The position numbers and the translations under genes are program-made. Below are positions 1 through 52,476 of a stretch of 52,476 nt of DNA, in pieces. A model generated the notes under the pieces. The model made no database searches and had not been told where the DNA came from. It worked only from the letters and a program-made list of their open reading frames with translations. This DNA is from a bacterium. GTDB taxonomy: Bacteria; Sysuimicrobiota; Sysuimicrobiia; Sysuimicrobiales; Segetimicrobiaceae. The DNA lies in the NCBI GenBank assembly GCA_035703895.1, contig DASSXJ010000104.1, positions 1 to 52,476 on the forward strand. Direction: 5' to 3'. The stretch's first letter is position 1. Every line of letters begins with the position of its first letter.

Positions 1-945
1 GGCGCTGTTGGTGTAGGCTCTGGTACGGCGGCATTGCACCTCGCTCTCCTGGCGTGTGGCGTGGGGCCCGGTGACGAAGTAATCACCTCCGCGCACACGT
101 TCATCGCGGGGGCTGAAGCGATCTCACACACCGGTGCGCGCCCAGTCTTCGTGGATATCGATCCACGCACATACACGATCGATCCAGGGCGGGTTGAGGA
201 GGCCATCACCCCTCGCACGAAGGCAATTCTTCCGATCCACTTGTACGGCCAGCCAGCGGAGCTGGGGCCGCTCCTGGAGATCGCACGACGCCACGAAGTC
301 TGGTTGATCGAAGACGCGGCTCAGGCCCATGGCGCGGAATACCTGGGCCAACGCTGCGGTAGCATCGGCCACTTGGCCTGTTTCAGCTTCTATCCCGGCA
401 AGAACCTGGGTGCGTACGGCGACGCCGGCGCGGTGACGAGCAATGACAGACTGCTGCTGGACAAGGTACGCAAGTTGCGCGATCATGGCCGGACAGACAA
501 ATACGAGCACGATGAGATCGGCTTCGGTGAACGTCTGGACGCTCTGCAGGCGGCCATTCTGGCCGCCAAACTTTCGCGGCTGGAAGCCTGGACGGAGGCC
601 CGACGGGCTCATGCGAGTCTGTACAATCAGGTATTGGCTGATAGTGGCGTGACGATACCTTACGAGTCGCCCAATGTCCGTCACGTCTATCACTTGTATG
701 TGATCCGCGTGCTCCAGCGCAATATGCTACTGCCCCATCTTAGGAGTCGGGGCATTGGCGCCGGCATACACTACCCGATACCCTTGCACCGGCAGCCCGC
801 ATACTTGAAACGCGGATATCACGACGTGTCATTGCCGCACACGGAGAAAGCCGCGAACGAGGTCGTGTCGCTGCCGATGTACCCTGAACTCAGCCATGAG
901 CAGATCATGTACGTGGCGCGAGCAGTGAAGGAGCTGGTTGGTTAA
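1..945 (+). CDS. DegT/DnrJ/EryC1/StrS-family sugar aminotransferase (5' end missing)
   Basis: PLP-dependent aminotransferase that transfers an amino group to a keto-sugar nucleotide in surface-polysaccharide synthesis. The reading frame is open from base 1, so the gene begins outside the window and its N-terminal 10-40 residues are missing. The visible part starts with the cofactor-phosphate motif GVGSGTAALHLAL, followed by GDEVI and the LIEDAAQAHG segment whose Asp contacts the pyridine ring. The internal-aldimine lysine lies in FYPGKNLGAYGDAG (codon 400-402). Its stop codon overlaps the start of the next gene (TAATG), so it is translationally coupled to an oxidoreductase. That pairing resembles WbpB/WbpE-type 3-amino-sugar pathways. 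The family assignment is firm; the substrate is inferred. Confidence 0.93.
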   Translation, partial: GAVGVGSGTAALHLALLACGVGPGDEVITSAHTFIAGAEAISHTGARPVFVDIDPRTYTIDPGRVEEAITPRTKAILPIHLYGQPAELGPLLEIARRHEVWLIEDAAQAHGAEYLGQRCGSIGHLACFSFYPGKNLGAYGDAGAVTSNDRLLLDKVRKLRDHGRTDKYEHDEIGFGERLDALQAAILAAKLSRLEAWTEARRAHASLYNQVLADSGVTIPYESPNVRHVYHLYVIRVLQRNMLLPHLRSRGIGAGIHYPIPLHRQPAYLKRGYHDVSLPHTEKAANEVVSLPMYPELSHEQIMYVARAVKELVG

Positions 946-1988
946 TGCCCAGTGTCGCAGTGGTGGGATTGGGCCATTGGGGGCCGAATCTCGTCCGGGC
1001 TCTCGCGTCTCTGCGCGATGTGAACCTCTCTGCATTGTGTGATTTGGAAGTCAACAGAGCCGAGAAGGTTGCGCAGCATTTTTGCCCGCGGGCTAGGATC
1101 GTCAAAGATTGGTGGGATTTGACGAACGATAGAGAGGTCGATGCTGTCATTCTGGCCACACCGATTCGGACGCACTTTGAGCTTGCCAGCGCCTTCCTTA
1201 TGGCCGGCAAACACGTGTTTGTCGAGAAACCCCTTGCTCAAACAGTGCAGGAATGCCGCACGTTGATTGATTTGGCTGAGCGACATCACCGTGTCCTCAT
1301 GGTCGACCACGTCTTCGAGTACAACGCGGCCGTCCAACGGATCAAGAAATACCTTGACCAAGGAGATCTCGGCAGACTCTTCTACATGTATTCGCAGCGG
1401 GTGAACCTCGGCCGCATCCAGCGTGACATCAACGCGTTATGGAGCCTTGCTCCTCATGATGTGTCAATCATGAACTATTGGCTGGGGCAAGAACCGCTGT
1501 GGGTGACGGCTCGAGGGTTTTCGTACCTCAGCCACGGTATCGAGGACGTCGTGTTCGTATCCATGGAATACCCGGGTGGTGTCGGCGCGCACCTCCACCT
1601 CGGCTGGCTCGACCCGCGAAAGGTCCGTCTCATGACCCTTGTGGGCAGCAAGAAGATGCTCGTCTACGACGACGTGAGCATGGATGCCAAGATCCAGATA
1701 TACGACAAGGGGATCGTGCAGTTGCACGACCACCTGGAGGCGCCGGAGTCTTTTGCTGAGTTTCAACTCCAGATCCGCGTTGGAGACGTATTGATTCCGG
1801 CACTCGAATTTCCGGAGCCGCTCCAAACTGGGTGCCGGCACTTCATCGACTGCATTCAAAGCGGCCAGCGTCCGCTCACCGATGGGGTGACTGGCCTCAA
1901 GGTGGTGCGGGTGTTGGAGGCCGCTGAGCAATCGTTGAGGGGGGGCGGGGTCCCCGTTGAGCTCAGAGCCGCGGCGATAGAGCGCTGA
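945..1988 (+). CDS. Gfo/Idh/MocA-family sugar-nucleotide oxidoreductase
   Basis: NAD(P)-dependent oxidoreductase of 347 residues, the usual family length. The N-terminal Rossmann motif G8-L-G-H-W-G13 binds the dinucleotide. The family signature EKPLA is at residues 94-98, with the catalytic-type lysine K95. The later LAPHDVSI segment (H171) is the conserved His/Asp region of this family. The start overlaps the aminotransferase stop (TAATG). Oxidation by this enzyme followed by transamination by its upstream partner would give an amino sugar, as in WbpB/WbpE or related pathways. The exact substrate cannot be read from the sequence. Confidence 0.93.
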   Translation: MPSVAVVGLGHWGPNLVRALASLRDVNLSALCDLEVNRAEKVAQHFCPRARIVKDWWDLTNDREVDAVILATPIRTHFELASAFLMAGKHVFVEKPLAQTVQECRTLIDLAERHHRVLMVDHVFEYNAAVQRIKKYLDQGDLGRLFYMYSQRVNLGRIQRDINALWSLAPHDVSIMNYWLGQEPLWVTARGFSYLSHGIEDVVFVSMEYPGGVGAHLHLGWLDPRKVRLMTLVGSKKMLVYDDVSMDAKIQIYDKGIVQLHDHLEAPESFAEFQLQIRVGDVLIPALEFPEPLQTGCRHFIDCIQSGQRPLTDGVTGLKVVRVLEAAEQSLRGGGVPVELRAAAIER

Positions 1989-2098
1989 TCAGGTCCTGAG
2001 GTCTTGGCGAGGAACCATACCTGTCGGGGGTATCGGGGCGAGATATTATAGGTTCATGAAATGCTCTGGCGTGAGCGGCGTGGGGGGGAGCCGACGCG

Positions 2099-3409
2099 AT
2101 GGGAGACGCTGAGTCGAGTCTAGTTGCGAGCGAGAGGGTCGTAAAACCGCTCGTGAGCGTGATCATTCCGACCCATAACCGCGCCGACACCCTGCCTCGC
2201 GCTTTGGATTCCGCATATGGACAGGAGGGGCGAGGTGATCATTTTGATCTCGAGATAGTCGTGGTCGACGATGCATCCTCGGATGCAACTCCAAGCGTGA
2301 TCCGCGCGTACCCGGAGATACGGTATATTCGGCTCCCTGAGCGGCGTGGTGTGTCGGCCGCCACGAACGCAGCCCTGCAGGTCAGCCGGGGATGCTACAT
2401 CACATTTCTCGATGACGATGACGTCTGGCTCCCACATAAGCTTCGTGTTCAGGTCCCGCTGCTCACGGCGCACCCCGATATCGGGGTCGTGTACAGTCAA
2501 TCCTTAGTACGCAGCGAGGGGAAGGAAGAGTGGTTGTATCCGGAGGCGAGCAAGGCGCTTTCCGGGTGGGTCTTTACGGGGATGCTGATGGACAATTTTT
2601 GCGGACATCATGCATCTCTCCTCGCCCGTCGTACCGCGTTCGAAACAGCCGGTTATTTCGACGAAACTCTGAGGTCCCACGTAGACTGGGATATGTCGCT
2701 GCGGCTCGCGTTTCACGTTCCGTTCCTGTTCTCGCCCGGCGCTGTCGACGTCTACAACCTGTCGCCACAGGGATTGTGGCTTAAGCGAGCCGCGAGTGGA
2801 ATGGGACGGGCGGATGCGGCACGTGTCATCGAAAAAGCGCTCCAGCTGCTGCCCAACTCGCCGCAGTACGAGGAGATAAAGCGGGAGGCCAGGGCGCGGG
2901 TAATGCTCGGCGCGGTGTACCCGCTACTCCTTGCCGGCGATCTTGCTCAAGTGCGGGAGACGGCTGTGACAACGCTACGGGCTCATCCGTGGATCATTCG
3001 TCATGAGTGGGCGCGGGATACGCTAGGTCAGGCGGTAAGCACATTTGCCCTCTCGACGACATCGCCGGTATCGACCGCTCGCGAGCTCTGCGCTGAGATT
3101 AGATCCGCAATCCCCAGTCGCACGCTTTGGAACCGATGGTACGCTCGATGCACCTTCGGCGCGATTTGGGCCGACACAGCCAGGGTTCTGGCTTCTAGTG
3201 ATCCCGCACGTGACCGGGATTCCGCCTACGCAGCCGCCATTGCCATAGCGACCATGCCTTCGTTTCTCCGTCGCCCGGGCCTGCTGCGACTTATTGTCCG
3301 GGGTGTGCTCGGGCGCCGTGCTGATACCATCTGTGCGGGATGGTATATGCGGATGCGGAACATGCTGGGAGCGGCAGAGCGATCTGCGAAAGCTCCGGGC
3401 CTTCGATGA
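2099..3409 (+). CDS. Family 2 glycosyltransferase with an extra C-terminal region
   Basis: Inverting GT-A glycosyltransferase of 436 residues, predicted cytosolic or membrane-associated, adding a sugar to a glycan or lipid carrier. The GT2 domain covers about residues 19-240: VSVIIPTHNRAD at the N terminus, VVVDDASSD with the nucleotide-binding Asp pair (57-58), and the DXD-like acidic cluster at 105-108 in FLDDDDVW. The remaining 200 residues look helical, lack a motif I recognise, and may serve oligomerisation or membrane association. A purine-rich GGGGGGAG run precedes the ATG. It is separated from the oxidoreductase by 110 bases and ends 39 bases from a convergent methyltransferase gene. 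Donor and acceptor are unknown. Confidence 0.9.
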   Translation: MGDAESSLVASERVVKPLVSVIIPTHNRADTLPRALDSAYGQEGRGDHFDLEIVVVDDASSDATPSVIRAYPEIRYIRLPERRGVSAATNAALQVSRGCYITFLDDDDVWLPHKLRVQVPLLTAHPDIGVVYSQSLVRSEGKEEWLYPEASKALSGWVFTGMLMDNFCGHHASLLARRTAFETAGYFDETLRSHVDWDMSLRLAFHVPFLFSPGAVDVYNLSPQGLWLKRAASGMGRADAARVIEKALQLLPNSPQYEEIKREARARVMLGAVYPLLLAGDLAQVRETAVTTLRAHPWIIRHEWARDTLGQAVSTFALSTTSPVSTARELCAEIRSAIPSRTLWNRWYARCTFGAIWADTARVLASSDPARDRDSAYAAAIAIATMPSFLRRPGLLRLIVRGVLGRRADTICAGWYMRMRNMLGAAERSAKAPGLR

Positions 3410-3448
3410 TACGCTCAGAGTCAGCGGAGCGCCGTGGCGCCCAGTCGC

Positions 3449-4378
3449 TCATTCCTGGCGGTGGAAGAGGAACCCCCGGCACCTACCCTGCTCGGGGGCG
3501 TTCTTCACAACCCAGTCCTCCTCGAACACGAACTCGCGGACGAGGTTCATTCCATGCCGTTGGACGCACTCGAGTACTTCTTCGCGATTGAGAAACCAGA
3601 CCAGGAATTCCGTGCGGTAGCCCTGCCGGCTGCGCTGCCTGACCACAAATGACGGCCCCCGGGTCACAGTCATCAGCCTGGCGATGTACAGGAACCCGCT
3701 GGTGCGTTGGGCAAGTGTGCCGGCCACGTGCTGCCAGTCCTGAAAATAGTGCAAAGAACTGCTACTGACGACCAAGTCAAAGCGGGCTCCAGCGAGATCG
3801 TCTGTTTCCTGGTGGAATTGAACGCCCGGCTGAAGGCGTCTTCCCACCCGGCACAACGCCGGTACATCATAGCAATGATACTCAATGGCGATCTCGGGCA
3901 GAAGGGCCCGGCTATACAGATAATAGTGACCGAGGCCGCCACCCCAGTCCAGGATGCTCACACTTTGTTTGTTCCGAGCCGCCCGTGTCAGGACGTACCC
4001 GTAAGACATCATCACGTTCTGATCCCCGGTATCTTCCCGTGTCATCCGGTCCGGCAGATGTGAAACGCCGAGAGGCCCCGGACCTTCGAGATTCCGTACG
4101 AGCACAGGCCAGTGTGTCTCTTGGACGGTGGCTACGCTTTCGAGGTTCCACCCGCCCCCGCCCAGACCGTTTGCAGTCCATCCGCGGGGCTCGTAGCGGG
4201 TTCGCGATAAGGCATACCGCGCGGTGTTCGCCGCCAGCGGCGGCAGAAGGGACTCAATTCTTCGGCGCAGACCACGCGCCGCCGGTAACCAGCGGCGTCG
4301 CATCACTTGCCCAGGCCTCCGTACGGATGGACTCGGGTCTGCATCGCTCGTTTTGATGTTCCTCCTCCAGAATGTCAT
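3449..4378 (-). CDS. TIGR04325-family putative SAM-dependent methyltransferase
   Basis: Protein of 309 residues with a Rossmann-like methyltransferase core. The SAM-binding motif I is ILDWGGGLGHYY at about residues 142-153, a form typical of the TIGR04325 methyltransferases found in polysaccharide and lipopolysaccharide loci. A later FDLVVSSSSLHYFQDW segment matches the motif IV region. It is the only gene on the minus strand in this part of the glycan locus and faces the GT2 gene, so it has its own promoter. Met26 is an alternative start. O-methylation of a glycan sugar is the likely role by context; the acceptor is unknown. Confidence 0.82.
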   Translation of the reverse strand: MTFWRRNIKTSDADPSPSVRRPGQVMRRRWLPAARGLRRRIESLLPPLAANTARYALSRTRYEPRGWTANGLGGGGWNLESVATVQETHWPVLVRNLEGPGPLGVSHLPDRMTREDTGDQNVMMSYGYVLTRAARNKQSVSILDWGGGLGHYYLYSRALLPEIAIEYHCYDVPALCRVGRRLQPGVQFHQETDDLAGARFDLVVSSSSLHYFQDWQHVAGTLAQRTSGFLYIARLMTVTRGPSFVVRQRSRQGYRTEFLVWFLNREEVLECVQRHGMNLVREFVFEEDWVVKNAPEQGRCRGFLFHRQE

Positions 4379-4583
4379 GTAGTTCCGATTCTCCGACGTC
4401 GGACCCGATTTCTATCAGCATCGGGCGGCTCCTTCATTCGATCGAATATTTCCGAAAGTCCATAGCTCCGCCGCCCTCCGAGTTGAATGTGTGATACGGT
4501 GGAGCGCAGAGTGTCTCTCCTTGAGCGGCGGTATCCGTACTTGGTAGGCTGTGGGCGGATCAGAATAGGTTTCTCCGCGAGGT

Positions 4584-5087
4584 TTGCGACGTGACATGGA
4601 ACTATTGGCGGCGAAAGTGACTGGCATCCGGCGGGCATTCGTCGTAGGTCTACTCGTGTGGTTGGTGGTGGGGACTGTGAAGATGTATCCTTCCTACCTC
4701 GCCTACTTCAATGAACTCGTTGGTGGACCGGGGAACGGGTACAAATACCTGAGCGCTTCGAATCTGGACTGGGGACAAGACTTGAAGGGTCTCAGCACCT
4801 ATCTCCACCGAAACGGCATCGCGAGGGTGAAGCTTGCGTATTTCGGAACGGACGATCCACGCAGGTACGCGATCAGCTATGAGCAACTGCTCCCCGGTCA
4901 ACCGACGACCGGAGATCTGGCAGTAAGCGTGACATCGCTCGTTGGTACGCACACCGGCTGCGAAAGAGCGTTTGAGTGGTTACGGGGGTATGAGCCGAGT
5001 GCGAAGATTGGCTATTCGATTTTCGTATACCATATTCCGGCGACCGCTAGCCTTCCACCGGCCGTACCGCTCCAAGAATGCAGATAA
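4584..5087 (+). CDS. C-terminal part of a GT39-type glycosyltransferase, encoded as a separate upstream gene
   Basis: This 167-residue product is the C-terminal part of a polytopic GT39/PMT-like glycosyltransferase. One membrane segment (about 18-35) is followed by the family's conserved YPSYLAYFNEL (35-45) and SNLDWGQDL (59-67) motifs and by the usual ending (KIGYSIFVYHIP). The N-terminal two thirds of such a protein is not upstream: an in-frame stop lies at 4566-4568 and no membrane-protein frame is seen in 4379-4583. It is instead in the next gene. TTG 4584 or ATG 4596 could be the start; neither has a strong ribosome site. It may be half of a two-piece enzyme or a remnant of a duplicated gene. 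Confidence 0.75.
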   Translation: MRRDMELLAAKVTGIRRAFVVGLLVWLVVGTVKMYPSYLAYFNELVGGPGNGYKYLSASNLDWGQDLKGLSTYLHRNGIARVKLAYFGTDDPRRYAISYEQLLPGQPTTGDLAVSVTSLVGTHTGCERAFEWLRGYEPSAKIGYSIFVYHIPATASLPPAVPLQECR

Positions 5088-6460
5088 CACGCTTTCCCCT
5101 ATTGGCAAGTTTTTCTCGTCGGCACGGCCAGTGTAGCGCGTCAGTTCAGTCAGCCAGAGGCCTCGGGCCGCGATGGCTGTACCCTGTAATCACGGCCGCA
5201 CTCATCGGCGCGTTTCTGCTACAGGCACTTTTGAGCATGAGATACATGTCTATGACGTACGACGAGCCCGTGTACATCGCCGCAGGCTACTCCTACTGGG
5301 AAACTCGCGATGACCGCATGAACGGCGAGCATCCGCCTATCCTCAAAATGCTGATCGCGCTTCCCCTCCTCTCCCTGGGCCTCACGGTTCCCACAGATGA
5401 CCCGTCCTGGCGGGAAGGGGGACAAGGCCCCTTCTCTCGGGCTTTTTTGTCCAGGCAGGGGGTCAATGTGGAACGCATCGTATTCCGATCAAGGCTCTCC
5501 ATCGTTTTCATTGGCTTCCTACTGGCGCTTTTTGTCCGGAAGTGGGCCGCAGAACTTTGGGGTGCAGAAGCCGGTCTGGCCGCGCTGCTGTTGTTTGTGT
5601 TCGAGCCCAATACGCTCGCTCATGCTAGGCTCGCAACCCTGGATCTCGGGCTGACCGCTTTCACGTTCATCTCGATGTTTTACGTATGGAAGTGGCTCAG
5701 GACCGGCCGGGTAATCTATGCGATTCTCGCAAGCGTGGCTCTCGGATTCTCGCTCCTGTCCAAGGAAGCCGCTCTCGCGTTCCTGCCGATCTTCCTCGGA
5801 CAATTTATCGTCGACGACGTTGCGGCCTCGCGAAACAGCCTTCCTCGGCATGTGCATCCCTTCAAGGGCTTCTTTCAAGTCCTCGCTGGCGCCGCGGTCG
5901 TTGTGAGTATGGTCTACGCGGTGGTGTTCCATTGGCACCCCCTACTCCATATCGGCGGTGAGCATCGGACCGTGGACAAGGTCCTGGCCCGGATACCAGG
6001 TCTCAGGGGTGCGGTGCAAACACAGGTCGTCGCCCTGGGTCAGCGCATATGGGTCCCGGACCTCGACAAGTACATCGAAGGACTACTCGACCAACGGAGG
6101 CACCTCATCCAAGGGCACGCGTCATTCCTGATGGGGCACCACGCGTTGCATGGATGGTGGTACTACTACCCAATCGCGTTCCTGATCAAGACTCCCCTCC
6201 CGATTTTGCTCCTCGTGATCATTCGGCTCGTCCTTCTCGCTGCGATTCCCATGGTTGATGGGGAATACATGATCGTATTCCCCATCATCGGCATGATGAT
6301 CCTGGCCTGTTTCGATACCGCTGATCTTGGGTTACGCCAGATCCTGCCGCTCTATCCCTTTCTCTTTATCTGGCTTAGTCGCGTTGTTGCGCTCGAACTG
6401 TTCGGGGCCCGAAGGCTGAAGATGCGGCCCGCGAGCGCGCCGATAGCGGTCGAGCGGTAA
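5078..6460 (+). CDS. N-terminal part of a GT39-type membrane glycosyltransferase, lacking the usual C-terminal domain
   Basis: Polytopic membrane protein of 460 residues with about ten hydrophobic segments. It carries N-terminal and central hallmarks of lipid-phosphate-sugar-dependent GT39-like enzymes: the acidic pair D62-E63 in TYDEPVY, EHPP (84-87), GWWYYYP (359-365) and QILPLYPFLF (421-430). In intact homologues LPxYPFLF is followed by one more helix and the YLAYFNEL/SNLDWGQDL domain; here the protein stops about 30 residues later. The missing domain is encoded by the preceding gene, which overlaps this ATG by 10 bases in another frame. No clear Shine-Dalgarno is visible, so translation may be coupled to that gene. 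Confidence 0.85.
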   Translation: MQITRFPLLASFSRRHGQCSASVQSARGLGPRWLYPVITAALIGAFLLQALLSMRYMSMTYDEPVYIAAGYSYWETRDDRMNGEHPPILKMLIALPLLSLGLTVPTDDPSWREGGQGPFSRAFLSRQGVNVERIVFRSRLSIVFIGFLLALFVRKWAAELWGAEAGLAALLLFVFEPNTLAHARLATLDLGLTAFTFISMFYVWKWLRTGRVIYAILASVALGFSLLSKEAALAFLPIFLGQFIVDDVAASRNSLPRHVHPFKGFFQVLAGAAVVVSMVYAVVFHWHPLLHIGGEHRTVDKVLARIPGLRGAVQTQVVALGQRIWVPDLDKYIEGLLDQRRHLIQGHASFLMGHHALHGWWYYYPIAFLIKTPLPILLLVIIRLVLLAAIPMVDGEYMIVFPIIGMMILACFDTADLGLRQILPLYPFLFIWLSRVVALELFGARRLKMRPASAPIAVER

Positions 6461-6584
6461 CCCGGCGCGGAGGATCATTCGGATCGTTCTAGCGGATGAA
6501 GGATTCGCAAATCCAGTATGAGAACGAGGGCCCTGCGGACGGTCGTCGACGCCCGGGGCCGCGTTTCATCGCGATGGGAGCGAC

Positions 6585-8177
6585 GTGGAGAGCGGCGCGC
6601 AAGACTGGAGATCGGGAGAGGCCACACAGGGACTACCGTCCCGTGAAGGGCACGGGACTCCTTTGGTTCGCTCGATTTCCACCGCGTCTTTCCTGGTCGG
6701 CATTCTCGCCATCGCGACGCTGCTTCGGGTCGCGCTTTTGGGCGACAAGAGTCTTAGTCTAGAAGAGATTTCCAGCATTTTCTCCACGCGGCTCGATTGG
6801 GGGTCGTTCTTTAAGGTCTTCGCGCCTCGAGAAGTGAACATGACCTTTTATTACGTCCTCCTGCGAGTCTGGCGTCTTGCCGGGGAGAACGAGGTCGTTA
6901 TCCGATCGCTGTCGGTCGCTGCTGGGGTGGCCACCATCCCCGTACTCTATCTTCTCGGACGGCGCCTGTTCGGACCACGCGTGGGTCTCGTGGCAGCTTT
7001 CCTCATCAGCATCAACTCGTACCATATCGAGTTTTCGCAATATGCCCGATCCTACAGCCTCCTTGCATTCCTGGCCACCCTCTCCTCGCTGCTGTTTGTG
7101 AACTGCCTCGAGCGGCCGTGCTGGGGAAACTGGCTCGGCTATCTCGTGGTCGGCGTCCTGGGCGTGTACAGTCACCTGTTTGCTGCATTCGTGCTATTGG
7201 CGCAGTGGGTCTCTCTCGTGTTCCTGCGCCTACGCGATGTCCCGTGGCGTGGATGGCTGATAAGCGCACTGTGCATGGTCCTTCTGCTCCTGCCTTTGGG
7301 GATCATCGCAATGCCGCGGACACCCACATGGGGGACCTGGGTCCCCGTTCCCAAGTTTCGCGACATTCCCTATGTGTATTTTGTGCTGACCGGCGAACGG
7401 GGAGGGCGGACCGGCATCCTGCTCGTGCTTTTCTATTGTATAGCCTGCGTGATCGCGCTCCTGGGTGCGCGTCGAGCACGCGCTTTTTCCGGGACTCTCC
7501 GGCCACTCTGGCGGTATGGCTTCCTGCTTACCTGGCTCTTTCTTCCGGTGCTTGCGGCGTTTGCCGTATCCCAGGTAAAATCCATCTTCTTCGCACACTA
7601 TATGATCATTTGCCTGCCTCCCCTCATGCTTCTCGCGGCGGTGGGTCTCGACGCGATGCCGAAGCGGGCTCTGATCGGAGGCTTGGTCATTGTGACGCTA
7701 TTATCATCACATCAGATCTACAAGTATTATGTGGACTATAATGGACATGAGGACTTCAGGGGCGCGACCCGCTACATCCTCTCCCACGTGAGGGCCGAGG
7801 ACGCTGTGGTAATCTTTGCGCCATATATCCAGAAATCGTTCGAGTACTATCGTGAGCGGTTCGAAGGCGCTTCGAAGCTCCCGCCGTTCACGATCCTTTC
7901 GATGGACACGCGGGTCCTACAACTCTGGCAACGGCTCAGGGACGCCGCGCGCGACGAGCCGGCTGATCCGCTGCCCAGCGGGACGGAGCCTCCGTCGCAC
8001 TATCATCGGGTCTGGCTCATGCTGAGCCACGATTGGGACAGGGAGCCCGGTGTGTTAACCGTCAGCCGATCGATTCAGGCCTCTTGGGCCCGCAAGTACT
8101 GCTCGGTCGCCGAAGAACGGTTCACTGACGTGCGGGTCCTGCTTTATGACACGCCCCGCAGCGGCGGCTGCCGATAG
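6585..8177 (+). CDS. GT39-type polytopic membrane glycosyltransferase
   Basis: Protein of 530 residues with many hydrophobic helices starting near residue 32 and a soluble C-terminal region (about 390-530). It resembles ArnT/PMT-like enzymes that use polyprenyl-phosphate sugars on the outer membrane face. Family members usually carry an Asp-Glu pair in the first extracytoplasmic loop (SLWxDE). Here that position reads SLSLEEIS (56-63), so the Asp is replaced by Glu. The region RSLSVAAGVATIPVLYLLGRR fits the second and third helices of the family. A GTG start is preceded by GGGAG. It lies 124 bases after the split glycosyltransferase pair and is probably co-transcribed with it. Confidence 0.82.
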   Translation: MESGAQDWRSGEATQGLPSREGHGTPLVRSISTASFLVGILAIATLLRVALLGDKSLSLEEISSIFSTRLDWGSFFKVFAPREVNMTFYYVLLRVWRLAGENEVVIRSLSVAAGVATIPVLYLLGRRLFGPRVGLVAAFLISINSYHIEFSQYARSYSLLAFLATLSSLLFVNCLERPCWGNWLGYLVVGVLGVYSHLFAAFVLLAQWVSLVFLRLRDVPWRGWLISALCMVLLLLPLGIIAMPRTPTWGTWVPVPKFRDIPYVYFVLTGERGGRTGILLVLFYCIACVIALLGARRARAFSGTLRPLWRYGFLLTWLFLPVLAAFAVSQVKSIFFAHYMIICLPPLMLLAAVGLDAMPKRALIGGLVIVTLLSSHQIYKYYVDYNGHEDFRGATRYILSHVRAEDAVVIFAPYIQKSFEYYRERFEGASKLPPFTILSMDTRVLQLWQRLRDAARDEPADPLPSGTEPPSHYHRVWLMLSHDWDREPGVLTVSRSIQASWARKYCSVAEERFTDVRVLLYDTPRSGGCR

Positions 8178-8366
8178 CTAGTCCCTGCATTTCCCGCGCC
8201 TCTCCGGGAAAACGGTAGTCGATCGAGATCGTTCGAGAGTCGACGGGCCAGGAAGACGTGCCCGATCGGCTTGTCCACCGCGTTGTAGCGCCCCATTCTC
8301 GCGGTAGATCCGGGAACTCGCGCCTCTATTGCTGTCGCTCTGATATGAGGAGGTGAGATAACATCG

Positions 8367-9221
8367 TTGGCAGCGTTTGATATTGTGGGAAATATCTGGC
8401 TAGCGAGCGGACGGCGGCTTGCCTACCTCGTCAGCGCCATCAGGAGCATCGCGGAGCTGGCGCCGCTCACCGGACGTTTTCTGTTAAACATCGAGAACGG
8501 TCAGGGGCTCGTCGGTCCTTTGCGCAAACTCGTGCGCGCAACTGGATTCCGACAGGCCGACATCTCTGCGCGCCCGGCAGCGTCCTTCGGCTCAGCATAC
8601 GTTGCCATGCTTCAGCGCACGAGCGCGGACTACATCATGCACTTTGAGGAGGACCACTTCTGCGTTCTCAAAGAGACGGCACCGATGACCCGCCTGCTCG
8701 ACTTCGCGCGTAGCGCTGCTGCCGATCTCGTGCCCCTCTCCTTATATCGGCTACGCCAGGCGCGCTTCGCCGTGCTCACACCGGAAGCCACCGATTCCTC
8801 GGGGCGGCTTTTCCGCTGGGATCAGGATAATTTCTCGCGCATGCTTCAGCATATTCCGCCGGGCCGGCCACGGGCTTATTTCGTCGGCAACAATTGGCTC
8901 TTTAGTCGGCAGTTTGCCCTCGCATATTGGATGCGTCCGATTCCTGGCAAACGGCCGCACCCCTTCGAACTGTACGACCCCCCGGAAGGAGCGTCGCTGC
9001 GGCTGCTACTCCCATCATTCGAGATACTGCGCCCGATTGACGACGATCACGGGATTGAAGGGAGTTGCTGTCTGCGTTCGGGGGACGAGAAATGGACCCG
9101 CCTCTCTGGAATGGACTTGGGCGTGGGGGCGTTCCGGTACCTTACATGGCGAGCATTTCGCACGCCGGCCTGGAAGAGCGCTCTGAGGCGTGTCGCGCGC
9201 GTAGTCGCCAGGCAAACCTGA
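8367..9221 (+). CDS. GT-A-like putative glycosyltransferase of unknown specificity
   Basis: Soluble protein of 284 residues. The N-terminal half alternates strands and helices, ending in YIMHFEEDHF with an acidic EED triad (94-96). That is where GT-A enzymes place the metal-binding DXD, so a glycosyltransferase role is likely, but it does not match GT2 closely. The C-terminal part has DDDHGIEG and a basic tail (RRVARVVAR) that could touch the membrane. The start is a TTG preceded by AGGAGGTGAG at 8347-8356, a strong but rather distant ribosome site. The 189 bases upstream hold no gene. Substrate unknown. Confidence 0.65.
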   Translation: MAAFDIVGNIWLASGRRLAYLVSAIRSIAELAPLTGRFLLNIENGQGLVGPLRKLVRATGFRQADISARPAASFGSAYVAMLQRTSADYIMHFEEDHFCVLKETAPMTRLLDFARSAAADLVPLSLYRLRQARFAVLTPEATDSSGRLFRWDQDNFSRMLQHIPPGRPRAYFVGNNWLFSRQFALAYWMRPIPGKRPHPFELYDPPEGASLRLLLPSFEILRPIDDDHGIEGSCCLRSGDEKWTRLSGMDLGVGAFRYLTWRAFRTPAWKSALRRVARVVARQT

Positions 9222-9237
9222 GGAACGGGCCGTGGGC

Positions 9238-9295
9238 GAACGTACGTTCACCTTCGATGGGTTACGTTTACGGCCTCCACTGAGTCGTTTATAGG
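9238..9295 (+). promoter_or_regulatory. Palindrome and weak sigma-70-like promoter before the UDP-sugar dehydrogenase
   Basis: A perfect 12-base palindrome GAACGTACGTTC lies at 9238-9249 (flanked by GG and CC one base further out). It is followed by TTTACG (9267-9272) and TATAGG (9290-9295) with a 17-base spacer. Together these could be an operator and promoter for the dehydrogenase at 9417. The match to consensus is only moderate. Confidence 0.3.
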
Positions 9296-9416
9296 ATAGA
9301 AGGGTGAAGGTCACGCAACCCGAACATAACTTCGTCGACCTTTTGCCGCGGAGACTCCAGCTAGCGATCACCAAACGATTCAGGCGGCCCGCGGGCAGGC
9401 GGAAGGGGTAGTATTC

Positions 9417-10775
9417 GTGAACATCGGTATCTTCGGCACAGGGTATGTCGGCCTCGTCACAGCCGTGTGTTTTGCCGATCTCGGCCATTCTGTGGTTGCG
9501 GTCGATAAGGATCACCAAGTCGTAGCGAAGCTCACAGCCGGCGAGCCCACACTCTATGAACCGGGTCTGAAGGAAATTCTGACGCGGAATCTTGAGGCGT
9601 CTCGGTTAGTATTCACGACACGTGCCGAGGAAGCGGTGAGGCGTAGCGAGGTGCTGTTCCTGTGTGTCGGCACCCCACCCCGTTCCGACGGAAGTAGTGA
9701 CCCCGTCCAAGTGGAAGAGGTCGCACGAAGCCTTGCCCCGCTGCTCGACGGGCACAAGCTCATTGTCGAGAAGAGCACGGTGCCCGTGAACACGGCACGC
9801 CTGCTCGATCGGACACTTCGCTGGTGGGCCCCGCCGGGATGTGACTATGAGGTGGCCAGCAACCCGGAATTTCTGCGCGAAGGGTCCGCGATTCACGATT
9901 TCCTTCACCCGGACAGGATCGTGATCGGGGCTGATTCGGACCGTGCCCGCTCGTTGATGCTCGAACTGTACGGCGATGCCTTCGACTGCCCGAAACTGAT
10001 CACAGATGTGAAAACCGCAGAGCTGATCAAGCACGCTTCCAATGCGTTTCTCGCGTCGAAGATCTCGTTCATCAACATGATTTCCAATCTGTGCGAGGAA
10101 CTCGGAGTTGACGTGAGCGTCGTCGCTCGAGGGGTTGGTCTCGATCATCGCATCGGCGCCCATTTCTTCAACGCAGGCCTGGGGTTCGGAGGGTCATGCC
10201 TCCCTAAGGACCTTCAGGCATTCGTGCGGATCGCAGAGGACTTTGGCGTGGACTTTTCGCTGCTGCGCGAAGTGGAGCGAATAAACGAGGGACGAGTGGG
10301 ACGGTTGCTCAAGAAGCTTGAGCGGGCCTTGTGGGTCGTCGGCGGCAAGACGGTCGGGATCTTAGGCGTCGCGTTCAAACCGAATACGAGCGACATTCGG
10401 CAGGCGCCGAGTCTGCAGGTGCTTTCCCGGTTGAAGGACGCCGGAGCCATCCTCAATGTGTATGATCCTAAAGCCGCCTCCAACCTGGAGCAGATACATC
10501 CACCCAACGCCTCTCTCCATTACGCGGCGTCACCGTACGAAGCCGCAGAGAATGCCCACGCCCTTGTGATCCTCACCGAGTGGGAGGAGGTCGCGTCACT
10601 GGATCTTGCGCGTATTCGCTCGCTCATGCGCAGTCCCATCATCGTCGATGGGCGGAATCTCTTCAACCCGGTGGAGATGCGCGAACGAGGGTTTGAGTAC
10701 TATAGCCTTGGACGCGGCGATGTCACTATCTCCGAACCTGATGGGCGGGTAAAGAACTCCGGGATGCAGGCCTAA
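9417..10775 (+). CDS. ugd: UDP-glucose/GDP-mannose dehydrogenase family, probably UDP-glucose 6-dehydrogenase
   Basis: Cytosolic NAD-dependent enzyme of 452 residues that oxidises C6 of a nucleotide sugar twice, usually UDP-glucose to UDP-glucuronate. The N-terminal NAD motif is G7-T-G-Y-V-G12. The linker segment ASNPEFLREGSA is conserved. The catalytic cysteine is C261 in FGGSCLPKDL, with lysine in AELIKHASNAF (about 205). The C-terminal UDP-binding domain includes GVAFKPNTSDIRQAPS. It starts at GTG after GGAAGGGG. As the last + strand gene of the glycan locus it probably feeds uronic acid precursors; WbpA-like action on UDP-GlcNAc is a real alternative given the oxidoreductase and aminotransferase at the start of the locus. 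Confidence 0.93.
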   Translation: MNIGIFGTGYVGLVTAVCFADLGHSVVAVDKDHQVVAKLTAGEPTLYEPGLKEILTRNLEASRLVFTTRAEEAVRRSEVLFLCVGTPPRSDGSSDPVQVEEVARSLAPLLDGHKLIVEKSTVPVNTARLLDRTLRWWAPPGCDYEVASNPEFLREGSAIHDFLHPDRIVIGADSDRARSLMLELYGDAFDCPKLITDVKTAELIKHASNAFLASKISFINMISNLCEELGVDVSVVARGVGLDHRIGAHFFNAGLGFGGSCLPKDLQAFVRIAEDFGVDFSLLREVERINEGRVGRLLKKLERALWVVGGKTVGILGVAFKPNTSDIRQAPSLQVLSRLKDAGAILNVYDPKAASNLEQIHPPNASLHYAASPYEAAENAHALVILTEWEEVASLDLARIRSLMRSPIIVDGRNLFNPVEMRERGFEYYSLGRGDVTISEPDGRVKNSGMQA

Positions 10776-10802
10776 CGAGACAGGTGGCGCTCCGGCGGGT
10801 CT

Positions 10803-11816
10803 TCACCCTAGCCGGTGCATCCAGAACAGCGACACGGCGACCGTCGTCATGAACAGCGCGGCAACGATCACCGAGGTGAGCCCGCTCACCTCGGTCGGCT
10901 TTCGTTCCCACCCGATCGAGCGGCCGAGGCGTGTGTAGACCCGGCTGAGGTCCGCGGTGGACGAGACGCGCTGGTACGTCCCCCCTGTGACCTGGGCGAT
11001 TTCCTTGAGGGTCTCCTCGTCCAGCCGGACGAAGATGCTCCGTCCCCCGAGCTCGAGGAACGTCCCTTCCGGCGATCCCAGGCCCACAGTATACACCTTG
11101 ACGCGTTGCTGACGGGCGACGACCGCGGCATCCTCGGGAGGTGTCCCGCGGTTGCTCTGCCCGTCGCTCAAGAGGACCACCGTGGCGGGTGACAAGCGAT
11201 CGCTCGCGGGGGGCGGACCCAGGGGCGGCATGCCCGGCCCGGGCGAATTTTCCGGCCGCGCACGGCCGGGGAGTGCATACACGGCTTCCAGCAGGCCGTC
11301 ACCGATCGCCGTGGCAAACTCGAGCGACAGGCTGTTGATGGCCTGAATCACGCGATCATGGTCGTCGGTGGGCGGCGTCACGAGCGTGGCATACGAGCTG
11401 AACGACACCAGGCCGATCTTGGCCCTCTGCGGCAGCGCCCGCACAAACTGGACCGCTGCTTTCTTAGCGGCGTCGATCCGGTTCGGGACAACGTCATGGG
11501 CCATCATGCTCCGGCTCACGTCCATGCTGAGCATCACCACGGTCCGGTCGTCAGGGACCGGCACCGGCGCCATGGGACGCGCCGCGGTCAGAATCACCGC
11601 GCACAACGTCAGCAGATACAAGACGGCCGGCACATGCCTCCGCCATGGCTTACCAGCGGCGGCCGCCTGGGCGATCAGATCCACGCTCGAGTACTGGATG
11701 CGGACTCGGGAGGGGCGGCGCAGGATCCAGACATAGGCGGCAATCAGCACCGGCACGATCACGTAGAGGGCCAGGACCGCCGGCCAGAGGAACGTCACGG
11801 GAGCCTGCCCGTCCAT
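10803..11816 (-). CDS. BatA-like VWA-domain membrane protein (second copy)
   Basis: Protein of 337 residues: an N-terminal hydrophobic stretch, a second helix near residue 60, a von Willebrand factor A domain (about 90-300) and a C-terminal helix. The metal-site motif DxSxS is present as DVSRS, with the conserved threonine in FATAIGDG and LLSDGQSN later. This order is that of BatA/BatB proteins, which work with MoxR ATPases. It closely resembles the neighbour at 11795-12841, so the pair comes from tandem duplication. The ATG overlaps that gene by 22 bases; GTG at 11798 would remove the overlap. It is the last gene of a coupled run. Precise function unknown. Confidence 0.88.
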   Translation of the reverse strand: MDGQAPVTFLWPAVLALYVIVPVLIAAYVWILRRPSRVRIQYSSVDLIAQAAAAGKPWRRHVPAVLYLLTLCAVILTAARPMAPVPVPDDRTVVMLSMDVSRSMMAHDVVPNRIDAAKKAAVQFVRALPQRAKIGLVSFSSYATLVTPPTDDHDRVIQAINSLSLEFATAIGDGLLEAVYALPGRARPENSPGPGMPPLGPPPASDRLSPATVVLLSDGQSNRGTPPEDAAVVARQQRVKVYTVGLGSPEGTFLELGGRSIFVRLDEETLKEIAQVTGGTYQRVSSTADLSRVYTRLGRSIGWERKPTEVSGLTSVIVAALFMTTVAVSLFWMHRLG

Positions 11817-12841
11817 ACGAGTGATACCACCCCACCGATGAGGAGCAGGGCCCCCGCCGCACCCACGAACAGCGAGGAGACCTCAGTCTTTCGCTTCTCC
11901 CACCCCAGTACGCGCCCCAGGTCGCGGTAGACCTGCTTGAGCCCCTGCGACGCCGAGGCCATGAAGAACTTGCCATCCGTCACAGCAGCGATTTGTTGCA
12001 GCAGCGTGGGATCAAACGGGACGAACACCATCTGCCCTTGATAGTTAAAGACGCTCCCCCCCGGCGCCCCCAAGCCCACCGTGTAGATCTTCACCTTGAG
12101 CTGCTTTGCGAGCAGCGCCATCTTCACCGGATCCGCGGTACCGGCGTTCTGCCCGCCGTCACTGAGCAATATGATCGCCGCAGGCGAGAGATCCTCCCCT
12201 TGAGGGGGCGTGGGCGGCGGCGCGGGAGACCCAGGGGCCGGCGGGGTCCCAAATGGGGGTGGGCCGAATGGCCCGGGCCGGGCCTCGGGAAGATCAACCG
12301 CGCGCCCAGGGAGGGCCTTGAGCGCCACCAGAATCCCGTCCCCGATCGCCGTGGCTTCCTGAGGCTTGAGGGTGCCCACCGCCTGCTTCACGGCTTCGTG
12401 GTCGGGAGTCGGCGGAATATTGAGGGTCGCGTAGGTGCTGAACGACACCAACCCGATCTTGGGCCCTTGCGGAAACGAGTCCACGAACGTGCGGGCGGCG
12501 ACTTTGGCCGCTTCGAGACGGGTCGGATCGAGATCCGGCGCCATCATGCTCCCGCTGGTGTCGATGAGGAGCACGACGACGGCTTTGTTGACGGGCAGCG
12601 GGATGCTCATCACCGGCCGGCCGACCGCGCCCAGCAGCAAGGCAAGCGCGACGAAGTACAGCGCCATGCTGACGTGCCTCCGCAACCCTGGGAGCGATGT
12701 CGCCAACCGCTCATACAGGGACCGCTCGGCGAACCGATCGACCGCTCGACGCCGGGCTCGGCGCACGCCGAAAACGTACCACGCCACCAGCGCGGGCAGC
12801 AAGGCGAGCCCCCAAAGCATTAGTGGCCAGGTAAATTCCAC
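11795..12841 (-). CDS. BatA-like VWA-domain membrane protein (first copy)
   Basis: Protein of 348 residues with the BatA plan: an N-terminal membrane helix (FTWPLMLWGLALLPALVAW), a second helix near 60-80, a VWA domain with canonical metal motif DTSGS, TAIGDG and LLSDGGQN, a Pro-rich insert (PPAPGSPAPPPTPP) and a C-terminal helix. The VWA domain should face the periplasm or cell exterior and bind Mg2+ or a protein ligand. It starts at GTG behind GGAGG and overlaps the DUF58 gene by 22 bases. MoxR, DUF58 and VWA genes together form a widespread chaperone-like module; the client is unknown here. Confidence 0.88.
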   Translation of the reverse strand: MEFTWPLMLWGLALLPALVAWYVFGVRRARRRAVDRFAERSLYERLATSLPGLRRHVSMALYFVALALLLGAVGRPVMSIPLPVNKAVVVLLIDTSGSMMAPDLDPTRLEAAKVAARTFVDSFPQGPKIGLVSFSTYATLNIPPTPDHEAVKQAVGTLKPQEATAIGDGILVALKALPGRAVDLPEARPGPFGPPPFGTPPAPGSPAPPPTPPQGEDLSPAAIILLSDGGQNAGTADPVKMALLAKQLKVKIYTVGLGAPGGSVFNYQGQMVFVPFDPTLLQQIAAVTDGKFFMASASQGLKQVYRDLGRVLGWEKRKTEVSSLFVGAAGALLLIGGVVSLVWTGRLP

Positions 12842-13719
12842 CGGCGGCGCCTCCGAAACGTCACGAACTTCACGAGCGGATCGACGAGCGACCCCGCAGT
12901 CGAGAGCTGCAGCAGGTCGACCGTCGCCCTGCGGGTCATCTGGGCGAGCTCGTCGTCACGCGCGGCCACCAACTCGCGATACCGTCCGCGCACCTTGCGA
13001 TCCGAGGTGTCGACCCAGACTTGCTGTCCGGTCTCCGGATCTTGAAAGTAGACCCCGCCCACGTCCGGCAACTCCCGCTCACGGGGATCTTCGACCCGAA
13101 CGGCGATGACGTCGTGTCGCCTGCCGAGTTCGGCCAATTTCGCCTCCCACCCGCCTGGGGAGTGGAAGTCGGAGACCAGAAACACGAGCGATCGCCGGCG
13201 CAGCACGCGGTGAAGCTGATGCAACACGTCGCCGAGGTCCGTGCGTCCGCCCCCGACCACCGAGGGTTGCGAGGCCAGGGTGTGAACAACCCGCAGGGCT
13301 TGCTCGCGGCCGGTCCGCGGGGGGATGAACACCCGGCCCGCCTGGGTCGGGAATCCAATCGCCCCAACCTTGTCGCCATGGCGGGTGATGATGTACGCGG
13401 CCACCCCCGCAAAATCGATGGCGAGCTGCCGCTTGAACCGCTGCACCGTGCCGAAATCCATCGAGGGCGAGAGATCCACAAGCAGCCACGCAGTGAGTTC
13501 CTTCTCCTCACGATACTGGCGCACGTAGATTTCGTTCATCCGCGCCGTGACATTCCAATCGATGCGGCGGACTTCGTCCCCAGGTTGGTACGCCCGGACC
13601 TCGGCCAAGTCCAGGCTCGGGCCATAAAACACCCCCGAGTAATCCCCGAACAAGAAGCCGTCCAGGCGACGGACGATCTTAAACTCGAGGCGCCTCAAGA
13701 TTCGCTCGGGCGTCTCCAT
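12820..13719 (-). CDS. DUF58-domain protein of the MoxR module
   Basis: Protein of 299 residues. The DUF58 signature GDEVRRIDWNVTAR is at 47-60, followed by a VWA-like fold with DLSPS at 82-86. I place the start at the ATG at 13717-13719 because GGAG lies 7 bases upstream and the protein then begins METPERILRRLEF, as usual for DUF58 proteins. The open frame extends further, but that part only shadows the MoxR gene. It overlaps MoxR by 41 bases and the next VWA gene by 22 bases, so the four genes are translationally coupled. DUF58 proteins are thought to link MoxR ATPases to VWA membrane proteins. Confidence 0.9.
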   Translation of the reverse strand: METPERILRRLEFKIVRRLDGFLFGDYSGVFYGPSLDLAEVRAYQPGDEVRRIDWNVTARMNEIYVRQYREEKELTAWLLVDLSPSMDFGTVQRFKRQLAIDFAGVAAYIITRHGDKVGAIGFPTQAGRVFIPPRTGREQALRVVHTLASQPSVVGGGRTDLGDVLHQLHRVLRRRSLVFLVSDFHSPGGWEAKLAELGRRHDVIAVRVEDPRERELPDVGGVYFQDPETGQQVWVDTSDRKVRGRYRELVAARDDELAQMTRRATVDLLQLSTAGSLVDPLVKFVTFRRRRRWNLPGH

Positions 13720-14746
13720 AGGGGTCTCCAATGTGGACTTTCGGAACCGGAACCGCTTCAACCACACGCCGCAGAAGGATTTCCGGCGTGACCTCCTGAG
13801 CCAACGCTTCGTAGGACAGCAAGAACCGGTGCCGGAGCACCTCCGGGGCGAGGTCTCGGACGTCCTCGGGCATAGCATACTCCCGCCCACGGAGCAACGC
13901 GAGGGCCTTCGCGCCGATGATGAGGTTTAGCGAACCCCGCGGGCTACTCCCGTACGAGATGAACTTGGTCAGATCGCCCAGTCCAAACTCCTGCGGGCGG
14001 CGAGTGGCCGTCACGAGGCTCACGGCGTACTCATGCAGCTTCTGATCCACGTACACCGCTTCCGCGATCTTCTGAAGGTGGAGCAATTCCGAGGTCCCAA
14101 TGACCTTGGACACGGTCGGGGATTGTTCGGTGATCCGATCCACGACCGTCATCTCCTCGTGGAACGACGGATAGGAGATGACGACCTTGAACATGAAGCG
14201 GTCGACCTGCGCCTCGGGAAGCGGATACGTGCCCTCGCTTTCGATGGGGTTCTGCGTGGCCAGGACGAGGAACGGATCCGGCAGAGGGAACGTCTCCTTG
14301 CCAATCGTGACCTGCCGCTCCTGCATCGCCTCGAGGAGGGCAGATTGCACCTTGGCCGGCGCGCGGTTGATCTCGTCGGCGAGCACGAGGTTGGCGACCA
14401 CCGGCCCCAACTCTACCTCGAACGTCGAGCGCTGCTGGTTGTAGATCCGGGTCCCGATCAGGTCGGCGGGGACCAGGTCCGGCGTAAACTGAATGCGCCG
14501 GAACTGACAGTCCAGCACCTGCGCGGTCGTTTTGATCGCGAGGGTCTTGGCCAGACCCGGCACCCCCTCGATCAGGATGTGCCCGCGCGAGAGCAGGGCC
14601 ACCAGCATCCGCTCGAGCATCAAGTCCTGCCCGACGATGATCTTCTTGACCTCATAGAGGACCGTGCGCATCGTGCTGGCGGCCTGCGCAAAGGTCTCGG
14701 TGGGGTACCGCAGGACCCGCATTCGCGTGTTGGGCGGCTCGTTCAC
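13679..14746 (-). CDS. MoxR-family AAA+ ATPase
   Basis: AAA+ ATPase of about 355 residues, predicted to remodel or activate partner proteins in the cytosol. Walker A is GVPGLAKT (about 61-68), Walker B LVLADEIN (about 120-127), and a sensor-1-like segment is LATQNPIESEGTYPLPEAQ. The C-terminal lid domain follows to the end. The start is set at GTG 14744-14746 because AGGAGG is 8 bases upstream; the adjacent GTG at 14747-14749 is possible. It leads a MoxR-DUF58-VWA-VWA run and sits 58 bases after a PIG-L deacetylase gene on the same strand. Confidence 0.93.
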   Translation of the reverse strand: MNEPPNTRMRVLRYPTETFAQAASTMRTVLYEVKKIIVGQDLMLERMLVALLSRGHILIEGVPGLAKTLAIKTTAQVLDCQFRRIQFTPDLVPADLIGTRIYNQQRSTFEVELGPVVANLVLADEINRAPAKVQSALLEAMQERQVTIGKETFPLPDPFLVLATQNPIESEGTYPLPEAQVDRFMFKVVISYPSFHEEMTVVDRITEQSPTVSKVIGTSELLHLQKIAEAVYVDQKLHEYAVSLVTATRRPQEFGLGDLTKFISYGSSPRGSLNLIIGAKALALLRGREYAMPEDVRDLAPEVLRHRFLLSYEALAQEVTPEILLRRVVEAVPVPKVHIGDPYGDARANLEAPRV

Positions 14747-14804
14747 CACAGACTCCTCCTGGCTATAGTATCCTACGATTTCTATCAATGTCGCAACTCG
14801 AGAT

Positions 14805-16343
14805 CTAGTGTGTCAAACTTCTTGGGGCTCGCGCCGATTCCGCTGAATCCTCTCCGGGCGCCCACCGGGCCTGTCCGCCATGCGAGCGTTCGAGGTACAC
14901 GAGCGCCCACGGGCTGCGTTCCACCGGCGTCCTCAACGGTCCCATGGTCTCCACATGTACGAGAAGGCTCGTGGGGTTTCCCACGCCGGCCAGAGGCACG
15001 ACGATATTGATGCGGCGGCCAAAGCTGCGACCGACGGCCCCGGGCGGGAGAGGGAGATCCCGCGGCTGGGACTGCAGCGCGGTCAGCGCCCGCGGGGCCT
15101 GGAACTGCAGCCTGAGCCGTGCCATGTGCCCATCCCGGTAGAAGAGCGTCGCTACCACCCGGTATTGCGCTTCGCGGATCGCCGCGCGGAGGAGGCGAAC
15201 CGCGACGTAGAGCCGGGTCGAGTCCTGAGCGAAGCCGACGGTGTCCAGCTTGACGCTTCCCTCGGTGGCGCGGATCAATGAGCCCCCGGACATCCCCTTG
15301 ATCGCGGGCGGCAGGCGATCCCAGAACTCCGGCGTCGCGACGGGCAGGCTGTCGCCTTCGATCGCCAACGGAACACTCGAGGAATGCATGTCGAACAGCT
15401 CGTTTCGGCGAATAAAACTCAGCATATAGGCACGCAAGAGCTGCGTCTGGGTATGGTATTCGAGGATCGCCATCCGTTTGGCATCCTGATCGGTCTGATC
15501 GAGAGGGTATTCCGTCCATGCCGCTCCTGCGGCCAGGAGGCCGCCCGGTGGGACGAGGGGCAGATCGGGCGCGTACGCCTGGGGCACCGGCCACCGGGCG
15601 TGGTGAACGAGGTACGGCCACACCCGCACGGTCTTGGCCCAGGCGACGTCCTCGGCGCGGAGATGCTCGAGGGCGGCCATGACGAACGCGCCGGCCGCCC
15701 AGTGATCGCGATGCGTGTCCTCGGCGTGATGGCTCACGATAATCGTGGGACGCTCGCGGCGGAGCACACGCTCCACGTCCTCGAGCACGTGTTGGCCGCA
15801 ATATCCAACTCCGGGGCGGCCGGCCGGCGAATACGGAGAGCGATTGTGCCGGGTATACGGTGACGTATAGAGGTGATCGCAGGTCCAACCCGGCCCCCAC
15901 AGCACTGCGAGTCCCCGATCCGGGTACCCGAGAAACGTGAGCCGGTCGACCGAGAGTCCAATGCGAGCCGCCGCGGCGACACCTTCGCGCTGCCGCCGCT
16001 GGCCGTACTGGATGAACCGGTCCGGCGTGCTCAGGAGCGTGTGGAACCCAACGTCGACACCCTCGAGGTACCCGTCCCCGTTGGTGAAGAACACGATATG
16101 TACGCGCGCACCGGCCAGGACCGCGGCATGAATCAACCCGCCTGCCCCCAGGGCTTCGTCATCCGGGTGGGCGGCGAATACCACCACGGAATCACCTGCG
16201 GTTACGCGCTCGCGCGTCTCGGAAGTGGCGACAACAGGAGAACCCAGCGCGGCGTCGGGATGGGGTGCCCATCCGCTCCCCCGCCCTGGCGCGTACCAGG
16301 TGGCGACCGCAACCACGAGCAGCCCGGCCGCTACACCCCACAT
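14805..16343 (-). CDS. PIG-L (LmbE-like) deacetylase with membrane anchor and C-terminal extension
   Basis: Zinc-dependent N-deacetylase family protein of about 512 residues. A hydrophobic anchor or signal is at 3-17. The metal motif AHPDDE is at 58-63 and the second zinc motif SHHAEDTHRDH at 204-214, so the catalytic domain (about 50-300) looks intact and extracytoplasmic. A C-terminal region of roughly 200 residues is beta-rich and may bind carbohydrate. Likely substrates are N-acetyl sugars in a glycan, glycolipid or thiol precursor. The start at ATG 16341-16343 is my choice; GTG 16449-16451, behind GGAGGGGG, would add 36 basic residues. It is followed closely by the MoxR gene. Confidence 0.87.
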   Translation of the reverse strand: MWGVAAGLLVVAVATWYAPGRGSGWAPHPDAALGSPVVATSETRERVTAGDSVVVFAAHPDDEALGAGGLIHAAVLAGARVHIVFFTNGDGYLEGVDVGFHTLLSTPDRFIQYGQRRQREGVAAAARIGLSVDRLTFLGYPDRGLAVLWGPGWTCDHLYTSPYTRHNRSPYSPAGRPGVGYCGQHVLEDVERVLRRERPTIIVSHHAEDTHRDHWAAGAFVMAALEHLRAEDVAWAKTVRVWPYLVHHARWPVPQAYAPDLPLVPPGGLLAAGAAWTEYPLDQTDQDAKRMAILEYHTQTQLLRAYMLSFIRRNELFDMHSSSVPLAIEGDSLPVATPEFWDRLPPAIKGMSGGSLIRATEGSVKLDTVGFAQDSTRLYVAVRLLRAAIREAQYRVVATLFYRDGHMARLRLQFQAPRALTALQSQPRDLPLPPGAVGRSFGRRINIVVPLAGVGNPTSLLVHVETMGPLRTPVERSPWALVYLERSHGGQARWAPGEDSAESARAPRSLTH

Positions 16344-16479
16344 GCCTCTTCGTCTCGGCACCTGTGCCGCGAGGGCCCCCTTGCGACCCGCCCTCAGGAC
16401 GGCGGGCTCGATGAACGCTGATGCTTTAGGAGGTTCGCAGCCGGAGGCCACCCCCCCTCCCGCGCCCCGCGGGAGTCCT

Positions 16480-18153
16480 TCACCGAATCGTCGTCGTGAC
16501 CTTGGCCGCGGGCGTGACGGCCTGGCCGTCCACACCCACCTCGACGGCGGTGATGATGACTTTGATGCCGTACACCGGCGGTGACTCGGAGAACGTCGCC
16601 GACCAATTTCCGCTCTGATCGGCGGTCACGACCTGGGTCCCAAGGGTTCCAGTGAGCTGGAACAGCAGCACGGAGCCATCGTAGTCCGCCGTGACCTTCA
16701 CCCGCGCTCCCGGTCGAGCACGACCCGTAACTCTGAACGGGGTACCGATCGTGGCCCCTTCGGCGGGGCTGATAATCGTCGGGGCAATCGGGGGAGCGGG
16801 GACACCGGCCCTGATCTGCAGGTGCGTCGTAGCGGTCGCGGTAAACACTTCGCTATTGGAGGCCACCAGACGCACGGTCACTTCGGCGTCACGGACGACA
16901 TCGCCGGGTTGTACAGTGTAGCTGCCATAGTAGGTGCCGCGCTCGGCCGTGGACTCCACCATGGGCACCCCCGTCCGAAGCCCGCCGATCGAGAACGTGG
17001 CGCGGCCCCCCGGGGCTCCGGTGGCGACCACCTCGACGACGTCTCCGGCCCGGAGCTCACGGCCCGATGGCGTGACTGCCACCGAGGCCAGACCGGGGTT
17101 GCTTGCGGCGGCCTCTTGCCGAATCACCGCGGCCCAGATCTCGTTGGTCTCGGGATTCAACCGCAGCTGCACGACATCTCCAGGCCGGAGGGCGCCGGCC
17201 TCCACCGCCTTGCCATCCCGCATCACCCGCGCCGAGGGGTTCAGTCGATACGTGTCCCCATTCTCGAGCACGACGACCCCAGCATCGGTGATGGCGATGA
17301 TCCGCCCCGAGACTCCTCGGTACGTGGCCCGGATGGATTGGGCGATTCCGTCCCGATCCACCGTCATCTGTACCCGGTCGCCAGGGAGAATCGCCGACAA
17401 CGCTTCGGAGCCGCCCGTGTTGTCCGCAACGTTGACCCGGCTGATCGCCGTTGTGGTGACGACCCTGTAGCTCTGAACCGCTTTGTCGACGAGCACCTGG
17501 ATCTGGCCAATTTGGCCCGCGGAAGCCTCTGCCCTGACGCCGACGACGGTTCCGGTTACGGCGTTCGAGGAAGGTACCGGCGGCTGCGCCGTCGTGGGCG
17601 GATACGTCTGAGGCGGCGGTACGGTGGGCGTCGGCGGCTGCGCCACCGTGGGCGGATAGGTTTGGGACGGCGGTAAGACGGGCGCCGTTGGGCCGGACGC
17701 CGGCGCGCTGGCGATTTGCACGGTGGTACTGGTGGCGTCCCAGGAAACTTGTGCGCCAAGGGCCTGGCTGATGAAACGCAACGGCACCATCGTCCTCCCG
17801 TCCACCAGGAGCGCGGGCACGTCCATCAGCGTCGGTTGGCCGTTGATGGAGGCTTGGGTATCGCCGATGCGGAGGGAGATGCTCGTATCCCCGCGGGCCG
17901 CCAGCACCATCTGGGTCGCGGGATCCCAGGTCACGACGGCGCCGAGCCGGTTGAACACCCCTCGCAGCGGAACCAGCACGCGTCCTGCCGCGATCGCCGG
18001 TGGGACGTCGAGCGACACCAGTTGTCCATCAATGAACACCTTGACATAGGGGGCAGGCGCCACGGTTTGCGCTACGACGGCGCCGATCCCGTTGGCCACA
18101 AGCCCAAGGGTCAGCAGAAGACCGACGAATCGTGTCCGGTATGAGGAACGCAT
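16480..18153 (-). CDS. Secreted protein with copper amine oxidase N-terminal-like (stalk) domain
   Basis: Exported protein of 557 residues. A signal peptide (about 1-29, cleavage near AVVAQ) is followed by a stalk domain (about 34-150) with paired segments VLVPLRGVFNRLGA and TMVPLRFISQALGA. Next comes a Pro/Thr-rich linker (about 155-195) with two 18-residue repeats. The C-terminal half has beta-rich segments, one containing TVVGVRAEASAGQIGQI and a final Ig-like part (PTIISPAEGATIGTPF). No catalytic motif is seen, so it is probably structural or cell-envelope binding. GAGGTGG precedes the ATG. It is first in the - strand run leading to the PIG-L and MoxR genes. Confidence 0.87.
   Translation of the reverse strand: MRSSYRTRFVGLLLTLGLVANGIGAVVAQTVAPAPYVKVFIDGQLVSLDVPPAIAAGRVLVPLRGVFNRLGAVVTWDPATQMVLAARGDTSISLRIGDTQASINGQPTLMDVPALLVDGRTMVPLRFISQALGAQVSWDATSTTVQIASAPASGPTAPVLPPSQTYPPTVAQPPTPTVPPPQTYPPTTAQPPVPSSNAVTGTVVGVRAEASAGQIGQIQVLVDKAVQSYRVVTTTAISRVNVADNTGGSEALSAILPGDRVQMTVDRDGIAQSIRATYRGVSGRIIAITDAGVVVLENGDTYRLNPSARVMRDGKAVEAGALRPGDVVQLRLNPETNEIWAAVIRQEAAASNPGLASVAVTPSGRELRAGDVVEVVATGAPGGRATFSIGGLRTGVPMVESTAERGTYYGSYTVQPGDVVRDAEVTVRLVASNSEVFTATATTHLQIRAGVPAPPIAPTIISPAEGATIGTPFRVTGRARPGARVKVTADYDGSVLLFQLTGTLGTQVVTADQSGNWSATFSESPPVYGIKVIITAVEVGVDGQAVTPAAKVTTTIR
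17579..17680 (-). repeat. Two tandem 54-base in-frame coding repeats
   Basis: Copies begin at 17579 and 17633 (period 54 bases; the second is slightly shorter in its match). Each encodes an 18-residue Pro/Thr-rich unit containing QTYPPT and AQPP in the linker of the stalk-domain protein. The repeat keeps the frame, so linker length can change without harming the protein. Confidence 0.75.
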
Positions 18154-18354
18154 GGTACCACCTCACGTTGTCTAAAGACGGAGTAAAGCCGTATCCCTTA
18201 AGGAATCTGCCCTGATTTCCCATCCTGTAGACGGCATGCCAACCACATGTGCGACGAGCGGATCTTGTCTATTGCCGCGTGTCCGCGGAGCCTCACCATT
18301 TGGGCATAACCCCTACGCTCGAATGATCAAGCCGAAGCGACCGGGGGCACGATC

Positions 18355-18672
18355 ATGAGGCTCGATGACCTAGACGTATCGGACGAGGAACTGCGCAGCT
18401 GGGCGCGGGCCATTGAGAAATCGCCAACCGAGGAGTTCAATCTCGACGAGCTGCCTTTTGGCAAGCTCGTTGTCAACTGGCTCGATCAAACGATGCTTGC
18501 GCTCCTCGAGCACGGCAGGAAGAGGGCGCTCAACGAAGCGATTGCAACAAGGATCGCCCTCCGCGCCACAGCGCTCTCGCGAATGACCCAGGATCCCAGA
18601 CCCCTCATTGCGTTCAAGATCGGAGAGCGGTGGCTCATGAAAGTGCTGTCGGAGTTTGGGTGCCGCATCTGA
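18355..18672 (+). CDS. Small hypothetical protein
   Basis: Possible 105-residue protein. The composition looks like a real soluble helical protein (acidic N terminus MRLDDLDVSDEELRSWAR, then amphipathic segments and RTRIALRAT-like basic stretches) rather than the Arg/Ser-rich product of a non-coding frame. Only a run of G precedes the ATG, so the ribosome site is weak. It stands alone between the stalk-protein gene (divergent) and a decayed recombinase, in an accessory patch. No domain is recognised. Confidence 0.45.
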   Translation: MRLDDLDVSDEELRSWARAIEKSPTEEFNLDELPFGKLVVNWLDQTMLALLEHGRKRALNEAIATRIALRATALSRMTQDPRPLIAFKIGERWLMKVLSEFGCRI

Positions 18673-19029
18673 CCGCGGAAAGCGCATTCCCACCGTCCCA
18701 CCTCCCCTAGACCAGGATTTCCGATTTGACCGCGCACTGAGAACCTCAGGGATGAGTCGAATGTCCTTATTGCCCTGCCTGGGCCCGCAGGGTGGGCTGA
18801 CGTTGTCGTTGCAGACAGGTCAGGCGGCACAGCAGCCGAGGCCGGAGAGGCGTCGAGAAATCGCCCGCCGGTGCGGCCATTCCGGGGTCAGCGTTCTCAG
18901 TAAGGGCAAAACGGTTCTTTCTGGACCCCGCGTTGGAGGAAACTGGGGTGGAATCCTTTAATGCAAAGCCGTGCAGGTGTACTGAAGATGAGTCGAAAGG
19001 CCAAAACGCGAATTCCAGCTAACGTTCCT
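18673..19029. other. Stretch without a recognisable gene
   Basis: About 357 bases between the small hypothetical gene and the recombinase remnant. Frames here are short and Arg/Pro-rich. I see no RNA gene, repeat or strong promoter. It may be decayed mobile-element DNA, in keeping with the remnant next to it. Confidence 0.4.
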
Positions 19030-19247
19030 CGTCCCCGGAGGAACTGATCGAGGGGCTCGGCCGCAGGAGCATCGTCGCCCGGCATCGCGTGCGCGTAGAG
19101 GTCGTGGGTCTTGCGGATGTTCGCTTGTCCGAGCCACGTGGGCGTTCGCGACGTGGGCCATGAGCGTCGCGTGGCTATGACGCTGCCCCGCATCGAGACT
19201 CGCTTGACGCCAGCCTCGCGGTAGACACGAGCCGGCTCGGCGAGCAC
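19030..19247 (-). pseudogene. Degenerate tyrosine recombinase (phage-type integrase) C-terminal remnant
   Basis: Pieces of a tyrosine recombinase catalytic domain alternate between two frames on the - strand. In one frame come EPARVYREAGVKRVSM (from about 19238) and, further on, WLGQANIRKTHDLYAHAMPGDD with the tyrosine-bearing DLYAHAMP (19136-19071) and AAEPLDQFL. Between them, in the other frame, is QRHSHATLM at 19159-19185, the family's RHSHATLM box. At least two compensating frameshifts are needed to join them, and no N-terminal domain is present, so it is not functional. This is the clearest trace of a mobile element in the window and lies about 2 kb from tRNA-Pro. Confidence 0.7.
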
Positions 19248-19418
19248 CTGCTACTCGGCCAGCCGGGAGCCGTCGGCCTGATGCTAGACACCGTTTTCTT
19301 GTTCGATGCGACTTTGCCAGGGCAATGGGATCCAACATGGCGTGAATAGGGAGTGGCGACTCCGGTAGATGGGAGACAGGAGGCGGCGGATGCTTGAGGG
19401 CGGCATGCCACTGGCGTT

Positions 19419-20780
19419 ATGACAACTGCTGAGCTCGACAAGAAGATAGCCGCACTGCTATTTGTGCTATTTTCCATCCTGTATGTTTCCACCGTCACGA
19501 AGGGGGATGACGGCTATAATGGGGCGTCACGGCTTGCTCTCGTCCAGGCCATTGTCGAACAGCATACGTTTTCCATCGACCAGTCCCTTTATACACCGCT
19601 GACCAAGGACAGGGCGTACGTGCGCGGGCACTACTACACTGATAAAGCCCCAGGACAATCTCTCAGCGCCGTTCCTCTTTACTGGGTCCTCTACCACCTA
19701 GGTATTTCCTTTGCCAAACATCGAGGCATCGCAGAGGAACTGTTGAAGATTCCGTTTGCTCTCCTGGCAGCTCTTGTTCCTATGCTTTTCTTCGCCATCA
19801 GTAAGTCATATGCTCCCAAGCAGAGAGTACGGTTGTTGGTTGCACTCGCCCTTGGTGCAGGTACCGGGATATTCTTCCTTTCCGGGGTTTTCTTTTCACA
19901 CGCATCGGCCGCGGCTTTCCTGTTGATAAGTTTCTACTTCACACTGCGGGCTCGGGAAAATACGAACTGGTTTTGGCTCTCGGGGGCGGCCGGCGGCACG
20001 GCGTTTTTTTTCGAATACCCGGCACTCTTCCTGGCGATCGCCATCCATCTCAACTATCTCAGCCAGCAGCGAAGAATGGAGATTGGTAAGGCGATCTTAG
20101 CAGCACTGCCGTTTGTTGTATGCGTCCTGGCCTTGAATTTCCAAATTACGGGGAATCCGCTGGATTTTCCCTACTACCATACCGGCGACTGGCCAGGATC
20201 GCCATTACCAGTGAACAGCAACAGGTTTGAGCTGGGACATGTTACGTTTCAGTACGCGGCTCAGATGTTCTTTTTTGGCCAATCATTTCCGCGAGCTCAC
20301 AATTACGACAACTACTTCCAGGGTCTGTTCCTCTACTCTCCATTCCTTCTGTTAGGCCTCTTTTTTTCAAGGAAAGAACACGTGATCTTGCTCTTGGGCT
20401 GTCTCGCTGTCGCTCTTCTGTACCTTGGTTCGGTCGTAGATGATGCCGTTGGGGGATGTACTTTCTCAAACAGGTACCTTGTGATCACGCTTCCTTTTCT
20501 GGCACTGCCGGCCCTACAGCTCGTCCAACATTGGCCTAAGGCGTTTGCGATTGCTGCGGGCGCGTCCATTGCTATGAACTTCATTGGAGCCACCACTGTT
20601 CCCCTGTCGTGCGCCCGGTTCCCCTTGGGGGAAGCGATCACTTATCTTCCGGCGTATCTTCCGGCGCTCTTGCGGCATGCGGCAATGCTTTCGGCGTTTG
20701 CGATCATTCCCTTCGTGTTTTTCCCTTCCATTGCGCGAAAGGGAGAAGAGGTAATCCGGGTACTCTCTGCGAGAAGTTAG
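19419..20780 (+). CDS. Polytopic membrane protein related to GT39-type glycosyltransferases
   Basis: Protein of 453 residues with about ten hydrophobic helices. Conserved-looking features are an N-terminal acidic loop (GDDGYNGASRLALVQA), the HYYTDKAPGQS motif in the first long loop and CTFSNRYLVITLPFLALP near the C terminus. All are shared with a family of predicted membrane glycosyltransferases that has no tested member I can name. Base composition is clearly lower in GC than the flanks, with AT-rich codons, which suggests acquisition by transfer. It stands alone between a recombinase remnant and tRNA-Pro, with no obvious ribosome site before the ATG. Role probably in surface glycans. Confidence 0.75.
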   Translation: MTTAELDKKIAALLFVLFSILYVSTVTKGDDGYNGASRLALVQAIVEQHTFSIDQSLYTPLTKDRAYVRGHYYTDKAPGQSLSAVPLYWVLYHLGISFAKHRGIAEELLKIPFALLAALVPMLFFAISKSYAPKQRVRLLVALALGAGTGIFFLSGVFFSHASAAAFLLISFYFTLRARENTNWFWLSGAAGGTAFFFEYPALFLAIAIHLNYLSQQRRMEIGKAILAALPFVVCVLALNFQITGNPLDFPYYHTGDWPGSPLPVNSNRFELGHVTFQYAAQMFFFGQSFPRAHNYDNYFQGLFLYSPFLLLGLFFSRKEHVILLLGCLAVALLYLGSVVDDAVGGCTFSNRYLVITLPFLALPALQLVQHWPKAFAIAAGASIAMNFIGATTVPLSCARFPLGEAITYLPAYLPALLRHAAMLSAFAIIPFVFFPSIARKGEEVIRVLSARS

Positions 20781-21236
20781 TCGGTGGGGTCTGGTGTCAT
20801 GGTAGGATCTGAAGTCGCGGTTATGGAACGTTGCGGGAATGATGTTGCGGTGGACCGCGCCTTCGACAAGCCCACTCAAAGTCTTCATTACGTCGTGTGA
20901 GGTTGGCCAAGGCGCTTGGACGACGAATGAGGAAAAACTGAGATACGCTCATGAATTATCCGACAAGAAATATGTACAAAGTGATGGGGGACTTGGCGAG
21001 AAGGAACTTCGAAGATTATTTTTTCCGATCGTGTCTATTTCAATTATATCGTAGATAATTGCATCGACATCATGCGGGGACAACTGATCTCGGAAGTCGT
21101 GTGCTGGCGGCTGAATCTCCTCGTGATCTCCATCCTGAAAATGAGACAACATGTGAGATCGGTCACGCAGTTGCTGAGATCTGGCGTCAAGAGCTCTCAT
21201 ATTGCCCAAATCGAAGTAAGATGATCTTTCTAACAG
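20781..21236. other. AT-richer intergenic stretch without a supported gene
   Basis: About 456 bases between the membrane protein and tRNA-Pro. The part 20930-21070 is notably AT-rich, with short frames only. I could not support a protein, an RNA or a terminator. It may be the edge of an acquired segment next to the tRNA. Confidence 0.4.
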
Positions 21237-21313
21237 TGGTCGGGGCGCCCGGACTTGAACCGGGGACCTTCTGCTCCCAAAGCAGACGCGCTACCAAGCT
21301 GCGCCACGCCCCG
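21237..21313 (-). tRNA. tRNA-Pro (anticodon UGG)
   Basis: A full cloverleaf folds on the - strand. The acceptor pairs CGGGGCG with CGCCCCG, the D arm is GCGC/GCGC around AGCTTGGTA, and the anticodon arm is TCTGC-TTTGGGA-GCAGA with anticodon TGG. The T arm is CCCGG-TTCAAGT-CCGGG. The discriminator is A and the CCA end is encoded (21237-21239). TGG reads CCA and, by wobble, other proline codons. Confidence 0.96.
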
Positions 21314-21322
21314 AGTGTTTCG

Positions 21323-21352
21323 ATGCTATCACGCCCCCGCGCAGCGCGTCAA
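21323..21352 (-). promoter_or_regulatory. Promoter of tRNA-Pro
   Basis: On the - strand, TTGACG (21347-21352) and TAGCAT (21323-21328) are separated by 18 bases. The -10 box ends 9 bases before the tRNA 5' end. The -35 box matches the sigma-70 consensus at five of six positions. It lies between the tRNA and the divergent DUF885 gene start at 21387. Confidence 0.7.
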
Positions 21353-21386
21353 ACGATTCCCGAGCGAGGAATTCTCGCGACAAGCG

Positions 21387-23096
21387 ATGAATACGCTGGC
21401 GCTTCCCAGCCTGACCCAAGGGGACGTCGGCGTGATTGATTCTGATGAACGTGCTTCTCCTTCGGCCTCGCTCGCCTCCCTCGCCGAAGCCTACCTGCTG
21501 GCGTTATTCGAGACTTACCCGACCATGGCGGCCGGGCTGGGCCTGCACGAGTACGATGGCCGGATGCCGGACGTCCGCGAACCGGCGCGTGCCCGGCGGG
21601 TCACAGGCCTTCGGGGCCTTCGCGCTCGATTGGACGCGATCCGCGCGACGGAGTTCGGGCCCGATGACGCGCACGACCACACCCTTCTCGGGCTGGCCAT
21701 CGATGAAGAGTTGTTCGAACTCGAGCAGTTGCGCGAATTTACGCGGAATCCCCTGGCATTCTCGGGGCCCATCGATGTCAGCGGCTACATTAAACGAGAG
21801 TATGCCCCGTTTCAAGAACGCGTCAAGGCGCTGACGGAGCATCTTCAACAGGTGCCCGAGTATCTGGATGGGGCCCGTGCGGCGCTCCGCGAGCGGGTTC
21901 CCCGGCCGTTTCTCGATACCGCGCTCGAAGTCTACGCAGGGACCATCCAGTTTCAGGAAGAGGACCTCAGACGCGCGGTGCGATCCGCCGATCCCGACGT
22001 GCTCCTGGAGGCGTTCGAACACGCCAACGACGCCGCCGTGGCTGCGCTCCGCCGGTTCGTGCAGTATCTGGAGGATGAGGTTCGTCCGCACGCCGTCGAG
22101 GAGTTTGCGATCGGGGAGGACCACTTCCGCTCGATGTTGCAATTGGGTGAGATGGTCGATCTTCCCATCGAGCGCCTGCTCGAGATCGGCCGCGAGGATC
22201 TGGCCCGCAACTCGGCCCGGCTCCGGGACGCAGTCAAACGAATCGATGCCGGGGCTTCGGTCCGCGACATCCTGATGCGGCAGGCGCAGGATCACCCGTC
22301 GACCGAACGGCTCATTCCCGAGGCCGCAGACCTGCTCGAAGAACTACGGGCATTTGTCGAAGCTGAGGGGCTCGTCGCGATCCCGTCCCAGGTCCGCTGC
22401 CGCGTGGAGGAGACGCCGCCGTTCGCCCGGTGGGCGTTTGCGATGATGGATACCTCGGGGCCGTTCGAGACCGCAGGGGAATCATTTTATTATGTCACGC
22501 CTCCCGACCCCGGATGGACGGCCGAGCAAGCCGAAGAGTGGCTGCGCAAGTTCGACTACGCGACGCTGCGCGACGTCGGCATCCACGAAGTCTATCCGGG
22601 ACACTATGTCCATTTCCTCCATATGAAGCAGGTGCCGCGGCCTCTCCGGCGTGTCCTCACCAGTTATTCGTTCGTGGAAGGATGGGCGCACTACTGTGAG
22701 GAGATGATGCTCGAGGCCGGCTATCGTGGGGGAGACCCACACCTCCAACTGGCGCAGTTGTCCGAGGCGCTCCTCCGGAACGTGCGGTTCCTCGTGTCCA
22801 TCGAGATGCACACGCGCGGGCTCACCAAGGACGCCGCAGCCGAAATGTTCGTGGCCGACGCGTACATGGACCCCCTCCCCGCCGACCGCGAGGCGGTGCG
22901 CGGGACCTTCGATCCCGGGTATCTCAACTACACTTTGGGAAAGTTGATGCTGAGGAAGCTACGCGACGATCTCAAGCAGGAAGAACACGGCCAGTTTTCG
23001 CTACGGCGGTTCCACGATCGCTTGCTGGAGTTAGGCGCCCCTCCGGTCCCGCTCGCTCGCCGGCGGTTCCTCTCGGACACATCCCGCCCGCTCTAA
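21387..23096 (+). CDS. DUF885-family predicted zinc metallopeptidase
   Basis: Protein of 569 residues, typical of DUF885, a mostly helical family resembling HExxH-type carboxypeptidases. The zinc-site motif HEVYPGHYVH is at 400-409 and the second conserved segment EGWAHYCEEMMLEAG starts at 431. No signal peptide is seen, so it is probably cytosolic and cleaves short peptides or peptide-like bonds. The frame stays open upstream into the tRNA, so I place the start at ATG 21387 (MNTLALPSL), behind GAGGAATTC. Substrate unknown. It ends 7 bases before a convergent gene. Confidence 0.88.
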   Translation: MNTLALPSLTQGDVGVIDSDERASPSASLASLAEAYLLALFETYPTMAAGLGLHEYDGRMPDVREPARARRVTGLRGLRARLDAIRATEFGPDDAHDHTLLGLAIDEELFELEQLREFTRNPLAFSGPIDVSGYIKREYAPFQERVKALTEHLQQVPEYLDGARAALRERVPRPFLDTALEVYAGTIQFQEEDLRRAVRSADPDVLLEAFEHANDAAVAALRRFVQYLEDEVRPHAVEEFAIGEDHFRSMLQLGEMVDLPIERLLEIGREDLARNSARLRDAVKRIDAGASVRDILMRQAQDHPSTERLIPEAADLLEELRAFVEAEGLVAIPSQVRCRVEETPPFARWAFAMMDTSGPFETAGESFYYVTPPDPGWTAEQAEEWLRKFDYATLRDVGIHEVYPGHYVHFLHMKQVPRPLRRVLTSYSFVEGWAHYCEEMMLEAGYRGGDPHLQLAQLSEALLRNVRFLVSIEMHTRGLTKDAAAEMFVADAYMDPLPADREAVRGTFDPGYLNYTLGKLMLRKLRDDLKQEEHGQFSLRRFHDRLLELGAPPVPLARRRFLSDTSRPL

Positions 23097-23103
23097 GCGG
23101 GAC

Positions 23104-23802
23104 CTACGGCTTGGGCTCTTGGGGCGGTGGCGATGGCGGCGGTCCGCCGGCGGCCCGCTGCGCTTTGATCGCCTCCGCCTTGGCTTTGGCGGCGGCGATC
23201 CGTTCCTCTCGGCTCATCTCCTCCCCGGGCTGCGCCGGTCCGGTGGAGGGGGCGGGTGTCGCAGCGCCCGCGGGCTTCGGGGCGGTGGCCCCCGGCGCCG
23301 CTGGGGTCGCAGGCTTAGCCGGTGCCGGGACGGCCTTCGGGGCGATCGGTTGGCCGAGGAACTCTTGGCGGAGGTACTGCTCGACGGCCGCATTGATGCG
23401 CTCCCGCTGGTCGGCTTTGCCGGCCATGGCGTCCGCCACCCACGCCTTGTCAACCCGATACGTGGTCATACGCTTGCCCTGCGTAAAGTGGACCAGATAG
23501 TGCCCCATCGAGTCCTGCAGGACGAGGATCCCCACCTGGAGCCGAAGCGAGATGGCGATTGCGCTCACGAGGTGGAAGACCCACCGTTCTTTCTCGTCCA
23601 TCGCGGTCGGTGCGAGCGTCTCCGCGACCGACCGGCCGGCGAGCGGATTCACGGGCCGGAGCCGCGCCCGCGCAAACTGTTTCCGGGCTTTGGCGAGGAG
23701 ATCGTCTTTGACGTCCGCTAACGCCACCGCGACCGAAAACGCCCAGATAAAGAGAATCGCGAAAGTCAATGACCAGTAGGTCAGAAACTTACTCAGGGTC
23801 AT
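23104..23802 (-). CDS. Hypothetical membrane-anchored protein with Ala/Pro-rich tail
   Basis: Protein of 232 residues. A hydrophobic signal or anchor spans about 10-29 (LTFAILFIWAFSVAVALA). It is followed by a compact domain (about 30-150), a Pro/Ala-rich linker (150-200) and a charged helical stretch with EERIAAAKAKAEAIKAQ. The tail PPPSPPPQEP ends the protein. AAGGAG lies just before the ATG. No family is recognised. The neighbours rdgB and rph are on the same strand, so it may be co-transcribed with them. Confidence 0.7.
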   Translation of the reverse strand: MTLSKFLTYWSLTFAILFIWAFSVAVALADVKDDLLAKARKQFARARLRPVNPLAGRSVAETLAPTAMDEKERWVFHLVSAIAISLRLQVGILVLQDSMGHYLVHFTQGKRMTTYRVDKAWVADAMAGKADQRERINAAVEQYLRQEFLGQPIAPKAVPAPAKPATPAAPGATAPKPAGAATPAPSTGPAQPGEEMSREERIAAAKAKAEAIKAQRAAGGPPPSPPPQEPKP

Positions 23803-23844
23803 TCCGCTCCTTTCCGGGTGTCGGGGAGACGTGGCCCTCCGCGA

Positions 23845-24495
23845 TTACTTGGCGCTTCCGGCCGGTCGATCCTTCCCCGGCATATTCAGGATTTCGACCA
23901 GGTGGGGCTCTGCCGCCCGGAGCGCCCGGGCCCGATGGCTGATCCGATTCTTGACCTCCGCAGGGACCTCCGCCATCGTTCTGGTCTCCCCCCGCGGCAC
24001 AAAGATCGGATCGTATCCAAACCCCCCGGCGCCGCTAGGGCGCGTCGCGATCCATCCCTCGCAGATGCCCTCGAAAACATGGACCGTCCCGTCGGGGTGC
24101 GCCAGGGCTACGGCGGCGACGTACCGAGCCGTGCGCTTCGGATCCGGAAGCTCCTGGAGCAATTGGAGGATCCGGATGTTGCGTTCGGCATCGGTCGCCG
24201 CCGGACCGAGGAATCTGGCGGAATGGACGCCGGGGGACCCCCCCAGCGCGTCGATCTCGAGTCCCGAATCGTCGGCGAGGGCGGTGAGGCCGGAGGCACT
24301 CGACACCGTACGCGCCTTTGCCGCCGCATTCTCGGCGTAGGTCGCCCCCTCCTCCGCCACTTCGCCGATCTGGGGGAGATCCATCAAGGAGACCCAGCCG
24401 ATCTCGAGGTGACCGTAAATGGCCGTCACTTCGCGGATCTTCCCGAGGTTTCGGGTCGCCAGGGCGAAGCGGACCCGCGCCGCGCCGACGCTCAC
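23845..24495 (-). CDS. rdgB: XTP/dITP diphosphatase (RdgB/Ham1 family)
   Basis: House-cleaning nucleotide pyrophosphatase of 216 residues that hydrolyses non-canonical purine triphosphates (XTP, dITP) to monophosphates, preventing their incorporation into DNA or RNA. Visible motifs are ATRNLGK (substrate phosphates, 13-19), [11 protein letters not shown] with the catalytic DDSG (75-78), GGFGYDPIF, and SHRARAL near the C terminus. The start is GTG at 24493-24495, overlapping the rph stop in GTGA. That overlap and the common rph-rdgB gene order support this start; the longer frame upstream is only an antisense-like shadow of rph. Confidence 0.95.
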
Positions 24496-25226
24496 GAAGT
24501 GGTGAGGATGTCGGACAGCGCCTCTCGTTGCTTTGCGATCAGGGTGACGATCCCCCGTTCCGCGAGGGCGATGAGGGTGTTGGCTTCTGCTTTGGTGAAC
24601 GCCGCACCCTCCCCGGTTCCTTGGATCTCCACGAACTTCCCTGACTCCGTCATGACGATGTTCATATCCACTCGGGCTCGGGAGTCCTCTGAATAGGTGA
24701 GGTCGAGGGAGGGGACGCCATCGATAATGCCGACGCTGGTCGCGGCCAGGAACTCGCGCACGGGCAACTTGGAGACCGTCCCCGTCCGCTTGAGCAGAGC
24801 CAGGGCGTCCATGACGGCGACAAACGCGCCGGTGATGGAGGCCGTTCGAGTCCCCCCATCCGCCTGGAGGACGTCGCAATCCACCCAGATCGTCCGCTCT
24901 CCCAACCGCTCGAGATCAATGACGGCCCTGAGGGACCGGCCGATCAGGCGCTGGATCTCGTGGACCCGGCCGCCGACCTTGCCGGTCGAGGCATCGCGGG
25001 GACTCCGATCCTGCGTCGCGCGTGGCAGCATGCCGTACTCGGCCGTCAACCAGCCATGACCGGCGCCGCGCAGCCACGGAGGGACGCGGTCCTCGATGGT
25101 CGCGGTGCAGACGACGCGAGTATCTCCTAACTCGACCAGCACCGAGCCTTCGGCGTACTTCGTGTACCGGCGCCGCAATACCAAGGAGCGGAGTTCATCC
25201 GGCCGTCGTCCGTCGCTGCGTTGCAC
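24492..25226 (-). CDS. rph: Ribonuclease PH
   Basis: Phosphate-dependent 3'-5' exoribonuclease that trims tRNA 3' ends; forms a hexameric ring in the cytosol. The 244-residue product has the family N terminus [12 protein letters not shown], the substrate segment [32 protein letters not shown] and [21 protein letters not shown] set the start at GTG 25224-25226, since AGGAG is about 9 bases upstream and homologues begin there; an ATG eight codons earlier lacks a ribosome site. It overlaps rdgB by 4 bases. It is one of the most conserved genes in the window. Confidence 0.96.
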
Positions 25227-25331
25227 TCGTGAGGGCTCCTTCCCGGGCATCGCTCACGTGGTCCCGCGCATTGGTCCTCGGCGCGAGCGCGCAGTATCTT
25301 CGCGGCAGCGGCAAACCGCTCCTTCGAACGC

Positions 25332-27134
25332 TCAGGGGGCCGGCGCCGCGGTGCGCGCGCCGAGGTACCGGACGATCGCGCGGGCGATCGCCTCCGCAAT
25401 CCGCCGCTGGGTAGCAGGACTCCGGAGGAGCCGCTCCTCTGCCGGATTGCTTATGAAGGCCGTCTCGAGGAGCACCGCGGGCATCGGGGAGTTCACGATG
25501 ACGTAGAAGTCGGCGGCCCGGACTCCCCGGTCGGGCTCACCCAGCGCCTGCACGACCTCGCTCTGGATCACGGCCGCGAGTGACGCGCTCTCGGGGGTCG
25601 CGTAGTACGTCTCGGTGCCCTTCTTCGACGAGTATTGACTGGCATTCGCGTGAATGCTGACGAAGACGACGCCGCCTTCTCGACGGGCGATGTCCGGCCG
25701 GTCCTCGAGCCCGACCAGGGCGTTGGTGGTCCGTGTCAGGACCACCCGCACATGCTGATGCTCGAGGGCCTGCCGCACCATGTGTCCGATCTCGAGCGTG
25801 ACATCCGCCTCCCGGACCCCCGTGGGGCCGATCGCTCCGCTGTCCGGGCCGCCGTGGCCCGGATCAATGACGACCGCGGGGGGCCGCTTTGCGGCCCGCG
25901 CGATGTCGCTGAGCGCGATCGTCAGCGTCCGGCCTCCATCGGTCGATGTCGTCGTCACGCTCGTCCTCCGATGGAAGTAGACCAGCACTCGAGTGAGGTT
26001 CGGCTGGACCTGCAACTGCGCGACCACGATGTTGCGGACCGCGTCGCTCCCGATCTCAAGGTCCTCACGCCGGGGAAGAAACAGGCCGCCCGGGAGATCG
26101 ACGGCCAATCGATCCGGGTAGGTGAACTGCCGGACGACGGGCGCCACCGGTTGAGAGGCCAGAATGGTCAGCCGTCCCGTCCCTTCCGCGATCCGATAGT
26201 CGACCGCCCGGATATGGAACGCCCCCGGAGTGTCGACGAACTCGGGAAGAGATGGGGCCGCGCGGGGCTCGGGGGCGGCGGCGCCGCTGGAGTGCTCCGG
26301 CTCGCGTACTGCCGGACCCTGATTGGGTGCCTCCGGAGGACCGGTCGGCGCGGGGTTCGTGTCCCTCGGAAGCGCGTTCCCTGCCGTGGCTGTCCCGGAC
26401 ACGGTGACGGCCACGCCCTCGCCATCGACGGCGACGGCGTAGGGAACAGGACGAATCAGATCGAGGACGACCCTCGTGACATCCGGCCGAACGCTGAACT
26501 GGGCGGCCCGGACGGCCACCACGTCTGGATCGCCGACTTCCATCCGTGCGTCCTTCAGGCTATCGACGGCGCTGAGGATATCGACCACGAGACGATCCGG
26601 GTCTGTCAGCACAGACACCTGGGTCTGCACCGGACCGGTGGCGTGCACGCGGACCACGAGCCCATCGGTGCCCCGATGCCAGGTCATCCCCGTCACCTGA
26701 GAAACCGCTTCGATGATGTCCGCATCCCCGCTGACCCTCACGTAGGCTCCAAGAGTCCGGAGGAACGCTGCGACGGGGACCCACACGGCTCCAGACCGAC
26801 GGGCGGGGGAGACCGGTAGGGTCACCTGGCTCCCGGCCACGAGCGCTGTGGGATCGCCGACGGTGAGGCGGACCACGGTGCCGGCGCGGGAGGTCACCGT
26901 CCCTGCGCGGGCATCGTGCTCCCACGCCACGGTCGCGCCAAATGCTCTGGCGAGCGGGGCGAGCGGCGCCACCAGCACGCCGCGATCGAGAGCCGGAGGC
27001 GTGGAAAACGAAACCGGGGTCTCGTTGACAATCACCCGAGGCCGTCCGCTCTGAGCCGGGACCGCGAAGACGGACGACGAAACAGATAGGGCGAGGATCG
27101 AGGCGACCGCCAGCGCGGTCCACGCCTGCTTCAT
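25332..27134 (-). CDS. N-acetylmuramoyl-L-alanine amidase with stalk and AMIN domains
   Basis: Exported peptidoglycan amidase of 600 residues. A signal peptide (about 1-24) is followed by a stalk-type domain (about 30-125), two AMIN-like beta domains (roughly 145-250 and 305-405) that target the septum or wall, and an Amidase_3 catalytic domain from about 420. Zinc and catalytic residues are visible: H427 in DPGHGG, E442 in READ, H495 in SIHAN and E557 in LLETAF. It cleaves the bond between N-acetylmuramic acid and L-alanine during cell separation. An unusual feature is the stalk domain in front of the AMIN repeats. It stands 105 bases upstream of rph on the same strand. Confidence 0.93.
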   Translation of the reverse strand: MKQAWTALAVASILALSVSSSVFAVPAQSGRPRVIVNETPVSFSTPPALDRGVLVAPLAPLARAFGATVAWEHDARAGTVTSRAGTVVRLTVGDPTALVAGSQVTLPVSPARRSGAVWVPVAAFLRTLGAYVRVSGDADIIEAVSQVTGMTWHRGTDGLVVRVHATGPVQTQVSVLTDPDRLVVDILSAVDSLKDARMEVGDPDVVAVRAAQFSVRPDVTRVVLDLIRPVPYAVAVDGEGVAVTVSGTATAGNALPRDTNPAPTGPPEAPNQGPAVREPEHSSGAAAPEPRAAPSLPEFVDTPGAFHIRAVDYRIAEGTGRLTILASQPVAPVVRQFTYPDRLAVDLPGGLFLPRREDLEIGSDAVRNIVVAQLQVQPNLTRVLVYFHRRTSVTTTSTDGGRTLTIALSDIARAAKRPPAVVIDPGHGGPDSGAIGPTGVREADVTLEIGHMVRQALEHQHVRVVLTRTTNALVGLEDRPDIARREGGVVFVSIHANASQYSSKKGTETYYATPESASLAAVIQSEVVQALGEPDRGVRAADFYVIVNSPMPAVLLETAFISNPAEERLLRSPATQRRIAEAIARAIVRYLGARTAAPAP

Positions 27135-27171
27135 CCAGTCCTCCGAAGCTGCGCCGCGCGGGCGACCGATT

Positions 27172-27203
27172 CCACGGCGGCCGGAGTCCTCCGGCCGCCG
27201 TGG
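27172..27203. terminator. Perfect 15-base-pair hairpin between two - strand genes
   Basis: CCACGGCGGCCGGAG (27172-27186) pairs with CTCCGGCCGCCGTGG (27189-27203), with two bases between the arms. It lies downstream of the FBP aldolase/phosphatase gene. There is no U-tract on either strand, so it may be a processing or attenuation element rather than a classic terminator. Confidence 0.55.
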
Positions 27204-27232
27204 TCACGCTGCGAACCCTTGTTATCCTGGGG

Positions 27233-28408
27233 CTATCGCCCTCGGCTGTGCGTCTGCGACTTGCGGGCGGCGTGACCGTCGCCGCTGCCATTGAGCACAA
27301 ACCGCCGGTCGAGCGCCTTGAGCCGCTCCATGATGCCGCCGTACTCCAGCTCCTCCATCCCGAGCATCGCCGGGTTGAAGAAGCCTTGCGAGCGGATCTC
27401 CGCGCCCTTCCGCACCGCCTGCTCCAAGAACACTTCCCACACCTTATTCCTGAAGAGATCCATCGGGCCGGCGAGGACGCCGTCCTTCATGGAGTACCCG
27501 GCCGCCGACACCATGGGCAGGCAGTAAAAAATGCTGGAATCGGTGTTGAGGGGCACCGGGGCGAGCGGCATGTTGTGGCTTCCGCGACAGTCCCCGGCGA
27601 CGAAGGGGATCTTGCTGAACGCCAACCCAAACTCCTCGGTCGCGGGGAAGATCTTCTGCGTGCGCACGATCGCCACCGGGTCGTCCTTCCCCACGTACCG
27701 GCCGGCGATGTGCTTGAGCCGGGTGGTGCTCAGCGATGCCGCCTGCTCGTCCGGGTACGCGCGAGAGGTGATGCTCTTCACGACAAATCGCCCAGTGTCC
27801 CGCAGCAGCGCCGCGAGATCGTACAGATCTTCGGGAGCATTCAGTGTGATCTCCCGCTCCGCCTCGGTATGGTTGACATCGACGACGGTGAACGTAAAGC
27901 CCTTCCCGACGTCGGGGCTCAGCAGGAGCCCCCCGCAGTACATGGGGTCGCAGAACGTCAGGTAGAGCAGGAGGTTGAACGCGCCGGGCTCGGTCTTGTC
28001 GGCGGTGAGCACCATGAAGGGCTCGGCCGCTCGCTCCACGATCTCCATCTCCGCCACCCCGGGCCCCATCCCCTGGATGTTGCCCGAGAACTCGCTCTTG
28101 AGGATATCCTGCTTCGCCCCATACAGCCCCTGGCGCTCCGCCACGGACCCGGCCGCGAGGAAGACGTCATAGGCGAGCCGGTGCACGGCCTCGGCTTCGA
28201 CGCCGTGGCGGTGGGTCATCGTCAGGCAGATGTCGTCCCCCGTGTGGGTCACGCGGAAATCGATCAGCAGCTTCCCGCGCTGGGCCCCCACCATCTCGGA
28301 GGCCACGCTGAGCATCTCGGCGCTGGGCTGGGTGTGCCCGCCGATACTCCCTACGTCCGCTTTGATCGCCGTGATCGTGATTGGGGATCGACCCGTGGAC
28401 CCTGCCAT
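27233..28408 (-). CDS. fbp: Type V fructose-1,6-bisphosphate aldolase/phosphatase
   Basis: Bifunctional Mg2+-dependent enzyme of 391 residues that condenses triose phosphates to fructose-1,6-bisphosphate and then dephosphorylates it to fructose-6-phosphate, making gluconeogenesis one-way. The sequence runs through the family hallmarks ITAIKADVGSIGGH, MTHRHG, GFTFTVVDVNHTE and AFSKIPFVAGDCRGSHNMPL. It starts at ATG 28406-28408 with GGAGGTG upstream. The open frame reaches 28564 but the earlier part is not conserved in composition. This enzyme occurs in Archaea and deep-branching, often thermophilic, bacteria, a clue to the lineage. A hairpin follows the gene. Confidence 0.95.
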   Translation of the reverse strand: MAGSTGRSPITITAIKADVGSIGGHTQPSAEMLSVASEMVGAQRGKLLIDFRVTHTGDDICLTMTHRHGVEAEAVHRLAYDVFLAAGSVAERQGLYGAKQDILKSEFSGNIQGMGPGVAEMEIVERAAEPFMVLTADKTEPGAFNLLLYLTFCDPMYCGGLLLSPDVGKGFTFTVVDVNHTEAEREITLNAPEDLYDLAALLRDTGRFVVKSITSRAYPDEQAASLSTTRLKHIAGRYVGKDDPVAIVRTQKIFPATEEFGLAFSKIPFVAGDCRGSHNMPLAPVPLNTDSSIFYCLPMVSAAGYSMKDGVLAGPMDLFRNKVWEVFLEQAVRKGAEIRSQGFFNPAMLGMEELEYGGIMERLKALDRRFVLNGSGDGHAARKSQTHSRGR

Positions 28409-28481
28409 TCCCGCACCTCCAAGGGATGCCTCAAAAGCCTCGCGAGCGCAATCTGAGTGTTGAGGAAATCGTCTAGGCTCT

Positions 28482-28487
28482 ATTATA
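28482..28487 (-). promoter_or_regulatory. Candidate -10 box of the FBP aldolase/phosphatase gene
   Basis: A perfect TATAAT lies on the - strand, which would give a leader of about 67 bases to the ATG at 28408. No convincing -35 box is found 16-18 bases upstream, so this is tentative. Confidence 0.35.
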
Positions 28488-28598
28488 TCCTTTGGGCGTT
28501 TTGTTGGCCCACTTCTCGTTGGGCGGGGCGGCTCCTGCGGGCGGACCCGCAGAACTATCCGCATGGGTTAGATCAAAGAGATGACTGCGGGGGGAGGA

Positions 28599-29555
28599 TC
28601 AGAGGGTGCGCGTGGGGTCGAGCGCGTCCCGGAGCCCGTCGCCGACGTAGTTGACCGACAGCACGGTGAGGCAGATCATCAATCCCGGAAAGAGCGCCAT
28701 GTGGGGGGCAAGTGAGAGGTAATTCTGCGAGTCGTAGAGGAGCCGGCCCCAGGTCGGCTCATCGGGGGGGAACCCGAGCCCGAGAAACGAGAGGGTGGAT
28801 TCGGCGATGATCGCCGTCCCGACGGATAAGGTCGCCGAGACGATCACCGGGCTGAGCACGTTGGGCAGGATGTGCCGGAAGATCTGCCGGCTCGTGCCGA
28901 CCCCAATGCACCGTGCCGCTTCGATGAATTCCCGCTCCTTGACCGCGAGGAACCCCGCCCGGATCAGCCGGGCCGTGTGCATCCAGTTGAGGCCCCCGAT
29001 CACGCCGACGATCAGCCAGAAGATCCCCAGCTGCGGGCCGAATGTCCGGGCCAGGCTGTCGCGGAAGAGGTAGATGACGAGCAAGAGGAGCGGTAGCTGC
29101 GGCAGCGAGATGAACACATCGGTGATCCGCATCAGCACGAGATCGGCTGTCCGGCCGAAGTATCCCGAGATCGCGCCTACCACCGTGCCCAGGGTCACCG
29201 ACATCAGCATCGCCGCGATCCCCACGGCGATCGAGATGCGGCCGCCGTTCAGGACGCGGGCCAGCATGTCCTGGCCCAGATCGTTCGTCCCGAACGGATG
29301 CGCCCGAGACGGCGCTGCCATGGACGCCCCGAAGTCGATCGCGTTGATAGCCGCGCGGTAGATGAGCGGCCCGACGAGCGTGGCCGCGACGAAGAAGAGG
29401 AACGCCAGGGCCCCCAACATCGCCAGGCGGTGACGCCGGAACCGGCGCCACGCGTCGCCCCACAGCGAGCGGGTGTACCGCTGCCGCGCGGCGGCGACCT
29501 CCAGGCGAGTGCGGCCCGGCAGCTCGGTGACGCGGTCCGGCTGCGCGCTAACCAT
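28599..29555 (-). CDS. dppC: Peptide-type ABC transporter permease (DppC/OppC family)
   Basis: Inner-membrane permease of 318 residues. A cytoplasmic N terminus of about 40 residues is followed by one helix (LGALAFLFFVAATLV), an extracytoplasmic loop with PFGTNDLGQDMLARVL, and five more helices. The cytoplasmic EAA loop reads EAARCIGVGTSRQIFRHI. It pairs with the DppB-like protein encoded upstream, overlapping it by 8 bases, to form the channel of a peptide or oligopeptide importer. No ATPase gene follows; after a gap of about 190 bases comes an unrelated gene. The substrate is set by the binding proteins and may differ from peptides. Confidence 0.94.
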   Translation of the reverse strand: MVSAQPDRVTELPGRTRLEVAAARQRYTRSLWGDAWRRFRRHRLAMLGALAFLFFVAATLVGPLIYRAAINAIDFGASMAAPSRAHPFGTNDLGQDMLARVLNGGRISIAVGIAAMLMSVTLGTVVGAISGYFGRTADLVLMRITDVFISLPQLPLLLLVIYLFRDSLARTFGPQLGIFWLIVGVIGGLNWMHTARLIRAGFLAVKEREFIEAARCIGVGTSRQIFRHILPNVLSPVIVSATLSVGTAIIAESTLSFLGLGFPPDEPTWGRLLYDSQNYLSLAPHMALFPGLMICLTVLSVNYVGDGLRDALDPTRTL

Positions 29556-30492
29556 ACTTGATCCTGGGGTCGAGCACGCCGTAGATGACGTCGGCGATGA
29601 GGTTGAAGAATACCACGAGGATGGCGTAGAGGAACGTGATCGCCATCACCACGGGCGTGTCGTTGTTCTGGATGCCGGCAATCAAGAGCGAGCCGATCCC
29701 CGGCACCCGGAAGATCTGCTCTGTGACCACGGCGCCCGTGAAGACCGCGGGAAGCCCCAGGGCCAGCAGCGTCACCACCGGAATGAGCCCGTTGCGCAGG
29801 ACGTGGCGGATGATTACCACCCCCTCGCGTAGCCCCTTGGCCCGGGCGGTCCGGACGTAATCCTGGCTGACGTTGTCCAGCATGGACGAGCGCACGAACC
29901 GCATCAGCCCCGCGGACTGGAACAGCGCGAGCACCGCCACGGGCATGACCGCCTGCTTGAGCATTCCCACCGGATCGGTGACCTGGACGTTGAAGATGAA
30001 GGGAAGCCAGTGCAATCGCACGCTGAAAATGATGATCAAGAGCACTCCGGTGAAGAACGTGGGGAGCGAGAAGCCGATGAACGCCAGCGTCGTCGAGATC
30101 TGATCGAACACCGAGTACTGCTTCACGGCTGAGAGCACGCCGATCGGAATCGCGAGGAACACCGCCACGAGGTAGGCGGCGCCCACCACCCAGAGGTCGG
30201 TAGGGAGCCGCTGCAGGATCAGCCGGCTCGCTTCCATGTGGCTTCCGAACGAATACCCCCAGTTCCCCCGCGCGAACGCCGACGCCCATTTCATGTACCG
30301 GATCGGGATCGGCTCGTCCAGCCCCAGCTGATGGCGGATGTTCAGCCGGACCTCCGGCGGCACGTCGGGGTTGGCGGCAAGCTGTCCCAGGGGATCGCCC
30401 GGCGCCAGGGCCAGGATCCCAAACACGACCATGCTGATCAGGACCAGCGTGGGAACGGAAGCCAGCAGCCGGCGGGCGATATACGCGGTCAT
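29548..30492 (-). CDS. dppB: Peptide-type ABC transporter permease (DppB/OppB family)
   Basis: Inner-membrane permease of 314 residues with six helices. The N terminus AYIARRLLASVPTLVLISMVV and the family loop LAPGDPLGQL are typical of DppB. The EAA-like loop is in YVRTARAKGLREGVVIIRH. GGAGG lies just before the ATG. It overlaps the following dppC by 8 bases and follows two binding-protein genes by 34 bases, so all are probably one transcript. Confidence 0.94.
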   Translation of the reverse strand: MTAYIARRLLASVPTLVLISMVVFGILALAPGDPLGQLAANPDVPPEVRLNIRHQLGLDEPIPIRYMKWASAFARGNWGYSFGSHMEASRLILQRLPTDLWVVGAAYLVAVFLAIPIGVLSAVKQYSVFDQISTTLAFIGFSLPTFFTGVLLIIIFSVRLHWLPFIFNVQVTDPVGMLKQAVMPVAVLALFQSAGLMRFVRSSMLDNVSQDYVRTARAKGLREGVVIIRHVLRNGLIPVVTLLALGLPAVFTGAVVTEQIFRVPGIGSLLIAGIQNNDTPVVMAITFLYAILVVFFNLIADVIYGVLDPRIKYG

Positions 30493-30526
30493 CGGCGCGG
30501 CCTCCGAGAGGACCCCGGCTTCGGGC

Positions 30527-32329
30527 CTACCCGGTGCGCCTCCAGTCGGCGATGTTGCGCGTCTCGCTGTCGAACGGGCTTAGGTTCTCTGCGACGTTGA
30601 GGCTCTTGGCGCGCGTCGAGACGATCCTGCGAGAGATCAGCGGGAGCGAGACCGCCTGCGACACCACAAGATCGTTCATCTTGATCCAGAGCGCATCGTT
30701 CTTCGTAGGATCCAGCTCGACGAGCGCTTGGTCATACATCTGGTTGTACTCCTTGTTGACCCACCGAATGTAGTTGTCGCCGGACCAGTTATTCTCTTTC
30801 TGCGCGATGTCCTTGGCCGGATCGCCGCTATAGTACTGGCGCATGTAGTTCGCTGGGAACGGGGAGGTGAACGTGTTGGTGAACATCTGCACATCGCGGT
30901 AGAAGTGCGCGGCGGTGTCGTTGTTGCCTGGGGAGCTGCTGAAGAACACCCCCGCGTCCACGGACTGCAGGGTCACGGCAATGCCGACTTTCCCCCAGCC
31001 GTCTTTGACGATCTGCTGCTCTTTTTGCCGCAGCGTGTTGACGCTGGTGACGTAGGTCACCTGCAGCTTGACGCCGCCCTTCTGGCGGATCCCGTCGGGG
31101 CCCTTCTGCCACCCGGCCTCGTCGAGCAGCTGATTGGCTTTCGCGATGTCGAAGACGCTCTTCGTATTCTTCGAGTTGAGCTTCGAGGGCGTCGTGAGGA
31201 CGTTCGGCGTGGCGTCCCCCTCCAGGCCGTACAGCTGCTTTGCTATCGTCTCCCGGTCGACCGCCAGGCCGAACGCCTGCCGTACTTTCAGGTCCGTCAG
31301 GAACGAGTGGGGCGTCTTGATCGATGCGCGCTGCCCGTCGACCTCCTTGTTGGGGTCGGTCTGGTTTATGTAGATCTGCTCGACCCCGCCGCCCCCTTCC
31401 GTGATGACCACACCCTTGCCCGCCTTCGTCATGGCCTCGAGCACCGGCCACTCCACCTGAAGGTTCCAGGCGTAATCGTACTCGCCGGTCTCGAGCACCG
31501 CGCGCGCGGCCGACGTCGCGTCACCGCCTCCCTTGATCTGCACCTGCTGGAAGGCGGGCTTGTTGGGATCCCGGTAGAACTCGTTGATCGAGTAGACGAC
31601 GAGGTCGCCGGGGCGGAACGACTCCACCTTGTACGGTCCGGTCCCGAACGACTTGAGGTTGAACGGAGCGTTGCGGGCGTTGCTGCCCACGTAGGATTCC
31701 AGGGCATGCTTCGGCAGAATCATCCCGTTCGAGCCGACAAACGGCAGATACCACGCGGGTGTGGGGGCCTTGAAGGTGATCTTGACGGTGGAGGGGTCCG
31801 GGGCCTCGACTTTATCGATGGTGGCGAACGCCGCGTAGGTCGTCGCCCCAGACTCCTTGTTGATCACGAACTGGTACGTGAAGACCACGTCGGCGGCCGT
31901 GAACGGACGCCCATCGCCCCACTTGATCCCCGGCTTCAGTTTGTAGGTCACGGACTTCCCATCGGCCGAGAGCCCGCCGTTGGACCGCGACGGGACCTCG
32001 GACGCCAGCACCGGTGTGAAGACACCCGCCGCATTCACGGTCAGGAGGGGCTCGAGGCACACGCGCGAGGCGTGGTAGTCCTTGACGCCCTGCGAGAGAT
32101 GGGGGTTCACGATGGTGGGCGCCTGCCAGTAGAGCAGTTTGAGGACCCCGTTGTCTCCCCGCCTCCCACTCATGGCGGCCCGGACCGGCTGGAGCCCCGC
32201 CCCGGCGAGCGCCGACGCCATCGCGCTCGTGGAGAGTCCGAGCATCGCCAGGCGGGCGATCACCTCGCGCCGGGAAAGCCGCCCGGTGGTCCCGAGCGTC
32301 ACGATCTCGCGCACCTCGTCGTTGCTCAC
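30527..32329 (-). CDS. Tat-exported peptide-type ABC transporter substrate-binding protein (copy 2)
   Basis: Extracytoplasmic binding protein of 600 residues (SBP family 5). The N terminus carries a twin-arginine signal, LSRREVIARL with R20-R21, and a hydrophobic stretch ending in AGAGLQPVRA; no lipobox cysteine is seen. The mature part includes LKPGIKWGDGRPFTAADVVFT and NEFYRDPNKPAFQQV, standard segments of dipeptide/oligopeptide-binding proteins. GTG start behind GGGGAGG. It is a close paralogue of the neighbour at 32363-34162, with which it shares long stretches. It sits directly before the permease genes and probably supplies their substrate. Confidence 0.93.
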   Translation of the reverse strand: MSNDEVREIVTLGTTGRLSRREVIARLAMLGLSTSAMASALAGAGLQPVRAAMSGRRGDNGVLKLLYWQAPTIVNPHLSQGVKDYHASRVCLEPLLTVNAAGVFTPVLASEVPSRSNGGLSADGKSVTYKLKPGIKWGDGRPFTAADVVFTYQFVINKESGATTYAAFATIDKVEAPDPSTVKITFKAPTPAWYLPFVGSNGMILPKHALESYVGSNARNAPFNLKSFGTGPYKVESFRPGDLVVYSINEFYRDPNKPAFQQVQIKGGGDATSAARAVLETGEYDYAWNLQVEWPVLEAMTKAGKGVVITEGGGGVEQIYINQTDPNKEVDGQRASIKTPHSFLTDLKVRQAFGLAVDRETIAKQLYGLEGDATPNVLTTPSKLNSKNTKSVFDIAKANQLLDEAGWQKGPDGIRQKGGVKLQVTYVTSVNTLRQKEQQIVKDGWGKVGIAVTLQSVDAGVFFSSSPGNNDTAAHFYRDVQMFTNTFTSPFPANYMRQYYSGDPAKDIAQKENNWSGDNYIRWVNKEYNQMYDQALVELDPTKNDALWIKMNDLVVSQAVSLPLISRRIVSTRAKSLNVAENLSPFDSETRNIADWRRTG

Positions 32330-32362
32330 GGGTCGCCTCCCCTGAGACGATTCTGGGTCAGT

Positions 32363-34162
32363 CTAGGTCTTGCGCCGCCAGTCCGCGATATTCCGTGGTT
32401 CGTCGTCGAACGGGCTCATGTTCTCGCCGACGTCCAAGCTCTTCGCCCGCGCTGAAACGATGCGTCGATCGATCAGCGGCAGCGACGCCCCTTGGGTGAC
32501 GACCAGATCATTCATCTTGACCCAGAGCGCGTCGTTCTTCTGCTGGTCCAGCTCCACCTGGGCCTGGTCGAACATCTGATTGAACTCCTTGTTCACCCAG
32601 CGATTGACATTCCGGCCGGACCAGTTATTTTCTTTCTGCGCCAGATCCTTTGCCGGATCACCGCTGTAGAACCGGTTCATGTACGAACTGGGGAACGGCG
32701 AGCCAAACGTCCCGGTATACATCTGCACGTCGGTATAGAAGTGGGCGAGGGTATCGTTGTTCCCGGGCGAACTGCTGAAGAACACCCCGGCGTCCACGGA
32801 CTTCAGCGTGGTCGCGACGCCGATCTTCGCCCACCCCGCCTTGACGATCTCCTGCTCTTTTTGCCGGAGCGTGTTCACGCTGGTCTGATAGGTGACCTGC
32901 AGCTTCACGCCGCCCTTTTGCCTGATGCCATCCGGACCCCGCTGCCAGCCGGCTTCGTCGAGCAGCTGGTTGGCCTTGGCCACGTCGAAGACCAGCTTGA
33001 GATTCTTGGAACGGAACCGGGTCGGAGTGGTCAGCACGTTTACCGTAGGATCCCCCTCCAAGCCGTAGAGCTGCTTCGCCACGGTCTCGCGGTCGAGCCC
33101 CAGGCCAAACGCCTGCCGGACCTTGAGGTCGCTGAGGAAGGGATGCGGTGCCTTCACGGAGGAGCGCTGGCCGTCGATCTCCTTGTTGGGATCGGTCATG
33201 TTGCAGAAGACTTGTTCGACACCGCCGCCGCCCTCGGTGATGACCACGCCCTTGCCGGCCCGGGCCATCGCCTCCAGCACCGGCCATTCCACCTGCAGGT
33301 TCCACGCGTAGTCGTACTCCCCCGTCTCCAGCACGGCGCGCGCGGCGGAGACCGCATCCCCGCCGCCTTTCAGCTGCACCTGCTGGAACGCCGGTTTGCT
33401 GGGCTCTCGGTAGTTCTCGTTGATCGAGTAGACGACAAGATCGCCGGGCCGGAACGTGTCAACCTTATAGGGGCCCGTGCCGAACGACTTCAGGTTGAAG
33501 GGGGCGTTCCGCGCGTTGGCGCCGACGAAGGTTTCCAGCGCGTGCTTGGGCAGCACCATCCCGTTCTCGCCGACAAACGGAAGGAACCAAGCCGGGGTTG
33601 GCGCTTTGAACGTGATCTTGACGGTGGTGGGGTTGACCGCTTCCACCTTTTCGATGTTGTCATAGCTCGCGTAGGTGGTCGATCCTGTCTCCTTGTTGAT
33701 GACGAACTGATGTGTGAAGGCCACGTCGACGGAGGTAAACGGCTGGCCGTCGGCCCATTTGACCCCCGGCTTTAGTTTGTAGGTCACCGACTTCCCATCA
33801 GGCGACAGCCCCCCGTTGGCCCGAGAGGGGACCTCGGCGGCCAGCACAGGCGTGAATACGCCGGCCGCGTTCACCGTCAGCAGCGGCTCGAGGCACAACC
33901 GCGAGGCGTGGAAATCTTTGCTCCCGATGGCGAGGTGCGGGTTCACGATCGTTGGCGCTTGCCAGTAGAGCAGTTTCAGCACTCCGCTCTCTCCTCGCCT
34001 CCCCATGGCGGCGCGGGCGGGTTGGAGCCCAGCCCCGGCGAGCGCCGACAGGATCGCACTTGTGGAAAGCCCCAGCATCGCCAGGTGGGCGATGACCTCA
34101 CGCCGGGAGAGGCGTCCGGTCTTTCCCAGTGTGACAATTTGATGCACGTCATCCTTTCGCAT
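32363..34162 (-). CDS. Tat-exported peptide-type ABC transporter substrate-binding protein (copy 1)
   Basis: Extracytoplasmic binding protein of 599 residues, of the same family and layout as the next gene. It has a Tat signal LSRREVIAHL with R20-R21, then LKPGVKWADGQPFTSVDVAFT and GGGGVEQVFCNMTDPNKE. Differences from its paralogue are scattered, including TDVQMYTGTF and NPTTVK versus the other copy's version, so substrate range may have shifted. GGGGGGG precedes the ATG. The two genes are 33 bases apart and were formed by tandem duplication. The upstream neighbour encodes a Rieske protein. Confidence 0.93.
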   Translation of the reverse strand: MRKDDVHQIVTLGKTGRLSRREVIAHLAMLGLSTSAILSALAGAGLQPARAAMGRRGESGVLKLLYWQAPTIVNPHLAIGSKDFHASRLCLEPLLTVNAAGVFTPVLAAEVPSRANGGLSPDGKSVTYKLKPGVKWADGQPFTSVDVAFTHQFVINKETGSTTYASYDNIEKVEAVNPTTVKITFKAPTPAWFLPFVGENGMVLPKHALETFVGANARNAPFNLKSFGTGPYKVDTFRPGDLVVYSINENYREPSKPAFQQVQLKGGGDAVSAARAVLETGEYDYAWNLQVEWPVLEAMARAGKGVVITEGGGGVEQVFCNMTDPNKEIDGQRSSVKAPHPFLSDLKVRQAFGLGLDRETVAKQLYGLEGDPTVNVLTTPTRFRSKNLKLVFDVAKANQLLDEAGWQRGPDGIRQKGGVKLQVTYQTSVNTLRQKEQEIVKAGWAKIGVATTLKSVDAGVFFSSSPGNNDTLAHFYTDVQMYTGTFGSPFPSSYMNRFYSGDPAKDLAQKENNWSGRNVNRWVNKEFNQMFDQAQVELDQQKNDALWVKMNDLVVTQGASLPLIDRRIVSARAKSLDVGENMSPFDDEPRNIADWRRKT

Positions 34163-34294
34163 GTGCTACCCCCCCCGTGATTGGCTTCGGCAGGATTCGT
34201 GATGTACCTAAGAACTCCTCCGGCTGCGCTGCCTGCCGCCGGCTTCACGATTTCTTTATCATACGCGCGAAGAACTGGGGGTGTTCGCGGTGGG

Positions 34295-36040
34295 TTAGGC
34301 TTCCTCGAAGAGATGTTCTCCCCGGTGGAGACGGTAGGCGATCTGGTAGGTTTGCCCCTGCGCGCGCACCGTCGGCGCGTGCGCGGCCAGGTAGCGGGCC
34401 GCGGCGATCAGGGCCGTTGGGGCCTCGGGGGTTTCCCGAAGCCGGGCGAAGAGGCGGAACGCCCCCTCCACCGTTTGGATCGTGTGGAAGTCGCGGTCCT
34501 CTCGCAGGAGCACGAAGCCCAGCACCGCCTGCAGCTTCTCGGGGGCACCCCCGCTGTGGAGATACTGTGCGGCGAGCCCGCCGGCCTCGTTCACCTGTTG
34601 CTGGCGGTCCAGCAGTCCCGGGAGGTCGTGAAGGATCGCCTCGGGGTCCTCCACGGCCCGAGGCTCGGGCAGATGCGCCGGGGGGATATTGAGAAACCGG
34701 TCGAGATAGACGCTCATCGCGGCGTCGAACACGCCTCGCAGCAATTCGTCCGACCGGACCCGATGCAGCCCCTGGTGGACCGCATTGGCGAACGTAAAGG
34801 TGTGGAGCGCGGTATCCCAGTCGCCAAACTCGTTGGCGGTGTGGAACTGCGCGATCCGGAGGGCCGCCGCGTACGAAACCGACGCGGCCAGCTCTTCTTC
34901 TGTGGCTCCCTCGCGAAGCCCATCCAGCAGGGCGTTCGCGATCGCCTGCGGATCGGTCCCCAGGAGGACCGGGATCAGCGCGTTCCGGCCCGCCCATTCC
35001 CGGGGGTGATCCCCTCGCCCCCCGCGGTGCGCGGCCGGGAGCTCCTCGAACGCCCCTTCGAGAATGCGCACCAGGTCGACGGGGTGCCGCCAGGAGTTGT
35101 CCTCCTCCATGCGATCGGCGGCGGCGTACCCTCCGACGAGGCTGGCCAGTACGGGCTCGGCGTATTCCCATCCCGCAACGTCCAAGGTCTCGAATGCCTT
35201 GTTGGTAAAGTCGAGGACGTGGCCGATCTGGATGTACCGGTGGTCGGTCGCCGCAGCGAAGAGCATATCGGCCATCTGGCGGTGATCCCATCCGGCGCGC
35301 ACGGCGGAGACGACGCAGCGCTCCGCGCCCTCGGCGTCCCGCACCTCGACGAATTGCCTGAACCAACGCTTGAGCGCAGGGGGCTCCGCGTGGAGTGTTG
35401 GAAGCGGACGGATGCCAAACCGTGGCGCCTGGCCGTCGCTGTCCCGCGATACCGCCGACAGCCCGTGGTACAGGGCCCGGGGGCGGTCGCTCGCCGAGAG
35501 GATCGGCACGAGGTTCATCATGCACGCGAGGATCGTCAACCCCTGCCCCCACCCGGCCCGTCGGTACTGGGTCCCGAACTCTACCCCGGCCCGGAAGGGC
35601 ACGACGGGATCGTCCCCCGCGTCGAGCAGCGCGATGACGCCCTTGGCGAGGACGAGCGGGATGTTCCGTTCCAGCCCGATCCGCAGACGCGCCTGCTGGT
35701 ACGGGCGAGGATCGGGGTCCGCCCCTAGATCCACCCAGACTTCGCCGCCTCGGATCTCGACCGGGAACGCCCGCACGTCACCGGCAAACTGGTCGAACGT
35801 CCCGCCGCTCGCCAGGTCGAATCTCGCATGGTGCCAGTGGCAGGTCAGGATCCCGTCCTTGACCGTCCCCCGGTCGAGCGGAAACCCCATGTGCGGACAG
35901 CGATTGTCGACGGCATAGATGCGGTCCCCGTGTGCAAACAGTGCAAGCGCGTGGCCGTCGAGATGGACGGCGAGGCACCCCCGGGAGTAAACATCCGCCA
36001 GACCGGCCGCGTGCACGAGCCCCGTGCGAACTCGACTCAT
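34295..36040 (-). CDS. Rieske [2Fe-2S] protein fused to a long helical domain
   Basis: Protein of 581 residues. A Rieske domain occupies about 1-110, with both ligand pairs visible: C48-P-H50 in CPHMGFPLDRG and C67-x-x-H70 in CHWHHARF. The remaining 470 residues look largely helical and His-containing (DHRYIQIGHVLDFTNKAF, FHTANEFGDWDTALHTF). This region faintly recalls questin-oxidase-like proteins, a low-confidence guess. There is no signal peptide or membrane segment, so it is cytosolic. No catalytic iron domain typical of ring-hydroxylating oxygenases is evident. AAGGAG precedes the ATG. It is followed by two peptide-type binding proteins on the same strand, so it may modify the imported compound. 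Confidence 0.8.
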   Translation of the reverse strand: MSRVRTGLVHAAGLADVYSRGCLAVHLDGHALALFAHGDRIYAVDNRCPHMGFPLDRGTVKDGILTCHWHHARFDLASGGTFDQFAGDVRAFPVEIRGGEVWVDLGADPDPRPYQQARLRIGLERNIPLVLAKGVIALLDAGDDPVVPFRAGVEFGTQYRRAGWGQGLTILACMMNLVPILSASDRPRALYHGLSAVSRDSDGQAPRFGIRPLPTLHAEPPALKRWFRQFVEVRDAEGAERCVVSAVRAGWDHRQMADMLFAAATDHRYIQIGHVLDFTNKAFETLDVAGWEYAEPVLASLVGGYAAADRMEEDNSWRHPVDLVRILEGAFEELPAAHRGGRGDHPREWAGRNALIPVLLGTDPQAIANALLDGLREGATEEELAASVSYAAALRIAQFHTANEFGDWDTALHTFTFANAVHQGLHRVRSDELLRGVFDAAMSVYLDRFLNIPPAHLPEPRAVEDPEAILHDLPGLLDRQQQVNEAGGLAAQYLHSGGAPEKLQAVLGFVLLREDRDFHTIQTVEGAFRLFARLRETPEAPTALIAAARYLAAHAPTVRAQGQTYQIAYRLHRGEHLFEEA

Positions 36041-36193
36041 CTCGTGCTCCTTTCAGATCGACGGTGGGTGGATGGAACGTCGCGCTCCTCTGACTTCGCG
36101 CCCCTCTCTTTTATAGTACGATAGCGCGCCGCTCACCCCCCCGCCACCGGCTCAGGGACGGATCACAGGCTGGTCCTTCGTACAGGGGGACGA

Positions 36194-36222
36194 TTGACTC
36201 CCTGTGCGGCCGCGGGTACACT
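36194..36222 (+). promoter_or_regulatory. Promoter of the copper operon
   Basis: TTGACT (36194-36199) and TACACT (36217-36222) are separated by exactly 17 bases, a good sigma-70-type promoter. The predicted transcription start, near 36229, falls at the edge of the CsoR-type dyad. Repressor binding there would block initiation or early elongation. Confidence 0.75.
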
Positions 36223-36228
36223 GAATGT

Positions 36229-36246
36229 ACCCCCCCCAGGGGGGAA
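36229..36246. promoter_or_regulatory. CsoR-type operator
   Basis: Eight C (36230-36237), a central A (36238) and six G (36239-36244) form a GC-rich dyad flanked by A on both sides. CsoR operators are typically TACCCC-type runs followed by GGGG runs. It lies between the promoter and the csoR ribosome site (GGGAGG, 36247-36252). Confidence 0.7.
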
Positions 36247-36259
36247 GGGAGGCAACGCG

Positions 36260-36556
36260 ATGGCGAGAACGGTCGTGGGGTTCGACCCTCGGGCAAAAGA
36301 GAAAATCCTCGCGCGCCTGCGGAGCGTAGAGGGCCACCTCCGCGGAATCACGCGCATGGTGGAGGAAGATCAGTACTGCGTCGACGTGATCAAGCAGACC
36401 AAGGCCGTCCAGAGCGCCATCGACCGGGTCAACGCCTTGTTGCTGGAGCGTCACCTCAATCACTGCGTCAGCGCGGCGATCAAGTCGGATGATGCGCGCG
36501 AGCGGGAACGGGTCGTCTCGGAGTTGCTGGACGTCTTCGAGAACGGCCAAGGATAG
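36260..36556 (+). CDS. csoR: CsoR-family copper-sensing repressor
   Basis: All-helical DNA-binding regulator of 98 residues. It has the Cu(I) ligand set of CsoR: C40, H65 and C69, with the same spacing as in characterised CsoR proteins. This favours copper over nickel or formaldehyde sensing. Cu(I) binding would release it from the GC-rich dyad just upstream, so the operon is self-regulated. ATG 36260 sits 7 bases after GGGAGG; the open frame extends upstream but would run through the operator. The next gene, copA, begins 6 bases after its stop. Confidence 0.93.
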   Translation: MARTVVGFDPRAKEKILARLRSVEGHLRGITRMVEEDQYCVDVIKQTKAVQSAIDRVNALLLERHLNHCVSAAIKSDDARERERVVSELLDVFENGQG

Positions 36557-36562
36557 GGGGCG

Positions 36563-38851
36563 ATGGCGCATACGGTGATCGACCTCCCGGTCGAAGGCAT
36601 GACGTGCGCCTCGTGCGTCCGCCGCATCGAGCGGGCGCTGGGGCGCCTCGACGGGGTCGGCGAGGCCAGCGTGAACCTGGCCACCGGGAGGGCCCGCGTC
36701 GCGGTCGATACATCGGTGACGACCCGCGATCAACTCGATGCCGCGGTTGAGAAGGCCGGGTACCGGGTCGGATCGCGCACCCCCGCCCCGGAGGACGCCT
36801 TCTCATGGAACGCTGAGGACGGGCGCGCGCCGGAGGCGGAACGGGGGCTCACCGAGCTTCGGCGAAAGTGGATCACGAGCCTGGCGGTCGGGCTCGCGAT
36901 GATGGCGTCGATGTACCTGCCCCTGCGGTTCGAGATGGACCTCGTGAACCCATTGTTCCTGATCGCCGCCACGGTCGTGCAGTTCTGGGCGGGCGGCGTG
37001 TTCTATGCAGCGGCATGGGCCGCGGGCCGCCACGGTGGCGCGACCATGGACACATTGGTCGCGATGGGCACCAGCGTGGCGTACGGCTACAGTGCGTTCG
37101 TGACGCTCTGGCCAACGCTGGCGCAGCGCTGGGGTTTCCCGTTCCACCTCTACTACGAGTCGGCCGTGATCATCATCGCCCTCGTCCTGCTCGGACGCTG
37201 GATGGAGGCGCGGGCCCGGACGCGGGCGGGTGCGGCGATCGGAGCGCTCGTGAAGCTCAGGCCGAAGACGGCGCGTGTGATCCGCGGCGGCGCGGAACAG
37301 GAAATCCCGGTGGGGACCGTTCAGGTCGGCGATCTCATCCGCGTCCGGCCCGGCGAGAAGGTCCCTGTCGATGGGATCCTCGTTGAGGGGACGTCGGCGG
37401 TCGACGAGAGCATGCTGACCGGCGAGAGCCTCCCGGTCGTGAAGGGGCCGGGCGATACCGTCATCGGGGCCACCCTCAACGCGACGGGATCGTTTCTGTT
37501 TCGCGCCACGAAGATAGGGCGGGACACGACGCTAGCCCAGATCGTGCGGCTGGTGGAGGCGGCACAAGGATCGAAAGCCCCCATCCAGCGCCTCGCCGAC
37601 ACCGTCTCCGCATACTTCGTCCCCGCCGTCCTGATCATTGCCGTCCTCACATTTGCCGGCTGGCTCGCGTTTGGACCTGAACCGCGCCTGACGCTCGCCC
37701 TGACCGCCGCGATCGCGGTCCTCATCATCGCTTGTCCCTGCGCGCTTGGGCTGGCCACCCCCACGGCAATTATGGTCGGGACCGGGAAGGCTGCAGAGTT
37801 CGGCGTCCTTATCCGTGGCGGGGAGGCGCTGGAGCAGGCGCGGAGGATCACGGCCATCGTGTTCGACAAGACCGGGACCCTCACGCGGGGCACGCTTCGG
37901 GTCACACAGGTGCTCCCCGTGGACGGTGTGACGGAAGGCGAGCTGCTCCAGCTGGGTGCCGCGGCGGAGGTCGGCTCTGAGCACCCGCTTGGGACGGCCA
38001 TCGTCGACCGCGCCCGCCACCTGGATCTGACGCTCCCCGCAGCGGAAGACTTTCACGCGCTGGCGGGTCAAGGCGTCCGGGCCCGGGTGGGCGGTCGCGA
38101 AGTGTTGCTGGGCAACCGGTCGTTGATGCAGCAGCACCGCGTGGCGCTCGATGGACTCGTGGAGCGAGCGGAGGCGTGCGCCCAAGACGGCGCCTCGCCG
38201 CTCTACATCGCGGTGGATGGCCGCGGGGCCGGCGTGATCGCTGTCGCCGACACGCTGAAACCGGAGTCGCGCGACGCCATGACACTGCTGCGGGCCCTGG
38301 GACTGGAGGTCTGGATGGTGACGGGCGATCATCGCGGCACCGCGCTCGCCATTGCGCGCGAGGCCGGGATCGACCAGGCACATGTGCTCGTCGAGGTGCG
38401 TCCGGATCAGAAAGCGGACGTGGTAAAGCGGCTACAGGCGGAGGGGAAGATCGTGGCGATGGTGGGCGACGGCATCAACGATGCGCCGGCGCTGGCGCAG
38501 GCCAATCTCGGGATCGCCATCGGGACCGGGACCGACGTCGCGATCGCCGCCTCTGACATTACGCTGATCGGCGGGGATCTCCGCACGATCGCCACGGCGA
38601 TCGCCCTCTCGCGCAGGACGGTCGGGGTCATCATCCAGGGGCTGATCTGGGCATTCGCGTACAACGTGCTGCTCATCCCTGTCGCCATGGGCGTGCTGTA
38701 TCCCTGGATCCACGTGCTGCTCAGCCCGGTGCTCGCCGCGGCGGCGATGGCGATGAGCAGCGTGAGCGTGGTGACCAATGCCCTTCGGCTCCGGGGCTTC
38801 CGCCCACCGCTATCATTGAGGCCCGACTCTGGAACGGAGGGGAGACCATGA
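36563..38851 (+). CDS. copA: Copper-exporting P1B-type ATPase
   Basis: Membrane pump of 762 residues exporting Cu(I). One N-terminal metal-binding domain has GMTCASC (C15, C18). The membrane Cu(I) site is C391-P-C393, the phosphorylated aspartate is D435 in DKTGTLT, and the hinge motif [10 protein letters not shown] is near 640. CPC plus one HMA domain points to Cu(I) rather than zinc or cadmium. It overlaps copZ by 4 bases (ATGA), so pump and chaperone are translationally coupled. Regulated by CsoR through the promoter at 36194-36222. Confidence 0.96.
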
Positions 38852-39057
38852 CCACCGTTGTTCTGACGGTGCCCGGCATCTCATGCGAGCACTGCGAGCG
38901 GACCATCCGCGAGGCCCTGACCCCGGTCAAGGGGATCCAGCGCCTCGACGTGAACATCACGGCGAAGCAGGTGCGCGTCACCTACGACGAAACCCAGGTC
39001 GCGACCGAGAAGATGAAGGAGATTCTCCGGCAGGAAGGGTACCCGGTCGCATCTTGA
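38848..39057 (+). CDS. copZ: Copper chaperone of the CopZ/HMA family
   Basis: Cytosolic protein of 69 residues, one ferredoxin-like HMA domain. The Cu(I)-binding motif GISCEHC has C13 and C16. It is expected to hand copper to the N-terminal domain of CopA. The ATG overlaps the copA stop (ATGA) and GGAGGGGAG lies upstream within copA. Usual length for the family. Confidence 0.95.
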
Positions 39058-39080
39058 CCAAAACGGGGGAGGAGAGATCG

Positions 39081-39485
39081 ATGGCTGCGACGATCCCGGA
39101 GCCCGTCAAGACGTTTCTCGAGAAGCCAAATTTCGCTGTCCTCGCCACCCAATCTCGTTCGGGTCGCGTGCAGGCGACGCCCGTGTGGTTCGTGCGTGCC
39201 GGCGGCGAGATCCTGATCAACACCAGCGCCGGCCGGACAAAGCTGCGGAACATGGAAGCCAACCCCCAGGTCACCCTGGCGATTGTCGATCGCGAGAACC
39301 CGTACCAGTACGTTCAGATCCAGGGTCGGGTTGTGAAGTTCGATAAGGATAACGGCGCGAAAGGCATCGACCGGCTCTCGCAGCGATACATGGGGAAGCC
39401 CTATGCGTATTCGGGCGGCGATAACCCGAAGAATCGGGTCAGCATCCACATCGCCCCCGAACGGGTCGACGCACACAACCTCTAG
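39081..39485 (+). CDS. PPOX-class (FMN or F420-binding) oxidoreductase-like protein
   Basis: Small split-barrel protein of 134 residues, similar to pyridoxamine-phosphate-oxidase-like F420/FMN-dependent enzymes. Typical segments are FAVLATQSRSGRVQATPVWF, INTSAGRTKLRNMEANPQV and YVQIQGRVV. A GGGGAGGAG ribosome site precedes the ATG. It lies 23 bases after copZ, so it is probably the last gene of the copper operon; whether it acts in copper stress is unclear. A convergent hairpin follows. The cofactor cannot be told from sequence alone. Confidence 0.82.
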   Translation: MAATIPEPVKTFLEKPNFAVLATQSRSGRVQATPVWFVRAGGEILINTSAGRTKLRNMEANPQVTLAIVDRENPYQYVQIQGRVVKFDKDNGAKGIDRLSQRYMGKPYAYSGGDNPKNRVSIHIAPERVDAHNL

Positions 39486-39492
39486 CGACCTG

Positions 39493-39517
39493 AGGCGACC
39501 GGCCGGCGTGGTCGCCT
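39493..39517. terminator. Hairpin between convergent genes
   Basis: AGGCGACC (39493-39500) pairs with GGTCGCCT (39510-39517) around a 9-base loop. It lies just after the PPOX gene stop and overlaps the end of the convergent peroxiredoxin gene. No U-tract is present, so it is a candidate bidirectional terminator only. Confidence 0.4.
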
Positions 39518-40088
39518 AACGCGGTGGCTGCTGCTGGATCCAGGCAATCACGTCCTCGGCGTTCTTATCAGGGGGGAACACCGGATAGAAGAGTTTGATG
39601 ATCCGCCCGTGCAGAGCCACCAACGTGAGCCGCTTGATGAGGACCATCGACTCCACTTCAAAGGTGGGCAACCGGAGCGCACGCGCAAACCGCAACTCAG
39701 TGTCGCTGAGCAGCTCCATGGGCAGGTGAAGGCGTTCGACCGCCTCGCGCTGGTCATCGGTGGTCTGCGTGCTGAGGCCAAACACCTGCGCGCCCAGGTG
39801 CCGCAGTTCCTGATAATGATCTCGGAAGGCACACGCCTGGGGGGTGCAGCCTCGCGCCCCGGGGATCTCATTCCAGCCTGTTGGGATCTCGACGTCGGGC
39901 CGGCCGGTGCGCGGGTAGCAGTAGATGACCGTCAGCTCGGGGAGCGCCCCGAGGTTCACCGCTCGGCCGGACGTGGACGCCAAGGACACCGCGGGCAGGC
40001 GTGCGCCCGGCAGATGATCGCAGGCTCCATCGTCGATCGGCATAGGCAGGTCCGGTGGAAGTTCGTACAGGTTGTCTGTTCTCGCCAT
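39516..40088 (-). CDS. Peroxiredoxin (AhpC/TSA, PrxQ/BCP-like)
   Basis: Thiol peroxidase of 190 residues that reduces hydroperoxides. The thioredoxin fold carries GCTPQACAFRD with C81 as probable peroxidatic cysteine and C86 as probable resolving cysteine, the PrxQ/BCP arrangement. An extra Cys (C57, in YCYPRTGRP) sits on the preceding strand. The insert between this strand and the active site is a few residues longer than in standard PrxQ. It follows a cupin gene on the same strand by 9 bases, likely one transcript. Function inferred from the family. Confidence 0.85.
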   Translation of the reverse strand: MARTDNLYELPPDLPMPIDDGACDHLPGARLPAVSLASTSGRAVNLGALPELTVIYCYPRTGRPDVEIPTGWNEIPGARGCTPQACAFRDHYQELRHLGAQVFGLSTQTTDDQREAVERLHLPMELLSDTELRFARALRLPTFEVESMVLIKRLTLVALHGRIIKLFYPVFPPDKNAEDVIAWIQQQPPR

Positions 40089-40097
40089 CTGCGTCCC

Positions 40098-40406
40098 TCA
40101 GTAGACCGACGGGGCGTAGACGTTCACCGTCACGAGCGACTCCGCCCCGCTGTTTACGATTTCGTGGGCCTCGCCGGCCTCGATCAAGAGCAGCGCACCG
40201 GCGTCCAGCTCGACGCGACGACCCTCGACCACCGCGGCCCCCGAGCCGGACACGACATACAGCCATTGGTCCGAATCGGGATGGACGTTGTCATCTCCGC
40301 CGGTCGACTGGCCCGCCTCTAGCACCATCACCGCCGCCTGCGATCGCTCGGTCCCGGCCACGATCCGGAAGAACGACCGCATCCCGCCGGTCTGAACGCG
40401 TTTCAT
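40098..40406 (-). CDS. Small cupin-domain protein
   Basis: Single-domain cupin of 102 residues. The first cupin motif is seen as DNVHPDSDQWLYVVSGSG (His at about 42; the Gln/Trp region replaces the second His of many family members). The second motif is GALLLIEAGEAHEIVNSG with a conserved His. Such proteins bind a metal and may be enzymes or sensors. It is 9 bases from the peroxiredoxin gene and divergent from the P-loop protein. Function unassigned. Confidence 0.8.
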   Translation of the reverse strand: MKRVQTGGMRSFFRIVAGTERSQAAVMVLEAGQSTGGDDNVHPDSDQWLYVVSGSGAAVVEGRRVELDAGALLLIEAGEAHEIVNSGAESLVTVNVYAPSVY

Positions 40407-40548
40407 GATTCGTCTACGCTCGCGCGGACTGAACGGTTCCAGCCGGCGGCGATCCCTCTCCTCTTTCGTGTCACCCAGCCGGGGAGCCTGCCGGCTGCTT
40501 GGGCCACGGAGGAATTCGCGCTCAGATACCCTGAATACTCCGCCCCAA

Positions 40549-41436
40549 ATGGCGTCTCCCGATGCGAAGGGACACCTGGTCGTTCACGAGGATCCACGGC
40601 TGGCTGCCCAACTCGACCAGCTGGCCGCCGGCAGCCGCCTGGTGTTCTTCGCCGGACTGCCGGGCACGGGCAAGAGCCTGCTCATTCATCAAATGGCGCA
40701 TCTCGCGCACGCCGCCGGCCGCGAAATCCACCTCTTGCAGTGGGACGTGGTTCGTCCCCGGTTCGAGGCCGGCCGTGCGGGCGTGCGGCACCCAACCGAG
40801 CAGGGGGTAACCCACAGCGTCATCCGAAAGGCGGTCGGCGTCTGGGTGCGCCACGCGATGGTCGCATGGCACCACCACCACCCCGAATCCAGGCACCTGC
40901 TGATCGGCGAGACGCCGCTCGTGGGCCATCGCTTCATCGAACTGGCCCGCCGCGAGGACGACGCCGCCGAGCCACTTCTCGCGGCAGGCTCGTGTCGCTT
41001 CGTGATTCCAGTCCCCTCGCTCGAGGTTCGCCGGTTCCTCGAAGCCGAACGGGACCGGCGCATCCACCGGCCGGTACATGACCGCGAGCGGGAAGACGCG
41101 CCCCCGCACGTCCTTCGCGCTCTGTGGGGCGAACTGGTCGATGCGGGGCGCGCTTTGGGAGTCGACCGCAACGGCGAGCCCGCCGCGGCCCCGCCGTATG
41201 ACCCCGGCCTTTACGAACGCGTCTACCGGCTCGTGCTTCGACATCGTCATGTGGCAAGCCTCATCGTGGATAGGGTCCTCTCCAACGAAGGCCGCTCGGT
41301 CTATGAGTTCCACATCCCCGCACACGACGTCGTGCCTTCCGCAGACGAGACCGATCGCTTCATCGAAAAAATCGAGCAGCAGTACCCCGACTTGAGCGGC
41401 CTACAGGACGAAGTTGATCGCTGGTACGTGGTGTGA
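40549..41436 (+). CDS. P-loop NTP-binding protein of unknown function
   Basis: Protein of 295 residues. The Walker A motif GLPGTGKS is at 36-43, preceded by a hydrophobic strand RLVFFA. A later HLLIGETPLVGHRFIELAR segment could hold the Walker B or lid region. The C-terminal part is acidic and helical (PSADETDRFIEKIEQQYPDL). It resembles nucleotide kinases or AAA-like small-molecule kinases but matches none I know. The frame continues upstream to 40405 with Arg/Ser-rich sequence; ATG 40549 is chosen since that part looks non-coding. It lies 80 bases before a molybdopterin oxidoreductase gene on the same strand. Confidence 0.75.
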   Translation: MASPDAKGHLVVHEDPRLAAQLDQLAAGSRLVFFAGLPGTGKSLLIHQMAHLAHAAGREIHLLQWDVVRPRFEAGRAGVRHPTEQGVTHSVIRKAVGVWVRHAMVAWHHHHPESRHLLIGETPLVGHRFIELARREDDAAEPLLAAGSCRFVIPVPSLEVRRFLEAERDRRIHRPVHDREREDAPPHVLRALWGELVDAGRALGVDRNGEPAAAPPYDPGLYERVYRLVLRHRHVASLIVDRVLSNEGRSVYEFHIPAHDVVPSADETDRFIEKIEQQYPDLSGLQDEVDRWYVV

Positions 41437-41516
41437 GCCCCGATTTCCGATCTGACTATGCACGGTGGACTTCGGGGCTGCGAAGGAGTTCGGGGACCAA
41501 ACTGGAAATTCCGGTC

Positions 41517-43955
41517 ATGGCGGATCACGCCGCTATTGAGCGCATCCACGGCTATTGCGGCTTCTGCATCGCCCGCTGCGGCACCGTGGCGACGGTGGAA
41601 GATGGTCGCTTCACGCGGCTGGACCCCGACCCATCGCACCCGACCGGCCAGGCGATCTGCGCCAAGGGGCGGGCGGCTCCGGAAATCGTGTACCACCGGG
41701 AGAGACTCACCTACCCGCTCCGCCGGACCCGCCCGAAGGGCGACCCCGACCCCGGCTGGGAACGGATCGGCTGGGACCAGGCGCTGAACCTGACCGCCGC
41801 CGCGATGCGCGAGGTCGCCGAACGGCATGGACCGCACGCGGTCGCCTTTACCGTCTCTTCCCCCTCCACGACCGCGATCGCGGATTCCAGCGGCTACATC
41901 CGGCGGCTGGCGAACGCCTTCGGCACCCCAAACGCGAACATCACCCTCGACATCTGCGGGTGGGGGCGCGCCTTCGCCACGCGCTACACATATGGCGTCG
42001 CCAGCGTCGGCGCCTCCTCCGGGGGCGCCATGCCGGATATCGAGAACAGCGGCGTGCTGATCCTGTGGGGCTACAACCCCAGCTTCACCCGCCTCACCCA
42101 CGCGACCGCCGTTGTCGCAGCGCTCCGGCGCGGCATGCGGCTGATCGTCATCGACCCGCGCCATGTCGGCCTTGCCGGCAAAGCCGATCTTTGGCTCAGG
42201 GTGCGGCCCGGCACCGACGGCGCGCTGGCGCTCGGCCTCGCCAATGTGATGCTCGAGCGCGGCTGGTACGACCGCGACTTCATCCGCAGTTGGAGCAACG
42301 GGTCGCACCTGGTACGCGCCGACACAGGCCGCGTGCTGACCGAGCGCGACCTCAATCCGAGCGGTGATGGGGGCCGCGTCCTCTCCTGGGACAGCGTGGC
42401 GGCGCGGCCGGTGCCGTATGACACCACCGCGGGGCGGTACGAGGGCGACGGCACCAATCTCGCGCTGGACGGCGAATACGGTGTCGTCACGCCGCGGGGC
42501 GAGGTCCTCTGCCACCCCGCCTTCGAGCTGTATAGACGGCTCTGCAGGCGCTACACGCCGGAGACCGTCGAAGCGATCTGCTGGATTCCGCGCGCCCAGG
42601 TCGAGGAAGCCGCACGGCTGATCTGGCACGCGCGCCCGGTGTCCTATTACGCGTGGAGCGGCCACGAGCAGCACGCCAACGTCACGCAGACGGCGCGCGC
42701 CATGTCGCTGCTGTATGCCCTCACCGGCTCTTTCGACCGGCCCGGCGGCAATGTGCTGTTCGCGGCGCCGCCGGCCGCGCCGATCGACGGCCAGGAGCTG
42801 CCGTCGGCGCGCCATATGGCCCCGACAGTGGGCCTCGCCGAGCGCCCGCTCGGGCCGGCGCGGTGGGGCTACGTGACCACCCGCGATCTCTACCGGGCCA
42901 TTCTGGAGGGGAACCCCTACCCGGTCCGCGTCGTGATCGGCTTCGGCGCCAACATGGTGCTGGCCCATGCCGGCGGCAGGCAAGGGCGCGAGGCCCTCAA
43001 GGCGTTGCCATTCTACGCGCATGCCGATCTGTTCATGAACCCGACTGCCGAGCTGGCCGATGTGGTGCTGCCGGTCGCCTCGGCTTTTGAGCGCGAGGCG
43101 TTGAAGATCGGCTTCGATGTCAGCCAGGAGGCGCAGTCACTGATTCAGCTCCGTCCGGCGGTCGTGCCGCCGCCCGGCGAAGCGCGCGCGGATACCGACA
43201 TCATCTTCGATCTCGCGGGCCGGCTTGGACTTGCGGCGCAGTTCTGGAATGGCGACATCGATGCCGCGTACCGCCATCAGCTGGCCCCGACCGGCGTGAC
43301 GTTGGAGCAGCTGCGCGCCGCCCCCCGCGGCGTGCGGGTGCCGCTACAACCCCGCCACGCCAAATATGCCGAGCCGGACGCGAACGGCGTGCCCCGCGGC
43401 TTCGCAACACCTTCGCGCAAGATCGAACTCTACTCGCAAACTTTTCTCGATCACGGCTACACGCCGCTGCCGGATTTTTCTGAGCCGCCTGTCGGCCCCG
43501 TGGCGCGGCCCGATCTGGCTGCGCGTTTTCCGCTGATCCTGACGAGCGCGAAACCGTCGCTATTCTGCCAGACCCAGCACCGCGCGCTGTCGAGTCTGCG
43601 GAGGCGCGCCCGGCATCCCGAGGTGGAGCTGCATCCCGCGGCGGCGCAGGTACGCGGGATCGCCAACGGGGACTGGGTGTCGATCGAGACGCCGGAGGGC
43701 AGCGTACGCGCCCGCGCCCGGCTCAACGCGGACCTCGATCCCCGTGTGGTGGTCGGCGAGCATGGCTGGTGGCAGGGCTGTGCCGAACTCGGCGCGCCCG
43801 GCTACGATCCCTTCAGCCCGATGGGCGCCAACTTCAACCTGCTCATCGGCACAGACGCGCTCGACCCAGTCAGCGGCACCGCGCCGCATCGCTCCTACCT
43901 GTGCCAGATTCGACCCGTCGCGCAAGGAACGGTGCCGGGACCCCCAAGCCCGTAA
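41517..43955 (+). CDS. Molybdopterin-dependent oxidoreductase (DMSO reductase/formate dehydrogenase superfamily)
   Basis: Protein of 812 residues carrying a bis-molybdopterin guanine dinucleotide cofactor. An N-terminal [4Fe-4S] site has cysteines at about 14, 17, 21 and 48 (GYCGFCIARC, then AICAKGR with the conserved Lys). A probable metal-ligand cysteine is C147 in LDICGWGR. Pterin-binding segments follow to a C-terminal domain with SAKPSLFCQTQHR and HPAAAQVRGIANGDWV. No Tat signal is seen, so it is cytoplasmic. No electron-transfer or membrane subunit lies nearby. Codon use is richer in GCG/CTG than its neighbours. Substrate cannot be assigned. The start at ATG 41517 lacks a strong ribosome site. 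Confidence 0.88.
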   Translation: MADHAAIERIHGYCGFCIARCGTVATVEDGRFTRLDPDPSHPTGQAICAKGRAAPEIVYHRERLTYPLRRTRPKGDPDPGWERIGWDQALNLTAAAMREVAERHGPHAVAFTVSSPSTTAIADSSGYIRRLANAFGTPNANITLDICGWGRAFATRYTYGVASVGASSGGAMPDIENSGVLILWGYNPSFTRLTHATAVVAALRRGMRLIVIDPRHVGLAGKADLWLRVRPGTDGALALGLANVMLERGWYDRDFIRSWSNGSHLVRADTGRVLTERDLNPSGDGGRVLSWDSVAARPVPYDTTAGRYEGDGTNLALDGEYGVVTPRGEVLCHPAFELYRRLCRRYTPETVEAICWIPRAQVEEAARLIWHARPVSYYAWSGHEQHANVTQTARAMSLLYALTGSFDRPGGNVLFAAPPAAPIDGQELPSARHMAPTVGLAERPLGPARWGYVTTRDLYRAILEGNPYPVRVVIGFGANMVLAHAGGRQGREALKALPFYAHADLFMNPTAELADVVLPVASAFEREALKIGFDVSQEAQSLIQLRPAVVPPPGEARADTDIIFDLAGRLGLAAQFWNGDIDAAYRHQLAPTGVTLEQLRAAPRGVRVPLQPRHAKYAEPDANGVPRGFATPSRKIELYSQTFLDHGYTPLPDFSEPPVGPVARPDLAARFPLILTSAKPSLFCQTQHRALSSLRRRARHPEVELHPAAAQVRGIANGDWVSIETPEGSVRARARLNADLDPRVVVGEHGWWQGCAELGAPGYDPFSPMGANFNLLIGTDALDPVSGTAPHRSYLCQIRPVAQGTVPGPPSP

Positions 43956-43969
43956 TCCCCACCGCGACG

Positions 43970-45103
43970 TCACACCTCCGCCAGCAACCGCGTAAACCAG
44001 GCCAGGCGGGGGGCGATCGTGGAGACCACGACGTGTTCGTGCTCGGCGTGGCCGCCGTCCCCGACCGCGCCGAGCCCGTCGAGCGTGGGTACCCCGAGCG
44101 CCGCGGTAAAGTTGCCATCGCTGCCGCCGCCGGTTCCGCTCGCAGGGAGATCGAACCCCTCGTCCGCCGCGATACGCTTGGCCAGAATGTAGAGTCGGCG
44201 TGACGCCTCGGTCTCCTCCATGGGCGGCCGGTTCAGGCCCCCGGTAATCCGGGTCGAGGTCCCGCGGATGAAGGTGGGGCGGTTGCGGATCCCCTCGTCG
44301 GCCCGGCGTGCCTCCTCCGCGGTGCGGACCCGGAGATCGATCTCCGCCTCAGCGTGGGCCGCGACGACGTTCGAGCGCGTGCCCCCGCGGACCACGCCGA
44401 CGTTCACCGTCGTTCCGCGGGCCGGATCGTTCAGCGTGTGCAGGTCGACGACCTGGCGGGCCAGCTCGAGGACGGCGCTTCGCCCTTTCTCCGGATCGGC
44501 TCCGGCGTGGCTCGCGACCCCCTCCACATCGAGGTGATACATCCCCACCCCTTTCCGCCAGAGTTTGATCGCGCCTTCGGCGCCCACGGATGGCTCGAGC
44601 ACGAAGACGCACTCCGACGCGCGCGCCAGCCGCTCGATGATTGGACGGGACGTGGGGCTTCCCACCTCCTCTTCGGAGTTGCCGAAAAACGTGAACGTCT
44701 TATCCTTGGCGACGCCCGCCTCGAGGGCGAGCCGCAGTCCCCAGAGCGCCTGGAGGTCCCCGTACTTCATGTCGAACGATCCGGGGCCGGTCAACCGGTC
44801 GCCATCGATCCGGCACGGCAGCCGCTGGACCGTCCCGACCGGCCAGACCGTGTCGAAGTGACCCAGCAGCAGGATCTTGCGGGCGCCCTCCCCGATCCTG
44901 GCCTCAAAGTGATCCCCCCATCGCTCCTGGCGGTGCCACGTGATCTCCGCTCGCGCGTACTCACGGTACCATTCCGCGAGATGCCGGCCCGCGCGGTCGC
45001 ACGCGGCCTTGTCCACGGTGGGCGATTCGAGCTCGACAAAAGTCCGCAGGTCGGACAGGAACGCCTCCAGATGCCGGTCAACCGAGGAGCGAAAGCTGGG
45101 CAA
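43970..45103 (-). CDS. M20-family zinc peptidase (glutamate carboxypeptidase-like)
   Basis: Dinuclear zinc amidohydrolase/peptidase of 377 residues. Ligands and catalytic residues are recognisable: H82 and D84 in GHFDTVWP, D111 in GPGSFDMKYG, the catalytic Glu in SEEEVGSP (144-146) and a C-terminal His in GDGGHAEHEH. The inserted dimerisation domain spans about 175-285. Closest resemblance is to carboxypeptidase G2-like enzymes that release a C-terminal glutamate. No signal peptide is seen. It faces the molybdopterin gene and lies 21 bases after the ketopantoate-reductase-like gene, probably co-transcribed with it. Confidence 0.92.
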   Translation of the reverse strand: MPSFRSSVDRHLEAFLSDLRTFVELESPTVDKAACDRAGRHLAEWYREYARAEITWHRQERWGDHFEARIGEGARKILLLGHFDTVWPVGTVQRLPCRIDGDRLTGPGSFDMKYGDLQALWGLRLALEAGVAKDKTFTFFGNSEEEVGSPTSRPIIERLARASECVFVLEPSVGAEGAIKLWRKGVGMYHLDVEGVASHAGADPEKGRSAVLELARQVVDLHTLNDPARGTTVNVGVVRGGTRSNVVAAHAEAEIDLRVRTAEEARRADEGIRNRPTFIRGTSTRITGGLNRPPMEETEASRRLYILAKRIAADEGFDLPASGTGGGSDGNFTAALGVPTLDGLGAVGDGGHAEHEHVVVSTIAPRLAWFTRLLAEV

Positions 45104-45124
45104 GGTACTCCCTCCCGTGCGAAT

Positions 45125-46171
45125 TCAGTGGTACAATTCCTCGTCGAGCCGGCGCAGTTCGTCGAGGTTCCCGCGGCGCATCTCACGGCGCCCGTCCTCG
45201 AGGTCGTGGATCACCGCCACCAGCTGCTCGTTCAGCGGCGCGCGGACTCCGGCCCGGCGGCCCACATCGACCACGGCGCCGAGCTGCACGTCGACCTCCG
45301 TCCGCCGGCGCCGGACGGCCAGATCGCGCCAGATGCCGCTCTTCTGCTTGAGCGAGTGACGGTTGAATGCTACGAGGCGATCGAGGCTGCGCTGGATCCC
45401 ATCCCAGTCCCGAGGCGTGGCGAACCGCATGGCATTAGGATCGTATCCATCGAATCCTTCGCTCTGGACCCCTTCCCCGTCGGCGACCTCGACCACCTCA
45501 GCGGCCAGGTTGGCCAGCAGGGACCGGCAGCGAGGATCGGCGAGCACCTCCGCCATCGTCTCGTCCACGACGGCCGTCGCGAACAGCATCGATGCGTATC
45601 CCAGCTTTCCCCAGAGGTAGCCCCAGATGTTTTGTGTCAGCGTGGTGTGCTCGAGAAACGCGTCCTTGAGGATCACCCCCAACTGCTGGAGCCGCGGGCT
45701 CAGGCGCCCATCCAGTTCACCCAGGTAGAGCGCTCCCGCCCCGCCGTACATGATGCGGCCCGGCCCGAGGTAGTCCGCCCCGAAATTCACGAACGCCCCT
45801 ACCGTCTTCTCCGCACCGATCCGCTTGGCGATCACCGTCTCGTTGAGCCCATTCTGCATCGACACAACGAAGCTGTCGGTCCCGAGGAGGGGGACGATGG
45901 GCTCGAGGGCGCCTATGGTGTGCATCGCTTTGACCGCCAGCAATACCGCCTCGGGCGGACGGCCGCCGAGCGCATCTGCCAGCCCCGCGACCGTGACGGC
46001 CGGGACACGGACTTGGAACGTGCGGTTCCCCTCGATCGTCAGCCCCGACCGTTCGATCGCGTTCACGTGCTCTTCGACGGTGTCCACCATCAGGACGCCG
46101 TGCCCGGCACGGGCGAGGTGCGCCCCTATCGTTCCCCCGATGGCGCCCGCGCCAATGACCGTGAAGTGCAT
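45125..46171 (-). CDS. Ketopantoate reductase family protein (PanE/ApbA-like)
   Basis: NADPH-dependent 2-oxoacid reductase family protein of 348 residues. The Rossmann motif G7-A-G-A-I-G12-G opens the protein. Segments VLLAVKAMHT, SMQNGLNE and GKLGYASMLFATAV (catalytic-type Lys region) follow. It is about 40 residues longer than classical PanE and has a charged C-terminal tail (RRGNLDELRRLDEELYH). It may make pantoate or reduce another 2-ketoacid. The start is ATG 46169-46171 behind GGGGAGGATG. The M20 peptidase gene follows 21 bases later. Confidence 0.88.
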   Translation of the reverse strand: MHFTVIGAGAIGGTIGAHLARAGHGVLMVDTVEEHVNAIERSGLTIEGNRTFQVRVPAVTVAGLADALGGRPPEAVLLAVKAMHTIGALEPIVPLLGTDSFVVSMQNGLNETVIAKRIGAEKTVGAFVNFGADYLGPGRIMYGGAGALYLGELDGRLSPRLQQLGVILKDAFLEHTTLTQNIWGYLWGKLGYASMLFATAVVDETMAEVLADPRCRSLLANLAAEVVEVADGEGVQSEGFDGYDPNAMRFATPRDWDGIQRSLDRLVAFNRHSLKQKSGIWRDLAVRRRRTEVDVQLGAVVDVGRRAGVRAPLNEQLVAVIHDLEDGRREMRRGNLDELRRLDEELYH

Positions 46172-46301
46172 CGCGCATCCTCCCCTAGGCAGTGGCTTGT
46201 CACCGATCATCCGGCAGTGTAATACGGCGCGCGCGTCGGCATCGCCTCCGTGAAGGAGCCCTCCCGCCGGTGGCCAATCTGATCCATCGAGGATCCTGGC
46301 C

Positions 46302-48176
46302 GTGATTCCGACCCCGGCATCGCACTTGACGAGTGCGCCGCTCCACAGCGTTCGCCGCCCCGGCGCGCATCCACTCGACCTGGAGAGTCTGTATCATACG
46401 AAGCGCATCGCCGCGGTCGAGTGGTCGGCGGACGGGCGGCATCTCTACTTCGAGACCAACGCCAGCGGCCGGTTCAACATCTGGCGCGTCCCGGCCGATG
46501 GGGGGTGGCCGGTCCAAATCACGGTATCGGACGAACGTACGGCGCTTGAGGAACCGTCCCCGGACGGCCGGTGGCTCCTCTACACCCAGGACCGGGGCGG
46601 AGATGAGAAACCGAACCTCTTCCTCATGACGCCGGCGGGCGGCTTCCCGCGAAACATCACGAACACGAACGGTGTGGGCTACGAGAGCTTTGGGTGGTCT
46701 CCTGACGGCAGGCGCCTGGCGTTCGCCGCGGAGCGTGCGTCACCCGGCGCATATGAGGTGTACGTGCTGGATCCTGAAACGACCGAAGTCACCCGGATCG
46801 CCGGCAACGAGCGTGGAGAATGCGCCAGGCTCCGCTGGAGCCCTGACGGCCGACGCCTGCTGCTGACCAGAACGCGGAACTATCTGAACCACGGCGTGAG
46901 CGTGCTCGACCTCGACACCGGTACAGAACGCGTGCTCATCCCGATTGACGATTCGACGACCTCACGCGGGGTCGGGTGGACTCGCGACGGTCGCCGGGTG
47001 ATCATGGGATCGAACGCCAATCCATCGGACCTCTCCGCCACCGGGGTGGTGGAGATCGATAACGGCGCGATAACATGGCTCACGTCGGGAGAGTGGGAGA
47101 CCCTCCCAGTCGGTATCTCCCCCGCTGAGGATCGCTTCGTGTACGTCCGAAACGAAGGCGGGACGCACAGAGTGTTCCTCCGCCTTGTGGATGGTCCGGA
47201 GGCCGAGATCCCGCTGCCCGCCGGCGTGCTGTCGGCGGCACGCTTCTCACCCGATGGCATGTGGTTGGCCCTCCTCCACGCCTCTTCGAGCAGCCCCAAC
47301 GAGATCTGGACGTACGAGATCAAGACGGGCGCGCTCCGGCGGCTCAGTCACTCCCTCGTCGCGGGCATGGACGCGGAGGACTTCGCGCGGCCCCACCTGG
47401 TCGTGTATCCCTCCTTCGATGGGACGCCGGTCGCGGGGTTCGTCTACCTGCCGGCCAACGCCGAGCGCAGCCGGTCTCACCCCGCCATCGTCTATCCTCA
47501 CGGCGGTCCCACCGCGCAGTTCACGAACGGCTGGGTCCCCCAGGTGCAGTTCCTGACCTCCCGAGGGTTTGTGGTGATGGCCCCGAACTTCCGGGGATCC
47601 ACGGGCTTCGGCCGCGCATTCCGGCAGGCCAACAAACGGGACCTTGGCGGCGGCGACCTGCGCGACGTCGTGGCGGCAGCCGAATGGCTCACCGGCTCGG
47701 GCTATGTGGACCCGGAGCGCATCGCGGTGATGGGAGCATCGTACGGCGGCTATCTCACCCTCATGGCGCTCGCGAAGTTTCCGGCGCTCTGGGCGGCCGG
47801 CGTCGCAATCGTCCCGTTTGCAAACTGGTTTACCGAGTACGAACACGAAGACCCCGTGCTCCAGGCCTACGACCGCTCGATGATGGGCGATCCCGTGGAG
47901 AATGGCGATCTTTGGCGCGACCGGTCCCCGATCTTCTTTGTGGACCGGATCCGCGCCCCGCTCCTCCTCCTCGCCGGGGCGAACGACATCCGGTGCCCGG
48001 CGGAGGAGACCCAGCAGATCGTCGAGGCGGTCCGGGTGGCCGGGGGCGCCGCTGAGGCGAAGATCTACGAGCACGAGGGTCACGGGTTTGCGCGCCGGGA
48101 GAACGAGATCGACGCCTTCCGGCGGGTTGCGGCGTTTCTTGACACGCACATGCAGTCGCGACGCCCGCGCGGGTAG
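46302..48176 (+). CDS. S9-family prolyl oligopeptidase-like serine peptidase
   Basis: Dipeptidyl aminopeptidase/acylaminoacyl peptidase-type enzyme of 624 residues. The N-terminal half is a beta propeller with repeated SPDGRRL-type blades. The C-terminal alpha/beta hydrolase domain has the triad S480 (GASYGGY), D562 (GANDIR) and H594 (HEGHGF). No signal peptide is evident. It cleaves short peptides, sometimes acylated, after internalisation. The start is GTG. It is followed 38 bases later by a penicillin-acylase-family gene on the same strand, so the two hydrolases may be co-expressed. Confidence 0.93.
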   Translation: MIPTPASHLTSAPLHSVRRPGAHPLDLESLYHTKRIAAVEWSADGRHLYFETNASGRFNIWRVPADGGWPVQITVSDERTALEEPSPDGRWLLYTQDRGGDEKPNLFLMTPAGGFPRNITNTNGVGYESFGWSPDGRRLAFAAERASPGAYEVYVLDPETTEVTRIAGNERGECARLRWSPDGRRLLLTRTRNYLNHGVSVLDLDTGTERVLIPIDDSTTSRGVGWTRDGRRVIMGSNANPSDLSATGVVEIDNGAITWLTSGEWETLPVGISPAEDRFVYVRNEGGTHRVFLRLVDGPEAEIPLPAGVLSAARFSPDGMWLALLHASSSSPNEIWTYEIKTGALRRLSHSLVAGMDAEDFARPHLVVYPSFDGTPVAGFVYLPANAERSRSHPAIVYPHGGPTAQFTNGWVPQVQFLTSRGFVVMAPNFRGSTGFGRAFRQANKRDLGGGDLRDVVAAAEWLTGSGYVDPERIAVMGASYGGYLTLMALAKFPALWAAGVAIVPFANWFTEYEHEDPVLQAYDRSMMGDPVENGDLWRDRSPIFFVDRIRAPLLLLAGANDIRCPAEETQQIVEAVRVAGGAAEAKIYEHEGHGFARRENEIDAFRRVAAFLDTHMQSRRPRG

Positions 48177-48214
48177 GCCACCTCCCGCGACAGCGCACGC
48201 CGGAGATACCGTCT

Positions 48215-50554
48215 ATGAGGCGCTTCCTTGCGATCTTCGTGATCCTGCTGATCCTGGTCGTGCTGGCCGGGGTCGGGACCGGCGCCGTGGTGGTGTGGCG
48301 CACCTTTCCCAGGATCAACGGGCACTTGGCGGTTCCGGGCCTCGATGCTCCTGTTGGGATCATCCGCGATCGGTGGGGCATTCCGCATCTCTACGCCCAG
48401 AACGTCCACGATCTCTTTTTCGCCCAAGGATACGTCCACGCCCAGGATCGCCTCTGGCAGATGGATTTCAACCGGCGCGTCCCGAGCGGGCGCCTGTCCG
48501 AACTCTTCGGCGAGGTCACGCTGCCCTCGGATCGTTTCTTACGCACGATCGGGATGCGGCGCGCAGCCGAAGAGGAACGAGCACGCCTGGATCCGGCATC
48601 GGCCGCCGTACTCGCCGCCTACGCCGCGGGCGTCAACGCGTGGATTTCGCAACATCGCTCGGGGCTCCCGATCGAGTTTGCGTTGCTGCGGTACCGGCCC
48701 GACCTCTGGACGCCCACGGACACCCTGGCCTTCGGGAAACTCTTGGCGTGGACGCTCGGCGGTAACTGGCGGTACCAGTTGCTGCGGGCGCAACTGATCG
48801 CCCGGTTCGGTGTTGAGGGGATGCGCTTTCTCATCCCGCCCTACTCCCCGGATGCCCCGGTGATCATTCCCCGAGGATCGCGATACGGCTCATGGCGCAC
48901 GACCGCGCTCCTCCAGCTCCTGGATGCGGGCGGACTTCCCTCGGGGATTGGCAGCAACAACTGGGTCTTGGGAGCCTCCCGGACGGCGACCGGCCACCCG
49001 TTGCTCGCCAACGACCCCCATCTCGAAGCACAGATGCCGGCGATCTGGTACGAGATGCACCTCGTCGGCGGTCCCTATAACGTGACGGGCGCGACGTTGC
49101 CGGGGGTCCCCGGGGTGGTCATCGGCCACAACGCGGACATCGCGTGGGGGGTGACAAACGCCTTTCCGGACGTGCAGGATCTGTATATCGAGCAGTTCCA
49201 TCCCACCGATCCGGCCCGCTACCTCTACCGCGGCCGGTGGGAACCCGCCAGGGTGATCCGTGAGGCGATCGGCGTGAGGGGGCGGCGTGATCCTGTCGTC
49301 GAGACCGTGCGGATCACGCGGCACGGCCCGATCATCAACGACGTCGTGGGGGGCCTCGGCGCGTTCCTCGCGCTCCGGTGGACCGCGCTCGAACCCGGGA
49401 CCGTCACCGCGTCCCTCCTGGGGCTCGACCGCGCGCGGACTTGGGACGAGTTCAGAGCCGCGCTGCGCTTGTGGACGGTCCCGGCCCAGAACTTCGTGTA
49501 CGCGGACCGCAAGGACAACATCGGCTATCAACTCCCCGGGCGGATCCCGATCCGCGCGAAGGGCGACGCGCTGGTACCCGTCCCCGGATGGACGGGCGAC
49601 TACGAGTGGGTGGGCGAGATCCCGTTCGACCGCCTCCCGTCGGTGCCGCGTCCACCCCGCGGATACATCGTCACCGCCAATAACCGGATCGTGTCGGACT
49701 CCTATCCGTTCTTCCTGACACAGGAGTGGGGCCCGGGGTTTCGCGCCGCCCGCATCGAGTCGCTGCTGGCCCCACTCCGGCGGGCCACGATCGCCGACAT
49801 GCAGGCCATCCAACTGGACGCAATGTCGCTTCCGGGGCGGGAGATCGTGCGTGCGCTGGCCGGCCTCCGCACCACCCAGGAACCTGCCGCCGGAATGCTC
49901 GCAGAGCTCCTGTCCTGGGACGGCGTCCTACGCTCGGACAGCCGGCCGGCCGCCATCTACGAGGCGTTCCGCATCGCGCTCGTCCCTCGGGTGTTCAAGG
50001 ACATCCTTGGAGACGACCTGTACAAGCAGTACATCGAGCGGCCGGAAGCGTGGCAGGTGGCCCTGGATCGCCTGCTCCGCGATCCTTCCTCGCGGTGGTG
50101 GGGGTCGGAGGGCCACGACGCCGTCATCGCAGACGCCCTCAAGGAGGCCCACGAGGTCCTGACCCGCCGGCTCGGATCCGACCGATCGAGGTGGACGTGG
50201 GGACGGCTCCACACGATGCGCTTCGTCCACCCGCTCGGGCGCGTGTGGGCGCTGTCGTGGATCTTCAACGCGGGCGCCCCACCGACGGGCGGCGACCTCT
50301 TCACGGTCAATAACGGCGGCTTCGCCGAGGACACGTTTTCGCAGATCATCGTGGCATCCTATAGGCAGGTCATCGACGTGGGCGACTGGGACCGATCGGT
50401 CGCGATCCACACGACCGGACAGAGCGGTCTGCCGTTTCATCGCCACTACAAAGACTTCGCGTCGCTGTGGGCGACGGGGGGCTACCATCCGATGCTCTTC
50501 TCCCGTCCTCGCATCGAAGAGGAAGCCGAAGGCACGTTGACGATCACGCCCTAG
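48215..50554 (+). CDS. Penicillin acylase-family Ntn hydrolase
   Basis: Exported or membrane-anchored Ntn hydrolase of 779 residues. An N-terminal hydrophobic segment (about 5-28) leads into the alpha chain, starting with the GIIRDRWGIPHLYA motif. The nucleophile that becomes the beta-chain N terminus after self-cleavage is S247 in GIGSNNWV. NDPHLEAQMPAIWY is the conserved segment after it. Such enzymes hydrolyse amide bonds of penicillins, acyl-homoserine lactones or other N-acyl compounds. It is probably periplasmic or extracellular. Natural substrate unknown. Confidence 0.93.
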   Translation: MRRFLAIFVILLILVVLAGVGTGAVVVWRTFPRINGHLAVPGLDAPVGIIRDRWGIPHLYAQNVHDLFFAQGYVHAQDRLWQMDFNRRVPSGRLSELFGEVTLPSDRFLRTIGMRRAAEEERARLDPASAAVLAAYAAGVNAWISQHRSGLPIEFALLRYRPDLWTPTDTLAFGKLLAWTLGGNWRYQLLRAQLIARFGVEGMRFLIPPYSPDAPVIIPRGSRYGSWRTTALLQLLDAGGLPSGIGSNNWVLGASRTATGHPLLANDPHLEAQMPAIWYEMHLVGGPYNVTGATLPGVPGVVIGHNADIAWGVTNAFPDVQDLYIEQFHPTDPARYLYRGRWEPARVIREAIGVRGRRDPVVETVRITRHGPIINDVVGGLGAFLALRWTALEPGTVTASLLGLDRARTWDEFRAALRLWTVPAQNFVYADRKDNIGYQLPGRIPIRAKGDALVPVPGWTGDYEWVGEIPFDRLPSVPRPPRGYIVTANNRIVSDSYPFFLTQEWGPGFRAARIESLLAPLRRATIADMQAIQLDAMSLPGREIVRALAGLRTTQEPAAGMLAELLSWDGVLRSDSRPAAIYEAFRIALVPRVFKDILGDDLYKQYIERPEAWQVALDRLLRDPSSRWWGSEGHDAVIADALKEAHEVLTRRLGSDRSRWTWGRLHTMRFVHPLGRVWALSWIFNAGAPPTGGDLFTVNNGGFAEDTFSQIIVASYRQVIDVGDWDRSVAIHTTGQSGLPFHRHYKDFASLWATGGYHPMLFSRPRIEEEAEGTLTITP

Positions 50555-50575
50555 TGCACGTGGGAGGTGACACCA

Positions 50576-51421
50576 ATGACGGACCAGGAACTCAGCGACC
50601 ACAAGCGCAGGGTCGCCGGCGTCTACAACCTGGCGTCCTCCGGCTACGACCGGTCGCCCCTGCGGTTTTTCCGGCTGGTCGCCTCGCGTCTGGTAGAGCT
50701 GGTAGACATGCAGCGCGGCCAGCAGATTTTAGATGTGGCGACGGGTACGGGAGCCGCCGCCTTGGCCGCGGCACGCCGGGTGGGGCCCACCGGCCGCGTG
50801 ACAGGTGTCGACATCGCGACGGAGATGCTGGCGCAGGCCCGACGCAACGTCGCCGCTACCGACCTTTCGAACGTCGACCTGCAAGAGGCCGATGCGGAAG
50901 CGCTACCTTTCCAAGCCCGTACCTTCGATGCGGTGATCTGCGCCTCGTCCATCTTCTTTCTCCCCGAGATGCAGGCCGGTCCTCGGGAATGGACCCGAGT
51001 CGTCAAGCCGGGCGGGCGCGTCGGGTTCTCGGCGTTCGGAGCGACCGCGTTCCAGCCTCAGTCCGATCTCTTCGAAGCCCGCATCCGCGGCTACGGGATT
51101 TCGCTTCCGCCGCAGAAACGGCCGTTCGGCTGGCAACGATTGACCGACCCGGGACAGTGCCGGATGTTATTGGAGGGCGCCGGGCTGCGCGACATCCAAG
51201 TCACCACGGAGCAACTCGGCTACCATTTCGCTTCGGCCGGCGAATGGTGGGAGTTCGCCTGGGGAAGCGGATTTCGGGGACCGCTGTCTCAGCTGTCTGC
51301 CGCGGACCTGGAGCGGTTCAAGGCCGAGCACCTGAGCGAAGTCTCGGCATTGGCCACGGACCGTGGCATCTGGTTCGATGTCGCGGTGATCTTCGCCACC
51401 GGCCGTGTGCCTCCCGAATGA
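50576..51421 (+). CDS. Class I SAM-dependent methyltransferase (UbiE/MenG-like)
   Basis: Soluble methyltransferase of 281 residues. The SAM-binding motif I is ILDVATGTGAAALA, followed by VTGVDIATEMLAQAR and ADAEALPFQARTFDAVICAS, the standard core of UbiE/MenG-like small-molecule methyltransferases. The start is ATG 50576, placed after GGGAGG at 50562-50567; an upstream GTG is part of that site. The stop overlaps the start of the next gene (ATGA), encoding a nucleosidase-like protein. Acceptor unknown. Confidence 0.9.
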   Translation: MTDQELSDHKRRVAGVYNLASSGYDRSPLRFFRLVASRLVELVDMQRGQQILDVATGTGAAALAAARRVGPTGRVTGVDIATEMLAQARRNVAATDLSNVDLQEADAEALPFQARTFDAVICASSIFFLPEMQAGPREWTRVVKPGGRVGFSAFGATAFQPQSDLFEARIRGYGISLPPQKRPFGWQRLTDPGQCRMLLEGAGLRDIQVTTEQLGYHFASAGEWWEFAWGSGFRGPLSQLSAADLERFKAEHLSEVSALATDRGIWFDVAVIFATGRVPPE

Positions 51422-52113
51422 AGATACTGACGGTTATTCCAACACAGGAAGAACTCGATTCCTTTGTGCACGCGTGCTTCGAGCAAGGCTACCAAGCCAA
51501 GCCCCTCGCCATGGGAAAGCTTTCGATCGCATACTTTCCAGTGTTGGAGATGGCAGCCGCTCACGGCGGCCTTGGCAAGGCGCAGTTCGCTGTTCAGACT
51601 CAGCATCTGATCGATGCAGGCAATTGGGATGTGGTCATTTGTGCTGGTGCGGCCGGCGCACTTGCGAGTGGTCTTTCTGTCGGAGATGTTGTCATCGCCA
51701 CCGAGACCGTGGAGCATGATATTCGGAATAAATTTGGCAAGCCTCTTCTCCCACGCTTCAGCAGTTCGGAACGAGCATTAGAATGTTGCCGCCAGGCCGT
51801 ACAAGCGGTCCCTTCACTGAACGTACATTATGGCCCCATTGCAAGCGGAGATGAAGATGTGATGGATGTTGAAAGACGGGCAGCCATTCACAAACTCACC
51901 GAGGCCTTGGCGGTCGCGTGGGAAGGAGCTGGCGGGGCACGGGCCAGCCAGTTCAGCGGAGTGCCGTTCATCGAAATTCGCGGTGTGACAGATGGCGCTG
52001 ATGATACGGCGGCACGCGATTTTCGGCTAAATGTCAAACGGGCGCTGAAAGGTGTCGCACAGGTGGTTATCGCTCTGGCGCGATGGAGTAGCAATCGCCC
52101 AACGACGGGATAA
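51418..52113 (+). CDS. MTA/SAH nucleosidase-like protein (phosphorylase superfamily)
   Basis: Protein of 231 residues of the nucleoside phosphorylase/MTAN superfamily, which splits S-adenosylhomocysteine or 5'-methylthioadenosine into adenine and a ribosyl product. The signature region GAAGALASGLSVGDVVIA and the late VPFIEIRGVTDGADDTA (Asp-bearing adenine site) are visible; an acidic residue lies in AWEGAGGARA, where MTAN has its ribose-binding Glu. It overlaps the methyltransferase by 4 bases (ATGA). AT content is higher than its neighbours and codon use differs, so the gene may be acquired. Cleaving the SAH made by the methyltransferase would relieve product inhibition. The exact substrate is not proven. 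Confidence 0.82.
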   Translation: MKILTVIPTQEELDSFVHACFEQGYQAKPLAMGKLSIAYFPVLEMAAAHGGLGKAQFAVQTQHLIDAGNWDVVICAGAAGALASGLSVGDVVIATETVEHDIRNKFGKPLLPRFSSSERALECCRQAVQAVPSLNVHYGPIASGDEDVMDVERRAAIHKLTEALAVAWEGAGGARASQFSGVPFIEIRGVTDGADDTAARDFRLNVKRALKGVAQVVIALARWSSNRPTTG

Positions 52114-52155
52114 CTTGGATTCTGGTGACATAATACGTCTCGGGCGGGTCCCCAT

Positions 52156-52476
52156 CTACGGCGAGAGCCACACCGTCCGGAGCCGCAGCATCCCGTCGGG
52201 GACGAGCGTGAACCCGTGGACGCGGGTGGAGAGCAATTTGTACTCTCTGGGATAGAACAGCAAGGCGTACGGCACATCATCGGCGAGGATCTTCGTCACA
52301 TCGGCGTACGCGCGCCGACGCTGGGTCATGTCGTTGAGGAGCCGCGCCGCGTCCAGCAGCGACTGGACCTTCGAGTCGGCGTACCCCGTGAAGTTCAGCC
52401 CGCCCATGCCCGACTGGGTCACAAAGGGATAGATGTTGAAATCGGGGTCGGGACGGCCGCTCCAGAAGAGGAGCGC
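52156..52476 (-). CDS. Peptide-type ABC transporter substrate-binding protein, C-terminal part
   Basis: The C-terminal 106 residues of an SBP family 5 protein; the gene begins beyond the window's right edge. Visible are WSGRPDPDFNIYPF, QSLLDAARLLND and FYPREYKLLSTRVHGF, standard C-terminal segments of these proteins. It is distinct from the two tandem copies at 30.5-34.2 kb. It may belong to a second importer outside the window. It converges on the nucleosidase-like gene. Confidence 0.88.
   Translation of the reverse strand, partial: ALLFWSGRPDPDFNIYPFVTQSGMGGLNFTGYADSKVQSLLDAARLLNDMTQRRRAYADVTKILADDVPYALLFYPREYKLLSTRVHGFTLVPDGMLRLRTVWLSP

Follow-up and report, generated by a model that had tools for sequence, protein, structure and literature searches.

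Candidate two-chain GT-C glycosyltransferase with its C-terminal piece encoded ahead of its N-terminal piece

The C-terminal piece of a GT39-type glycosyltransferase is encoded ahead of its N-terminal piece in the window, i.e. the whole stretch of DNA analysed here (52,476 nucleotides, the whole of contig C104 in a 4.38 Mb assembly of 337 contigs). The two ORFs, located at 4584–5087 (167 aa, the C-piece) and 5078–6460 (460 aa, the N-piece), both lie on the plus strand in different frames and share a 10-base overlap at 5078–5087, as described in the initial annotation. We tentatively suggest that the two complement each other as halves of a single GT-C (GT39/PMT/ArnT-like) polyprenyl-phosphate-sugar transferase, the polyprenyl-phosphate sugar donor being proposed from the family only. 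The C-piece matches only the C-terminal ~140 residues of single-chain relatives of ~530–890 aa and the N-piece only the region preceding these, which confirms the C-before-N order read earlier from the DNA. In one such relative (G066:C68), both matches are collinear, in the normal order and 2 residues apart (N-piece residues 35–443, followed by C-piece residues 17–154). The same succession of N then C is observed in every one of the 63 homologous ORFs that match both pieces and, within a single chain, in all 98 distinct full-length members of a wider set, as expected from the claim that normal homologues carry the opposite order in one polypeptide. The single-chain GT39-type layout, with the N core before the C domain in one polypeptide, is thus absent from the window, where two ORFs stand in reversed order.

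The N-piece comprises a GT-C membrane core with a catalytic-loop DE motif and passes the curated cut-off of the PMT-clan family PF02366 (37 bits versus 22.7, E=3.7e-9), whereas the match to PF13231 is borderline (26.0 versus 26.1). Its AlphaFold model is of moderate confidence (pLDDT 76.6, pTM 0.79) and retrieves OST, Pmt4 and ArnT with Foldseek (probability 1.00, E 2e-6 to 1e-3), indicating a GT-C_A fold; by sequence, the search for a solved close relative returned none (best E=0.019). The PF02366 match, the fold and the alignments to full-length relatives all agree with the earlier assignment to a GT39-type family. The C-piece, for which Pfam and NCBIfam searches gave no match, is up to 54% identical to the C-terminal region of proteins that match the 460-aa product over their N-part. 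It consists of a short basic N-terminal end, the last transmembrane helix of the enzyme (4632–4688, plus strand; C-piece residues 17–35) and a periplasmic domain bearing YLAYFNEL and SNLDWGQDL, the latter at 4758–4784 (plus strand) with D62, W63, G64 and Q65 present in 95–98% of the 55 relatives first aligned. Together, the two pieces span the full-length relative L008 (Pelotalea), for whose model Foldseek places ArnT first. According to the part of PMC7801869 that cites the ArnT structure, GT-C_A enzymes such as ArnT combine a membrane core with a C-terminal periplasmic domain. Indeed, ArnT (5EZM/5F15), PMT (PF02366) and GT39-type bacterial proteins share with the N-piece both the fold and the DE motif in the first periplasmic loop, but retain the C-terminal periplasmic domain attached within one chain, which contrasts with the two reversed ORFs of the window.

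In the family alignment, the break between the pieces falls between the last two membrane helices, in a linker that is hydrophilic and variable. In the L008 model, this position maps to the loop between helices 374–394 and 399–416, the second of which is equivalent to the C-piece helix. Measured between the landmarks P427 of the N-piece and P36 of the C-piece, the two window tails add up to 69 residues, compared with a median of 40 (5–95%: 36–62) in the 98 intact members. The breakpoints are therefore complementary, as initially annotated, whereas the additional statement that there is almost no redundancy was slightly overstated, since the tails exceed the normal linker by ~29 residues of non-conserved sequence. 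Under a crude uniform model, two random breakpoints would both fall within a 40-aa linker with a chance of ~0.7%, and would lie 30 aa or less apart with a chance of ~11%. The last residues of the N-piece (447–460; 6416–6457, plus strand) form a non-homologous tail that is disordered in the model and coincides with a rise in local GC of up to 0.67, which fits a fused deletion junction; we consider it likely that this tail marks the 3′ deletion.

Neither half looks decayed, as judged from the sequence. With conserved positions defined from relatives that were selected for their similarity to the window, the N-piece keeps 59 of 69 and the C-piece 41 of 44, and in the wider set the corresponding values are 78% (member median 79%) and 93% (median 82%). 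All residues of the N-piece that are 100% invariant are present, namely D62, E63, R139, D189, K371 and R420, with the acidic pair D62-E63 of the first periplasmic loop encoded at 5261–5266 (plus strand). No stop or frameshift is found inside either piece, and the neighbouring genes of the island in which they lie are intact by length and domains. Complementary ORFs, a break within a loop and intactness of both products, i.e. the sequence characteristics of a naturally split membrane protein, are thus observed. Profiles of each part revealed no remnant of the lost parts in the first 12 kb, including the upstream spacer (4379–4583), which also lacks a sigma-70-like promoter match, and the downstream spacer (6461–6584). 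The sole other N-type match in this region is a separate GT-C gene at 6585–8177.

An origin from a tandem pair that lost its outer parts, as initially proposed, appears likely from the sequence, because members of this family often abut in tandem elsewhere (1-base overlap in L003, gap of 4 in L174 and of 25 in L171). The C-piece stop and N-piece start, with their 10-base overlap, look like such a gene-to-gene junction. The arrays at L003, L006, L171 and L174 contain two to four diverged GT39-type genes, many of them end to end, and N-part identity between members in L003 and L006 is 31–59%. No second full-length copy is present in the source genome, no convincing repeats that could drive the rearrangement were found, and a comparison of the C-piece head with the N-piece tail for shared linker sequence, as proof of duplication, gave no signal (p 0.22–0.40). 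Across the family, similarity to the N-piece and similarity to the C-piece vary together with a correlation of 0.36, compared with medians of 0.30 for intact members and 0.13 for mismatched pairs, of which 11% reach the same value. With a correlation near the intact level and trees that lack resolution, the sequences favour a common origin of both pieces about twofold; the trees of the N-piece and C-piece cannot place the two together, and so the pieces may instead derive from different paralogues. The same route, tandem duplication followed by outer loss to yield C before N, is described for circular permutation by duplication in saposin/swaposin and DNA methyltransferases (PMC3320104), although the classical product there is a single chain rather than two overlapping ORFs. 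Indeed, a circularly permuted single chain is not encoded here, as the C-piece ends with a stop codon at 5085–5087 and the N-piece is in another frame, with no slippery heptamer evident by eye.

The explanation that accounts best for these observations, although we hold it with less than even confidence, is a functional split in which co-translated halves reassemble. In this scenario, both members of a tandem pair within a laterally variable glycan gene island would have been truncated, the upstream copy by loss of its 5′ part and the downstream copy by loss of its 3′ part. The two ORFs would most likely be co-translated now, or have been until recently, with the C-piece first and the N-piece starting at the 10-base overlap. 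Each chain would be inserted separately into the membrane, where hydropathy and models predict an N-in single-helix anchor with the periplasmic domain for the C-piece and, for the N-piece, an N-in/C-in core of ~11–12 helices that holds the catalytic DE loop. Packing of the last helix would then dock the C-piece onto the N-piece and rebuild an active enzyme. Such a two-chain enzyme is plausible from the models, because each half is topologically self-sufficient. By contrast, fusing the pieces in the order C-N would create an awkward topology, with a periplasmic C-terminal end joined to a cytoplasmic N-terminal start; the "natural permuted two-subunit" enzyme of the initial annotation is thus tenable as two chains, whereas "permuted" describes the gene order and not one permuted chain. 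A more elaborate version, in which complementary deletions of tandem paralogues created a coupled operon with the C-subunit first and possibly a hybrid enzyme of new specificity, appears possible but less likely than not.

A break within a loop that yields two complementary membrane fragments is also seen in K. lactis Doa10, mitochondrial Cox2 and CcmF (PMC3464245, PMC5374615). Doa10 of K. lactis is a naturally split polytopic membrane protein that reassembles, its split being located in a cytosolic loop (PMC3464245). The function of these fragments has been shown or argued, whereas the window pair is known from sequence and models, and they arose by fission, which alone could not generate the reversed order observed here. 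If the halves work together, they would represent a natural GT-C split at the junction between the core and the C-terminal helix and domain, generated by rearrangement rather than fission. The junction would then count as a permissive site for splitting, of use in structure-function studies and periplasmic-domain swaps in glycoengineering, and the pair would imply that tandem glycosyltransferase arrays can generate two-chain hybrids. If the halves are not functional, they would provide a clean example of tandem-array decay. Our brief search of the open-access literature found no paper on a split GT-C enzyme.

A split at the same linker is present in L163 (G741:C61), where an N-only ORF (580–606 aa) is followed ~300 bp on by a C-only ORF (149 aa), i.e. 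in the normal order, and where the junction, unlike that of the window, lies within a 522-bp repeated segment. A segment of this length is present in two contigs of G741 (L179:2311-2832 and L180:15602-16121, 85% identical), where it extends from the end of an N-only ORF across the intergenic region into the first ~60 codons of a C-only ORF. It is bordered by abruptly changing sequence, reminiscent of a recombining cassette. In G685 and G741, C-pieces are also found on their own; G685, a single contig of 7.7 Mb, contains four C-only ORFs with no N-part within ~10 kb. These speak for the reading that the two window genes are independently useful proteins, with the C-piece acting alone and the N-piece being a complete small transferase, and in part supply what the initial annotation named as contrary evidence, i.e. 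homologues of either ORF that are complete on their own. We consider this reading very unlikely: the window genes are adjacent and complementary, and the only uncut N-only relative found is that of L163, where a C-piece follows. Moreover, the 41 of 44 conserved residues kept by the C-piece are spread over its entire length, as in the corresponding part of full-length enzymes, whereas the alignment of most C-only ORFs is confined to their first part. Apparent C-only matches in G194 and G621 and N-only matches in G099 and G102 were discarded, as their ends are cut by the contig or locus end. The single-helix ORFs of G685 and G741 (L160:3825-4343, L159:3720-4178, L161:3603-4310, L162:4175-4921 and L164:3818-4270) carry YPHQLAYFNELAGGPENG...SNLDWGQD with variable C-terminal ends, often neighbour exported proteins that have a C-terminal helix and basic end, and sometimes a DUF1573-like ORF, and possibly constitute a distinct small protein family.

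The functional split is only slightly favoured over recent remnants, which are nearly as likely, namely two dead fragments that arose either through one rearrangement or because a tandem pair suffered two independent deletions, and that have not yet decayed. Against the split stand its unique arrangement, the over-long tails, the trees and the weak ribosome-binding sites: the C-piece starts at either TTG 4584 or ATG 4596, with a well-spaced Shine-Dalgarno sequence at neither, and none is found at ATG 5078 of the N-piece. In addition, codon adaptation is weak for the short C-piece (−0.04 bits per codon), whereas the N-piece (0.10) resembles its island neighbours. Decay would likewise fit a locus that occurs once, in a variable island of low GC that relatives lack, the GC-rich foreign tail, the start signals and the frameshifted or split family members found elsewhere (L019, L167 and L171), but two random deletions would rarely place both breakpoints in one linker, and the clean flanks, the preserved frames and the conserved residues also speak against it. 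A misjoin that swapped the pieces of a true N-C gene, or a binning error, appears rather unlikely: although the locus is known as a single copy from one fragmented assembly, it contains no ambiguous bases, no long repeat lies at the junctions to drive such a misjoin, and the C/N junction coincides with natural gene ends.

The same C-before-N order in other genomes, which the initial annotation proposed to search for, was encountered at none of the loci examined (1063 genome visits, repeats counted), and neither an orthologous locus with this arrangement in relatives nor a C-piece relative in other genomes of the same phylum was found; viral contigs and plasmids yielded nothing useful. The pieces reside in a glycan island (1–10.8 kb) of 56–61% GC, lower than its surroundings, which encodes a DegT aminotransferase (cut by the contig end), a GFO/IDH/MocA oxidoreductase, a GT2, a methyltransferase, the second GT-C gene and a UDP-sugar dehydrogenase. 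As a block, this island is absent from 11 family members, whose strong synteny begins at 10803 with the adjoining conserved MoxR/DUF58/BatA-type operon (10803–14788). Beyond it, a 371-aa ORF on the minus strand (14785–15900; codon-position GC 0.78/0.70/0.51, no Pfam match) overlaps a 576-aa ORF (14805–16535) in another frame and is probably spurious.
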